From: Alternaria dauci | Taxonomy: Eukaryota > Ascomycota > Dothideomycetes > Pleosporales > Pleosporaceae | Reading direction: 5' to 3' | DNA: 64,000 nt | Assembly: GCF_042100115.1 (NCBI RefSeq) | Contig: NC_091272.1 | Coordinates: 1,798,001-1,862,000, forward strand | Shown here: positions 1-64,000 of the stretch, one piece after another | How positions within the stretch are numbered: position 1 is the stretch's first letter | How the letters are laid out: each line of letters begins with the position of its first letter | The notes under the pieces: model-generated | What the model was told of the DNA's origin: nothing | Database searches by the model: none | The model's input: the letters and a program-made list of their open reading frames with translations, nothing else | Made by a program: the position numbers and the translations under genes

Positions 1-1893
1 AGTAGGGCCCTGAGCTGGCACATCAGCACCAGAGCTGGCGGTAGATCTGGTCGATATAAGCATCGATACGAAAGCAACCACGAGACCGGTCTTGTTCCAT
101 CCGCCGTTCGCTTCATGCATGATTGGCCAGATTGGATTGTTTGTCCAAAAGGCAAACTTGGCAACACTAGAAGCTATCAGACCGATAGCAAAAGCAGAGA
201 TGCGTGCTTCGAGACGATGTGGTTGGGATCGTTCGGCGAAGAAAGTAGCACACCATGCGAGGCATGACATTGATACGCCGAATCCAACAGCAAATAGTCG
301 GTTGACAGGCGTCTTTGCGAGAAACGCGAGAAGTCCGGAAAGCGAGAGCAAATGGAAGAACCAGATGTAGCGGGTGGCAAGGTAGCGTACGGGCTTGATG
401 CCAAGGAAGAATGGAGAGACGGTGCACATGACCAAGGCCTCGTAGCCAGAGATACCCATGTGCCAAAGCGGGAAGTCTAGATGTCATCAACAAGGGCGTT
501 ACCATCGTGAAGCAGGAGTTGAACTTACACCAGACGCAGACGCCAAGTGAAGTCAGCATGGACCAGAAGACAAACTGTAACCAGTCAGTTGCGTCTAATA
601 GCATCTTGATATGCCACTTACTCCATTGTACACATCTGCTGCAGCGTAAATGAGTCCAGACCAGGAAAAGGCGCCTGCGAAGGTCGCGCTCATCTCCTTG
701 TTTTTTCTACCATCGTCAGCAACGCTTCATGTTCCGCAATCAAGTGACAGCTTACTCTTGAATGCTGTCTGACGTAGATTTGGAGCCCGCACTACAAGGG
801 GTGTGTTGTCAGAATATGATCGCAAGAAGTATACATTGGTGATGAGTGTCTATCTATATCGGGAGACGAGGAACGTACAGGCGGGATACACCTCGAACAT
901 CCTTAACGACAACCTCCAAGTGTTGGAATTCGATCATCGTAACAGCATCAAAGCCTACATCGAGCAGAACCAGGGCCCATTCGAAGAAAGCGTAAATGGT
1001 GTAGGCTAGAAACACATTAACGAGGACAGGACAATACGATGAGATGACATACCTCCAGCAACACGGTGCACCTTGTGTTGAATAAAGAAGTATATCAATG
1101 GCACAAGGGTTCCGAAGAAGCTGCCAGCAAGGACTTTTCGGTACTTGAGGGCAGTGGGGTTCTTGGGGCTGAGGGCAACACAGCCCAAGGTCCAAGGAAG
1201 CGTTGCGACCAGGTATGAGATCATGAAAATGTCGTGCCAGTCGTGGTCGTCGGTAGAGGTCACATATGTCCATCCACCGCAAGTCAAGGTCCGGAAGATG
1301 CCAACGCCAGCGATGAATGTGGGGAGGGACGAGTTAGGACGACGGGTCAAGATGTACCAGAGGCCGACCAGGGCAAATCGGGGGCCTACGTATGTCAGTA
1401 TAGTCGTCCATGTGTCCGGTCTTGTTCCGTACCAGATGTGAGAGCGATGAAGAGCATAAACACTGAACGCTCTGGGTAGCGGTCGCCGATAGTCGCGGAC
1501 ACGGATGGGAACCATTCATCTGGGTAGCCCTGAGTATTTGATCAGTCGATTGAAAGCCTCATGTGCAGCATGGGACTAACGTAGAACTCATTCTGTACAA
1601 TCTTGTGGTAGTGTAGCCATCTGTGGGTGTTCAGTCGCGTCGTGGGGTAGTTGAGAGTCAACTTTGGAAGTGCTTACATTCCGACTACGAGGGCGCCAAC
1701 GAAGGCACCTGTACTTGCCGTCAGCACAGAAGATCACTGGAGTGTCATGTGGACATACAGTAGGCCATGGCGGTATGCGAATATGATATCCATTTTCCAT
1801 TGAACTACGTTTTGTGAGCATGCGGAGCTCTCGGGGGTGAGGTCTGCCCGCGCATACCGTAGCGACGGTGTCGCCGTCCTTGTCCTTGACCAT
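1..1893 (-). CDS. CWH43: CWH43-type GPI-anchor lipid remodelling protein (N-terminal part, runs off the window)
   Basis: Multi-pass membrane protein of the Cwh43/PGAP2 family, which in yeast puts ceramide onto GPI anchors in the ER. Coding starts at the ATG at 1893. Early exons are 1858-1893, 1759-1804 and one starting at 1708; a later one starts at 1385. Spliced text includes [37 protein letters not shown], the DDHDWHD segment and [20 protein letters not shown], all typical of the Frag1/PGAP2-like N-terminal half. Further hydrophobic exons continue to the window edge, where the frame is still open, so the C-terminal half is missing only because the window ends. It is divergent from UTP6 with about 260 bp between start codons. 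The 47-bp intron at 1386-1432 weakly resembles the repeated introns of the beta-galactosidase gene. Exons left of about 850 were not all resolved. Confidence 0.88.
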
Positions 1894-2153
1894 TGTAGAA
1901 GATGCAGGTAGCCTCTCAGCGACGCTCGAGCATTGGAGGAGAAGAAAGAAGCAAAAGAGCGTCGTGAATTGATGATTCACAGTCGTCAGACACGCGAGTC
2001 TCCTGAAGCTGCCACGGCCAGGGTTCGCGCTTCCGAGGCCCGCAGCCAAGGCGCTATCGGCGGGAGCAGCTCTAGCCTGGCTTTTTTCTAAAGCGCGGCC
2101 AACTTTTCTGATCTCAAGTCTGCCAGCAACACACACTTGACGCGCGCGCAAAC

Positions 2154-3538
2154 ATGGCCGGACCGAGTGACAAGGCGCGCTTCTACCTCGAGCAGTCGGC
2201 GACGGAGCTGAACGAGCTTGAGCGCAAAAAAATCTTCACACGGGTAAGATGGACGCACATTCGCGCTATGCCATGGTTTCTAACAACCTGCAGGAAGAGA
2301 TCGGCTCCATAGCGAAGAAGCGCTCCGACTTTGAACACATTATCAATGCCAGAGGCTCGCACCCCGAGGACTACATGCGGTACATTGAATTCGAAAAGAG
2401 CGTCGATGCTCTCCGCCGCAAGCGAGTAAAGCGACTTGGTGTACGGTACAAGGGCTCTGGCCAACGGACAATCTACTTTCTCTACAATCGGGCCACGCGC
2501 AAGTTCCCGGGCGACTTGGTGCTATGGATGCAGTACATCGACTTTGCGCGCAGGGACAAGGCATACAAAAGACTAAACGACATCTTCACCTCTGTCGCTC
2601 GACTCCACCCGACCAAGCCTGACATATGGATCCTCGCGGCGAATTACTTCATGGATACACAGGCGGACATTACGAATGCGCGAAGCTACATGCAGCGAGG
2701 GCTGCGCTTCTGCAAGAATTCCGAGGTCATGTGGCTCGAGTATGCAAAGCTCGAGACTATCTACGTTGGCAAGATCGCTGGCCGGAGGAAGATTCTCGGG
2801 TTGGATATTGATCGCACAAACAAGTCGCGCACAGACGAGGATGGGGATGAAGACATGATTGCGCTCCCCGAGGTGACCGCAGAGGATGTAAATCCCAGCT
2901 TGAAGCAGGATGATGGTGTGGATGAGGTAGCCCTGCAGAACCTGGCCTCTGCACCAGTACTCACTGGCGCTATTCCGCTGGCAGTCTTTGATTCCGCCAT
3001 GAAGCAGTTCCAGGGCAAGTCCAAACTCGCCGACAACTTCTTCGACATGTTTGCCGAATTTGATCAGCTAGCCTGCATACCGCGCATCTTGCAGCACGTG
3101 CTAGATTACCTGCAAGATAATTCTCCACAAGCCGTAGAGACCGCCATCTGCCGATTCCGCATGCAGTTGTTTGGCTGCGATCCTGCCGACCCAGAGATCG
3201 CCCTTGCGTTAAGCAGGGCCTTGGACACGATAAGCTCCACCATTCAGCAATATCCCACCGAGGCTGTCAGGGTTTCCGAGATCGCCGTCCGACGGCTGTT
3301 ATCTCTACATCGGTTACTTGCGGATAGCGACTTGTCGTTGCAAAAGGCATCGCGAGCAGCACTGCGCAAGTACGTACGTGCCATGGAGGATGGTGAAGGC
3401 GACAAGGTCGCTAGATTGGCCGAATCGCTACGGCAGCAGGGAAAGAGAGACGATTCAGAGTTGTTGGCCCAGACGGGCGTCAAGTACTGGCCTGCAAACG
3501 AAACGCTCCAGAAGTTGTCGTCGGCGGGGGAAGCGTAA
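2154..3538 (+). CDS. UTP6: U3 snoRNP / SSU processome protein Utp6
   Basis: Component of the small-subunit processome that handles 18S pre-rRNA in the nucleolus. Exon 1 is 2154-2243 (30 codons, starting MAGPSDKARFYLEQS), a 50-bp intron follows at 2244-2293, and exon 2 is 2294-3538, giving 444 aa. The N-terminal Utp6 domain covers roughly residues 1-85 (KIFTR, then EEIGSIAKKRSDFEH). HAT (half-a-TPR) helices follow, with typical aromatic spacing (YNRATRKFPGDLVLWMQYIDF, near residues 90-110; MQRGLRFCKNSEVMWLEY). Length and order fit the family. The ORF seems to open earlier at 2249, but that stretch is intron; the ATG at 2154 restores the conserved N terminus. The start lies 260 bp from the divergent CWH43 start. 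Confidence 0.93.
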
Positions 3539-3756
3539 AGGATCAAGAGACCTTGGTCAGCAGACACTAATTGTACCGAGCACTCCCTGCATGAAGTATT
3601 CTTCCTATCTCTTATCGGATCGAACGCCATAAGCTACACCGCTACGGCCACACTCGCACTGTCGTGAGACGTGCTACAGTTTAACGGTCGAACCACGTCA
3701 CCTGCGCGTCAAGCTGATCAATGATGCTGTGGCAAGCCGCTTCCCCGCAGACCGCT

Positions 3757-4421
3757 TCACTCATCACCCCGGCCTCGCCGCGATGTCTTCTTAGCGCTCT
3801 GCTGCTTCTTGCTCCTAAGGCGGCGCTCGTTATCAGACTTTTGTCTGGCCGGTTATCAGCTTTCGGGCCGTCGCTAGGGCCGTCGGATTGGACGAAAACG
3901 TACAGATTTTTGACACGCTGCACCTGTGCTGCGGGTGTCTCGGCGGGCACAGCATCTTGTCCGGCCTGGGCAATGGCTTCGTATAAGCGCTTGTAGCAAC
4001 TTTGGGCATTGTCGCTCTGCTTGCGACTGTCGTCGGCCTGCACTATGATGGTATTTGACCTTGCAGCTACGTAGCGGCAACGTCTAATCTCGCCATGTAG
4101 AGCGGCGGGGACATGGTGCAGCAGGGCGTCCAGAGGCACCTTTAGAGTAGCTTTTGAATTGACTCTTTGTGCACGTTTTTAGTATAGCGCGAGGTTGGAA
4201 ATTTATTGTAGTGTGTCATACTTGTTGACGTTCTGGCCACCGGGGCCTGATGATCTGCTGAAGCTCAGTTCGCCAATGCTGTGCAGGGGGATCGTCTCTG
4301 CATCAAGGTTTGCGAGCCAGGTGCGCGCTGCGCGAAACTCGTCGCCAGTAGCACTGCTGGCAATTGCTCGAGCCTGAAACGGGACGAGCGAATGGAAGAC
4401 GAGACGTCGAGGCAGCATCAC
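3757..4421 (-). CDS. mitochondrial ICT1-like peptidyl-tRNA hydrolase (class I release-factor domain)
   Basis: Codon-independent peptidyl-tRNA hydrolase of the ICT1/Pth4 type, which rescues stalled mitochondrial ribosomes. Exons are 4222-4421, 3904-4164 and 3757-3844 (182 aa). The join 4222/4164 produces RSSGPGGQNVNKVNSKATLK, with the catalytic GGQ motif in its usual context. The join 3904/3844 gives VKNLQKSDNERRLRSKKQQ, followed by a Lys/Arg-rich tail ending RRGRGDE; this basic tail is characteristic of the family, where it enters the mRNA channel. Without the last splice the ORF reads on to 3681 in an unrelated frame, so the shorter ending is preferred. The first ~35 residues are Arg-rich and hydrophobic, consistent with a mitochondrial presequence. 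An in-frame ATG three bases downstream (4418) is an alternative start. Confidence 0.88.
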
Positions 4422-4953
4422 CGCTTGTGCAAAGTGCTCGGGGTGGGCTTTGTCAAGATGAAATCATGTTATAGAGGCATGTGCACAGGCTAAGGTTAGA
4501 AAGACCATTTTAACCACACAACGGACGCTAGAAGCGCACTAGAGCGCATCACGTGGGCAAAGCTTAACCAGAGAAGTTGGACATTCTAGGCTGTCCTCGG
4601 AGTCGATACTGCGCCGTGTCCCAACCTCTGCTGCACCACACTCCCTCTTGCACCTTGCCTGACTGCACTGCACCCAACATCTCTTGCCACTTTTGCGGGA
4701 CCCGCTCCTCGCTTCCGTACCTGTGGCTTTCGCGCGTCTGCCATCGCATCCATCTAACCCTCGACCATCATATAGCACCTGGCCAGCCCCGCCATCGGCT
4801 TCCTCTTCTACTTCTTTCGTCTACTACTAGTGCTCAATCTGCTGCAGCTCTCCAGCCCTTGTCGCGACGGTGCGTTCCGTAGATGCTTTGAGTTGACTTC
4901 CCCCTTCACCCACGCCTTGTCTGCCAGCTCTGCGCTCTGGCTCCGCAGTCTAC
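4422..4953. promoter_or_regulatory. divergent promoter between the ICT1-like gene and NAB3
   Basis: These 532 bp separate two divergent start codons. The NAB3-proximal half is pyrimidine-rich, as fungal 5' leaders often are, and there is a CACGTG E-box palindrome at 4550-4555. No ORF of interest was found. Regulatory function is inferred from position only. Confidence 0.4.
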
Positions 4954-7553
4954 ATGAGACCCAACTCCAGTCCACCGCAAGAAGCTGAGCACGTACGGCA
5001 CCAGTCACTGACGCCGGAGAGCCCGCGTCCGCAAAACGTCCCGTCGCCCGCCAACATTCCCATCCTTGTAGAGCACATGGATGCAAACTATAATGATGTC
5101 TCCCTCAGCAACACCGACTCTGCAGCTCCTTCCGCGCCCTATTTTCCCCAGCAGGCGCACAGCTCCAGCGCGAACGCGAACGCGAACACGTCCACGCCGT
5201 ACTTCGCCGACCAGTCCGCGACCTCCAATTTCCAGACTGTAGGCGTACAGAGCGGAGGACATGATGCGCCGGGGACGTTCTCTCAGTCGACTGGTTTTGG
5301 TGGCAGCATGGGTACGCAGCCGCATGGTACCTCTTCAATGCAGAATTTCACCCCACAGCATCAGTCGCGCGCTGCTTCGGCCAGTGACGCGCAGCACGCG
5401 TCTGGTCAAGGTCTTCCTTCTGCGTACCCATACTCCCATGACAATGCCTATGCTGCACAGCATGCGCCCGCCCAGTCTACCCAAGGCGCTCACTACCAGA
5501 CTGACGCGCATTCTGGCTCCAATATTGACGTACAAGCCCTGTTGGACTCTCTGACACCTGCTGCCAACAATGCGCCCTCGACTCAATATGCTCCTGCACA
5601 AGTGTCCGCCCAGTCACCGCAGACACAACACCATGCCTCGTCGTTGCCCTCGGCCACACATCTCCCTGCGAGACCACCTACCCAAGATAAGCCCGCTACA
5701 CACCCAAACTATGATCCCAACGATGATATCAGATCCTATCATCCACAGAATCAGCAAGCGCCCAATGCCCAGCAGAGAGGAAACGGCTCTTTTCAGCCCA
5801 TGAATGTGCCGAATCACAACTTCTCTGCAACGCCTGCCCATGCTCAGCAGCAGCAGCCGGGTGAACGTAGCGAAACGCCCGACGACGAGGACCAGAGGTG
5901 GCCGCCCGAGGTGAATAGAAGATATGAGGAGTTTTTGGATCAAGAGAGAAAGTTTGTGACAGAGGGGCAATGGGACCAGTTTCCCATGGGCTCGCGTCTC
6001 TTCATTGGTGAGATGGGATTGTTTTGGCACCAAGGATGCGCCTAACCTTTTCCTAGGAAACCTCCCCACCGAAAAAGTCACTAAGCGCGACATCTTCCAT
6101 CGTTTCTACCGCCACGGCAGACTCGCGCAGATATCGATCAAGCAGGCATACGGCTTCGTTCAATTCTTGGACTCGGAGTCATGTCGCAGGGCCCTGGATG
6201 CCGAACAAGGGCAGGCAGTGCGTGGCAGAAAGATGCGTATGTCAAGCTACATCTCTGCGCCACTGTTAGACAGTCGACTAACGAGAATAGACCTTGAAAT
6301 CTCCAAGCCCCAGCGAAACACGAAGAAGATCGAACCACCGAATCCGACACCGCGAAGACGCTCGCGTTCCCCGGATTACACTAGGGGCGGGACGGGACCG
6401 GCGCCCAGGGATAATCGTTATGTAGGACATCCAAACTCCATGTCGCCGAGGGATCGACGCTTTCGCGACCGGGATGATTACCGACCTATGCGATCGCCTT
6501 CGCCACGGGCTCCTCGGGGCATACGATCACGAGACAGGAGCCGCGACAGGTTCGATACGCGATATCGTAGCCGATCCAGAACACCACCACGGAGACACAG
6601 AAGCCCGTCTCCACGTCGCGACTATACAGAAGATGGATTGGACCTTCGACGCCGTTTACCCCACGAAGTACCTGACATCCAGATTCTCGTGCTCAATGAG
6701 GGCCTTCCTCGGTAAGTTGATTATCATCGTTTGCTGTGCGATAGCAGGCGCTAACAGTGTTGTAGTGACTTTATTCGCTACGTCGAGGACATTTTCCGCT
6801 CGCAAAACTTACGTAGTAATGTCTTGATATTGAGTGGTCGATTCCCGGAACCAGCTGTAGTTCGCAGACAAATCCTCGAAGGGGTCCTAGCTATTGTAAG
6901 GCTGGATACTACTGGTCTGACCAAGGGTAAGGTCAGCGTCCAAATTTTCGACCGACGTGGTGGTGCCAACAACGTCCAGTTCAATGGTATGATCGCCCAT
7001 GACTTATATGAGTGACGACTGACTCGTGTTCCTAGAATATGCCGATCTTGACCCCACGACGGCCGGTCTACTCGTCAACAATGCCAAACAAACCCAGTTG
7101 CGACCAGTCATGCCGCCATCATCCTCGTACGGATTCGGTCAGACTCTGCCACCGCACTTCCCTCAACCGAGCAACCCGTTCCCATCTCTGCCAACTACTC
7201 AGCCCAACATCTCCAATCTCATAGCATCCCTCGACGGTGCTAGCTTGTCACAGTTGCTCGGTGCAATGTCTGGCAACAACATACCCCAAAACGCGCAACC
7301 CGCGCCGAATCAAGGCTTAAATGCCGATCTTGCACGCCTGCTTGCCCAGGTGCCTAGTCCTGTTCAAACCCCCGGTTTCAGTGGCTCGGCTCAGCCACAT
7401 CTTGCGCAGCTGAGCAGCCAGTTCCCCGCACTTGCTTCTCTCTTCGCAAACCAGAGCCAGGCCGCCGCTCCACCAGTGCAAACGCCTACCCAAGCTGGCC
7501 CCGCACCAGACATGTCTGAAATCATGGCCCAGCTCGCTCAGTATCAACGCTGA
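4954..7553 (+). CDS. NAB3: Nab3-like RRM protein of the nuclear RNA surveillance/termination machinery
   Basis: RNA-binding protein of the Nab3 family, which with Nrd1/Seb1 acts in termination and exosome-linked processing of RNA polymerase II transcripts. Exons are 4954-6007, 6057-6236, 6291-6711, 6766-6986 and 7036-7553 (797 aa). Residues 1-330 are low-complexity, rich in Gln, Ser, Pro and Ala. A single RRM lies at about 347-418: RNP2-like LFIGNLP, RNP1-like YGFVQFL, ending HLEISKPQRN. An Arg/Ser-rich stretch follows (RRRSRSPDY, SRSRTPPRRHRSPSPRR), then a conserved C-terminal domain starting PHEVPDIQILVLNE. The tail has Gln/Pro-rich repeats such as SPVQTPGFSGS. The ATG at 4954 is the first in frame. 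Budding-yeast Nab3 is the closest well-known relative; an Nrd1/Seb1-like role cannot be excluded from motifs alone. Confidence 0.85.
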
Positions 7554-8530
7554 GCAAACTATTTCCCTACAGCCAGAATCCTAGATATCAAACACGGCTG
7601 TCTCGGGAGTTACCACCAGATAAACCCGACATTGCTACAATAACCCATATCCTGTATGCCACTCCATCCGCACATGCATCGACATGCTGTATATCCCAAC
7701 CAAGCACACCCGACTGCGCCATCCACCCAAACCCCCCTGACATGTATCTCCCACGAACCAGCTCATCGAAAACACAGTAAGCCGTTGGACTCGTGCTGTT
7801 CGCCTGGCCCTGAATGATGAACCTCGAAGGCCCTCGCATCCTTGTTCCGCGCAGCAACCTCATGGAGTACCTATGCGACAACTTCCTGGCGACTTCGTCC
7901 TAACCCACGCGACTTATAGAATTCCTGGCGACGGCCTACCTTCCCCGTCCACGTGCGTTGCAAATTCCGGATGAGGCCCTACCACATTGACCACTTCTAT
8001 TCAAGGGTTTGCTACACTTACACTCATATTTTCTGGCTTGTAACGGTTGGATCCTTGTATCTTCTACGAATTTCCTTGGTTCCGGTAAATGGTAGCTTCC
8101 TATTTTGATTTGATCTGACTTAGCGTTCTGCAAGGTGTTGATGGTCGCACAATATTATGCCATGCATTTGTGCTTGGAGTTTCTTCCAACCCCTTAGAGG
8201 CAAATTGGCGTTTTTTGCAACGTTTTCGCGTTTTTGTATATATTGGCATCAGCAAGGCGCGAGCAATGGTTTTAACGAGGTGATGTACTGTCAACCATGA
8301 GATAGACGGGGAATATTCTCAAATACTCAAATAAAGCTGCACAACTCCAATCCAGCAGCAAGCTTGCAACATGCATTTATCATGACAGTCATTAGTCGAC
8401 CAAGTCGAGCTAGCGCTAACGCGAGGTGTCATGACGTCGCGTGTGTTCCTTCCGCGGCGACCCAGTCTTTTCTTGGGCGTCCGCTCCAACACGACATGTC
8501 TCCCACGTTTTCTATACCAACTTCGCAAAC
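7554..8530. other. gene-free interval between NAB3 and the LETM1-like gene
   Basis: It holds the NAB3 3' region and the promoter of the next gene. It has AT-rich patches around 8200-8250 but no ORF with family-like content on either strand. No RNA gene was recognised. Confidence 0.5.
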
Positions 8531-9700
8531 ATGAACTGCCGTCGCAGCATACGCATCCGGGCTCCGACGCCTGCATTGAGCTGTCAGATATGGCATGATG
8601 GGTCCCGGAATATTGTACAATGGGGGATGCAAGCAAGGAGGTGGGAGACACAAATCAGACGGCATGCCTCATCTTCAGCGACGCCAGCAAAGAAGACAGG
8701 ATACGACGGGGCCATGCCACCACCTGCCAAAATAACCCAAGCGAATGCACTCAAGAACCCGAATTCTCTGCATCTTGCCAAAAAGCCTCAATCTTCCCCC
8801 CTCGTTCCCGCACAGACACCCACCTCGACGGCTACAACCGTCCCAACGCTGCGAGCGAAGGAGAAGCTGAACCCACCACCTTTTACCTATGCCCCCGAAA
8901 TATCCGTTCCCGCACGCGAACCAGACCAGAACTTTGTCAAGTGGTTATATCGCGCCGGTCGCGCATACCTCACCTTCTACAAAACGGGCATTTCGCATGT
9001 CCGACAAACATCAAAATTCGCCAAGACGCTGCGCCAAAAGGCCGCTCAAACACCCAACAAAGACATGAGCGAGGTTCTGACAAGAGCGGAATGGCAGGTC
9101 GTGCGGAGAAGCAGGTTGGACACGTTGAGATTACCAGCGTTTGGCCTCTTGGTCTTGTTACTTGGAGAGTGGCTACCAATTGTTGTCATGTACATTACGC
9201 CTGTAATTCCCGAGGCGTGCAGAATACCCCAGCAGGTCCAACGCACGATACGGAAGCTCGAGGACAAGCGGCAAGACCGGTTAAGAAGGGTCGCTCTGGA
9301 CGCCATGCGTCTTATGAGCCGAGACCGCCCACCTATTGGCAGCGCATCTTCTGACGCGATATCTGTTTCTCTACCGAAAAGTGGACTGTCGATGCCAGTC
9401 ACCACGAAGAATTGGAACGAGATGACGCTCTACGAACTCTCGCTTACCGCCGCACAACTCGACTGCTATCCCGCACTGTTTGATTGGCTACCTCTGACAC
9501 CACCCAAGTTCCTCTTACAGCGCAATGTTAGGAAGAAGTTGGAGTACTTGAGGACAGACAACAGGTTGATCAAGAGAGATGGCGGATGGGCGGGTCTTGG
9601 GAAGGAGGAACTCCAGAGGGCTTGTGTGGATAGAGGTCTGCCTGTATTGGGAAAGAGGGAAGATGAGCTGAGGAAGGCATTGGCGAAGCTCGAGGGGTGA
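8531..9700 (+). CDS. LETM1-like mitochondrial inner-membrane protein
   Basis: Intronless, 389 aa. The chosen ATG (8531) gives an Arg-rich, acid-free N terminus (MNCRRSIRIRAPTP and later RRWETQIRRHASSS) typical of a mitochondrial presequence. The open frame extends up to 8441, but that extension looks less like a targeting signal. The core contains WQVVRRSRLDTLRLPAFGLL followed by LLLGEWLPIVVMYI, one hydrophobic segment near residues 200-220. This matches the membrane and ribosome-binding region of LETM1 proteins, which act in mitochondrial K+/H+ exchange and inner-membrane ribosome contact. The C terminus (FLLQRNVRKKLEYLRTDNRL, then ELQRACVDRGLPVLGKREDE) resembles the SAP-like end of the LETM1 domain. 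It is shorter than canonical Mdm38 and lacks EF-hand or coiled-coil extensions, so it is probably a short paralogue. Confidence 0.75.
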   Translation: MNCRRSIRIRAPTPALSCQIWHDGSRNIVQWGMQARRWETQIRRHASSSATPAKKTGYDGAMPPPAKITQANALKNPNSLHLAKKPQSSPLVPAQTPTSTATTVPTLRAKEKLNPPPFTYAPEISVPAREPDQNFVKWLYRAGRAYLTFYKTGISHVRQTSKFAKTLRQKAAQTPNKDMSEVLTRAEWQVVRRSRLDTLRLPAFGLLVLLLGEWLPIVVMYITPVIPEACRIPQQVQRTIRKLEDKRQDRLRRVALDAMRLMSRDRPPIGSASSDAISVSLPKSGLSMPVTTKNWNEMTLYELSLTAAQLDCYPALFDWLPLTPPKFLLQRNVRKKLEYLRTDNRLIKRDGGWAGLGKEELQRACVDRGLPVLGKREDELRKALAKLEG

Positions 9701-11246
9701 TATGGCGTACACGAGCAAGAGAGGCTGGACATATGACTATATGGTTTGATGGAGACGTTTAGATGATACTCAAGGGCTGAAATAGACATCACCCCTCCTA
9801 CAACCATACGAGTAGCAACATGCTTGAACATTTTAAGTCACATATGTGATGATTGAAAACTCGTATATGAGCGCTTTTCTGCTGGCGTGTGAAATCAATT
9901 TAATCGGATCCGGGAGCGCATTTGTGCGCATGTGTTGGAAAACTGGCGGAAGTCCAACCTTCGTCCACACAGCGTTGGCAGCGTCATGTAAGGTTACTAG
10001 ATGCGGGAATTTGAGCAACACGCTGTCGATTACGGCACTATTGGAGGGGCAGAAGAGCAGGCGCTCTTATCGAGGCAACGAGGGCATGGCGGGGTGTCTG
10101 GAGTGGATGGAGAATGGAGGGGCACGACATGACTCGCTTGCTTTCACAGGCACATTTCCTGGTGAGAGTGTATCGGGGTAATAAATTGTGCGGAAGAAAA
10201 CACTGGGTGGTTAATATATATGAGAAGTAACTCTGTCATCTGGAAATTGAGGCTTGTTTGCTATATCGACTGCTCTTCCCCAAGTCTTAGCAGATGACTT
10301 TGACGCCACGAAACGAGACACTCTCCGTTCTCCTGTATATTTACTTCTGACCTATGGGAGTACAGTATGTATTTCTGAGCTCGTGCGACCTTTCATGGCG
10401 AACAACAAGATCATCGGTCTTAAGGTCTACCGGAGGGAACTTGGTCGGCTTGATTGTTGCGTAGCATCTGCCGCGAGTGATTTACCACCGAAAATCCTAC
10501 GAGATTCGTCAAGAAATTAGCATGTACAGATGATTTCCAGATATTGCTTTCGCCCCAGCTCTTCTTGTCTCCTATGCTATCTTTTGGCTAGGTCGGACAC
10601 CGAGTAACACATCAAAAAGTTCTCGAGAGAAAACGGCTGCGCTTCGCCTCCAATGTCGTCTTTTCACAACATCGTCTTCGGCATGGAATAGATATGATGG
10701 CAGAAGACGAAGTGAGAGATCAGAACAAAGAGAGCAATACAAACACGCGGAGCCATGCTGACGACACGTCATGGGTCACTGATGCAGACGGCAGGTTGCG
10801 GTGAGGGTGAGACGCCCACACGGCGAGATCTGATTGAAGGGCAGATTCTATAGTGGACTGACTTGACGATAATGTGCAGAGGTTGGTAAATCTTGCGCCG
10901 ACTAATAGAGCAAGGACTTTGGCACGGAGAAAGCGGAATCCGTGGTTGCTGTTGGAAAGCCGTGGGCATGTTACAACCAATCAGCAGTGTTAGAGACATG
11001 ATTACCTCTTATGCCTCGGCATGTTCCCCGGATGTTCGCTGCACCAGCTCCACACAAGACGGAGTGCTGCATGGAGCCGGCTAGCTCATGTCGTAGACCG
11101 AGGTCAAACGTCTAGAGACGCGTATATTGTAGTACAGTGCTGGCGACCGCTTCTCCTTTCATCCTAAACTCGTCCAAACCGCTCTGTTGTGCATCGCGTC
11201 GCTCCCTGCTCGCCCATTTGTCGCGTCCCTTCCTACTACCGCTACC
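9701..11246. other. gene-free interval upstream of the cytochrome b5-acyl-CoA dehydrogenase gene
   Basis: About 1.5 kb with only short, overlapping ORFs on both strands that resemble no family and lack coding bias. It contains the 3' end of the LETM1-like gene and the promoter of the next gene. Nothing else was recognised. Confidence 0.5.
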
Positions 11247-12910
11247 ATGCCCCACGCCACGCTCACACGCGAGTCGGTCGCTTCGCACAACACGCCAGAA
11301 GATCTCTGGTGCATCATCGACCACAAAGTCTACGATCTCAGCGATTTCGTCGACGCCCACCCTGGCGGCTCCGTCGTGCTCGAGCAGGTAGCGGGTCAAG
11401 ATGCGACAACGGCCTTCTACAATCTACACAGACAGGAGGTCTTGGACAAGTACCAGGAGCTATGCATCGGCACCATCGAGGGCGAGAAGTCAGAGGTGAT
11501 TGTCGGAAAGCCTGGCGATCTGAGCCCAGTACCATACGCAGAGCCTTTGTGGTTGCGACCGCAATTCAAGAGCCCATACTTCAAGGAGAGCCACCGGGCA
11601 CTACAGAGGGAAATCCGTAAGTTCGTTGACACACACATCACACCCGAGGCGCAACGGAAGGAGAAGGACGGTACATATATCAGCCAAGAACTGATCGACA
11701 AAATGGCCGAGAACGGCATGCTGGCCATGCGTCTCGGGGCTGGAAAGCATCTCCATGGCAAGACCCTCATGGGGGTTGTCAAGGGTGAGGAATTCGACTA
11801 CCTCCATGATCTCGTTCAGGCACAGGAAGGCGTGCGCGCAAACGCCCGTGGATTCCAAGACGGAAACATGGCTGGCATGACCATCAGCTTGACAGCCGTC
11901 TTGCAGTGGATGCCCGAATCTGAGGTGAAGACGCGCGTGGTAAACGAGGTCTTGACTGGCAAGAAGAAGATGTGTCTAGCCATCACCGAGGCTTTTGCCG
12001 GATCTGACGTCGCTGGCATCAGGACCACTGCAACATTGACTCCAGACGGCAAGCATTACATTGTGCGAGGCACCAAAAAGTGGATCACCAATGGAATGTT
12101 CTGCGACTACTTCGTCACAGGCTGCAGAACCGAGAAGGGATTCTCTGTCCTGCTCATCGAACGCGATGAAGCTGTAGAGACTAAGCTCATCAAGACGAGC
12201 TACTCCACAACGGCGGGTACTGCATTCGTCGAGTTCAACAACGCCAAGGTACCAGTGAGCCATCTTCTGGGTGAAGAGCACAAGGGCTTTATTGTGATTA
12301 TGAGTAACTTTAACCACGAGGTAAGCCCGGGCCCTACAAAGAGTCTGTGAGACATGTACTGACTTTGTATCTTCACTTCTGCAGCGCTTCATGATGGCTT
12401 GTGCTGTTATCCGACAATGCCGCACCGTTGTCGAGGAGTGCTTGAAGTGGTGCAACCAGCGAATTGTCTTTGGCAAGAAGCTCATCGAGCAACCAGCTAT
12501 CCGTCAGAAGTGAGTGTTGCATCGAGAGATGGTTTCTTGTCCTACTGCCTTGCTCGTACTTACACTACCCCAGGCTTGCCAAGATGATCTCACACGTCGA
12601 AGCCAACCAAGCATGGCTAGAATCCATCGCCTACCAGATGACGCACATGTCGTACGCGCAACAATCGAAGCTGCTCGGCGGACCCATTGGTCTGCTCAAG
12701 TCGTTTGCGACTCGCTCAGCACACGAGATTGCCGACGAGGCCGTCAACATCTTCGGAGGTCGCGGACTCACCCAAAGTGGAATGGGTCGTGTGATCGAAG
12801 AGTTCCATCGCACATACAAGTTTGATGCTATTCTCGGGGGTACCGAGGAGATTTTGGGCGACTTGGGTGTACGACAAGCAATGAAGGATTTCCCAAAGAG
12901 CATGTTGTAA
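11247..12910 (+). CDS. cytochrome b5-acyl-CoA dehydrogenase fusion protein
   Basis: Flavoenzyme with an N-terminal haem domain, 511 aa. Exons are 11247-12320, 12385-12509 and 12574-12910. Residues 1-80 form a cytochrome b5 domain with the haem motif HPGG at 38-41 and a second candidate haem ligand at His61. From about residue 100 the acyl-CoA dehydrogenase fold follows: LAITEAFAGSDVAGIRTTA (FAD/substrate region), KKWITNGMFCDYF, then in the C-terminal domain RIVFGKKLIEQPAIRQK and IFGGRGLTQSGMGR, and the ILGGTEEILGD motif. The architecture is known from fungi; a peroxisomal or other fatty acyl-CoA oxidation role is likely, but the substrate is unknown. The C terminus (KSML) is a possible weak peroxisomal signal. 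The first intron (12321-12384) belongs to the repeated intron family described separately. The ATG at 11247 is preferred over one 60 bases upstream because the b5 domain begins right after it. Confidence 0.9.
12321..12384 (+). repeat. introner-like element, copy A (intron 1 of the acyl-CoA dehydrogenase gene)
   Basis: A 64-bp GT-AG intron. Its core at 12344-12363 is TCTGTGAGACATGTACTGAC, 17 of 20 matches to the consensus CATGTGAGACATATACTGAC, and the following TTTGTA also matches copy C. The 5' part (GGGCCCT) matches copy D. Length is identical to copies B, C and D. Confidence 0.8.
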
Positions 12911-13292
12911 ACACGGATTGGAAGCGGTGCACTGTATGATAGTAAGGTAGTAATAAACATATTGGTACAGGCTCCAAGGCGATTCAGAAGAGGGTGAAAC
13001 GCTTCTAGAAGCAACGGCAATGTGACAGGACGGATATAAAGTGCGTGTGGGGAAGGTCATGTTTGGAAGGTGTTTGACCATGTAGGCGTACAGTGCGATG
13101 AACGTGTCTCGAGTACCAAGGTTCCGACTGCACACGGATCTAAGCGGTCGTCGCACAGACGACATGATGGGCGGACGGTAGCGTGACTCGAAGTGATCAA
13201 CGGCATATCTGCATTGACTCGGAGCATTAGGCCTTGTGCATGTGTGGTTAAGCATGTCGAGTATAAGCGGCAAGGCAATGGTCAAGACCAAG

Positions 13293-13310
13293 GATGATGA
13301 TGATGATGAT
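13293..13310. repeat. (GAT)6 microsatellite
   Basis: Six perfect GAT units in non-coding DNA. Confidence 0.9.
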
Positions 13311-13981
13311 GGGCTCTGTTGTTTTGTGACGATAGTGGTACAGCATTACACAGCGCATAGCCGGCATGCACGCGCCACGAATCGCAAACACTGGCGCAGG
13401 CCGAAGGATGCGCCTCATGCGACACAACAGAGCGGCCGGGGCTGGCTGTCTGCTGTCTGCCGTCGTCGGCGGCGTGTTAGAGGCCTTGAGGCGGCGGCAA
13501 CAAGCGAGTTGGTGGTATACAGGGTGCATGAGACACGATCTAGACTGCACGTCACAAGTAGCATACCAGGAGTGGGTGAGGCATGTCGCCGATACGTGTC
13601 ACATGCAAGCGGCAAGTCGGGCGAGGGATGATGTGGACGTACATGCACGAGCGTCTTGTCGACATTCAAAGAGACTTGAGTCTTTGCAAAAAGGCAAGGC
13701 TGGCGACGAGTGGCGTCTTGTTTTTGAAGGGGGTTGAAAAGGCATATGGAATACCGTGGAACAAGGTCGGCTATGGTAGTGGCAGCCGCCCTGCATCGGG
13801 GAGGCAAAGGACGGCGGCGCTGCGAACGCATGCCGGCTCGAGTCGTGTGCAGTGTAGCGCGCGCAGCGCAATGCAGTGCCATCGGTCGGACCAAGGCACC
13901 AGTGACAGCATGGGGCTCCATTTGCCTGCCTTTGTTTAAGAAGCGGTCTGCGTCACCTTGACCTGCTTCGTCTCCATCTGT

Positions 13982-14053
13982 CACTACTACTACTACCCAT
14001 CTACCACCTACTACCCACTACTCACTACCTACCTACTACCTACCTACTACCTA
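13982..14053. repeat. imperfect CTA/CTAC repeat tract
   Basis: A run of CTAC, CTA and ACCTAC units on the plus strand, about 220 bp upstream of the AN1 gene start. It is probably a pyrimidine-rich promoter or 5' leader. Confidence 0.85.
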
Positions 14054-14273
14054 GCCATTCACTCTGCGGCTTAGAGCACCCGCCCCAACCCTCTCCTGCT
14101 TGTCTATACCATCTACCCGCTCAACCATCTCCCTTATCTAGCCGGTCAATTCGCCGCCACAACTCGCCGACCACCGCAGCGTCATCGTCATCACACCAGC
14201 CTCACTGCTCTCACTCAGCCTCTCCGCACACGCACACGAACATCTACCCATAACCACAGTCGCAACCGCCACT

Positions 14274-14877
14274 ATGCGCCGCTCGTCCAGCATCAGCAGC
14301 ATCAGCTCGTCCGGCTCAGAGTCCGAGGACACGGTTCAGATCTTCGTCAAGACCGTGTCCGGCAGCAACAGTAAGTCGTTCCCGCCACCGTTCCGACGCT
14401 CGGAACAGGCCGCGTTGTCCAGTCACAACAGCAGGACACGGCTAACACGGTGCCTTAGCAATTCCCCTCACAATCCCCTCAAACACATCGATAAGCACTC
14501 TGCGCTCTCTGCTCGCGCTCCGAACCAACCTCTCGTCGCCCTCGGACCTGCGCATCGTCCACGCCGGCAAGCACCTTTCCTCACCCGACACCACCTTGGC
14601 TGATTACGCTATCGGCCCAAACTCGACGCTCCACCTCGCACTCCCACTGCGCGGCGGCATGCCCCCAAAGAAGATTCGCTGCTCCTTCAAGGACTGCAAG
14701 GACCGCGCTCAGCCCATTGTCGGCGATTGCGGCTTCTGCCAAGGCAGGCACTGCAGCCGTCATCGCATGCTCGAGGACCACAAGTGCGAGGGTCTCGAGG
14801 ACTGCAAGAAGGAGAGCCACAACCGAAATGCCGATAAGCTCAACAGCGAGCGCACCGTTGCTATCAAGGGTGTGTAG
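14274..14877 (+). CDS. ubiquitin-like / AN1-type zinc-finger protein
   Basis: 171 aa from exons 14274-14370 and 14459-14877, with an 88-bp intron. After a Ser-rich start, residues ~20-95 form a ubiquitin-like fold (VQIFVKTVSGSNT, then DLRIVHAGKHLSSPDTTLAD and LHLALPLRGG). The LRGG-like end is followed immediately by more protein, so any processing is unproven. Residues ~100-140 carry an AN1 zinc finger: C-x4-C, then CGFC, CSRH, H-x-C spacing (KDCKDRAQPIVGDCGFCQG, HCSRHRMLEDHKC). AN1/ubiquitin-like proteins are linked to Cdc48/proteasome stress responses; the exact partner here is unknown. The sequence between the exons contains an in-frame stop, supporting the intron. Confidence 0.87.
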
Positions 14878-17800
14878 ATGACGGGACATGCGACAATTGC
14901 AGACACGATATCCCCTCGGGCGATTTGGCCACGGCCATCTGCAGCTCTGCTTTCCGCGCCTTGACGTAGTGGCGTTGGGGGGGCTTTTATTTGTTTACCT
15001 GATTGTTACAGCTTTTGATCTCGTACATGGGGCAGTAATCTTTCGTCCCTGGAGCATGGCGTTATGAGGCAAGCGTCTAGCGAACTTGTATTTGTAGCTA
15101 GAGTAATGACAGCCATTCGTATTTCATGACGTGCTTTGGGTTGTTGTGGTGCAATGTCGTGTGACGTGTCAACTAACTGTGTGTCTTTACGCTCAGGTCG
15201 TCTCATTATTAATTACCCAATGAGACATTGTCCTGCGCTGCCGAGTCGTTTAGTTGTCCGGAGAGCTGTCCCACGTATAGTAGAGGAGAGGAGAGGAGAG
15301 GAGAGTAGAGTAGGCACCATGACAACCAACGATTTCCATGTTCATTTCATGAGAATTCATCGAGTGCCGAACGACCATCTTACCCAGTCGTGGAAAAGAA
15401 TCTCAGTACGGCAAGGACATGACAAATAGATGAAATCGACAAGGAAAAATGAATGATACCATTGCGTGGCCAAACAGCAGCCACGCCTTCTACCTAGGCA
15501 AGCCACAGCATCTTGACTCCTCCTCGGAGCAAAGTCGTGACAACACGATGTAGCATACTTTGTTGTTGTCACCTCTTTGTATGATTGTTTTGTTGGTCGG
15601 ACGTGTGTCGGGTCCCCTCAACAAACCTATTCTGCTTGCAAATACTTTGACGCGCGTACTATGTCTGCGGCGCCGAAAGTATCGCGAAATTCATATAATC
15701 AATGTTTGAAATCAAGAAAAGACGTCATGGAAAGAATTGAGAGTAGCGGTGTTGACAGTAAGCACCAGGGATCTAGAAAATATTGAAAACGAACATTTGC
15801 TTGTTTTGCCAGGATGAAAGCAATGTTTGTAAAGTAGGTTTCCTCGGATGCGTCCGGGTTGAGGGGCGGGCGCTTCGCGGGTCTGACCGGAAACGTTCAA
15901 TGATGGAGTGAAAAAGACCGAGAGGGGTGTACTGGAGGGAGAGACTGGAGTAGGCGTGTAGAGTGGGAAAGAAAAGATACTGGTGTCAGGTGTCGCCATA
16001 TGTGGCTGCTGTTTCAACAAGCTTGTTTCGCCTACAATTGTAGTGAATGAAAAGATGATTGCAGCAGAACATGGTTGACTTTATCGAAGTCTGGGATACG
16101 AAATGGCGTAATTAAATCACTTCCACGCCTAGTGCTGGTGTTGTTGGGATGTTGTCAGAGTGTTGCCCAAGCGCTGACTAGGTAGTGTTTGAGTGTTGTC
16201 AAGACACCATGCCAAGTACGTGATAGAATTGGCTGCGTTCTGCCGCTGGCCGAATGAAAGGATCATGCTTACTCCAAGAGGTCTTTGATTACGACAAGAC
16301 CGCACCTACCTGTGGCGAGCCCAATGTTATATTTGTTGAACTCGCGGTACTCTCGGAGGCGGCGCTTGGACACTCTGGTGGTGAGCGTGCGAGACGCTTG
16401 TTGCTTGTTGCCTGTTGCCTCGCAGTGCCTTGGGTGCCGAAGCAGGCATCGAAAAGCCTGGCGGCGCCCAACGGGAGGTCTCAGCGCAGTGCGCGTGCAT
16501 GTCAGCGCAGTTGTCATTGCCCGAATGATTATTTCTTTGCGAGTCACGAAATCTTGTCGGCGTATAGCAAAACCCCTTGCCGCATGCAATTCGGAACCCA
16601 GCGCCACGGCCAGCGCTGGGCTTTCCGCTCCGCCAGAGGCCAAAGCATGCTAGGGGCAGCGGTTCGACTCGAAATGATCTTTGACATGGAGTGCGGCGGT
16701 TGTCGGTTTTGGTTGCCGCCTTGTCGTTTCCGAGTCGGAACAGTCGTCGGACCTCTAACAACGTGGCGAGTCGGCCCCGCCCAGTTGCGCCCAGCAGACG
16801 ACAAGAGGTATCTGAATCGCTTCGCCATAACATCATCTCTTTCGTTTCAACCTCTTCCGCTCTCCGCCCCGCCCCCGGCGCCTGTCGCTTCGAATCCGCC
16901 GTCTATTGGGTGCGGGATCGCGTCTCGGAGTTGGATCTTGAAGTGGCCTGATTTTGACGCACGGAAACTGCACGCCTCCACAAGGGGTTTTTTGTTGTGG
17001 CGTTCCGCTCGTATTTGCTTGTTTCTTCTACAGCGCTATCAGTGACGGTGGAAACGGAGATGCAAAGGCTCTCTTCCATGTGGCTCGAAGGACTAAAGTG
17101 GGTGGAAATGTTTCCTGTGTAAATTCGCATCTCACTGCAGGACTTGGCATTATCGCATGCACCAGCGGGAGTGCTGAGATGACAACTGATACCCCTTAAC
17201 TGACCACGAGTTGAGCTAACACACATCAGGTAGGATGCCTACCGCCACAACAAGATACGAGTTCTAAAATCTCAACAATTTGGCTCGCGCTCGCTGATGA
17301 TTATTCGACGAGAATGCGGACGGCCGCGCTCCCGCAATTTCACATGGACAAGCGAACCGACAGATCATGTTCAGATGTCGCTGACAGCACCACGCGATTG
17401 ATACCGTCAGTCAATTCAATCAAAATCTCCGAGCATCTAGCCGTGGAACTGCAATCGAGGCCCAAACGCCGTTTCCGCTGTCACAGGCTGCTCAACGGAC
17501 GATACACGGAAGCCTGATCCAGCCGGCCCAAAAGGCCAGCCTTTGAAAGCTAAATCGCCACATGGTTCCGCTGTGCGGACTGACTGCGGCAGCATGCATG
17601 TGGCACTGAAAAGTAGCATGCATGACGATACCGGTTACTCAACGTCCGGCTCCGGTACAACTTCGTTACATTCGTTAGAGCGTTGGACAAGCCCCGGTGT
17701 TCAAAGGGTCCTGCTCCCCATGGGACCTGGGACTAATGTGGAACACTTGTGACGTAGCCGATGGCGTCCGCGGAAACCCACCTCGTGTCTCGCCATCATT

Positions 17801-19891
17801 ACAGGAAACTGACTAGCCGTTGCGGCGGAGAGTTGAAGCCGCCAGCTGACCGCTACCGTGGCGAGGCTTAACTCTGGCTGTCATTCAACAAGACGACTAC
17901 GAAGACCCGGGCAAGATAACGTTCTGTTTTGCCTTTGTCATTTGTGTAACGTGTAGCGCAGTTCTGCGCGGGATGCTTCTTTGGTTCTTCTCGGCTCTTG
18001 ACACTTCCCGACAGGGGAGATCTGCACAGACCTAGGAAGTTATCGGGCTTGGACTTGTTTGCAGATCGGATTAGAAATAGCATCTGGTGCTCGTCTCGAC
18101 GCTGGATCGGGTTGATACTGTGCAAGGGCTTCCTGAACGCGTAATGGCCCCAGTCAACAACGAGCCTTGGCAAGGCAAACTCTCTGAAGGTAGCGTCGCT
18201 GATCCCTAGCCTTAACTCTTCTCCACCACTCTACCCCAACACGCCGCATGCGCTTTCAGAATCGCGGAGTCCGCTTTCCGCGCGTCGTCCGTCAACAAAA
18301 ACATGCATCTTAGCTGACGGCAAGGCACTGGCGTAGGTGGGCGTCGCTGAACGAGTCATCGCAATGCAGGGTGATGAATCTCCTGCAGCCACAACCGCAT
18401 CCTCCGATACAAACTCGCAATATGATACGTTTCCTTGGGGGCATATCTTCGCTGCGGCGGGAAGAACAAAGCATCAACGCCAGCGTGGGTGCTCATGCTT
18501 GGCAGAGCGCCCTAGCCGTCGATCCCTGGCTGTATGAAGTGGTTGTGGCTGTGTTGAAACTGAAGATAACGAAGCAACGAACTGCACCGGCCCGCTGATC
18601 TTGTTACGCCGCCAACTTTAGCGTGACTTCTCGGTCATGTACTCGAGATATCGCGGGTGACACTCGACCCTCCTCCTCCACGGTGGCTTCGCGTGTCTAG
18701 TGTCCACACTCTCTGTGGGCTTGGGCGTCTTCATCCAGATTATCGGCCGTCGCATCCGCCTCGATCCAAAGACTGCCCAGAGTTGTAGAAGTCTCAGCAG
18801 TAGTACCGCGAGAGTACTCATCTTTGGCCCTTGCAATATAACTGGGCCGGCCAAGGCGGATTGTACACCACTACTCGAGCACATTCTTGGCACACAGACC
18901 CAATCGAGCCGCATCACTCATCATGCCTCCCGCTGACGCTCCGCCAAGCGCTGGGGCCCGCTCCGCTATTTTATACAACCTTGTTAGACGCATCGACCCC
19001 CATCATCATCTACCGAGTGTCTATGCCCACCGACAACTTCGTTTTGGTGGAACAAGCCAAGACTGCACAGCCGATGAGCAATCTCGATATTCGCACACGC
19101 AACTACGAGAAAGGAGATGCGTGGTCCATGTACCATGGTAGTCTCGCCCAGCGTGGTCCAGTACCGTCTAGTGTTACGTACGTTCAGTAACAAGAGGTGG
19201 TAATGTCCCGGTTTGGAACAAATTCTGTTACCAGTATCCAAAGGAACTCCCGGGAGACGGCATGGTTTGCATGGCTTCCACGACACTGAGTGAGCGTGGG
19301 GAAGCCCAGAGGCAAGATGTGCCGAAGAATCTACCACCGCTGATCGCTCTTCCACCGGATTAACGCGCCGCACTAAGCTTTGGGCCGCAGGACATCTGAA
19401 GCCTCTAAAAGAGTAATGAAGTATACCCTGCTACCGGCGGAGTGCAGACTTCCGTATGGCCTTGGCTTCTCTTGGTTTTGCACCCTTGCGTTGCTTGTGC
19501 CCTGCGGCATCCATTCCCCATTACACGACCGGTTTGACTACCACGTCACTATGGGAGAAGGTAGCCACAATCTACATGGGGGTTACGCGCGTGCTCAGCA
19601 AGAGTGGAGCCGTAAAAGAACCCTCTATCAACCCAAGCCTTAGGCTCGTTCCCCAGTTCCCGTGAGTGTTTGCACATGAGTACCATACTTATACCCCGTC
19701 CCCGCCGCTTTGACAGTTGTTTGAATCTGCACCAATCCATCACCAGTGCGTTCCTTTGAGCGCCTCCCCTCCAACACGTGCTATCTGTGTTGAGCATCTT
19801 ATCACGTCATACGTCAAACGCTTCTTCAATTGATTGATTGCTCTTGCCCCCCTTCGCCCCACGGCCTTCACATACAGCAACTACAGCCAAC
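14878..19891. other. 5-kb gene-poor interval
   Basis: No convincing gene was found on either strand. Several frames stay open by chance around 16250-17050 in GC-rich sequence, with longest ATG ORF 263 codons, but none shows motifs or coding-like composition and the opposite strand is open as well. There is a GAGGA-type simple repeat at 15283-15305. No terminal repeats or transposase motifs were seen. It could hold non-coding RNAs or decayed sequence. Confidence 0.5.
15283..15305. repeat. (GAGGA)n purine repeat
   Basis: About four and a half tandem GAGGA-type units in non-coding DNA. Confidence 0.85.
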
Positions 19892-21615
19892 ATGCCACCC
19901 ACAAAATCTACCTACAAAGAGAGTCGGAAGTACAGCGAGGGGACGCTGCCACTCTCCGAAGCACCAACCGCGACCAACTCCATGCGAAACGAAGCGCGAC
20001 ACGCCAGTGTCGACACACTCGACGAGCCTAACTGGCCCCAATCATGGCGTGCCTACGCATGCTTGCTGGGCTGCTTCTTCCTCATGTTCAACTCATGGGG
20101 ACTAGTCAACGCCTACGGCACATGGTCTTCATACTATGTTGGCCACTCGCTCCGAGGTATTGATCAGCTTGAACTTAACCTGATCGGCTCGACACAGTCT
20201 TTCATCGTGCTTCTGCTCTCGAACGTCGTCGGACGCCTTCTGGATGCAGGTCATTCTCGCAAGGTTATCGGTTGTGGTACTTTCCTTGTACCCTTTGGTC
20301 TTTTTATGCTATCCGTCGCGCACCCCAGCGACGTTGAGGCTCTTGGAAACTTTGGCTCCATCTGGGCAACTCAAGGCCTCGTAGTTGGCCTGGGTATGGG
20401 CACATTTTTCGTTTCCAGCTCCCAAGGTGAGTCACAGTCATCATCTCTCTATGATTGTTCTTGCTGACACCAATTTTAGTTGCTTCAACATGGTTTCCGA
20501 AGCGCAGGGGCCTTGCTGTAGGCTACGTCGCTTGTGGTGCCAGTGTAGCGGGCGTGATCTATCCCACCATGCTCCGCTACTTGATCCAATCGGTTGGTTT
20601 CAACAACGCAGTACGCTACGTGGCCACTCTTACTTCAGTGACATGCATCTTCTCCTTCATCTTCTGCACACCGGACCCTGCCCACGAGCATCATGAACCG
20701 AAGAGCTGGGGTAAGCTCAGGACTTGGTTCGATACTGAAGCCTTCAAAAACAAGGCTTGGTGCTGGTTCACAGCTGCCGTTGCGTTCATGTTCTTCGGGT
20801 TCTATCCGGTTTTCTTCAACCTTGAAGAGGTTAGTATCTCTGTTCTGACAACCATGCGGATAGCTAACAATTTCTAGTGGGCATCAGTGCGCGGCTTTGG
20901 CACTCGCGACCGAACAGGCTCCCCGGTGAGCCCATCCAAGACGACCGACAAACCTCTTCAAACATTCTGGCTTCTCGTCATCATGAACGGAGCTTCGACT
21001 GTCGGACGCATGCTCCTCGCGCACTTCTCGGACAAAGTTGGTGCTCTCAATATGCACATCAGCTCTCAGTTCACCGCGTCGATGCTCACACTGGTTCTCT
21101 GGACATTGGCTGGATCAGAGACCGACGCTATTGCCTTCTGCGTTGTTTTCGGTGTCTTCTCCGGTATGGTCATTGGTCTCCCTCCTGCGTCTATCGGCAA
21201 CATCCTCAACTGCTCCTACACTACACCTGATACGAAACACTTCGCAAAGAAGAAGCTTGGCCACTGGACTGGTATGATGTACACGTTCGCAGCCATCCCC
21301 GCCCTTACTGGTCCCGTTATCTCTGGTCATCTCATCACAAAATACAATACGTACATCACCGTACAGATGTGGTCTGGTGTCAATCTCATGCTCTCATGTA
21401 TCTGCATGATCATCTCTCGCTGGTACCTACCGTGCGATAATGGCGAGAATGCGAAGGAGGCAATCGTTCGCAGACTGAGCAAGGCTGAGACATCCGAGAA
21501 GCGTAGGGGCAGTGACCCTACCTCATCACCAGACCCACTGTCACAGGCCCCTACCCGGGTTCCCTCACCGCGCGCTTCTTCCGACAACGCCAGCGATGCC
21601 GGCCAGATGGTTTAA
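19892..21615 (+). CDS. MFS transporter, monocarboxylate-porter type
   Basis: Plasma-membrane major facilitator of the fungal monocarboxylate transporter-like group, 540 aa. Exons are 19892-20426, 20480-20829 and 20878-21615. After a hydrophilic N terminus the first transmembrane segment is AYACLLGCFFLMFNSWGLVN, followed by AYGTWSSYYV, matching the group's signature of a G-rich TM1 followed by YG.(Y/W). About 12 hydrophobic segments follow. There is TWFPKRRGLAVGYVACGASV (the W/F-x-x-(R/K)-(R/K)-G-x-A loop-4/5 motif of this group) and NGASTVGRMLLAHFSDKVG (TM7-8 loop motif). The C-terminal tail after ~490 is Ser/Pro-rich and cytosolic. Substrate cannot be read from sequence. It stands alone, with no biosynthetic cluster around it. 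Confidence 0.88.
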
Positions 21616-24600
21616 AGAGTTTCATTTACTGGGCGATTTCTCTTTCTCTTTCTTGATTGTACTTTGTGCGAGGCGTTTGGAAGACGCTTTTACGAAGTCA
21701 TGAATGCTTGCACGAGATTTCCTGTTTGCACGTAGGGTACGAGGATTTGTTCATTTGGGCGCTTTTTATATCCACTCGTCTTTTGGCGGCCTGTTGTACC
21801 TAGACTTGCTTCGCGGAGGACATTGAGGATTTCCGTCGACCAAAATTCTCTGTCTCCGATTACTTTCCGAGACGATCGTAGGCGCACGGAGCTCCCTCGA
21901 CCATGGGTAGAGCATCAGTTTACGGTTCATAATGCTTAAGATCACAACCTTCCATCACACTCCTACTTCACATATCCACTTCTAGCTGTGACATGACTAC
22001 CTGAACGTGGTGCTCCAGTGACAACTGTTGTACCCGAGATTCCCGCACATTCCCCTGCGACTCGCTCAATCACAGTCTCACACCGCAAAATCCAGGCTTA
22101 CGGGCTGCATTTACCCCACGGACACGAATTATATCTATATTACGCGCACACATCACGAGTTCATCATCAAGTTCCGCGGCAGTGGTTCAAATTGATCACA
22201 TCATTGGTCCGGCTCGGCACGGCAGTTTGGGCTTCCACCACGCACGTCCCGTAGATCTTGGATTTACAGCACGAAGATCGTAATCTGTTTTTTTCCCATC
22301 GGGCGTGCAGAAGTTTCGCTTCGCGTTTTAGACAACTAGCTTTCATGGCGGTTCGGTAGACGAGGTCGGCATATATCAATGTCCGAGTGTCCGGTTGATC
22401 TCGTGTCGGATCTAGGACGCTGTTAGTAAACAGACATTCTCGTGATGTGATGACTTGGCTGGGTGGCGTCTGCCTAGTTGAAGTTTCTTCCGCTTTTGGT
22501 ATACTAATGCTTGGAGCACCGTGATTTCTGATCATGTATACCTGGAAAGCATTCAAATCGCTGCAAATATTGGACTAACAGGTTTGAGAATCTAGGCGTA
22601 GAGGTGTGACGACGCATTGTCGTGTTTGGGCAACAATGTGTGCGCTCTCCGCGGTTTCCGTGGTACCGAACGTTGATACCGTAGGTGCGGTGACACACAG
22701 GTAGCGACTGGTCATCTTTGCTCTTTGTTCGAGAAGCATGGGTTCTACGGTAGAAGGTCTGAGCAACAGTTTTGAAGCCACACACTTTCGAACCCACAAA
22801 GACACACTCGGTCTGTATGTGCTCGAAAGACTGAAGACGTTGTACTGATAATTGCTCACCCATCCCGTCGTCGCCTTGTCACTGTAGCAGCACCTGCTAC
22901 GATATTGACTGCATAGCACAGGACTCTCGTCTCAGACTCAATCAGAGATGGACACTCGTGATTAGACTGCGCAGCAAGAATAGTCAAGCCAGCATAGAAC
23001 GCCATCACCGAAGCCAGGGCAGATGTTTCGCTACGGCAATGGTGTTGTGGGGTCCCGAGTATACCTTGCCCACGTGTACGTGTCCATGTTTATACAGGTT
23101 CATCCCTTGCATTCAATCTCACACATGTCAGCACACTACATGAATGCCAGGCAATAGACATGAAGAAAACAACAGCCTCAACATCCCGGATAAATTAAGT
23201 GACCACTCCTGTGTTACCACAACCATATCCCGGTGCAACAAACCGCAAAGTCTGGTTCAAAAGCCTGGGCCGAGAGCCCGATTACTTGGCGTTTGGAAAA
23301 CAATGCGTATGGCTGTTTGGTTCGTGATTTGGATGCTGAGCGGTGTGACTATCTGTGCGCTGCAGTGGTTTGTTACTAGATGATGCAGTGCTCACCGCGG
23401 ACCCGTGCAATGGTGCAGCGGGTGTGAAGAGTAGCCAGACAGACAGCCGAAATACGCCGGATTAGCCAAGCCTAGAACAAGAAGAAGGAGCTTTGGTTGT
23501 GAAACATAGGTATGAGGTGTGGAGTGGCGAGCGATGTAACGAAGTAAGTTGGTGTAGTCAAACTACCTAGTATTGTGGCGCTTCTGGTGGAAGTCACCTT
23601 GACTAACGCATCTGGATATTGATAAGAGTCATGTTTGATCTATGGGGTAAGTCTACCATCTTGTTGATCATCATCGCGGTGCCAGATGCCGCTCTGTCGT
23701 GGTCGTCTACTTACTTGGCAATTCGATAGAACGGAAAAGCGAACCACCTTTCCAAAAGTCGTGAAAGTCTTAGCAGCATTCCCAAGACATTTCAAACAAA
23801 AGCGGTCCATGACGAAACAGGGTAACTTGCGCACTTTTTGACGCCTCCACGGAGTGACATGCATACTCAGCCACCACCGTAACGACCAAGCCTGCAACGA
23901 CATGCCCACCATCATAAAGGAGCAATAAGCAAGCCTTAGCCGAAACAAGCGATACAGAAATCTCTCAGCCCGTCTTGACCTTCCTTCGCAGTTTTGGTAC
24001 CCGCACTAATTGCGGCTGTGGCTCATCTACATAGCGGGAAGCCAAGCAATCCGCTCGTCTTGTCGCGGCACCTTCTGTGGTGGGCGCGGGGCCAGGGCTC
24101 TCATGGTGTGTAGATTAAATAGCGTCGGTGGGAAATTTATGTCCGATGGACTGTGTACGTGCGCAGGTGGGTAGTACCAAACTATTTGGCGTATACAAGA
24201 GGTTGGTATCTGATAAGTGCCGCTTGGGCAGCAGGTACATGATGTCGCTGTACATGGTTCCAAGTAGCGCGGCAAGCTTGGCAGCATTGCGCAATGTCGA
24301 TCCTTATAGTGAGAACAGATTTACAGTCTAGATCGGATTCACCTTTGGGCTCGACCTACATCATGTGACTAAAAAACATCTGGGTGCCACATGTGGAGTG
24401 TGATACCTCAACCACTGCTTGGCAATGCGAACTTTGTGGGCTCAATAAACGTCCCGACCAAGATTTCAATTTGTCCGTGCAGGTGCTACAGCCGGCTGCG
24501 TAAGCAGACGGTAACAACAATACAGTGGCATGCATTAGAAACAAAGACAAATTGATAATGGAAGCCCGCCACTGGAAGACATCGAGGTGATTGTAGAATG

Positions 24601-24797
24601 GAAACAGATTCATGATCGGTGACAGAACGCTAGACGTGCCCAGAACTCCTACCATGCAAGTGCAAGTACGACCTACCCCCACTGACGCGTGGATATCTGA
24701 AACCGCTGATAAGGGACATCGCCAGACTCCGCGCAACCACTAAACAATGACCACAAGACGCCTGTCGCTCAACATAGCTTCAGAACATTCCGACATG
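21616..24797. other. 3.2-kb gene-poor interval
   Basis: Only short, unrelated ORFs on both strands. No RNA gene, transposon ends or long repeat were recognised. It separates the MFS gene from the LDB17 3' end. Confidence 0.5.
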
Positions 24798-26400
24798 TTA
24801 TTGCGCCACCTTCGACATACTTGGCGTTTGCACGCCAGGTTGTGCAGTGTGACCTGCGATCTCCAAGACGCTCGTTGAGCTCTCGCTACTACCTTGCACA
24901 GTCATGCCCAGCGCTCGTCGTGCGTACTCTTTTTGGCCGTTCGCCACATGGTCGACCTGGGAGTTTACGGTACCATTACCATTGGCCGAGCCGTGTTCCG
25001 CGATGGCAGCCGGAGGCTGTAACCATTGTACACTAGTACATCGATTCACAAGTCGTACGGTGGTCTCGTCAACAGGTGCGAAATGGTTACCGCTTGATAC
25101 AAGGAGGTGGAGGAGCCGCAGTAGTTCTTCACGCTTGTAATGTGGTGGCTTGCTGATCTGGCTGTACATGAGTATCGGATGTAGGACCCGCAGGTATGTA
25201 TGTCGTAATGCATTTGCAGCAGCCGAGTCGTGTGGCAGATCTATAAGGTTCCGAAGGATGACGTCGACCAGGACGTGAAGATCGTTGGTGTAGAAGTATT
25301 CGGCCGTGGAAGGATTGCCGAAGAGTAGGTAAAGCACTTTGAGGATTAGAAGCTGGAGGGAGGTCTCCGACTCGCGGTTCAGAAGAAGAATCAAGTTGCA
25401 TCCGAAAGTCTTGTAGGTCATTCCATGGGTCGAGATGGCTTTAATGACCCGATTTGTTATTCCAGGTCGTCCATCGCTATGACGGCTAGTCGACGCTACA
25501 AGGTACTGTTCGTTCAAAACCAACTGCTTTGGAGTCAGCTTGACAGTTGTTCACAGGTGCGAGCAGACTGACCAGAACACGTATTACGGGATAGTGATAT
25601 GGATCATCAGCATCGTCGGAAGCACCTTCTATTATCTCCAGCAGGTAGATGATGAAGGCGTCGTTCACCGCAGCTACACAGCAAGCATTAGCAGTGGTTC
25701 CAAGAAGAATGGGCAATGGTGGCGTTTTCATACAAAAGTCGTCCCACGTCAGTCGCTGAACCCGAGAAGATTCGTAGAGCAGTTGTAGGAGTAGTTGATG
25801 CAGAGTAGTCTCCTCCTGCACACTTGGCGTCTGCACCAACTCAACAAGTCTGGCAAAGGTGCCCTCCGAGTGCATCATCTCAAAAATGTCATCGTCTTTG
25901 CTGTTGCGACCATCGTATAGGAGGAAGGCGGCCACTATGTGAAGAGTAGGGTTATCATCTTCCTATCGCGTTGGTCAGCCTCAACCTCAGCCTCAGCTCC
26001 AGCCAGCATCCATGCGGTCCAGACATGGGCCAACGTACCTGCAAGAGGCAATATATTATCTGCCGCCGTACATATGTCTTGTTGGAAGCGAAGAGTTCGC
26101 CCTCGAGCATACGAAAGATGCATTTCGCAACGCTAAAGTCGGTTTGGAGGTATTCGGCTGTTGGTGGTCAACGTCGGTCACGGCAAGGGTCGAAGATGCG
26201 TACATCTATAATTTGTGGTGACATTAAGAAAGGATCGCAGCGAGTTGTCGATGGTGTCGTGCTGGTGACAGCGCGTCGAGACTATATCGTCGAGTTCTGT
26301 GTAGCGTGTTAGTCGAGGCTGTTGGTGGGGGTTGCCAGACGCTCTCACCATCCCAGAACTGTTGCTCATTCTCGAGGTCATACGACACCTCAAATGCCAT
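24798..26400 (-). CDS. LDB17: SPIN90/Ldb17 family actin-patch protein
   Basis: Regulator of Arp2/3-driven actin assembly at endocytic patches. Six exons: 26349-26400, 26204-26296, 26039-26157, 25734-25962, 25573-25673 and 24798-25523 (439 aa). Spliced text begins [20 protein letters not shown] and continues with [44 protein letters not shown] and [16 protein letters not shown]. It then gives the leucine-rich block [20 protein letters not shown] and [20 protein letters not shown], typical of the SPIN90/Ldb17 leucine-rich domain. The last ~70 residues are Ser/Gly/Asn-rich and probably disordered. The high intron density explains why no single ORF covers the gene. The start is the first ATG giving the conserved N terminus. 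Confidence 0.85.
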
Positions 26401-27253
26401 GTCGTAGTCGCGGGCCTCTGACAACAATCATCCTCTCCAGCGATCAAGGCTGCCGAGGGCGGTGCAGAGAGGCGCAAACTGTTCGTTGTCGGAGCGTTGA
26501 TGCGAACAACTGACCATCAAGACGCCGGAGATCCGCCGGCGTTAGCTAGTGCGTCACCGATACTGCTTGGGGTATAGGGTAGTCTATTGTTACCACGCCT
26601 TTAGCACTTGCACTCCAACATGCAAATGTCCTCACGTACCTCTCAGTCTAGGGTCGTCGGCAGCATCTTGTTCTTCTCTGTCTGATATCTGAAAATGAGC
26701 GTGTGCCCTAGAGACCCACCAACAACCACGGAAACGCAGTGACACGTCAGACACTCCGAACAGCTCTCCAATGCCATCACGATCATCCTCTCCACCAAAG
26801 CACGGCTTTGATGATAAGCGCGAGAGTCTAAGTGGCCATCTATGAGTACTTTTGGAGCGCACCAACGCGTTCATATACGGCTTAGACGCCTCGGCTTCCT
26901 GATAGCGACGGCATGTCAATTTCACGCCCTTCATGCCCCTTACCTCTTTGCATGTCACCACGCCCTTCCACAGTCTTCAATAGCTTTGTCAAAGATGCTT
27001 CTTTGGGAAAGATCCGTCAATCGGAAATAAGCATTAGAAATCATATCCATGGACATGGCCCAATGTTTCCATACACACGTATCAACCCAACTAGCTTCCA
27101 GCGCCTCCAATGCAATGCTGCGGTGGCTCAAGCCCACCACTTGACACCTAATGATACAGTGTGTGATCCACCTCGGTACACACCCGTCTTGTCCAAATTT
27201 ACAGATCTCTGTCGTATATACATCCTTCGTAGCATGTCTCTTGTCGTTCGTAT
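26401..27253. other. gene-free interval between the LDB17 start and VPS41 3' end
   Basis: 853 bp holding the LDB17 promoter and the VPS41 3' flank. Open frames here look like noise on both strands. Confidence 0.5.
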
Positions 27254-30200
27254 TTATTCTTCGCCAACTACCTCCTGCTCCCGACAAACAACACAGCCCC
27301 GGCCTACTGCTTTCTTGATAACATGTGCATGCGCTACCTTAGCGCCCACACTTCTTGTCCATCTTCCGCCACTCTCTTGAGCATCAGCGGCGAGTTGCTG
27401 TTGTAGGCCAGCTGCGACACTCGCGCTAGCACTCGTCTTGGGAAGTAGACAAGTGAGATGGAAGACGTGGCCACATGCAAACCCCACAAGCGTGTCACGA
27501 GACAGAGGCATAGGCCCACCTTCGACGGTGGCGGCCTCTTCTTCGGCCGTGGGGAGCGTAAAGGGACGATGGCACCCTACACAGTGGCCAGGTGGTGCTT
27601 CGCCTTCAGGTGCTTCGGCAGGAGCGGGGTCGAGGTTCGGGGCCGTGGTAGTTGAGGATACGGCTGTAGTTCTCTTATCAGCTTTAGCTGTTGCTTTTGC
27701 TGCGGTTGCCGGATCAATGCCTTTGGGCTCAATGTCGATTTGCCCTTTTGCGTGGCGATGCTTCTCGTGACCTTTGCCGTCACATGGTATGACTTCAAAC
27801 TTGACACCCCGTTTTTGGCCGGCACGTAGCGTGTCCATGCCAGCTGCTACTTCGCCCCGAAGAACTCTCGCAACGCCTTCTGAGATGGAGTGTTGTATCT
27901 CATATTCGCGCACCATGCGGCCTATGCCGTCCCTTAGCCCTTCAATTTCGAGGCCTTCGGGGATGCGGCGGACGAGTTTGATAGGATCTATTGCTGTGCC
28001 GACTTCCTCGAGTAGACCGCGAATAAAGTGAGGTTTGTCCATGGAATACTCCAAGAGGTCATTCCAGAGATCAGGATCATCTTGCTCTTTGGCGAAGGAA
28101 ATGGCGAAGCTGACGTCCGAGAGATTCTTAATAATCAGGTACAAAGCGCGCTTGGTTTGGCCAGTCTTGGAGAGGATGTGTCTGTAGTAGGTCAGCAAAT
28201 CAAGTAAAACTGGTGCACTGGAAACAGTCTCGACTTACACAAGCTCTGGAATGTACTCTCTCCTCTCACACTCGGCGGTGGCTTTGCTCAGATCATAATT
28301 TTGAGATTTGCGCAAGTACTCCATCAACAGCGGTCGATCGTACTCAGCAAACAGCTCCACCATGAGATCCGCAAACTCTTCTGCAACAATCTTGCCGTCA
28401 GCCGCCAGGCGGTCCTCAGCGACCCGCTCTTTAGCCGTCTTCGCTGTTCGTTCATGCATTTCTGGCTTCCAGAGCTTCCGTAGATAAAAGTGCAGGAATG
28501 GTCTGAACGCTGGGCCTTTCGCCTGTAACTGGCTTTCAACATCACTCGCAGGGATGGTACCACGGCAGCCTTCCTCTACGAGAACATTGATGGCTTCTGC
28601 CGAGGCTTCTTCCAACTCTTCTAGCTTCGCTGAAGCTGACTTCATCTGCTCCTTCGAAACACCCATCATGATGAAGCCAGGAATATCGTCTCGTACAGCT
28701 TCTACCAAATGGAAATCCCGTATGAGAGTCATGGCTGCTTCCGCGTTTTGCAACCGAATGTAACAGCGTAGCGCTTCTCTTTGCCTGCCACTGGCAAGGA
28801 ACAGTTTTGCAAGGCCATCCTGCAGTATCCGCCAGTCTCGGCCTTGTACACCACCCTCGATAGATTCCTCAGTGACATCGCCAGCAGAGAGCTTGCTTTT
28901 GATAGCCTCAACGACACTGTTGATATCGAATAAGTCTGGATCCCAATCCTCAAGCAGGTGCTTGAAGCGTATGCGATCATGTATGATGTAGTGACCAAGG
29001 ATCACCTCGTATACCATGGAAGGCAGTGGCGGTTGTATGGGCTTCTTGGGAACATAGGGAGAGATCTCGTTGAAGTGGTTGGTCTGTGCAAACTTCCACA
29101 CCCAATGTTCCCACCTTGTGGAAGTGCCGAGTACGCGACCAGCGACCTTGCCTGCTTGCTTCCAGTCGCCAGAACTAACAAGCTGTTGCACCCATAGATC
29201 TCCGATGCGACGCTTCTCTTTCTCTACTGCCGAGTTCTGATTCGCTCTCGTGGCAGATAAGGTTGTCTGGGATGCGCTGTCGTCTGCGAAGAATTCGTGC
29301 AAGCTTCCCTGTTGCTTTGTAGGCGTACTGGGGTCTGAGCTTTCTGAAGCTGATTGGGAGACAGACGCGATGATCTCAGGATGGTCTTCCAAAAGCTCCC
29401 ATGCGTCCTTGTAGTTTTCGTGCTCGAGTTCCCACTGGAAGTGATCTGAGAGTTCTCGCTTGATGGCTAGTACACAGTCATATGGACTCTGTATGAAGAC
29501 CTTCAGCCCTGCTGTTGCAGCGTTCGGATGTACCGGTTGTTGACGCTTGCCTGATATCGAACCAGCAGCATTTCCGGCGCTTGCTGACGACATGGACGGT
29601 GCCCTCGACGGCGGCTTATCAGAACCAATTTGGAGGTTCATCACACTTGCTCCAGAGCTGAATATGCGTGCGGTGGCAGCACCCACGTCCCATATTCCTC
29701 CCCCGATGGCTTCCAGTGCGCTTCTCTGTGCCGGAGTCATTATCTTTGGATGTGGCACGTACAGAGTTCCCAGATGGTAGTCGGCAGCCGAGAGGCTCTC
29801 AAATCGGCTGACGGTCAAAGAATCTACTTCGACTTCATCCGAGGTTGCAGCATCGATGAGTTTGAGCTCTGGAGAAAGACCATTTGTGCGACGGTGCCTT
29901 CCTCCCCTAGGAGTCGTGTCAGGCCCCGAGACTGGATTGTCATCATCGTCGCGTGTTCGGTATGCAAGAACAAGAAGCAAAGAAGGGGTATAGAGCGAAA
30001 TGCCAGAAACAATACAGTCGTCGAAACGAAGGAAACGAAACACCTCGGCGCTTCCGACCGATCTCTCACCAACATCGCGGCCAACGCCAGCCCCGCCAGG
30101 CTGAACGTTGACGATCCATGCGGCATCGCCCCATCCTATAATGAGCTTTTCGAACTTGTTCTCCTTCTTGGGGTCCTTGGGTGCCTGGGACGAGCGGTTG

Positions 30201-31376
30201 TGTGGTAATGTGCCTTCGGTTTTATCCGCAAGGTGGTGGCCATTCATGCTCATTATAGCATCATCGTCCGACTCGAGCGACCGGTCGTCAACCCACTCGA
30301 TCCGTGCTTTCCATACGCCGGCCATCTCTTGCCATATCCGACGGTTTGGCTTTTCGATAAAGCCAATTCTTTTCCAAGCGTTGTCGGAGTCGGCACTGTC
30401 GAGGTGGAGATCGGTGCGCATGATACGGATGCCATGTTCATTGGACCAAGCTACAAACTTGCCGGAGAGGGACCATTTGATGGCAGTTATGGTGCCTTCT
30501 CCAGAATGCAGGATAGTGTCCTTCCCACTGTGTCCGCCAAGACCTATCGCACCAAGCCATCCTTGAGCTGTCTGTGATGCGGAGCTGGTATTGGCGTTGG
30601 AACGTACACCGGTTGGTCCTCCTACAGTGTGGATGAGCTCGCCAGCTAATCCACCGGATATGTATGAGCGGTCGTTCTTGTAGTCCGGCGAAAGCGCAAC
30701 GGCCTGCACAGGGCGACCGAAGTTTCGGAGTGTGACGTCTTTGGGATCGACCAGGGAGGATACACACACGTGCCCGTCAATGGAAGAAGAGGCTATGTAT
30801 ATCTGATTCGACGGCGTCGACGGCACCTGGGCTTGGCGCGGTGTGCGAGGAGACCCTGCGTTGCCCGCAGGCGAGTCTGTTCGTCTGGAAGATGCGTTTG
30901 TCTGGTCTGCTGACCTGAGATCCGAGGCTGTGGGCACAAAGGGCTGCGAGGCCAACAGCGGCGATACCGATAGGGCAGTCACCGAGGCCGCGGGATGGGC
31001 GTTGTAGGTGCGAAGGATTTGGAAAGAAGGGATGCTGAAGGCATGGATGTTGCCATTGTGGGTGCCTACAATCTACGTGCAGTGTCAGCATCCAGTCGAC
31101 AGCTGGCAGTGCTCATGCGCATCCAGCAGGGAGCTATGACCGTACCATCTTGTCCCCAGCGACGACAAAGGTAGCGGTCGCGTCACCATTGCGATACACG
31201 GGTCCCAGGTCTCTTGTCAGACGACTGTACTTGAGCTTGGGCTCTTCGTCGACGTCGTCGTCGTCGTCATCCGAGTCGTGGTCGACGCTCTCTTTCCCTT
31301 CGCTCGCTACCTTGTCGACAAGTTTGGCGTCGCGTACAGGCGTGTGCGGCTCGTCTGGGGTGTTTTCCGCAGCCAT
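27254..31376 (-). CDS. VPS41: HOPS complex subunit Vps41
   Basis: Vacuolar tethering (HOPS) subunit that binds Ypt7/Rab7 and drives vacuole and AP-3 vesicle fusion. Exons are 31146-31376, 28239-31072 and 27254-28181 (1330 aa). The N terminus is acidic (a run of Asp near residues 37-43) followed by a WD40-like propeller (VGTHNGNIHAFSIPS, YIASSSIDGHVCV, GEGTITAIKWSLSGKFVAWS). The middle is a clathrin-heavy-chain-type helical repeat region, and the end of the helical repeats is strongly Vps41-like (AKEQDDPDLWNDLLEYSMDK, then PIKLVRRIPEGLEIEGLRDG). A C-terminal RING-like zinc motif follows: CVGCHRPF, ACGHVFHLTC, GCVVC. Long low-complexity insertions are common in filamentous fungi. It shares a short divergent promoter with the DUF155 gene. 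Confidence 0.93.
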
Positions 31377-31615
31377 GCTGGCGGCATGAGCTGCGGCGGG
31401 CGTGGTAGAGGCCTGGGATAGCTCCGGCGCGTGGAGACGTGTAAGTGTTGTCGGTGTCGATGCCCTGTCGATCTAGGCCTATGATGCTGGCCAAGCCATT
31501 CCCGCGGACTTGCAAGGGTCTAGCTCTCCGCAAATGCTCCACCACTCTCAAGATTGATCGCCTCCGCTGCTTGCTTGCTGTTGGAAACCATGTCCGAGGT
31601 GAATTCGCGCTGGCC

Positions 31616-32986
31616 ATGACGGCTTACCGACACTACGCCTTCAACGCCTTGACACGGTGTCCTGCTACGCGCCTTCCACTAAACACCCTACACACGCCTC
31701 CCTTGTTGCGCACCCCCGCAAACCGACTATTCTTGACGACTAGCAAATATGCGAAAAAGGTCGACTTGATCCAGAAGCACGAGGATATAGTCCCGAAAGA
31801 TGAGGCCGCCGGGGGGACGCAGCACAATACGAACCGCAAGGGCCCCCGGAAGAATGCTGGCAAGACGTCGTTGCGGAGTATTGCGGTTGAGGCACAGAGG
31901 TCGCGGGCTTTTGTCAAGTCACGGGGAAGAACACGCTTCATAGATCCCGACGCCGAGACCAAGACGGTGACCGCGTACTGTGCGGCCGAAACCTATGACA
32001 TTACCACTGCTGCTCGGCTTGTCAAAGCCCAAGGCTATGAGCTCGATCCCTTCCAGACCGGCCTATACCCGCAGGTCATACACGTCCAGACTTCCGAACG
32101 ACCGTCAGAGGTCAAGGATTTCCAGCAAGGCGATATATTCATCTTCCCCTCTGGCACGGTGGTGACATGGAATGTCAGGGAACGAGAAGCGCTGAAGCTG
32201 GTCAACCAGGTGCTGCCAGCAGCAGCTGAAGGCTCGCATCTAGACATGCTCGAAACCGAAGACCTGGACTACCTCGAAGACCCCAGCAAAGAAACCAGCG
32301 AGGTAGTCGGCGACACCATCGTCCTCGGCACAAAAGCAGAGCCTGTATCCGACAACCCACCGTCATCGCAGCCCGATGAGTCTGCCAACCCCACTGACCA
32401 ACGTCAAGAAGTAGACACTGTCTTGGCAAAAATAGCCTTCTCTTCTGGTCTCGCCCGTAGCACCAAGCTCGCCGTTCTGGAAACTCTACTATCAGACTAC
32501 CAAAACTCGACCCGCGATATCCCCGCCATGCTCGCCTCCTCCAAAACCATTTCCCCTCGGCGCAGTGCCCCTTTTACACGCTCCTTCATCCTACGTAAAA
32601 CCGGCGAACTGCTGTCTCTCCGTGCCCAGCTAAACCTATACTCGGAGCTCACCGACAGCATGCCCGATATCTTCTGGGATTCGCGACACGAGCTGGGGTT
32701 GGGCGAGTACTATGACCAAGTTGGACGTGCGCTCGACGTTGGGGTACGAATCAAAGTGCTCAACGAGAAGATTGGGTTTGCGCAAGAAATTGCTAGTGTG
32801 TTGAGAGAGCAGTTGAGTGAGAAACATGGGCTGAGACTTGAGTGGGCGATTATTGCCCTCATTGCGGTGGAAGTAGTGCTTGAGTTCTATCGGCATTGGG
32901 ATGAGCGCAGGGGCAAGGACGACCCGGAGAGCACCGAGGCGTTACTGAGGAGTCATCTGGAGAGGTTAGCGGAGACGAAGCTTTGA
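31616..32986 (+). CDS. RMD1/DUF155 family mitochondrial protein (RMND1/Mrx10-like)
   Basis: Intronless. From the ATG at 31616 the product is 456 aa; in-frame ATGs at 31481 and 31484 would add 44-45 residues. Both N termini are Arg-rich and suit mitochondrial import. The DUF155 domain begins near residue 115 with VTAYCAAETYDI and continues through DIFIFPSGTVVTWNVREREA, HLDMLETEDLDYLED, then LAKIAFSSGLARSTKLAVLE, SPRRSAPFTRSFILRKTGEL and DSMPDIFWD. It ends with a single C-terminal transmembrane segment (LEWAIIALIAVEVVLEFYRH), the classic layout of the family. Relatives anchor in the inner membrane near the mitochondrial ribosome. The upstream start would leave only 104 bp between it and VPS41. 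Confidence 0.85.
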   Translation: MTAYRHYAFNALTRCPATRLPLNTLHTPPLLRTPANRLFLTTSKYAKKVDLIQKHEDIVPKDEAAGGTQHNTNRKGPRKNAGKTSLRSIAVEAQRSRAFVKSRGRTRFIDPDAETKTVTAYCAAETYDITTAARLVKAQGYELDPFQTGLYPQVIHVQTSERPSEVKDFQQGDIFIFPSGTVVTWNVREREALKLVNQVLPAAAEGSHLDMLETEDLDYLEDPSKETSEVVGDTIVLGTKAEPVSDNPPSSQPDESANPTDQRQEVDTVLAKIAFSSGLARSTKLAVLETLLSDYQNSTRDIPAMLASSKTISPRRSAPFTRSFILRKTGELLSLRAQLNLYSELTDSMPDIFWDSRHELGLGEYYDQVGRALDVGVRIKVLNEKIGFAQEIASVLREQLSEKHGLRLEWAIIALIAVEVVLEFYRHWDERRGKDDPESTEALLRSHLERLAETKL

Positions 32987-33177
32987 ACTCAACAACGAGA
33001 GCATTACGATGGCATTTTAGCGCAATGATACCCCACTCTAAATTTACGAGCACCTTGAACACACCAGAGGCAAAAGGCACAAAGGAAATAATCTCAATTC
33101 TACAGACAATGTCCGCCCAGCATAGGGGCACAGGTATTTACAAAATTTTCCATAATCCTAGCCATGCTAGTACCCGT

Positions 33178-34494
33178 CTACTGGTCGTCGAGGACGTGCA
33201 GATACTTCTTCTCTTCCCTCTTCTCCTTCTCGCTCATGGGTGGTAGATCATAGTAACTCGAGCTTCGGTAGCCCTTGAGGTACTCAAAAGTCAAGCTCTT
33301 CAACTCAACAGGTTCAATGTCCAGGTCCTTGAAAGTCTTTGCATCCTTGTCAATAATCTGGTCAATAAACTCCCGCTCGACCTCATCAGCCGAGTGGATG
33401 GGCCACCATAGAAGCTTGTTGGCATAGTGTGCGATGGGCTTCAGGAGACGCTTGGGAATGTTGACATGGCGACGCGGCTTCATGGCCTCCTTCTCAACGA
33501 GCTCGTTGATCTCAGCCATGGAGTACTCTGTCGGGCCGTAGAGTTCGTAAGTCTCAGCGGCAGTGGTGTCGTCGTGGAGCATCTTCTCAAGGGCCATGCC
33601 GACATCAATGACATGGACGGGACGGATGCGCTCCTGCAAGTTGTTCGAGGTGATGATGTTCGAGGGGGAAGCGAGACGGTGGAGAAGACGGTCCTCGTAA
33701 CCAAACATGGGCGCAGGGCGAACGATGGTGGTCTCTGGGTAGATGGAGCGTGCTACTTGCTCACCCTGAGCCTTGGTGCGGTAGAACTCGGATGGCGAGT
33801 CCAAGCGTGCGCTGTGAGATGAGACCTGGACAAATCTGTCAATGTCGTACTTGGCGACGGCCTCCACGATGCGCTCTGTGCCGTGGACGTGTACATCCTC
33901 CAGGTCAAAGTTCTTGGTGGGGTAGTCGCGACCAATGAGGTTGTAGACAATGTCAGAATGGCGCACGCTCTCCTCAATAGACGCAGTGTTTCGGAGGTCC
34001 ATCTCGATGAAGATGACTCTGCCCAAGTCTCCGGCGACCTTCAAGTGACGCTTGGCCATCTCCTCGCGGAAGGGGACTACCACTGTACATCCTGAACGGG
34101 CTGTTTGTGCTGTTAGCGCAGTGCACCTCGGCTTTCTCACGACGTGCACACACCCAATCGGTTCACAATGTATCGTCCTAGGAATCCAGTGGCTCCGAAA
34201 ACAGTCGCGGTATATCCTGCATGTGTGTGAGCGTTGGTCTAGCAGGCGGATGCGGGTCGCAGCGCACCTCCGAGCGAGGATCGTCCACCGGAGACAGTCA
34301 GAATCGGCTTTCCAGTCCTATGCCGTTGTCAGCACTCGTTCTGGCGTCGTAGGGTGCAGTCGGGCGGACCTGGTTATCCTGACGTCCGAGTTGAGTTGTT
34401 GTCGACAGGCCGAGGTGGACAGGTTGGCGACACGCTTCAAGGGCATTTGCGCCGACAGCGCCACTGGCGACCGAGCGCAGCGGAGTGGCAGCAT
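33178..34494 (-). CDS. nuo-40: NADH:ubiquinone oxidoreductase 39/40-kDa subunit (NDUFA9 type)
   Basis: Accessory subunit of mitochondrial complex I with a short-chain dehydrogenase fold that binds NADPH structurally. Exons are 34370-34494, 34268-34317, 34154-34216 and 33178-34100 (386 aa). Splicing gives RITRTGKPILTVSGGRSSLG, then the Rossmann motif GATGFLG at residues 66-72. GCTVVVPFREEMAKRHLKV, SDIVYNLIGRDYPTKNF and ERIRPVHVIDVGMA follow. The first ~35 residues (MLPLRCARSPVALS and ANLSTSACRQQ) look like a mitochondrial presequence. The small exons 2 and 3 (50 and 63 nt) hide the conserved N-terminal half from simple ORF calling. The gene is divergent from RPN9, with 246 bp between start codons. 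Confidence 0.92.
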
Positions 34495-34740
34495 AGTTGC
34501 GGCGTTCAATGGCTGCTGGTATGTCGAAGGGAGCTGCTTGCGAGGCGGCTGCCATGTCCAGACATCCGTGGTTGATGGTCTTGGCGCTATGCGCTAATCG
34601 TAGCTTCCGCCGCAACGCCATGACAGCAACAGCGAGTCCCGCCTTCCAACACAACAGCCCAGCTCCTGCCATTCCCTCCTCTCCCACCCAACCCGACACC
34701 CGTATTCTCTCACCCCATCGAAACCCACTACGCGGCAATC

Positions 34741-35942
34741 ATGGCCATGGACACAGACACGATCCCGAACCTGCTGGGCGACGCGCGGGACGAGGCACCC
34801 GAGGAACTCCAGGAATACTTCATCGCCTTTGAGGACTTCTGGGAGAGAAAGCTGTGGCACGAGCTTACCGACAAGCTCATTGAATTCTTCGACCACCCAG
34901 AGAGCGCCAAACAGCGGATACCCTTCTTCGAGACCTTCATCAAGAGCTTTGCAAACAAGATCAACCAGCTGAAGCTCGTCACCTTGGGACTCAACGCAGC
35001 TTCACAATACAAGGGTAGCCTGGCCCTTTCCTGCTAGACTGGAACAAGAGCTGACCCTCGACAGATGACAAGGAGCGCCTCACCTTTGTCAACGACCTCG
35101 CAAAGAGCGTCAACAAGCCCGCTTCACAAGACGCCTACGTATACGCCACAGTCGCTGCCGCCAGCATACAGCTACGGTTAAAGGACGAGGAGGGAGCCAA
35201 GAAGAAGCTAGAGGAGTGCGAGCAGATACTGGATACCTTCGACTCGGTCGAGACCGTCGTGCATGCGTCCTTTTACCGGGCAAGCGCAGAGTACTACAAA
35301 TCTAAGCACGAATTCGCGGCATACTACAAGAACGCCCTGCTGTTCCTCGCCTGCGTCGACCTCAACGACCTAGAACTCCGCGAACGCCAGTCGCGCGCCT
35401 ACGACCTGAGCATCGCCGCGCTCGTCTCAGACTCCATCTACAACTTTGGAGAGTTGCTGCTCCACCCCATCCTCGACTCGCTGGTCAACACCCCACATGC
35501 ATGGCTGCGCGATCTCCTCTTCGCCTTCAACCGCGGCGACCTGATGGCCTACGACGTGCTTTCCAACAACATCACAAAGGTCCCTCTTCTCAAGGAGCAC
35601 CAGACCTTCCTCTACCAGAAGATCTCGCTCTCCGCCCTCACAGAGACCGTCTTCCGCCGCCCACCCCACGACCGCGCCATGACCTTCTCTGAGATCTCGC
35701 AGGAGACCAAGGTACAACCCAACGAGATTGAGCACCTGATCATGAAGGCGCTGAGCTTGGGACTGCTCAAGGGTCAAATCGACCAGGTGGCCGAGATTGC
35801 GCGTATCAACTGGGTGCAGCCCAAAGTTCTGGACATGAAGCAGATTGAGGGCATGAGGACAAGGTTGAAGGAGTGGGATGCCAGTGTCAACCAGCTGGGT
35901 AACTGGATCGAGGGTGTAGGCAAGGACGTCTGGGCTGCTTGA
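34741..35942 (+). CDS. RPN9: 26S proteasome lid subunit Rpn9
   Basis: PCI-domain subunit of the 19S lid, needed for efficient proteasome assembly. Exons are 34741-35014 and 35065-35942 (383 aa); the intron splits the codon in QYKDDKERL. N-terminal helical repeats (FEDFWERKLWHELTDKLIEF, QRIPFFETFIKSFANKINQL) are followed by ASFYRASAEYYKSKHEFAAY and the PCI module (about 180-350): LLLHPILDSL, WLRDLLFAFNRGDL, TFSEISQETKVQPNEIEHLI, QIDQVAEIARINWVQPKVLD. The second ATG (34747) is an equally possible start. No PACE-like (Rpn4) element was seen in the 246-bp divergent promoter. Confidence 0.94.
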
Positions 35943-36146
35943 ACCGGTACCGTCTTGCATTAGGTCACTAGTATACGCCTTTTGGAAGACGTCGTCTCCA
36001 CTCTCAGCACGTGGCATGCATCAGCTATAAGCAAGACGCTCGATTTCATGTAATCATAGGTAGTGGCCATAAACGGTCAACGAATGAAAAGACTGACGAC
36101 TTCATTGCACTCCATGACTGTATACTATGTACTGTATAGTCCACTT

Positions 36147-38228
36147 CTATTCCCAGAACCCAGTCGAGACTACCATAGCTCCCGCAAGCCATGCAGGGAA
36201 CCAAACCAACCAGACAACAACCTGCGTCCACATACCCCACACATGCCACCCAATCGCGCTCTGTATGAGCACATCCATCAGGTCGGCTCCCAGCAGCTTC
36301 GTCGCAGTCTGCACAACCATGACAGGGTTCAACGTGGCCAGCACCAGCAACTGCACTCCAGTAACCCCACGCTTGTTACTCTTGCGTACAAAACTCAACG
36401 GCACGCACAGCACGCCAACCAAGACGCTCAAACTAAAGTTCAGCGTCGCCAAGGCCGCAAGGAACATACCCAGCAGTAGCAAGGAGAAACACTGGAACAG
36501 ACAAAGGGCTTGCGGTGTCAGCACGTCGGGGGCAGACCACCAGAAGAGAAAGGTTATGATGAGTGGGGCGAGCGTGGTTAGATTGCTGGTTGTGAGGAAC
36601 AAGTTGGCGAGGTGGTCGGCGTCCCAGTTGTTGAACAGGTATAGGGGGACCAGGCCAGAGGCGTGGACGGCGAGGACGAGAACGAGGGGAAGGAGGAGAT
36701 GGCGTTCTGTTATTTTCGTGCTGGCTTTGGGGACAACAGCCAAGGAGCCGTCTTGTTCGACGAGCTCGGTCGCTGGTTCTTCAGGTGCGGATTCCTTTTT
36801 ACTTTCTGTTTGCTTTGTCTCGGAGTCGGTGTCCTTCTTCTTGAGCTCGTCTTTGGTAGTCTCGTTTTCGGCCTTTTTGATGTCGGCGGGAGAGGACTTC
36901 TCGGTCGGTGCCTTTTTAGGGTTTGTGGCAGCGGGATTGCTGACGGGCTCTGTGGCACGTCCGCTCTTCACCCATAACGCCATTGCCGCGATGCTGAAGT
37001 TGATGGCGATTAGCATGGCCGAGGGGAGATATGTGCCAATGCTGACGAAACGTTTATCCTGTAGCAAAAGGTAGAAGAAGAAACTCTGATGCAGGTGCTC
37101 GAGGAGGTTGTTCAAGCTTCGGAAGAGCGATTCGACGGTTTTTCCAAGCGACATCTCGTCATGCCAGCCGTCCCCAACCGTCACCAAGGTAACGGCGTCG
37201 ACGTGGTATGGAATAAAGGACGAATGGGGTCCAGTTGCGTGACCAAGGCCCTGCGAGAGCATACCTCGAAGCATGGTCTGAAGCCGCTCCTTGTATGAGT
37301 CCTTGTGGTCCCACATGCGCTGGATCACACAGCCAATGCCCATCTGACCGGACGCGATCTGCACTGCGGTGTTGAAAAGATCCAGGTTGGGAAGTTGGCC
37401 GTTTATGCCATCGTACACGACGTGCAGTTTGTCGTACCGATGACCCCAAGGACCAGCGGGATAGTCTACTGCGACAGCGCCTTGCAGTGCCCCGCTCTTG
37501 ATCTTCAAGCTCTCAACGTAACGTGTATCGTGCGCCTCGTGGTAGGCATCGACCCAGGCTTGCGACCCAATGGTGCTATCACCGGGAATAAGTAGGATGA
37601 TGTCCTTGCTCCAAAGACTCCAGCGCTTGAAGTAGCGCGCCAATGTGAGAACCAATGCGACGCCAGAGTTGTTGACCTCGTCTGCCATGTTCTTCCATGC
37701 CCCAATCAAGACAATGGCTTCGGTGGCGTCTGCGCGGGGACCCTGGAGGATAGCATAGACGTTTTCGTTTGCGATTGTCCGGTTCGAGACGGTGTAGTTG
37801 TAGTGCTGGGTTGCGACTTTGAGGTTCTGTTCACGGAAGATGGCTTCGAGTCGCTGCGAGCGCCTGTTGCACGATGAGCTTCAGGCTTTCAAGTTCCAGT
37901 ATGCATACGCACTCTGCGACAGGCTTATCTATCAGTCCGTGGACCTCATGGCGATAGGCTCGGAAGACATTGTGCTCGCTGCCGGTAAAGTAGGTATGTA
38001 CTTGTCCAGGGAGAAGCGCATTCTCAGAGACATAGGTCCTCCGCGAGTAGTCGTTCAACGGAAGGACCAGTAGCCATCCTATGCCGATGATTATGCAGAG
38101 CGCGGAAAGATAGGGCGGAAGCTTGAGTAGGCGTTTATCTTGCCGGAGCGCCAGTATCGAGGCTTCACATGTTAGCTGTCGGCCACTGTTGCGCGCACCC
38201 AGAGCCAGAACTTACACAGAAGGGCCAT
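36147..38228 (-). CDS. GAA1: GPI transamidase subunit Gaa1
   Basis: ER membrane subunit of the complex that attaches GPI anchors to proteins. Exons are 38216-38228 (only 13 nt: MALL plus one base), 37913-38162 and 36147-37863 (659 aa). The spliced N terminus has a transmembrane segment (YLSALCIIIGIGWLLVLPL). The lumenal M28-peptidase-like domain follows: RRTYVSENALLPGQVHTYF, RLEAIFREQNLKVATQHYNY, VLIGAWKNMADEVNNSGVAL, WSKDIILLIPGDSTIGSQAW and GPHSSFIPYHVDAVTL. A Lys/Glu-rich insertion near residues 450-500 precedes several C-terminal transmembrane segments. It is divergent from the rhomboid gene with 258 bp between starts. The window also holds CWH43, a second GPI-anchor gene, but 36 kb away. 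Confidence 0.93.
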
Positions 38229-38486
38229 GTTGACGTCTCAGTCGGCCGTCATGCAGGAGAAGAGAGAGAGAGAGCAGAAAAACGGATCGTGTCCTTGCCC
38301 TCTGCCCAGCATCCCACACAATCCGTCTGGGAAGGTGCTAAGTCGACTCAAGCGGGAGGATCGTCACTAGCGCGCCGTCGACCCTGGACCCTAGTCCCAT
38401 TGTAATCTTCCAGTCTGTTCATCTTAGCACAACACAACGCGCCTGCACAACAACCACCCCAAACGCCTGGCGTGCTCGCGACAACG

Positions 38487-39590
38487 ATGCCTATAACTTC
38501 GATGCCCCAGATCAGCCCTGCGCGGATACGGTCGTATATCCTGCGCCTGCCATTCTGCACAAAAGTCCTAGTGGCGGCCATTGTAGGACTATGGGCTGCG
38601 ACGATTCCGTTTCCGTGGATTAGGGACTTTGGGGCTCTGGAGCCGGCCAAGATGGATCTGACGCAGAGTATGTTTGTTTTGTTATACCGGGGTCAGGGTT
38701 GGCGACAATGCTCGACCTGTGGCCGTGTGTTGCGGCGCAGGCGTATCATGGGCGCGGCCGGGCGCGGAAGTCACGGAGCTGGGAAGAAGAGAGGAAGAAG
38801 ACAGAGAGCTAATAGTATATACCTGTAGTGCACCGACTCAACTTGTTTCCCGTCCTACATTGGAATTTCATCCATATGATCTTCAACCTCTTCGCCGTAA
38901 CACCACTTATCGAGCGCTTCGAGTCCGAATACGGGACACTAGTCACGTTGGCGCTCTTCACCGGGCGTAAGATATAGTCGCAGTGACATGCACGGATATC
39001 AGGCTGACCATGTGGCAGCTTTCGGGACCATACCGGGAGGCGTATATACTCTGTTGGAGAAGTTCGTGCTGAGGAGCAATACCTCGGTCATGGGTGCGAG
39101 GTATGCCACTTCCAGGTAGCCCGTGCATGGCGATTTGCTAACAGAAGAAGCATATGGGTGTTCCTCCTTCTATCAGCCGAAGTGATGAAGACACAAAAAG
39201 CGAACCCGTACTTTAGGTACAGTCACACTATTCTCCTCCCAGACCCAACTGTTACTAACCGTACCCAGTGTCGGACCCTACAAGATTCCTACCTGGACCA
39301 CGCCCCTCATTCTCATCGTTCTGACCAGCATCCTCGTCCCGCACGTCAGTCTTGTGGGCCACCTGTGCGGCGCAGGCCTCGGCTACCTCTGGGCTTCCGG
39401 ATGCATCAAGTTCCTCGTACCACACGAGAAGATTCTGAGATGGGTCGAGACGAAGCTGAACCTGCTTGGAAGGTTGCCGCACTACGTCAGTGTTGACCAG
39501 AAGACATACGGCCGATATGGTGTACTTCCGACAACGAGCGTGCCACTGAGCAGTAGGACTCCTGACGGCGGACAACGACTCGGGCCATAG
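38487..39590 (+). CDS. RBD2: rhomboid intramembrane protease (Rbd2 type)
   Basis: Intramembrane serine protease; fungal Rbd2-type proteins act in the Golgi and, in several fungi, in SREBP processing. Exons are 38487-38667, 38829-38966, 39019-39100, 39151-39216 and 39269-39590 (262 aa). The catalytic serine is in GASIWVF (Ser134) and the catalytic histidine in GHLCGAGLGYLW (His187). The HWNFIHMIFNLFAVTPLIER segment at 71-90 is the conserved rhomboid helix-2 region. The third acceptor must be the last of three nearby AG sites (39150), because only that gives the GxS motif. The first intron is 161 bp, longer than its neighbours. Confidence 0.9.
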
Positions 39591-40020
39591 TCGAGTCAAC
39601 GAGGAATTTGGGCTGTCAATTTGCTACCGGCGTTTCTGCATTGCTCGGAGTCTACGTCACGAGGCGTTGAGGTGTGTTGTAGTGCTTGTGATATGGACAA
39701 TTGGTTATTCTGTACAGACATGTACGCGACGCGATACGGCATAATTCTAATGTTCTCAAGGCAGATCCATTTATTCTCGACCATGGTTCGCCATCTGCAA
39801 CCAGTGACACTAACTCTGCAACCCCTGGTGCCCCTCACCCAAAGAACTCTTTCTTCGCCCCACCAGCTGCACCAACGAGATTTTTCAAAACCCAAATGTC
39901 GCTTTTTGTTTTAAACAACCGTGAATACATTTCATCTTTCTCAAAAATCCTCCATCAATGCAGTCTCACCGCGATTGGTGTAGTGAATCCCTCGGGGCGG
40001 AGGTCCCTTGGTGTAGTACG
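39591..40020. other. gene-free stretch with repeated box A-like segments before the tRNA
   Basis: No ORF of interest was found. The 10-mer TTGGTGTAGT occurs at 39975-39984 and 40008-40017, and again inside the tRNA at 40027-40036. The second copy lies in an 18-nt partial copy of the tRNA 5' end (40003-40020) that directly abuts the tRNA. Confidence 0.6.
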
Positions 40021-40125
40021 GTCTCCTTGGTGTAGTTGGTTATCACGTGGGTCTCATATCGTCATGTATGACTGCTCTCAGCAGCAGATATCCCAAGGCC
40101 GCCAGTTCGAGTCTGGCAGGGGACA
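40021..40125 (+). tRNA. intron-containing tRNA, anticodon CAT (Met, elongator-like)
   Basis: It folds as a tRNA by eye. The acceptor stem is GTCTCCT (40021-40027) with AGGGGAC (40118-40124), plus discriminator A. The D arm is GTGT/TCAC with a GG-containing loop. The anticodon stem TGGGT/TCCCA has one T-T mismatch next to the loop. The loop reads CTCATA, giving anticodon CAT at 40055-40057. The intron is about 40059-40089 (31 nt), after position 37. The variable loop is AGGCC, and the T arm is GCCAG-TTCGAGT-CTGGC. A T6 Pol III terminator follows at 40127-40132. The G1-C72 pair and T-loop TTC point to elongator rather than initiator Met. The D-arm resembles fungal tRNA-Val, so the identity is less certain than the tRNA call. 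Confidence 0.72.
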
Positions 40126-40126
40126 A

Positions 40127-40132
40127 TTTTTT
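40127..40132 (+). terminator. RNA polymerase III T6 terminator
   Basis: Six T residues begin two bases after the discriminator base of the tRNA, as expected for Pol III termination. Confidence 0.7.
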
Positions 40133-40824
40133 GCGCATGGAAGGTCATGTTGGGGTGAGGCTTGCGTTCTGCAGTGCTGCACACAAGTGGCTGGACATTA
40201 GAGTTTTTGAAAATAGTAATATTGAGGTTGTTGAGAACGTAATAGTCTCTCGTGCATCAGTTTGTGAGCCTAATTTTTGATAAAGAACTGCGACCCCGAT
40301 ATGCGTGGTGGTGGTTCCTGCATCGCGTCTGCGCAGATGCTACATGTTTTTGTCAATGGGTGGTGACGTCTGTCGCATCTAGCAAACTTCACCGCAGCGT
40401 TACGCTACCAAAAACGGCAATTTCAACAAAGCGTAGATTGCAGCACTATCAGAGGGGCACAACGATGAGGGGCAAGTGTGCGAGGGGCACCGCGGGGTGC
40501 TCGTGGAGGGGCAAACCTGAGTTATGTTGAGGGAGGGGCACGCAAGACGTCTCGTGGAGTTGCTCATGGCTGAGCTAGAGCAACGATATCAGATGAGAGG
40601 GACATGCGCTGGTGGGCTTTTTGCGGTCAAGTGATTGCATCTGCTCCCTTATAAAGTGAATCTGATACATCTACTAAAGGAAGCATTTTTTGACCAGTAC
40701 CTCAAGTAAAGTGAAGGTCAGCAAATCTCGATCTTTTGGATAGGAGCATTGTTCGCTCCAGTCAACGCAGTGACTTCATAGATGAGTTCAAACAGCTCAG
40801 ATTGCTACCTAAGTTCCACAAACA
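40133..40824. other. gene-free interval downstream of the tRNA
   Basis: 692 bp with no convincing ORF. GAGGGGCA/GGGGCA words recur around 40454-40540, which may be a degenerate local repeat. Confidence 0.4.
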
Positions 40825-42486
40825 TCAATACACATATACGCCCCCAGCTGATCTGGGGGTGTTTGAACCGCTTCCCATCGGACTTGAGCCTAGACCCAAC
40901 CCACCTCTTCGTCTGTCAGACCCAAGGATGTTTTCGAGCTCCTCCGCTTGCTTGATCACATTATGGAAGTAACCGCCCTCGATGCTCCTCTCATCCATGG
41001 TATTGTCGTCCTGTAGCACACTGAGGCAGAAGAACACCATGTTTCCCAAGAAGATGTTGCTCTTCATCTCAACTTGCGATGCGACCTCATGGGCACTGAC
41101 TTCTTCGCCGTCGTTAATGTACAACTTCGTCGTGTATGTCGCAGTGTCGAAGTCGATGTAGTAGAGCGGCGCTTTGAGCGCAATCTCGGCGAGGACGAGC
41201 CCGATACGGAAGATTTGGATATGTTTGGACAGGTCGCGACTGTCTCTCCTCTCACGATTGGCTTTGTAGCATCGCTCTAGAATGCGTGTCGTCGACGACT
41301 GGCCAGGCGCTGCGGTTAGCATGCTCACCCACTTTCCATCCTTGGTCCTGCGCCAGCGAATGTTCGAACAGTCGAGGAAAGACAGCCACTGACTTCCTAT
41401 CAATCGAAAACAGCCTTGCGCGACGCCAGTCGCTATCGCGTTTTGATCTTGCGAGTATAGCTTCTGTGAGCCAAGATAGACGTTCTGGTCGCTAATCGTA
41501 CTCGATAGAGGCTCCTTGTATTCCAAGTCAGAGAGGAGACTCGTCGGCGGGTTCTTGACAATGAACCCTGCCGATGTCGACAAAGTTGGCACCATGTAGC
41601 AACTATCCTGCACATCTTTCGCGAGAGTTGACACGGCAGTAGCGAGGTCATTTGCGACCATGCATGGATCGTGGACGGCTTTGATGGTAACAGGCTGGGC
41701 AAGGACTTCGTGATTTGTACCATCCATACTGAGTAAAAACGCAAAGTCGCGCCTATGGACTTGAGGAACTGCAATGCCAATGTGCAGTCGATGTCTCGAT
41801 GCACTACATCGATGAAGCCGCTCCGCGTCTTTTTGGGCACGGACAACATCTAGTACCCTGCTTTGGACTGTGTCTGACCTTCCATCGCCGGCCGTGATGA
41901 TCATGTGCCGTCCAGGGAGTCGTTCAATCTCCGAGAAAACATCCGCGTGCTCTTTTTCGAGATAGAAATCGGAACAGCGTTCCAGCATGGTGAGCTTCTG
42001 ATTCAGTCGCTTGAGGCGCATCTCCAAATCATATGTCTTTGCTAGAACGCTCAAGAAGAATCTGCGCGACCATGTGCTGTTGCCTTGTATCTTTCGGAGG
42101 CATTCTTTGACTCGTTCTTCGTTACCAATACCCTGATGTTCACCATAGGAGGCGTGTCTATACTCAATTTTGAGAGCGACATCTCTGATTTGGCTGACGT
42201 CGCTCTCGATGCTCCCTGCGATTACGTTGATAGTACCAACTATGGCTTTGATGCGCTCGTGACCCTCTTTCCCAAAGAGAATGCTAATATAGATATCAGA
42301 TCGATGAGCTTGAATGTCGTACTTGCGTTGCCAGCTGTCAAGAGAGAGTTTTGCGAACTCGAGGCCCTCGTTGATGTCGAAAAGTCGTTCAGAGAGTAGC
42401 TTCCATGGTTTAACCTGCAGTGCGAAGGTATGCAGAGCTTCTACTGCTGCATAGAGACCGGAAATGACACGTATGACTCCAGCCAT
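40825..42486 (-). CDS. fungal-specific DUF7580-like protein
   Basis: Intronless, 553 aa. The N-terminal ~200 residues are helical (MAGVIRVISGLYAAVEALHT, then LLSERLFDINEGLEFAKLSL and ECLRKIQGNSTWSRRFFLSV), resembling the HeLo/HET-associated helical N termini of fungal signalling proteins. The C-terminal part has the pattern LSKHIQIFRIGLVLAEIALK ... PLYYIDFDTA ... FLGNMVFFCLSVLQ ... YFHNVIKQAEELENIL, resembling the DUF7580 end found in many Dothideomycete proteins and likened to degenerate kinase folds. The extreme C terminus is Gly/Ser-rich. No catalytic motif was recognised. A role in signalling or incompatibility is only a guess from related architectures. Confidence 0.65.
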   Translation of the reverse strand: MAGVIRVISGLYAAVEALHTFALQVKPWKLLSERLFDINEGLEFAKLSLDSWQRKYDIQAHRSDIYISILFGKEGHERIKAIVGTINVIAGSIESDVSQIRDVALKIEYRHASYGEHQGIGNEERVKECLRKIQGNSTWSRRFFLSVLAKTYDLEMRLKRLNQKLTMLERCSDFYLEKEHADVFSEIERLPGRHMIITAGDGRSDTVQSRVLDVVRAQKDAERLHRCSASRHRLHIGIAVPQVHRRDFAFLLSMDGTNHEVLAQPVTIKAVHDPCMVANDLATAVSTLAKDVQDSCYMVPTLSTSAGFIVKNPPTSLLSDLEYKEPLSSTISDQNVYLGSQKLYSQDQNAIATGVAQGCFRLIGSQWLSFLDCSNIRWRRTKDGKWVSMLTAAPGQSSTTRILERCYKANRERRDSRDLSKHIQIFRIGLVLAEIALKAPLYYIDFDTATYTTKLYINDGEEVSAHEVASQVEMKSNIFLGNMVFFCLSVLQDDNTMDERSIEGGYFHNVIKQAEELENILGSDRRRGGLGLGSSPMGSGSNTPRSAGGVYVY

Positions 42487-43162
42487 GTTGTGTTCAGAAC
42501 GACTGCCGTGTTGTCTTGAAGGCGTAGATGGAACGTAATTTCAATGACGCAAACGCGCACGCAGAGTTGACGGAAAGAATCTTTGAGTTATGCGCAACTC
42601 GGTAACATCCTCATAACAGCTACGCAGGGCAGATGTTGTATCGCGCGATGCCGTGTGGAACGTAGTGCTGGTATTGCGTGTCGGCAGGTCGAGCAGAGGG
42701 GGATCGATATGATGGATAGAAAGAGAGCAATCAAGAATGTTAGATAGATGGTAACATGACCCACAAACTATTGCGGCTGAACTAATGCGAACGTTCAGCT
42801 CGTCGGTTCTGGTGTGGGGTATCGCGACAAGATTGGTTGTAAGCACACTGCACAGGGATGAGGTCACCGTTTGGTGGTCTTCAGCCCCCAACGGCCCCCA
42901 AAGATGTCAGAATCGGGCTGCCTGCTCAGGCACTTGGGTCGCACTGATTAATGAGCGTGACTGCCTTCCACCTCCGAGATTCTTTTGAGCTTCTGACTCC
43001 ACTCATGGGTTTTCTCTACAGTGGGAGCGGTGGCAGAAGAGAGATTTGATGCATGTCTGTCACCCCCGTAGTACCTTAGGATTGACACAGGCGCCTCTCG
43101 ACTGGCACAACAGAACAAGCTCTTGAGCAAACCGGTTTCTTCCCCTGGCTCAATCCTACGCC
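42487..43162. promoter_or_regulatory. divergent intergenic region
   Basis: 676 bp between the divergent starts of the DUF7580-like gene and the gene at 43163. It presumably contains both promoters. No specific sites were recognised. Confidence 0.4.
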
Positions 43163-44375
43163 ATGGCAACATTTCTACCTGAAATTGATGGCGACAATCG
43201 ACATCCGAGCCACCTTCGGTCGCGTTCAGGAAGCTATGTCGACCACATAGAAGAGAAGACAAGATGGGACCGGAGAAGCCGAGAGAGAGAGATGAAACGT
43301 TACCATAACAGCCGCCATGGTACAGCCTCAGATCCAAGGTTTTCAAATCAGCCCGCACCCGATCGGCTCGGCGTTCCTGTATTCGAGACAACAGGAAGAG
43401 CTCGGTCGAGTTCAGATGCTAGCAGGAGGCCCAGAGAACCAGAGCGAAGGTACAACACACAGGAGGTGCGACCTAGTATCGCACCGGTCGACAGGTATGA
43501 TTTGACCAGCGAGCCAATCTTACCCAGTCAGTCACCTGCTCAATACGAGCGAAGATTGCAACACCGGAAAAAGCCAAGCATCAAGGTGGAAATCCACCAA
43601 GATCATCCTCCTTCGCCGATGAGTGGCACAACCCTTGCGCTAAAGAGGAGCCCAAGCGCCAGCTCAAGATTACCTACTGCACAACCTCAGCTTCAATACC
43701 AATATGCGACAATTCAAAACAAGCTCCACCAAATCAGCAGCACCTGTGCGCCATACATCGATGTCGAAGCAGCGGAGCCTCAAGACCTCACTTTTGAGAA
43801 AATAGTTGAACAGACTCAAGCATTTGCTTTCGATTTGCGGGTGTGGGCTCATCTTGCAAATATTGAAGGCATGGCCAGGATCGACTCACGCAAAAGGGAG
43901 GTCGTGGACGCTGCATCGCGAAGCCTTGATCGTCTGCTGGATCAGGTAACGACCCTGGACGATGCTTGTTTTAGGGCTAAACCAAGGGATCTAAAGTTCA
44001 GAGCGCTTCCTGAAGTCGACGACGATAGCTTGTTCGAAGATGGAGATGACAACAGGTATGTGCCTGTAGGATGTGAAGACGATTGTGCTAACAAACGGTT
44101 CCAGCTGTGAATCAGACCCAACAGAGTCCCTTAGCTTCGTGGTCCATTCTAGCCTACACAGTATCGAGCTGCAAATCCAGAACCTCAAGCGGTTGAGCCG
44201 GACGCTGCAAGAGGCCACACCGGATGCGAAGAATGAGGTCACGGCGGTCGCGGGGCTCGTAGCGGACACGGTAAAGTGTTTTGGTTCGCAGGAAGCGTTG
44301 AGTCGCTATTCGATGAATGAACAGATTTCTGAGAGGAAGGGATTGGAGGAAGGACGGCACGCGTACTGGCGATAG
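43163..44375 (+). CDS. hypothetical protein, disordered N terminus with helical C-terminal half
   Basis: Not recognised. Exons are 43163-44055 and 44105-44375 (387 aa); the 49-bp intron has a CTAAC branch site and joins DDN to SCESD. Residues 1-190 are Arg/Ser/Pro-rich and look disordered (HPSHLRSRSGSYVDHIEEKT, RRPREPERRYNTQE). Residues ~195-387 are helical and appear ordered (YATIQNKLHQISSTCAPYID, FDLRVWAHLANIEGMARIDS, SRSLDRLLDQVTTLDD, then SSLHSIELQIQNLKRLSRTL). The helical part suggests a protein-interaction module. There are no transmembrane segments and no signal peptide. Both exons keep one frame with good codon usage, so the gene is real. Confidence 0.75.
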
Positions 44376-44956
44376 CCGGCTAGTGCTTTCTAGTTTCTTA
44401 ATCCGTTTGGAGGGCCAGATAGCATGCGGGCAAGATACGAGGTTATACTTGACATGTGCTTCAAGGCGATTGTGGTTCCAGAGCTTGGTGCATTGATCTT
44501 GAAGCGAGGAATGCGGCATGTGTGAGGAGCGATGGGTCGGTCATGGCTGCCGCGACAGTCGCGTCATGCCCGGGCAAGCTAAGACGTTTAAGGTTAGAAG
44601 GCAGGACTAAGCGCACTGCTCCGGTCGCCGGCATGCTCGCGATCTCGACCCTTTGCAATACCAGCCATTGTCTTCAAACATTGTGCAGATGGCGCGGTGC
44701 CTCCCACAAGACACAGAGTGTCGCGCATGTCCGGTTCCGATCTCGAAGATTCAGCATATTGAGCGAGAGAAAGTATGTATTGGCTACACGAGTTCCAAGG
44801 AGGGCCTAACCCCCCGCCTTTCCGAAGACGTAAAAAGAGGAAACGAATATTTACAGCGCAGCATAAGAAAAGACTGCAGATTTCAAGCGACATGCCAGAC
44901 GTCAAGAGGAATTGTGCTTCATCTCAACCGAGCCGGGCCCGCATGCTATCAAGTCT
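44376..44956. other. convergent 3' intergenic stretch
   Basis: 581 bp between two convergent genes. ORFs on both strands look like chance. Nothing recognised. Confidence 0.5.
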
Positions 44957-46197
44957 CTACGAGCACTTGGTAACACTAGGTACGTTGGAGCACTTGGCAT
45001 AGGTCTTGCCACCAGTAACGTCGACACCGGTCCAGGTCCAGCCAGTGCAAGAGCCCTCGCCGCAAGTGACAACGACGTCGTAGCCACTGCTTGAAACGCT
45101 GCCAGTGACGTTGTCGAGTGTCAAGCCGGTGATGGGGACACCGTTGTCCGCGTCACCATGAAGGTCACCGCCATCGTAGTTCTGTTCGATAAGAACGCCG
45201 TATCTGGAACGAATTAGTATTAGATGACGATTAAAACCGGGAGACAGCGTACTTGGAAATATCAGACAGAGTAATGTCCTCGTAGGTAACCTTGTTGATC
45301 TTGCCGGTTGTGCCAGACTTGGCCTTGATGCGGACACCATTGACAGACTTGGTGACCTCGGAATTGGAGAAGGTGACCGTGTCGACAGTGTTGTCGTCAC
45401 GACCACCAACCGAGCCAATGGATAGACCGTGTCCACCAGAGCAGAGGCCGTTCTTGAAGGTGATTTCCTAGCCGAGTTGTTAGCAGGTATGGACACCCCA
45501 ATCCTGTGGCAATACGTACGGTACCCGAGTTGACAGCTACACAGTCATCCTGGTTGTAAACCTTGGCGCCATCAATGATGACGTTGTTGCTCTCGCCGAT
45601 ATCGAAACCATCTGTGTTGTGGCCCTGCTCGTCCTTGTCGCCGTCGGACGCATCAATGGTCATGTCTGTAACGGTAAGACCATCGCAGCCGTTAATGCTG
45701 ACAACCTGGACAGGAGGGTTCTTGATGGTAATTCCGGTGATGGAGGAGTCGGTGAGAGCATGAGCGGAGAAGAACTTGGGCTTGGTCTTTCCACCGTTGC
45801 CACCCTCACCGTCCCACCAGCGAGCACCATCGCCATTAAGAACAGATCCCGCAGCGCCCTTGACAGTAATCTTCTTTCCGCGAATGTCAAGAAGAGGGCC
45901 CGCCCACTCCGAGTAACCCCAAGTGGTGGTGCCCTCGAAGATGACAGTGGTGCCATCAGCCAGCTTAGAGAGGTCCAACGTTGTGCCAGAAGGGACAGCA
46001 ACGTTGGAAAGGACCATGGTAGCACATGAGGACTGTGACTTGGAAGCCTCAGCAGCTCCGCTGGAGCCTGAAAAGGTGCAGCTGGAGACACGCTTCACGA
46101 CCTCGGGCTTGGGTGCAGGAGTGATGGCCGGGGCCGGAGCTGCAACAGCAGACGCCGCCAGGGACGTCAAGAAGATACCAAGAGTTAAGGCAACCAT
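44957..46197 (-). CDS. secreted endopolygalacturonase (GH28)
   Basis: Cleaves alpha-1,4-galacturonan in pectin outside the cell. Exons are 45520-46197, 45253-45467 and 44957-45203 (379 aa). A signal peptide ([20 protein letters not shown]) is followed by a propeptide ending in KR at 35-36, a Kex2-type site. All GH28 signatures are intact: NTDGFDI (catalytic Asp196), [10 protein letters not shown] (Asp217, Asp218), [13 protein letters not shown] (His239) and RIKAK (Arg272, Lys274). The parallel beta-helix repeats are visible between them, and the C terminus has the paired Cys pattern. It is transcribed away from the GH35 gene, and the two share a 1.06-kb intergenic region. Confidence 0.96.
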
Positions 46198-47259
46198 TGT
46201 GAAAGATGTTTGATATTGAAGAAAAGCTTAAAAGAGTGGGTGAAATGCTTGGTCGCTTGGCCTATATGCTTGGTACGCCACACATATATATACATTTCTA
46301 GCAATGATATACACACACGTCAATGACTTAGCCATCAGCTTCCTACTGGTGTATCGGTGGTAGAGCTGACGTGCCCATCATTTCCCGAGTCGAGTTTCTC
46401 CATATTGAAAGATGAAGGACTGTTTCGAAGTCCTCCAATAAGTGGAGAGCATCGAAACGAGTTGAGAGAGACGTGATCGCTCGAAGCAACACTTGCTCAG
46501 TGCGTGTGTGTCGCCAGGGGACTTTCGTTTCAGGAAAATATCCTCCAATAGGTGAACCCACTAAAAATCCACCTGTGGACATGTCCAGACCTGTCGTCCA
46601 AAGGCACGCTCGTTGCCGTGTCAATGCGTTGCTAGAGCCGCGTGACAAGCATCGGGAAATACGGAAACTAAAATGCTTGACTCTGCCGTAGCCCACTTCA
46701 GGGGAGAACCATGAGAAAACTCTCTGCGATGGATGAGGTAGCGCACAAAAACGGCTAGCCCGTCTACCGGATACTGATTACGCACCTGCGTTATTCCCGG
46801 CGATTCACGAGTCGCTCGTGCTTTCCTTCCCGTCTCTGTGGCTGCGTGTCGAAGGCCAGCAAAGGACACAGAACAGGCGCTGCTGAACTCTTCCATGACG
46901 CGCATCGGAATTGTGCCTTCCTGTTGGGGCAAACCTTCCGCGTGTGCACCTGGGCAAGCTCCCTTTACAGGCACCTCGGCATTTTCGGGCAGATGATGTC
47001 CCCTCTTCTCCGCAAAACGCCACATCTGGGGTCTTAGTACCTTGCATATATTACCCCACGGCCTCGCTTGCAGTAGTTCTTCCATGGCGAACATTATACC
47101 GTCAATGATATCGTTGCGTGAAGCCCAGGCCCGGAGCATGGTCTTTGACCGCGGTAAAAATTTACGGGTTAATTACATGCGAGCTTTGAGGCTGGGTGCT
47201 TGAGCAAAAGTCGCGTCGCGTCCAGTGTTGGACCTTGTCTGGTTACACAGGAAGTCGAG
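46198..47259. promoter_or_regulatory. shared divergent promoter of polygalacturonase and beta-galactosidase
   Basis: 1,062 bp with no gene. A TATATATA element at 46285-46292 lies about 90 bp upstream of the polygalacturonase start. SYGGRG-type words fitting the CreA carbon-repressor consensus occur at 47026-47031 (CTGGGG) and 47054-47059 (GTGGGG on the minus strand). This would suit carbon catabolite control of cell-wall enzymes, but such short sites are common by chance. Confidence 0.4.
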
Positions 47260-50200
47260 ATGAGGTTCTTCCATCTTTTTGCTGTCGCGATCTCGCTATT
47301 CTTTGGCGTGTTGGCTACCGACAATGGCCTTCAAACGGACGTCGAATGGGATAATGGGTCGCTCATGGTTAATGGCAAGCGCGTAATGATTATGAGTGGA
47401 GAATTCCGTACGTTGATGAGATGGAATGCACAGATCCTACACGAAAGATATGCTAACCCTTGCGTGTGTGCTTTTCAGACTACGCTCGTCTCCCTGTTCC
47501 AGAACTATGGCTCGACGTGTTCCAGAAGTTCAAGGCCAATGGCATGAACGCTGTCTCAATCTACTTCTTCTGGTCATACCATTCAGCGTCGAAAGGCGTG
47601 TACGATTTCGCGACGCCTGGAAAGGACATTCAGCGCCTGTTTGACATGGCCAAAGAAGCCGGCCTTTACGTGATTGCACGGCCAGGGCCGTACTGCAACG
47701 CCGAGACCAACGGTGGTGGCTTCGCACTTTGGACCAGCGACGGGAGTGGTGGCAAGTACCGCACATCAGATGAGACATATCGGCAAGCATGGTCGGAATG
47801 GATTGCTGAAGTTGGCACAATCATTGCGCAGAACCAGATCACCAACGGTGGACCAGTCATCCTAGCCCAAGTCGAAAACGAACTCCAGCAAACTCGCTAC
47901 GAAGCCGACAACACGTTGGTCATCTACATGGAGCAACTGAAGACCGCCTTCAAAGACGCAGGCATCATCGTACCTTTGTCACACAACGAGAAGGGCTTTA
48001 GATCGAAGAGTTGGTCCACTGATTACAACAATGTCGGTGGTGCGATCAACGTTTACGGTCTGGACAGCTACCCCGGTGGCATGAGCTGCACGAATCTCGA
48101 TACTGGATTCAACTTGCCGAGGACCTACTACCAGTGGTTCCAGGAGGTCTCCCCCACTCAACCTGAATATCTCCCCGAGTTTGAAGTAAGTTGAACAAAC
48201 GAAATATACACGAGACACACACTAATTTTCTGTTTTCACTTCTCTAGGGAGGATGGTTCCAGCCATGGGGTGGTTACTTCTTCGATCAGTGCTTAGCTGA
48301 ACAGAGCCCTGAATTCGCGGATGTCTTCTACAAAGGACTGATTGGACAACGAGCTAGTCTTTTGAACCTGTACATGGCGTACGGAGGTACAAACTGGGGA
48401 CATAGGTTAGTTGGGACTGCACGAAACGCATTTGAGACATACACTGACTTCGTACCTCTACCTTTACAGTGCCGCTCCCGTACGTAACTGCCATTTGCGA
48501 ACTACATGTGAGACATATACTGACTTTGTACTCCTGTATCTAGGTAGTGTACACCTCCTACGACTACGACGCACCACTACGCGAGACCCGAGAGGTACGC
48601 GACAAATTCAAGCAGTACAAGCTTCTCGCCCTCTTCACTCGTGTTAGCAAGGGTCTTCATAACACCTTTATGGAAAACAACGGCACCGCAAATGCAGTCG
48701 ACAGTTCAGCTATCTGGACCTGGCAACTCAAGAACCGCGATACAGAGAGCAGATTCTATCTCGCCGAAAACAACAACACACGCACCCGTGCCGTGACTGA
48801 CTTTTCGATGACGGTCAAGACATCTGAAGGCGATGTCAAGATTTCGAGCTTACAGCTTGCTGGTCGACAAAGTCGATGGGTGGTCACAGATTACTCTGTG
48901 GGTAAAGAGACACTACTTTACTCGTCGGCTGAGATCGCGACCTATGGCTTGTTCGATCGACCTGTCATCGTCTTCTACACACGCGAAGGACAGACGGGAG
49001 AATTCGCGTTCAAATCGCAGAACAACCTGACCTTCAAAACGTACGGCGTAGAGTCGGACATTGCAAGCGCGCCAGCGAATAGCACATACTCAAGCTTCTC
49101 TTACACCCAGAGCAAGGGTGCAACGGTGGTCGAGTTCTCAAACGGCGTGCTTGCTTACCTGCTCGATATACCAACTGCCTATACCTTTTTTGCGCCACCA
49201 ACGACTGAAGATCCCAACGTCACTCCCGAGCACCAGATCTTTGTGCAAGGACCATATCTGGTTCGCTCGGCTAGCATATCGGGCGACAAAGTTTCTGTTG
49301 TTGGCGACAATGCGAATGCGACGACCATTGAGGTATACGCTGGCTCTGGTGTGAATACCATATCCTGGAATGGAAAGGAGCTCGCTACAACAAAGACGCC
49401 CTACGGCTCCCTGACTGCCGCAATCAATGGTACCAAGGACCGCAAAATCACTCTTCCGGAGCTTTCCAACTTCAAAGCGGCTGGATCTTCGCCCGAGATA
49501 GAACCCTCATACGACGACAGCAATTGGGTAGTCGCCAACAAGAGCACCACGTTAAGCCCTGTGAAGCCCCTCACTCTTCCTGTACTCTTCAGCAGCGACT
49601 ACAAGTACTATACTGGGGCCAAGATCTACCGCGGGTACTTCTCAGGCAAATCTGCAACATCTCTCAATATCACAGTTCAGGGTGGTGTGGCTGCAGGTAA
49701 GACGGGCCCTTGTACGGATTGCATGTGAGACTCATACTGACGTTTACATGATCACATTAGGATGGAACGCATGGTTGAACGGCAAGTCGATTGGCTACCA
49801 TCCCGGTAACGCGTCGCAGACTTCGACGACAGCATTGCTGTCTTTCAAGAACATCACATTGAAGGACGAAGGCAATGTGTTGACAGTAGCGACGGACTAT
49901 ACCGGCCACGACCAGACGTCCACAGGCCCAGCAGGCGCAGAGAACCCTCGTGGTATACTCGGTGCACAGCTCCTCAGCGGCAACAACACCAAGCTATCCT
50001 TTGACCAATGGAAGATACAAGGTAACGCGGGCGGAGAGCGTAACATCGACCCTGTTAGTAACTGTCCTTTACGAACACGCATGTGAAACATATACTGACC
50101 TGGTACAACGATGTTTAGGTTCGCGGCCCCATGAACGAAGGCGGTCTCTACGGTGAACGTCTTGGATGGCATCTTCCCGGTTTCGATACCTCCTCCTGGG

Positions 50201-50662
50201 AAGATGCTAGCCCCACCACTGACGGCGTCCAAGGCGCCGCCATCGGCTGGTTCACAACGACCTTTTCTCTTTCTGTTGATTCCGACCTCGACGTCCCTCT
50301 CGGCATTGAAGTCGGTGCACCGAAAGGTACCGTTGCCCGGATGCTGCTTTTCATGAACGGGTATCAGTATGGCAAATACGTTCCGCACATTGGACCGCAG
50401 GTATGTCATGGCTGTACGGAATGCATGTGAGACATAGACTGACCTTGCTTTATAGACTCGTTTCCCTATTCCTCCTGGTATTCTCAACACGAATGGCGAG
50501 AACGTTTTGAGTGTGGTGATGTGGGCGCAGACCGAGGCTGGTGCGAAGTTGGATACGCTGAAGTTGATTGAGTATGCTAGATATGAGAGTGGCTTCGCGT
50601 TTGCGAACATTGATGGAAAGGCGTTGCAGAGTGGGTGGGAGGATAGGAGTCAGTATGCGTAG
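47260..50662 (+). CDS. secreted beta-galactosidase (GH35)
   Basis: Releases terminal galactose from galactans or arabinogalactan. Eight exons: 47260-47407, 47479-48185, 48248-48405, 48470-48479, 48544-49696, 49761-50053, 50119-50400 and 50456-50662 (985 aa). A signal peptide covers about residues 1-19. The GH35 barrel shows VNGKRVMIMSGEF-HYARLPVP, GLYVIARPGPYCNAETNGGG, AQVENE (acid/base Glu184) and LPEFEGGWFQPWGG (nucleophile probably Glu283), then YMAYGGTNWGH. Later beta-rich and jelly-roll domains are present (GWNAWLNGKSIGYHPGN; FMNGYQYGKYVPHIGPQ). Length is normal for fungal large beta-galactosidases. Exon 4 is only 10 nt. Five introns (48406-48469, 48480-48543, 49697-49760, 50054-50118, 50401-50455) are copies of one repeated element. 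Confidence 0.95.
48406..48469 (+). repeat. introner-like element, copy B (intron 3 of the GH35 gene)
   Basis: 64-bp GT-AG intron. The core at 48429-48448 is CATTTGAGACATACACTGAC, 18 of 20 matches to the family consensus. It lies 10 nt from copy C. Confidence 0.88.
48480..48543 (+). repeat. introner-like element, copy C (intron 4 of the GH35 gene)
   Basis: 64-bp GT-AG intron. The core at 48505-48524 is CATGTGAGACATATACTGAC, identical to the consensus, followed by TTTGTAC as in copy A (TTTGTA). Confidence 0.9.
49697..49760 (+). repeat. introner-like element, copy D (intron 5 of the GH35 gene)
   Basis: 64-bp GT-AG intron. The core at 49722-49741 is CATGTGAGACTCATACTGAC, 18 of 20 matches. The 5' part shares GGGCCCT with copy A and TGTACGGA with copy F. 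Confidence 0.88.
50054..50118 (+). repeat. introner-like element, copy E (intron 6 of the GH35 gene)
   Basis: 65-bp GT-AG intron. The core at 50080-50099 is CATGTGAAACATATACTGAC, 19 of 20 matches, followed by CTGGTAC. The 5' part (GTAACTG, then CGAAC) matches copy C. Confidence 0.88.
50401..50455 (+). repeat. introner-like element, copy F (intron 7 of the GH35 gene)
   Basis: 55-bp GT-AG intron. The core at 50424-50443 is CATGTGAGACATAGACTGAC, 19 of 20 matches. It is shorter than its relatives because the segment after the branch site is reduced. Confidence 0.87.
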
Positions 50663-50733
50663 ACTTTGGCAGGCGCCTTATTTTGTAGCACATGATCTAG
50701 TCTATCGCTATCAATCCATCCTGCCAATTTCAC

Positions 50734-51931
50734 TCAATACTCCCACCCATCATCGCCACTGTCTTCAAAGTCTAGCACCATGTCGACCCAATTTCCTCCA
50801 CCGTACTGGCATTTGCTCGGACCAATCTTCTTGAATCCCGCCTTTTCGTAGAACTGTATATATCGGTCTCTGCAGATGAGCGCTATCCTCGTTGCGACAC
50901 CTGAGTCTTTGATTCTCTGTATGTAGCTCTGCAGTAATATCGAGCCGAGCCCTTTGCGTGCAAAGTTCGGATGCACACATAGCGAATGCAGGCATACCGT
51001 CTGACCGTCTTCGTTATGCCCTATTTTTGGCGTAAGCTGGTAGTTGGTCTTCCAGTCCTTGGGGTAGTCCATGGCGTCATCAGTGACAACAGGTGAGTTC
51101 GCTTTGGTTGAGATGATGTGACCGATGATCACACGCTTCCGGTCTGTGTCGGTCGAGTCCAATGAGGGGAACGAATGCAGTTTGATGGTCTCGCCTAGTG
51201 GTCCTGATGTGGTGGGGTAGGCGGAAGAGAAGAGGCCGCTGCAGAGTTCACCGCAGGTTCGCAGGCGATATTCGAGCTGCGATTGGTCAGCGCCAGACCT
51301 GGAAACGTTTGTATCACGGTTGGCTTGCAAGCTCAGAGTCTATTGGACCAAGTCTGGAGAGGGAAGGGGCGTAGCACGCAAACGGCCGAAATAGGAAAGA
51401 GCGACCGGCCAGCGCACGACAAGACAAACTCAATTGACGCCATTGATGGAAGCAAGAAGGAGATATGAATTTTGGTGCAGCATTGGATGGAGATCAAGGC
51501 AGACGAAAAGCATGCAGACGAGACGACTGGAGTAACCTGGTCATGGAGAAGAGCGCATGAGGCAAGGACTGACGGAGCCCAACGGTGGTACTGAAACAAG
51601 AGATGCAGGCACCGAATGTGATACCAGGGAAACAGGAAAGACAGCAAAATGTCGTTCTCACCTTCTCGCGCGACGCGGCTTCCACCGGATCAAAGGCGGC
51701 ATGCTCAAGCCAGTCGCAGTCATCAAGGTCGTCGATGTTCAGCAGAGAAGCATATGGACGAACTCCCATCTGCTTCAGTCTCTCTTCCTGGGCGATGTTG
51801 GAGCTGCGATGGGGCACCAGACTGCCGGCAGATTGCTCGACGGGTTCCGGGCTGGAGACGGTCTCGGGTTCTCTTGATAGTTGGGGCATGGCATCCAGCG
51901 TCTTCTTGTCGGCTAGCAAGTCTCGTGGCAT
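50734..51931 (-). CDS. GNAT-family N-acetyltransferase (AANAT/polyamine type)
   Basis: Acetyl-CoA-dependent acetyltransferase, 270 aa. Exons are 51662-51931 and 50734-51276, separated by an unusually long 385-bp intron. The join gives the family's LEHAAFDPVEAASREK-LEYRLRTCGELCSGLF layout, seen in fungal arylalkylamine/serotonin acetyltransferase-like proteins. The acetyl-CoA pyrophosphate loop is LCVHPNFARKGLGSILL (ARKGLG at 196-201), followed by IALICRDRYIQFYEKAGFKK. The first ~55 residues are Ser/Pro-rich. The ATG at 51931 is the first after an upstream stretch with only a GTG codon. Its stop lies 71 bp from the GH35 stop, in convergent orientation. The true substrate is unknown. Confidence 0.83.
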
Positions 51932-52776
51932 GTTGGCGGTGGGTGGCGCCAGGCGTCGTGGGCTGGCGATGGGGAGGGTACGGCAGCGAGGCAGGTGGAT
52001 GCAGCCGCAGAAAGCCGGATTGCCGTGGTGAGTTTGTGGGTTCGTGGTTCCTGGCAGAGTCACGAGACTCTGCGGCCTCAGCCCCGCCTTTACTAGCGGT
52101 TCGCTTCGCTTCGCGCAGCCGTTGCAGATCGTTCCGGGTTAGCTGGGGACGGGAGCTGACTCGGGGAGCTGGCGGGGGGGCATGTCTCGCAGGTGTTCTT
52201 GTCGTGGTCGTGGTCGTGGATCATGTACTCATCCCAGACGTGACCGTGACCGTGACCGTGACCGTGTTGCTCAAACGCGGCAGCAAAGTCGTGTTGGCGG
52301 CATCTGCCCAACGGCCGTCGCTCGTCTCGTGCATGCCCTGACTAGCAACGGGGCAGGCACTGATTTACGGATGACGTGCAGTAGGATGAGGACGGGTGCA
52401 GCGGCCAGATGATTCTCCTGCATGCTGCGTTGGGCCGACGTCGAAGCATGGCAGACGCTGTGCTAGCTTGGGCCTACACGGCCAACGTCGTGGTTCCGTA
52501 TACTCGCCGACGACTACGCTCACGCCCACGCCCTCGACTGCGCCTGCGCGCTGATTCATCCGACGCTGGGATCGCGGCTCCACGACATTCCAGTCCCTTC
52601 CAGCCCAGGCAACGACCGCGTTCCCAAGGTTGCGACAAAAACACCACCCGGCCCAGTGTCTCGTTCCCTATAAGCTCCCGCCCGGCCCACGCCAACCTCA
52701 ACCACCCCCCCGCGTGTCACACCCTTTGGCCTCATCCAGACGTGCCCGCATACGCCCCAACGCGCTCCGCTCCACC
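51932..52776. promoter_or_regulatory. divergent interval between the GNAT gene and DDI1
   Basis: 845 bp of GC-rich sequence with a hexamer repeat at 52237-52266 and a GTGGTC-type run near 52200-52216. There are long chance ORFs but no coding signature. It presumably contains both promoters. Confidence 0.45.
52237..52266. repeat. (GTGACC)n hexanucleotide repeat
   Basis: Four perfect GTGACC units at 52240-52263 with partial units on both sides, in the GNAT/DDI1 divergent interval. Confidence 0.9.
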
Positions 52777-54214
52777 ATGTGAGTTTCTACCGAAACCGTT
52801 GCTGTGCCACCACCACATGTGCCCCCCCAAAGCACGCTGCTAACCCGCCGCTGCCAGGCCTCGCGTCACCATATCCATCACCGCGCCCGGCACACCGGCC
52901 GACACGGACCTGCTGACGCTCGAACTGCCGCCCGGCAGCACCGTCAAGGACCTCAAGGGCTTCATCGAGGCCGACACCAACCTGCCCGCGGCGTCACAGA
53001 GCCTCTACCTGAACGGCCAGCCGGTAGCCATAGACACGCAGACGCTCGAGGATGCCGGCGTACGGGATGGCGAGATGCTGGCCGTCGTCATGCGCCCCGC
53101 ACCCCGACAGAACAGGAACGTCCAGCACCCGGGCAGGCCCGCCCAACCCGATCCAGAGGGCGTGCGACAGCTCGTCCTCAACGACCCCCAGCAGATGAAC
53201 AAGTTGCGTCAGGGCGACCCGGAGCTCGCCGCCGCCGTCAACGACCCCACCCGCTGGAGAGATACATATGCCATGAGGCAACGACAGGCCGAGGAGTCGG
53301 AGCGCGAGCGCCAGAACCAGATCGCCCTGCTCAACGAGGACCCCTTCAACGTCGAGGCGCAACGGAAGATAGAAGACATCATTCGCCAGGACCGTGTGGT
53401 GGAGAATTTGCAAAAGGCATACGACGAGAACCCCGAAGGTACAAACATAAACACAAGTCCGACTCTGTTGAGCCCTCGCTAACCTCGCACAGTATTCACT
53501 CGCGTGCACATGCTCTACGTCAATACCGAGGTCAACGGCGTGCCCGTCAAGGCCTTTGTCGACTCTGGCGCCCAGGCCACAATCATGTCTCCCGACTGCG
53601 CAGAGCGATGTGGTATCATGCGGCTCATGGACGTCCGATACGCCGGCATGGCGCGTGGTGTCGGTACAGCGCGCATTCTGGGCCGTGTCCATCACGCCGA
53701 GATCAAGATTGGTGGCGCAGTCATGCCCTGCGCTTTCACAGTCATGGAAGGCAAGGACGTTGATCTACTATTTGGTCTGGATATGCTCAAGCGCTACCGT
53801 GCCAAGATTGATCTCGAGAAGAACGCACTGTGCTTTGCAGGTCAGGAAGTGCCCTTTTTGCACGAGTCGGAAATTCCCAGGAGCTTCGAGGAGGCCGAGT
53901 TGAATGAGCCGACCGTGGCTGGTCCCAATGGAGAGGAGATTGGTGCAAAGACGGGTGCTGTACGACCAAAAGGCAGCGCTGCAGCTGGTTCCTCAAATAC
54001 AGGCGCCTCATCGTCGTCGTCTCAGCCCGCACAGCCGCAGGCCCAACCCACAGCATCCAAGGCACCCGCACCGTCTGCACCTAGCAGCAACTTCCCCCGC
54101 GAGCACGTGCAGCAACTCACCGGCATGTTTGGCTGCTCAGAACAAGAAGCCATACAGGCCCTGGAGATGTTTGGAGGCAATGTCGAACACGCTGCAAGCT
54201 TTCTCATCGGTTAG
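52777..54214 (+). CDS. DDI1: Ddi1 ubiquitin-dependent aspartic protease / shuttle
   Basis: Proteasomal shuttle with a retroviral-like aspartic protease fold. The start codon is itself split by an intron: AT at 52777-52778, a 79-bp intron at 52779-52857, then G plus CCT CGC GTC. Further exons are 52858-53438 and 53493-54214 (434 aa). Residues 1-80 are the ubiquitin-like domain (VTISITAPGTPADTDLLTLE). The protease core has VDSGAQATIMS (catalytic Asp218) and DLLFGLDMLKRYRAKID. A Ser/Gln/Pro-rich linker leads to a C-terminal UBA domain (VQQLTGMFGCSEQEAIQALE). Without the first splice ATG is followed at once by TGA, so the splice is required. The full UBL-RVP-UBA set is intact. Confidence 0.95.
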
Positions 54215-54551
54215 CGAATGCAGGGACATCAGGATATTCCCGGTATCTATACACGGCGCTTGCCTGCCTTTGCCTACGACTCGCTTGACATGGTGTTTGC
54301 CATTTCAAAAGACGTGGATGATTCAAATAATTCTTTACATGAGGAGATGAGGAAACGAGCTCACGACATGGCATCGGATAGCATGGATGCATGTATTATC
54401 ATTGATCGGAAATAGAAGCTGAAGAGTGTCCTATGCATAAACACATCTTCACGAAGATCAGATAGATCAATTGACGAAAGGCTTTCAACGCCACCTGCGC
54501 GCTTCTTGTTGTGATAGTATACTCGCAGGCCCACCCAATCATACGCTCCGC

Positions 54552-56270
54552 TCATCTGATCTTGTACAGGCAAGGTTTCAACACCGCTCCGTCCTTTTCA
54601 TCGCCCTCGCCCTCTCCCTCACCCGCACCGAGCCTCTTGCCCTTGAGCCCAAACTTCATACCCCCGCCCCTCTGCGCCACAGCTCCTGCTTTCTGGTCCT
54701 CTCTCGCATTCTTGCCCTTGCTCGGGTGTGCCGCCTTGACAAACTGCATCTTGACAAACATCTTGTTGCTCAAGTCAATCGCATCCCCTGGCCTCTCCGG
54801 CAGAGCATCAAGCACAAATCCCCGCTTCCTCAGCACCTCAATGAACGCGGAAACATCCGTTCCCTCTTTGCCCTCTTGTCCATCCACATTGACCGCAAGT
54901 TCGGCCTCGTCTTCCGAGTCGACAGGGCCTTCCTCGGATGGTTTATCCGCTTTTGCCTTCTTCGCCTTGGGCGGCTTCTTGTCCATGGTCTTCTTGAGCG
55001 AGCCAATAGAGTTTATGGGTACGCCGCCCTTCTTCTTATCTACGCGTCCAAATCTGGATTTGATCTCCGAAACCCACAGTTCGCCTTTCCAGCGAAGGAT
55101 GCGGTATGCTTCGTCGATGAAGTCGAGCCAGTTTGTTCCCATCAGAGCGAGACAGAAGATGGCTACGTCGACGCTGTTGTCGGGAATGGGGAGGGCGGAG
55201 ATGTCGGCTATGGTCACGAGGTCGGCAGAGGGACCCGTAGGTTTGGATAAATCGAACGAGTGGAATGTGAGGTTGAGGGACTTGAGGTGCGGCTGCAGGC
55301 GGTACGATAACGAAGCTGTTCCGCAGCCGAGATCGGCGATTGTGCTGTGGCCTTTGAGGTCTCTGGGCAGTGGTTTCGCGTCGCCTCGGGGAGGTGTTAT
55401 GCCTGTAGGCTCCTCTTCTTCAAAGCCTGGGCCCCTGCGGACTCCGTTCTTTGCTGGTCCTCTTCTGTCCTTCCGCACGTCCTTGTTCCGCAATTTGCCT
55501 CTGACGAGTATGCTGTTCACGTACCCGTCTACAGGGTTCGATGGCCATACCTCAACCTGCTGCGCAAATCCGCGGTGGTAGTCCTCGAACATGGATGGGT
55601 CTTCTTTGAAGAGAGACGCGCTGTCGGCGGAGGGCTTCGTGTAGAGGGCTTCGTTCAGGTGACGGAATCGCGCACTAGCTAGCTTGCTGCGCATAGATCG
55701 CTGGAGGTGTGTGAGGCCCTTGGGTTCGGGAAGGAGGTTCTCCAAGACTGAAGTTTCAGCGGCAGGCTTCGCGTCGGCAGCATTCGCGGCGAGCAGTTTG
55801 TCGGCTTTGGACTCCTTCCTGCGCTTCTTCTTCTCGCGTTTTGACTCGCTCTCAGCCATTGAGGGCTTCTCTTCAGCAGACACAGTAGCATCTGATTTGA
55901 TCTTTGAAGTTCCGGCTACCGTCGTAGCCTCTGCCTCTACTCCCTTTTCGCCATCACCATCCACTGCCTTGTCCTTGTTGCCTCCAGCTTTTCCTCGCTT
56001 CCTCTTCTTCCCACGCTTTTCTTGCGCAGCCTCATCTGTCGCTTCTACGCCATCCGCCTCTGGCTTCTTAGTCTTCTCCACTTGCGTTCCTTTTCCATTG
56101 GCTATGCTGTCCCATTGTTCTGCCAGGTTATCCGCATTGACCTGCTGCTCCTCGCGCTTCTCTTTCCTCTTCTGCGCCTTCTTCCCAGGTTTCGTGGAAT
56201 CTTTCTGGTTAGGTGCCTCGACCTGAGTCTTTACCTGTACTGCAACGTTCCACCCGGGAACAGCGAACAT
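54552..56270 (-). CDS. RRP8: 25S rRNA adenine-N1 methyltransferase Rrp8
   Basis: Nucleolar SAM-dependent methyltransferase that makes m1A in 25S rRNA. Intronless, 572 aa. Residues 1-175 are a Lys/Glu-rich nucleolar extension (KRKEKREEQQ, KRGKKRKRGKAGG). The Rrp8 domain starts with LQRSMRSKLASARFRHLNEA. It continues with YHRGFAQQVEVWPSNPVD, the SAM motif IADLGCGTASLSYRL, IADISALPIPDNSVDVAIFC and the signature LALMGTNWLDFIDEAYRIL, then KGELWVSEIKSRF. A long charged insertion follows before the C-terminal strand block (EVLRKRGFVLDA). It is divergent from the coiled-coil gene. Confidence 0.94.
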   Translation of the reverse strand: MFAVPGWNVAVQVKTQVEAPNQKDSTKPGKKAQKRKEKREEQQVNADNLAEQWDSIANGKGTQVEKTKKPEADGVEATDEAAQEKRGKKRKRGKAGGNKDKAVDGDGEKGVEAEATTVAGTSKIKSDATVSAEEKPSMAESESKREKKKRRKESKADKLLAANAADAKPAAETSVLENLLPEPKGLTHLQRSMRSKLASARFRHLNEALYTKPSADSASLFKEDPSMFEDYHRGFAQQVEVWPSNPVDGYVNSILVRGKLRNKDVRKDRRGPAKNGVRRGPGFEEEEPTGITPPRGDAKPLPRDLKGHSTIADLGCGTASLSYRLQPHLKSLNLTFHSFDLSKPTGPSADLVTIADISALPIPDNSVDVAIFCLALMGTNWLDFIDEAYRILRWKGELWVSEIKSRFGRVDKKKGGVPINSIGSLKKTMDKKPPKAKKAKADKPSEEGPVDSEDEAELAVNVDGQEGKEGTDVSAFIEVLRKRGFVLDALPERPGDAIDLSNKMFVKMQFVKAAHPSKGKNAREDQKAGAVAQRGGGMKFGLKGKRLGAGEGEGEGDEKDGAVLKPCLYKIR

Positions 56271-56824
56271 GGTGCCGAGCGAGTAGAGCCGGGTATGGGA
56301 TGGTGACGTGAGACGTGAGACTTGGAAGGCGCGCGCAGCAAAGTTCCTGGCTCGAAAATTTGGGCGGCGGAAGGTTTTGCCGACATGTGGGGCTTTCGCG
56401 CGGAGTTCGCCAACTCCACCTCGCTGGACCAGACTCGACGAGTTCTCTTGGCACCCACCCGGCGGTGCTCACAAAGTAAGAAATCCCACTGTGGACCCCT
56501 TCACCGGGCCGATTGCTTTGCTTCCAAGTCAACCACGATAGGCATCTAGCTATTCATCATCCAATTGGTCCACTCTTACAGGTCAAGTTTGTGTCTCGTC
56601 CTGAACCAAAACACTGTACAAGCACGATGCTGTCTCGCCTTTCCGTCATAGGTAGTCATTTGCAGCAGACCTAAAGTACCTTGATAACCACACTGTAGGC
56701 ATATCATGGCAATACTGTATATTACCCAGGTTTCAACCCTAAAACCTTCTCGGTCCTTTCCACTGTATCAACTTTGCAGAGCTTACTAAACGCCGAGCGC
56801 CAGTCACTAATCATCACCATCGCC
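56271..56824. promoter_or_regulatory. divergent interval between RRP8 and the coiled-coil gene
   Basis: 554 bp with no coding content recognised; promoters of both genes are expected here. Confidence 0.4.
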
Positions 56825-57955
56825 ATGTCTACACTGGGCGATATGCAGAAGCAGATATTCCAGCTTGTGGAAGAGGGGAGAAGAAAAGGCTACAAGATCG
56901 CGGACGTCATCCCAGAGAATGTGCAGAATCACTTCTCAAAAATGAGTGAGCTGAACGCAGCACGCCAATACATTCAGGAGATTCAGGCTCATGAGCAGGA
57001 TCTACAGACCGACAACAATTTCCTGCGAGCCAAAATCAAGGAGAAAGAAACCGAGATCGACGACCAGCCAGCAGAATTCAAGGCTCTCAAGGTCGATCTC
57101 CAACAAGCGCAACGCCAGATCGACTACTACCGTGAGCTTTCCGAGGATGCCCAACGACGTGCGCAACGCTACCAGCGCGATCTATGTCTCGCTGTCAAAG
57201 ACCAAGTTGCCTCCAATGAAGTCACTGCCAAACTAGAGCGTCTACAGAATGAGCTTGGCCAGCATGAGTCTACGATCCGGCAGCTACAAACAGAAAACGA
57301 ACGCATGGCTGAGACATTCGCTGACCTCCGAGCACAAGACGCAGAAATGATAGCAACGAATGAAGCGCGTATTGCTAACATTCTGTCACACGCTTCTCAG
57401 ATCGAGGACGAAAACGAACAATTCAACGAAACGTTCACCACGCTCATTGACAAGCTAGAGTTTGAGATATCATCCGCAGCCACTTCTGTTAATGATAAGG
57501 CCACTCTACTACGTAAGATGGAAATGCTGCACAACGCTATCTATAGCGAGGTAGCACCTCTACATCGCTTGTTCTCTCGTGCTCTCAAAGTGCTGCAAAT
57601 CTACCAACTGCTTTTCCAATCGCTCTCTGATCCATACACTTCTGACATAGCCAGCTTGCCACTCGAACTGGATCCGCTTCTCGATAGTGCCATCCAGGAC
57701 TTGTACGTTTACAACGAGGTGCACCGAACCATGTGCCAAGATTCGGGGCTTGCGGAAGAGCATATTCGCACACATCTCAATGGTATCTCGAAGAGCGCGA
57801 AAGATATACTACAAATCCTAACCTCAATCAAAGGGGATGTCGCAAACTTTTTAGCGCGTCTGAAGAAAGAGCCAGGTACATGGGCAGCTGTGAAGGCAAA
57901 ATTTGGTCTATCTGGAAAGAAGAAGTTTGTAGGGAAAAGGTTTTCTATTCACTGA
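56825..57955 (+). CDS. coiled-coil hypothetical protein
   Basis: Not recognised. Intronless, 376 aa. Residues ~35-235 are a long coiled coil rich in Gln, Glu, Ala and Leu (YIQEIQAHEQDLQTDNNFLR, ERLQNELGQHESTIRQLQTE, ENERMAETFADLRAQDAEMI). The C-terminal 130 residues are a mixed helical region (LHRLFSRALKVLQIYQLLFQ) ending in a basic tail (KKKFVGKRFSIH). The start at 56825 is the first ATG; the open frame upstream uses only a TTG. No signal peptide or transmembrane segment. A cytoskeletal or scaffolding role is plausible but unsupported. Confidence 0.72.
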   Translation: MSTLGDMQKQIFQLVEEGRRKGYKIADVIPENVQNHFSKMSELNAARQYIQEIQAHEQDLQTDNNFLRAKIKEKETEIDDQPAEFKALKVDLQQAQRQIDYYRELSEDAQRRAQRYQRDLCLAVKDQVASNEVTAKLERLQNELGQHESTIRQLQTENERMAETFADLRAQDAEMIATNEARIANILSHASQIEDENEQFNETFTTLIDKLEFEISSAATSVNDKATLLRKMEMLHNAIYSEVAPLHRLFSRALKVLQIYQLLFQSLSDPYTSDIASLPLELDPLLDSAIQDLYVYNEVHRTMCQDSGLAEEHIRTHLNGISKSAKDILQILTSIKGDVANFLARLKKEPGTWAAVKAKFGLSGKKKFVGKRFSIH

Positions 57956-58478
57956 GGGGGTAGCAATGCTTGCTCAGTGTCCGTCTTTGTTCATTTACTC
58001 CTTTTGTAGACCTCTAATGCAATTCATCCGCATCAACTGTATGCGCAAAATTGCGACGAAATAGAGTGTCTTCCCTGGAATTGTCTACCACCCTCAATAC
58101 TTCCTTGCGATTCGAGCCGTATCTGCAGACACAGTGCAAACAGAGTTTGTATATGTATTCCTTATTTTAATTGAAATTTCGATGCCTTCGTAAGATCGAT
58201 GTATTGTGTAAACACCAGGGAAGTTCGGACACTCCTGAAGAGACCCAATTGACATGTGGTTGTACTATAGGGGTACCGCCCTTTCCAATACATGTGTGGT
58301 AGGTTGTGGCTGGCTCTCGGTGTGAAAAAAAAATGCGAAGAAAGCTCACGAATGTGAACGTATAACGTCCAGTAAACGATCTCTACATGAATCACACACA
58401 ACGGCCTAACAGATCTATTAGTACCCTTCCATATTACTACCTAGACCTCGCTACTCTACGACAAGCCTCACCGCTGAC
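57956..58478. other. intergenic interval
   Basis: 523 bp, moderately AT-rich, holding the 3' end of the coiled-coil gene and the promoter of the next gene. Nothing else seen. Confidence 0.5.
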
Positions 58479-59774
58479 ATGTCGTCTTCACATGAACAGG
58501 ATGCTGTGAAAACAGGTTCCAAAAGCACACCAATATGCACTGTCAATAATTCGGAGGCTGCTAAAGGTGCAGATCCAACTCATCATCAGGACAGCTCACT
58601 TGCCACAGATGTGGCGGATGACAGCGCAGATGAATACCAGCCGGACGACCATGAGGTCGAGGACGACCAAGAGGACGCATCGATGATGGATACACCGAAG
58701 ATCACGCACACTGGTGCTTCCCACACCATGAACAACATGGATAAAGAAGCAAAACAGCGTCATTCTGACGAGCAGGTCGGCTTCATCATTATGACACGTG
58801 ACAACAACCAGCCGGACGCATACGGTGCAACGTCAGAAACGCATGGCCCCCTCTCGTGGCCAACTGTCGCCAAAGCATACAACGAGAAGTATAAGCTGAG
58901 CGTCGGTCCAGCGGCGATGGAAAAGCGTGCACGGCAACATCGAAGTGCTTGGATGGAAAAGCATCCAACTTATCCAACCAGCATAGTATATACGAAGAAG
59001 TCCAAGCCATCGCAGGGTCGGCATTCAGCTATCCTAGTCGTCAAGCCGCATAATCATCGCGTGCAAGGTGGCACCGGAGACGAAGAGATTCGTAGTACGG
59101 GAGATGTTGGCGCCGACGAGTTGCAGACAGCTGCCGACCCGTTCGAAGATTACATCCCCGACCATCGTATCGGTGGATGGATGCCACCAGACGACATTCG
59201 TAATGAGACGGCGGACCTGGACACATACCTAGATCAACTGAGGTCAACACAAACCGAAGAAATAGTGATCAAGGTTGTTGATGCGCAGGATGTATCACTA
59301 GGGACTGTTACTGCTAACCGTGAAGACCTTGGAAGTTCGGCTGTGCTACAACGGTTGATGAATGGCAATGCTAGCATACAAGTGCAGCTTGATTGCTGTG
59401 ACATTAGAGTCGTTCAATGGTACGTACGTTGTGTCTCATCAAAGGGGCTGGCTGAACTGCCGGCTGATCTCCCTCACGATAATGGCTCGCTCATACACCT
59501 GTACTGCTTCGCCGCTCAGCTCGAAGATGATTGGGTTCGTGAGCTGATATTAGCTCATTGGCGCCGTTTCGCTGAGTCGAACGCCAAAGTCAGTCTAGAT
59601 GTCGAAGATCTCAACCTGTTCTTTAAGTGTACTTGCAGCGAGGATCCAGCGCGGAGATTTTGGGCTACCACCGTTCGTACTGCGGGATTGGCTGCTCAAT
59701 TCGTTCAGATGGACGAGTGTAGTGTGGACTTGATCGCCGAGATCCAGGACATGGTGGCGAGAGCTCCCGTGTGA
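58479..59774 (+). CDS. hypothetical protein with HTH-like segment and BTB-like C terminus
   Basis: Intronless, 431 aa. Residues 1-95 are acidic and Ser-rich (SADEYQPDDHEVEDDQEDAS). Residues ~120-165 (SWPTVAKAYNEKYKLSVGPA, then AMEKRARQHRSAWMEKHP) look like a Myb/SANT-type or HTH DNA-binding segment. Residues ~265-400 (EEIVIKVVDAQDVSLGTVTA, VQLDCCDIRVVQWYVRCVSS, LIHLYCFAAQLEDDWVRELI) have the pattern of the degenerate BTB/POZ domains common in Dothideomycete proteins. The match to both domains is by eye and weak. A chromatin or transcription role would fit the combination but is inference. Confidence 0.65.
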   Translation: MSSSHEQDAVKTGSKSTPICTVNNSEAAKGADPTHHQDSSLATDVADDSADEYQPDDHEVEDDQEDASMMDTPKITHTGASHTMNNMDKEAKQRHSDEQVGFIIMTRDNNQPDAYGATSETHGPLSWPTVAKAYNEKYKLSVGPAAMEKRARQHRSAWMEKHPTYPTSIVYTKKSKPSQGRHSAILVVKPHNHRVQGGTGDEEIRSTGDVGADELQTAADPFEDYIPDHRIGGWMPPDDIRNETADLDTYLDQLRSTQTEEIVIKVVDAQDVSLGTVTANREDLGSSAVLQRLMNGNASIQVQLDCCDIRVVQWYVRCVSSKGLAELPADLPHDNGSLIHLYCFAAQLEDDWVRELILAHWRRFAESNAKVSLDVEDLNLFFKCTCSEDPARRFWATTVRTAGLAAQFVQMDECSVDLIAEIQDMVARAPV

Positions 59775-61551
59775 ATAATGCCTCAAGAATAGTTAGTTGC
59801 CACAACGAGATCCGGGGCTCTTGATCACATGAGTATCCAGCGATCGATATAGCTCGGCGCCATGTAAATGACCTATTTGTCCAGAATCAATTAGTCTATT
59901 CCTTTGTGCTGTAGTTTCTTCTGAATCGTGTTGCTTCGTGGTCCACCTGCAATCTTTCCGCGGGTTGTACTGACTAGTATCTTTCTTGTGTAGAGCGGAA
60001 TGGAGGGCGCGGGAAAGTCGTGAACAACTCCGAGATACAAGAGTAATCCTACGGCAGTCAATCCGGTGGAAGGCCAGGTCTAGCTCAGGTTGAACTAAAA
60101 TTTCCTTTTGCTGAATCCTTTAAAGTTGGACTCGGGGAGTCTTGCTCGAATGGGGATGCATCCGGAACGAAGTCTAGAGAAATCACAAGACTTCAAGGAC
60201 ATGTTTTAAGCTCAAACGATCCCAGTGCAAACATCTAGTGCGCGACCGAGCCGGACCGGGTTACCGGTGCCCAGAAGATGTGTGACAGGTTTGCTTTACC
60301 TTGGCAGGTCAAAGATCATGCATCGCCTACCGCACGTTGCATTTCAGCCAAGCAGTCAAGGTCCCTTTCAAGGCGAACAATGGAGGCGTCGTGGAACCGT
60401 TAGCTTGAGGATATTTACTTGACTGAAGCTGGCACGGAGACGGCCACTCCGTAGCTCCTGTCCCCCTTTGTGTTAACCCCGCGGGAAGGTCACAGTAGCG
60501 CCGTCGCTTACGGCTGGGCATTCGAGGGATGGGGATTCCTCCGTTGCACCACAACATCCTCACCCCATCACTTGTCCATGACACGCCAACTTGGAAACAC
60601 TTAGCTCTCATTAAGTTGATTCTACTTTTGACCCCGGACATGCGTCGAGGCGCTTAGAGCCGATTATCATGCAGGATGAAGCGTCAGCAACCTCTCAGCA
60701 AACGCCCCTAAGGTATGCTGTACGATGCGCTCGCGCCAATCCTTCGAGCTTATTCGCGGATAAAACTGCTACTATCACGATGGGCGCTATTTTCACCTGA
60801 GGCGGCCGCACGCCAGCGCTGGTTCCTCTATACAGCGTGACCATGCTGATAGTCTTGCGCAGAGATCGCCCAGCGCCTCTGTTCAAACTAGCGATCTACG
60901 TTCCAGCATGTGTTGGACGCTATCTGCTGATATTAAGGACTACCCTTCCGCTTCTAAAACCCAGGCGGGAGGCATACTCGGGAACAGGCGATCTTTTCTC
61001 AACGCTGATGCGCATCCACTGGGGCAGCCTTGCCGAGGACAGCAAAATAGATACCCTTGTTGAACCAGGATACATCCCGGTTTTCGGGGCCCCATCAAAT
61101 CCCCCGCGTTTGCGGCGCCGCTATCTATCAGGAATGTGTTCGGTGTGGTGGAAGTGTCTTTGACTAGTGGCAGCTGCCATAGAGCGGTCAGAACACTTGA
61201 CTACGGCCCACGATTCCGCAAGATTCAACTCTCGCTGTGACCATACTCCCCAAGCGTGTGGCGTCTGCACGTAAACGGGACGGTTGAGGCTTTCTTGAGG
61301 AGCTGGAGCCGCTTCCTAATCAGGCCCACGGACCAGAGCCCTCCGTAATCATTTAGCTCGGAAACGTGTTTCCAGAACTGTGATTTCGACGGCACGCCGC
61401 TAGGATGCAGCATTAGCCGGACATTGCGGGCCATAGCCCGGCACTCTGGCCACTGCAGGTCTACCCTTGTGCATTCCCGATTTTGTTTAATAACCCAGCT
61501 GCATCCCAGATGTGTTCTGCACAGTTCGCCTGGAGTATCTCCACCGCAGCA
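59775..61551. other. 1.8-kb gene-free interval upstream of the sugar transporter
   Basis: No ORF with coding signature on either strand. The last few hundred bases are presumably the transporter promoter. No transposon ends, tRNA or repeats were recognised. Confidence 0.5.
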
Positions 61552-63464
61552 ATGTCGGACATCAAGGAGTCTCATGTCACTACAACCTCAGAGCATGGCG
61601 TAAGGACCATCTTCAAGTCATGAAGCGTCGAGTTTACTTACACCCTAACAGGACCATAAAAGTGCCGTGGCTGATATCGTCATCATCTCTGGCTCTGAAG
61701 CCATAGCCGAGGCCAAGCTGAAGGAGCCTGTAGTTCGCTTCTCTTCTTCTGCTATGCTGCTCTACGTCTGTGCATTTGTTGGCTTCTTTTGCTCGACATG
61801 TAACGGTTTCGACGGATCCATGTTCAACTCCCTCCTCACCAACAACACGTTCAAGGAGTATTACAACGTCGAAAGCACGGGCGCGTGGGCTGGCATTGTC
61901 ACTTCCATGTACCAGATTGGTGGAGTTGTCGCCCTTCCCTTCATTGGCCCTGCCTGCGATACCTGGGGCCGCAGAATTGGAATGATGATCGGTGGAGTCC
62001 TTGGTTGCATTGGAGTAATCATTCAGTCGACTGCTCCTGCGTCCAACCCCGTCGGCCAATGTAAGAGACGCCCATATGAGATGCTTACATTGAATACACG
62101 CTAACTTATCGCTCCAACATTTAGTCATGGGTGGTCGTTTCCTACTCGGCTTCGCGGTCCCAATCATGACAACAGCTGGTCCCCTTCACGTCATCGAGAC
62201 TGCGCATCCAGCCCACCGAGGTGTCATTACTGGTCTTTACAACACTTTCTGGTTTGTGGGATCGCTTCTTGCAGCCGGTGTCACACGTGGATCCGCCAAT
62301 CTTGCAGGCAACCAATCTTGGAGGATTCCTGTCTGGCTGCAGATGCTGTTCCCCGCCCTGCTCGTTGTACTTCCGCTTCTTCTTCCCGAGAGTCCTCGCT
62401 GGTGAGTAGCATGCTTCTCCCTATGTTTCGTGCATGAGAATGCATATTGACAGGATCTAGGTTGTACACCCGCGGTAAACACACCCAAGCCAAGAAGACT
62501 CTTGCCAAATACCATGGTTGTGGCAACGAGGACAGTATCTGGGTCTCCATGCAAATCCGCGAATACGAAGAGTACCTCAACATGGATGGAGGTGACAAGC
62601 GCTGGTGGGACTACGGCGCTCTTTTCAAGACACGCCCCGCGCGCTACCGTCTCGCGTGCAACTGTATCGTTGCTATCTTTGGTCAATGGGCAGGTAACGG
62701 GTATGTCAAGCTTCCAGATGCAGCGTCAGAAGAAACGAGGCTGACTATGATTCTTCTGTAAAACAGTGCTGTCGACTACTTCATCTCCGGTGTGCTTGAA
62801 TCCGCAGGCGTCACAGATGAGATCAAGAAGATGAACATCAACCTGGGCAAGAGCTGTATGCAGCTTGCTTTCGTAAGTCAACTTACATGAAGATCACCAA
62901 TTAGGGGTACTGATAGTTTGTACGCAGGCTGTTGTAGGCGCTCTCTGTGTCGACAAACTGGGTCGACGCCCTATGCTAATCGGCACTTTCTCGACTGTAA
63001 CCGTTATCTGGGCCGGAGCTATCGGTGCGGTCTCTTACCAGAACAAGACGGACAGCATTTCTGCTGGTAACGCCTTCGTCGCACTGGTCTTCCTCTTCAA
63101 TGCTGTCTTCGCTTTCGGTATCACGCCGCTCCAGGCTTTGTACCCCGTCGAGGTGCTCTCATTCGAGATGCGTGCTAAGGGCATGGCTTTCTCCAACTTG
63201 TCGCTTACAGCGGCCATGTTGATCAACCAGTTTGCCTACCCCATCGCTCTGGAGAAGATCGGCTGGAGGTTGTACATCGTCTTTGCCTGCTGGTGCCCGA
63301 TACAGGCTTTCGTTGTCTGGCTCTTCATCCCCGAGACCAAGAACCGCACGCTCGAAGAAATCGACGACATTTTCAACGCGCCAAACCCGAGGAACGCATC
63401 GCTCGTCAAGAAGAAGGTCGCCACCGATGCGCAAGGAAACGTTCTCGAAGTCGAGAAGATCTAG
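61552..63464 (+). CDS. MFS sugar porter, lactose-permease/hexose-transporter type
   Basis: Proton-coupled sugar uptake protein, 538 aa. Exons are 61552-61599, 61652-62060, 62125-62401, 62461-62700, 62767-62872 and 62928-63464. Sugar-porter signatures are intact: DTWGRRIG after TM2, GRFLLGFAVPIMTTAGPLHV (TM4), the PESPRW motif split by an intron at the Trp codon, LGRRP in the TM8-9 loop, and PETKNRTLEEID after TM12. The TM1 region (CAFVGFFCSTCNGFDGSMF) resembles the fungal LAC12-like subgroup. The first exon is only 48 nt. The intron at 62402-62460 may be a diverged relative of the repeated intron family. The substrate is not determined by sequence, but galactose-containing sugars are plausible. 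Confidence 0.92.
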
Positions 63465-63778
63465 GTCGGAAGTCATTCAGTTTGTCTGCGGACAATATGC
63501 ATGTCACACCATTATGCAATACTGCAACTTCAACATAGTGGTAGTACTTATTCTCGCGATACCCTTCTCCCAAACTCATGCATCAACCACTGTCTGCACA
63601 TGTGCTTTTTTCTCTGCCCTTGTTCGCATCGAGACACTCTGTTGTTATTCTCTAGGTTTATTTGCGTGCCTTGATTATACTGGTGATTATGACATTGAAC
63701 CAAACTTGGAATTCTACTTTCAGACATCTGACCTTAACAAAATCCCAGATGATGAACGACTCTAACAAACATAAGTGC
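63465..63778. other. convergent 3' intergenic stretch
   Basis: 314 bp between the transporter stop and the stop of the partial gene at the window end. No features seen. Confidence 0.45.
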
Positions 63779-64000
63779 TCACGAATCTGTCACCGAGCAG
63801 CGCGTTTGACTGTACATTGATAGCACAGCCCTACGCACTTCATCTGTAGCTGCTTCTCCCTCTTCTTCATCGGAAGCTTTCAGCGCCCTCCACATTGCGT
63901 TCTTCGCCTCGTGCAGACGAGTTTCCATCTCCAGTATCATCTTTTCTAATGCGACCATTGGGCGCGTCAAGTTACCATTGTTCAGCCTACTAACAACGCC
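63779..64000 (-). CDS. C-terminal fragment of an unidentified gene
   Basis: Open frame from the window edge to a stop at 63779-63781, about 73 codons. The end has a helical, charged look (VALEKMILEMETRLHEAKNA, then ALKASDEEEGEAATDEVRRA), compatible with a coiled-coil C terminus. Too little is present to name it, and the frame could also be chance. Confidence 0.4.
   Translation of the reverse strand, partial: GVVSRLNNGNLTRPMVALEKMILEMETRLHEAKNAMWRALKASDEEEGEAATDEVRRAVLSMYSQTRCSVTDS

Follow-up and report, generated by a model that had tools for sequence, protein, structure and literature searches.

Five of the seven introns of an Alternaria GH35 beta-galactosidase gene are introner copies that probably arrived in separate insertions

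Five of the seven introns of a GH35 beta-galactosidase gene belong to an introner family with at least three subfamilies. With a probability of roughly 0.85, they are copies of an Alternaria introner family that entered the gene through separate insertions from several of these subfamilies, with an RNA-level route being the most likely one. The origin of new spliceosomal introns is an old open question for which fungal introners are among the few live cases, and this gene, with introners making up most of its introns, provides a compact example.

The GH35 gene and its introns

The gene is located in a window of 64,000 nt, that is, the whole stretch of DNA that was analyzed, which also carries one further copy of the element in a different gene. 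Features are as follows, with core matches given out of 20 nt.

47260..50662, + strand: complete GH35 beta-galactosidase gene from start to stop codon (ATG start), interrupted by seven introns and encoding 985 aa when spliced
47408..47478, + strand: intron 1, ordinary, 71 nt, core absent
48186..48247, + strand: intron 2, 62 nt, no more than a faint family remnant (non-significant profile match, E 4.1, confined to 48199-48224)
48406..48469, + strand: intron 3, introner copy B, 64 nt, closest to subfamily S2, core at 48429 (18/20), profile E 4.4e-14
48470..48479, + strand: coding micro-exon, 10 nt, between two introner copies
48480..48543, + strand: intron 4, introner copy C, 64 nt, closest to subfamily S3a, core at 48505 (20/20), profile E 2.1e-13
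49697..49760, + strand: intron 5, introner copy D, 64 nt, nearest to subfamily S1, core at 49722 (18/20), profile E 1.1e-8
50054..50118, + strand: intron 6, introner copy E, 65 nt, closest to subfamily S3b, core at 50080 (19/20), profile E 4.1e-9
50401..50455, + strand: intron 7, introner copy F, 55 nt with a short 3' part, nearest to subfamily S1, core at 50424 (19/20), profile E 9.8e-11
12321..12384, + strand: sixth introner copy, in a different gene, 64 nt, frame-restoring, core at 12344 (17/20), profile E 1.1e-6

Removal of all seven introns leaves a single open frame of 985 codons with a stop at its end only, and retention of any one of them creates a premature stop. Based on Pfam, the protein carries the GH35 catalytic domain along with beta-galactosidase partner domains (PF01301, PF10435, PF13363, and PF13364, all over cut-off), and it is matched by PDB entry 1tg7 over residues 24-956 (E 1.2e-174). 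The spliced protein aligns with its orthologues through the exon junctions, at 80-94% identity. The top database proteins were those of Alternaria panax (93%), Alternaria sp. (92%), and A. ethzedia (91%), and a shorter gene model from A. alternata was 94% identical over aligned columns. Protein similarity therefore points to Alternaria, and agrees with the Dothideomycete setting that had been assumed for these elements from the sequence of the window.

The original prediction had delimited introns 3 to 7 as core-bearing copies, and their coordinates, lengths, and core scores were all confirmed, with GT...AG ends throughout and an open frame after splicing; the absence of the core from the unrelated intron 1 was likewise borne out. 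No core match of 16 or more was found in a Markov-random control of 20 strings of 64 kb (one strand each), in which matches of 15 occurred at 0.4 per string. That the five introns are copies of the same element is correct insofar as they form one family, but this family is divided, and the gene holds, in order, members of S2, S3a, S1, S3b, and S1. By eye, the 5' part of the short copy F is S2-like, though S1 is the nearest subfamily.

A genome-wide family of introns

As the original prediction had proposed, the core was searched for across the genome (34.9 Mb), where it occurred 221 times within three mismatches, compared with two occurrences of a reversed-pattern control. Three further patterns extending beyond the core were found at 175, 130, and 122 places, with none for their controls. 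A family list of at least 226 places, a lower bound, was assembled from six listings, including 19 entries from the third of the beyond-core patterns that were judged mostly absent from the other lists. The copies analyzed here derive from loci covering 104 of these places, to which 40 stretches were added.

Two consensus introns used as queries yielded at least 40 and at least 41 matches (about 40 scored of 59 and 54 candidates, respectively). Among these, 9 of 40 and 27 of 41 were full-length from GT to AG at 81-94% identity, and the remaining matches ended short on one or both sides. Family copies are 52-75 nt long, with a median of 64 nt for elements versus 57 nt for other introns. The subfamilies, S1 (61 nt), S2 (64 nt), and S3a/S3b (64/65 nt), have the centre TGTACGAA-CTG(or ATG)-core-TTCGTA and differ in their 5' part and tail. 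Likeness between copies runs along the intron and ends at the splice sites, and such alike introns are spread over the genome in unrelated genes, consistent with the introner-like elements that had been predicted.

Boundaries in a set of 140 copies were drawn from splice signals alone, without an open-frame criterion, after 16 hits lacking an acceptor or branch site had been dropped (a number that precedes deduplication of loci) and with hits at E >0.01 left unused. Judged over 120 nt to either side, splicing left an open frame in 104 of the 140 copies, versus 55 and 52 with the acceptor displaced by 1 or 2 nt, and 18 in the unspliced state. Joined flanks were open in the sense direction only for 77 copies and in antisense only for 6, while 27 were open on both strands and 30 on neither. 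Most copies sit in sense inside genes. For 36 copies splicing yields no open sense frame across the 120-nt flanks, and some of these may be extragenic or antisense.

Insertion edges and the route of movement

Each copy is a complete spliceosomal intron that brings along its own donor, branch site, and acceptor and is edged by the splice sites, and in the reading that we favor it would move as such. The excised intron RNA would reach an intron-free gene position, most likely at the RNA level, either by reverse splicing into a transcript that is later reverse-transcribed and recombined into the genome, or by being captured where the DNA is broken. Insertion would leave no target-site duplication, and the inserted copy would then drift like any intron, gradually losing its likeness to the others. 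The GH35 gene, as one of a set of repeatedly hit genes, would have received its five copies as separate insertions from several subfamilies rather than through the spreading of one copy.

The same family could instead have moved as a MITE-like element, a small DNA transposon equipped with splice sites. Most algal introners have been proposed to move in this way, but for the present family we consider the route unlikely. It would suit the subfamily consensus, which is self-complementary over much of its length and contains an inner 8-bp inverted repeat, TGTACGAA/TTCGTACA. Matches of 3-4 nt linking an intron end with the opposite exon, which are slightly more frequent than in shuffles, also lean this way. 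Among 108 copies, for which an open frame was one of the criteria used to set boundaries, intron heads matched the 3' exon over 3 nt in 13 cases (9.1 in shuffles) and over 4 nt in 2 (0.6), and the 5' exon matched intron tails over 3 nt in 6 (4.3) and over 4 nt in 4 (1.2). This excess may represent either boundary ambiguity or the trace of a duplication. However, exon-exon duplications of 2, 3, 4, 5, and 6 nt in the same 108 copies numbered 3, 2, 0, 1, and 0, versus 4.8, 2.0, 0.4, 0.2, and 0.0 in shuffles, which is no excess, although target-site duplications could have decayed, since most copies are diverged. Moreover, similarity stops at GT and AG, and neighboring copies within 2 kb form 34 same-strand pairs and a single opposite-strand pair, both of which argue against a DNA transposon. 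So does the account of ascomycete introner families in the passages of Gozashti et al. 2022 (PMC9860276) drawn on here, in which they carry neither target-site duplications nor terminal inverted repeats.

Exon flanks are close to unconserved, with about 0 bits at positions -12 to -2 and +2 to +12, 0.2 bits at -1, and 0.13 bits at +1. There was no sign of a preference for the proto-splice site AG|G, which was present in 3 of the 108 copies. The inverted repeats TGTACGAA/TTCGTACA in the consensus would be possible for a DNA element as well, and to this extent count against the RNA route.

Self-complementarity of the consensus

Stable predicted secondary structure is a trait of Dothideomycete introner-like elements. 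Accordingly, stable hairpins had been named as a check on the elements in the GH35 gene, and the outcome is divided between a consensus that is largely self-complementary and real copies whose folding does not surpass that of shuffles (mean z -0.09). The predicted fold of the S1 consensus is a rod that leaves out just the first and last bases, and that of the S3a consensus begins at the sixth base. The fraction of shuffles folding as well as the consensus was 0.026 for S1, 0.012 for S3a, 0.168 for S2, and 0.088 for S3b, while hand-made versions of the consensus were matched in folding by 19, 6, and 7 out of 200 shuffles.

Near-terminal complementarity is present in the S1 and S3 consensus, with the pairs not being kept together in the copies. 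Folding energy did not track closeness to consensus (Spearman -0.04), RNAalifold predicted no pairs, and pairing at the ancestral stem in a covariation analysis of 48 copies was 74.4%, versus 75.3% in shuffles. Swapping 3' halves between copies within subfamilies did not lower pairing either (p for higher values 0.41, 0.995, 0.996, and 0.51). Pairing in the copies is what independent decay of both arms gives, and they give no evidence of a kept structure. A rod, if important at all, would have mattered in source elements rather than in resident introns.

Age of the family and intron gain

The elements had been taken for recently multiplied introns, which can apply to a few copies at most. Subfamily medians of identity to the consensus are 81-84%, that is, 16-19% off, with departures comprising 637 transitions and 380 transversions. 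Median identity over all copy pairs was 0.703, and the 99th percentile 83.1%. The best pair, two copies in unrelated flanks, reached 96.9%. The family is mostly old, with few younger members.

Three GH35 paralogues in the same genome, 36-44% identical, have no intron at any of the five positions (15 of 15 junctions), in alignments that are free of stops and in which no more than one additional residue falls within ten columns of a junction. Because these paralogues are intronless there, gain of the introns at the five GH35 sites is favored, in a comparison among distant genes.

Clustering in genes without spreading inside them

Copies of the family are strongly clustered. Among the at least 226 places, about 1.5 same-strand and 1.5 opposite-strand pairs within 2 kb would be expected under uniform placement, compared with the 34 and 1 observed. 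Of the 21 clusters in this list, the largest is that of the GH35 gene, which contributes 10 of the 34 pairs; without it, 24 same-strand pairs and one opposite-strand pair remain, with 1.4 expected. Since opposite-strand pairs amount to just one, the clustering is gene-level and not regional. Confinement of insertion to genes must explain part of the excess, around twofold by a rough estimate, which is far below the excess itself. Nor is the GH35 gene unique, because a gene for class II fructose-bisphosphate aldolase, identified by Pfam, holds four copies at 17/20 core matches and a fifth, decayed copy (profile E 0.028).

The presence of five copies in the GH35 gene, along with the strong clustering elsewhere, is what would be seen had one copy entered the gene and then multiplied inside it, the local burst or gene-internal spreading suggested by the original prediction. 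The likeness among clustered copies does not support this. Mean within-gene identity over 29 pairs (same locus, same strand, at most 2.1 kb apart, plus the GH35 copies) was 0.674, versus 0.701 when permuted (p for higher 0.987), with weak copies having been found mainly beside strong ones, so that the within-gene mean is biased downward. With stronger copies only, it was still not higher (p for higher 0.863, 0.957, and 0.948 over 20, 14, and 8 pairs, respectively). Furthermore, for none of the 34 clustered copies was the nearest relative another copy of the same gene (chance expectation 0.42), and the copies of one gene span subfamilies. Within-gene likeness is no higher than random, and clustered copies are therefore separate insertions into preferred genes, certain genes having been hit repeatedly. 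Multiplication inside the GH35 gene is accordingly very unlikely.

A micro-exon between two copies

Copies B and C lie just 10 nt apart, a proximity that could indicate a single nested twin intron (stwintron) instead of two introns. However, these 10 nt (48470-48479) constitute a real exon, because they code for the residues AAP that are present in seven of eight aligned orthologues, and B and C each have a separate donor, branch site, and acceptor. In a stwintron, a splice element of one intron is interrupted by a second intron. The B/C pair showed no such nesting, making this arrangement highly improbable. The only one of the eight aligned orthologues without AAP is an A. alternata gene model, in which the last residue before intron 2 is joined directly to the first residue after 48480-48543. 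This junction suggests that the acceptor of 48480-48543 exists in A. alternata too, and that small exons defeated the gene predictor. A second micro-exon was observed in another gene (a C2H2 zinc-finger gene by eye), where two copies are separated by an exon of 11 nt.

Comparison with ordinary introns

Using splice signals and frame restoration, 159 introns were found in 109 sources; these, as well as a set of 212 candidate introns, come from copy-carrying loci and the window. Core matches among the 159 were bimodal, with 89 introns at 12 or fewer, none at 13, and 70 at 14 or more. The branch site CTGAC lies inside the core, and it had been argued beforehand that a branch site alone is insufficient to account for conserved bases upstream of it. 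In agreement, 86 ordinary introns are nearly unconserved upstream of the branch site CTRAC (0-0.10 bit, except for a weak preference of 0.25 bit at -1), versus 0.56-1.81 bits in family elements. That the core is merely a general branch-site context of this fungus can be dismissed for practical purposes, being contradicted both by these ordinary introns and by element similarity that extends well beyond the core.

A set of 137 further frame-restoring introns contained no clear second family of repeated introns. Of 2944 pairs compared, the best reached 0.75 and at least a few more exceeded 0.71, which was the maximum of 2000 shuffled pairs. One of the 137 (L003 at 2127) appears by eye to be a decayed S1 copy.

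Relation to known introners

Introner-like elements of Mycosphaerellaceae were reportedly described by van der Burgt et al. in 2012. In the portions of Collemare et al. 2015 (PMC4457414) used here, such elements are, as in our case, alike complete introns in unrelated Dothideomycete genes, and are described as degenerating into ordinary introns, with low identity in Dothistroma septosporum. Copies are reported there to be 99% identical in Fulvia fulva and 98% identical in Zymoseptoria tritici, and the elements are called long, whereas in the family described here the best pair is 96.9% identical with most far more diverged, and copies measure 52-75 nt. Four genes with two elements each are mentioned in the same portions, and one gene is suggested to attract elements.

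One parallel lies within the genus. Introners have been reported in A. alternata, with a family 1 example of 64 bp (LPVP01000001.1, 1639687-1639750) and with insertion described as direct, in the cited passages of PMC9860276. The genus, the 64-bp length, and the lack of target-site duplications are common to that family and ours, while those passages do not describe repeated independent insertion into the same genes. Judged by description, the family found here and the one published for A. alternata are very probably either identical or sisters. Comparable features, namely seamless insertion, no target-site duplication, and near-terminal inverted repeats, are given for the sister stwintrons and cropped introns of Hypoxylaceae in the sections of PMC12403724 relevant here, according to which near-terminal repeats could make the excised RNA a rod. 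Those elements, unlike the single introns found here, are nested twin introns, some with exact near-terminal repeats of 10 nt, whereas self-complementarity in the present family is visible in the consensus only.

Similar intron families have been described before. The present analysis adds a distinction between two effects: copies do cluster at the level of genes, whereas their spreading inside a gene is unsupported. In the open-licence PMC literature, we found no report quantifying repeated unrelated insertions into genes genome-wide. It is possible, if doubtful, that introner RNA picks genes rather than sites. A few genes (GH35, class II fructose-bisphosphate aldolase, and others) would then have been hit repeatedly over a long time by unrelated copies, even 10-11 nt apart, until their introns were mostly introners with micro-exons between them, and the mobile form would be a rod-like excised intron, self-paired end to end. 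Telling clustering apart from spreading shifts attention to the cause of repeated targeting, such as transcript level, breaks, or RNA-DNA hybrids. Class II fructose-bisphosphate aldolase is strongly expressed. Although one gene proves nothing, copies in the aldolase gene would be at odds with the bias of introners toward lowly expressed genes noted for most species in the passages cited from PMC9860276.

Introner copies in other genes

The most similar pair of introner copies, at loci L079 and L039, shares 96.9% identity (62/64) and sits in flanking sequences that are unrelated, which hints at relatively recent movement. Four copies, each matching the 20-nt core at 17/20 positions, and a decayed fifth were observed in a class II fructose-bisphosphate aldolase gene (locus L104). 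In the window, besides the five copies of the GH35 beta-galactosidase gene, a sixth lies at 12321-12384 in another gene.

Introner copies in the searched genome (G000)
L079 (G000:C4:2026079-2026142): introner copy of the closest pair
L039 (G000:C1:2153379-2153442): introner copy of the closest pair
L104 (G000:C1:808483-811546), about 1378-2250: introner copies of the aldolase gene
L058 (G000:C3:2231062-2234126), 1430-1565: pair of introner copies with 11-nt exon

Micro-exons and decayed copies

Gene prediction may go wrong where a micro-exon lies between two introners. When compared with window 48186-48543, the A. alternata protein record P0008 jumps exactly from the donor of GH35 intron 2 to the acceptor of introner copy C (48480-48543). 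An 11-nt exon separates two introner copies at locus L058, in a gene that appears, on inspection by eye, to be of the C2H2 zinc-finger type, and a third copy lies downstream of this pair, at about 1798.

GH35 intron 2 itself (window 48186-48247), to which the profile match is faint and non-significant (E 4.1), could be a strongly decayed introner copy. The intron at 2127 of locus L003, classed as ordinary by the filter, resembles by eye a decayed copy of subfamily S1, as would be expected if introner copies fade into ordinary introns.
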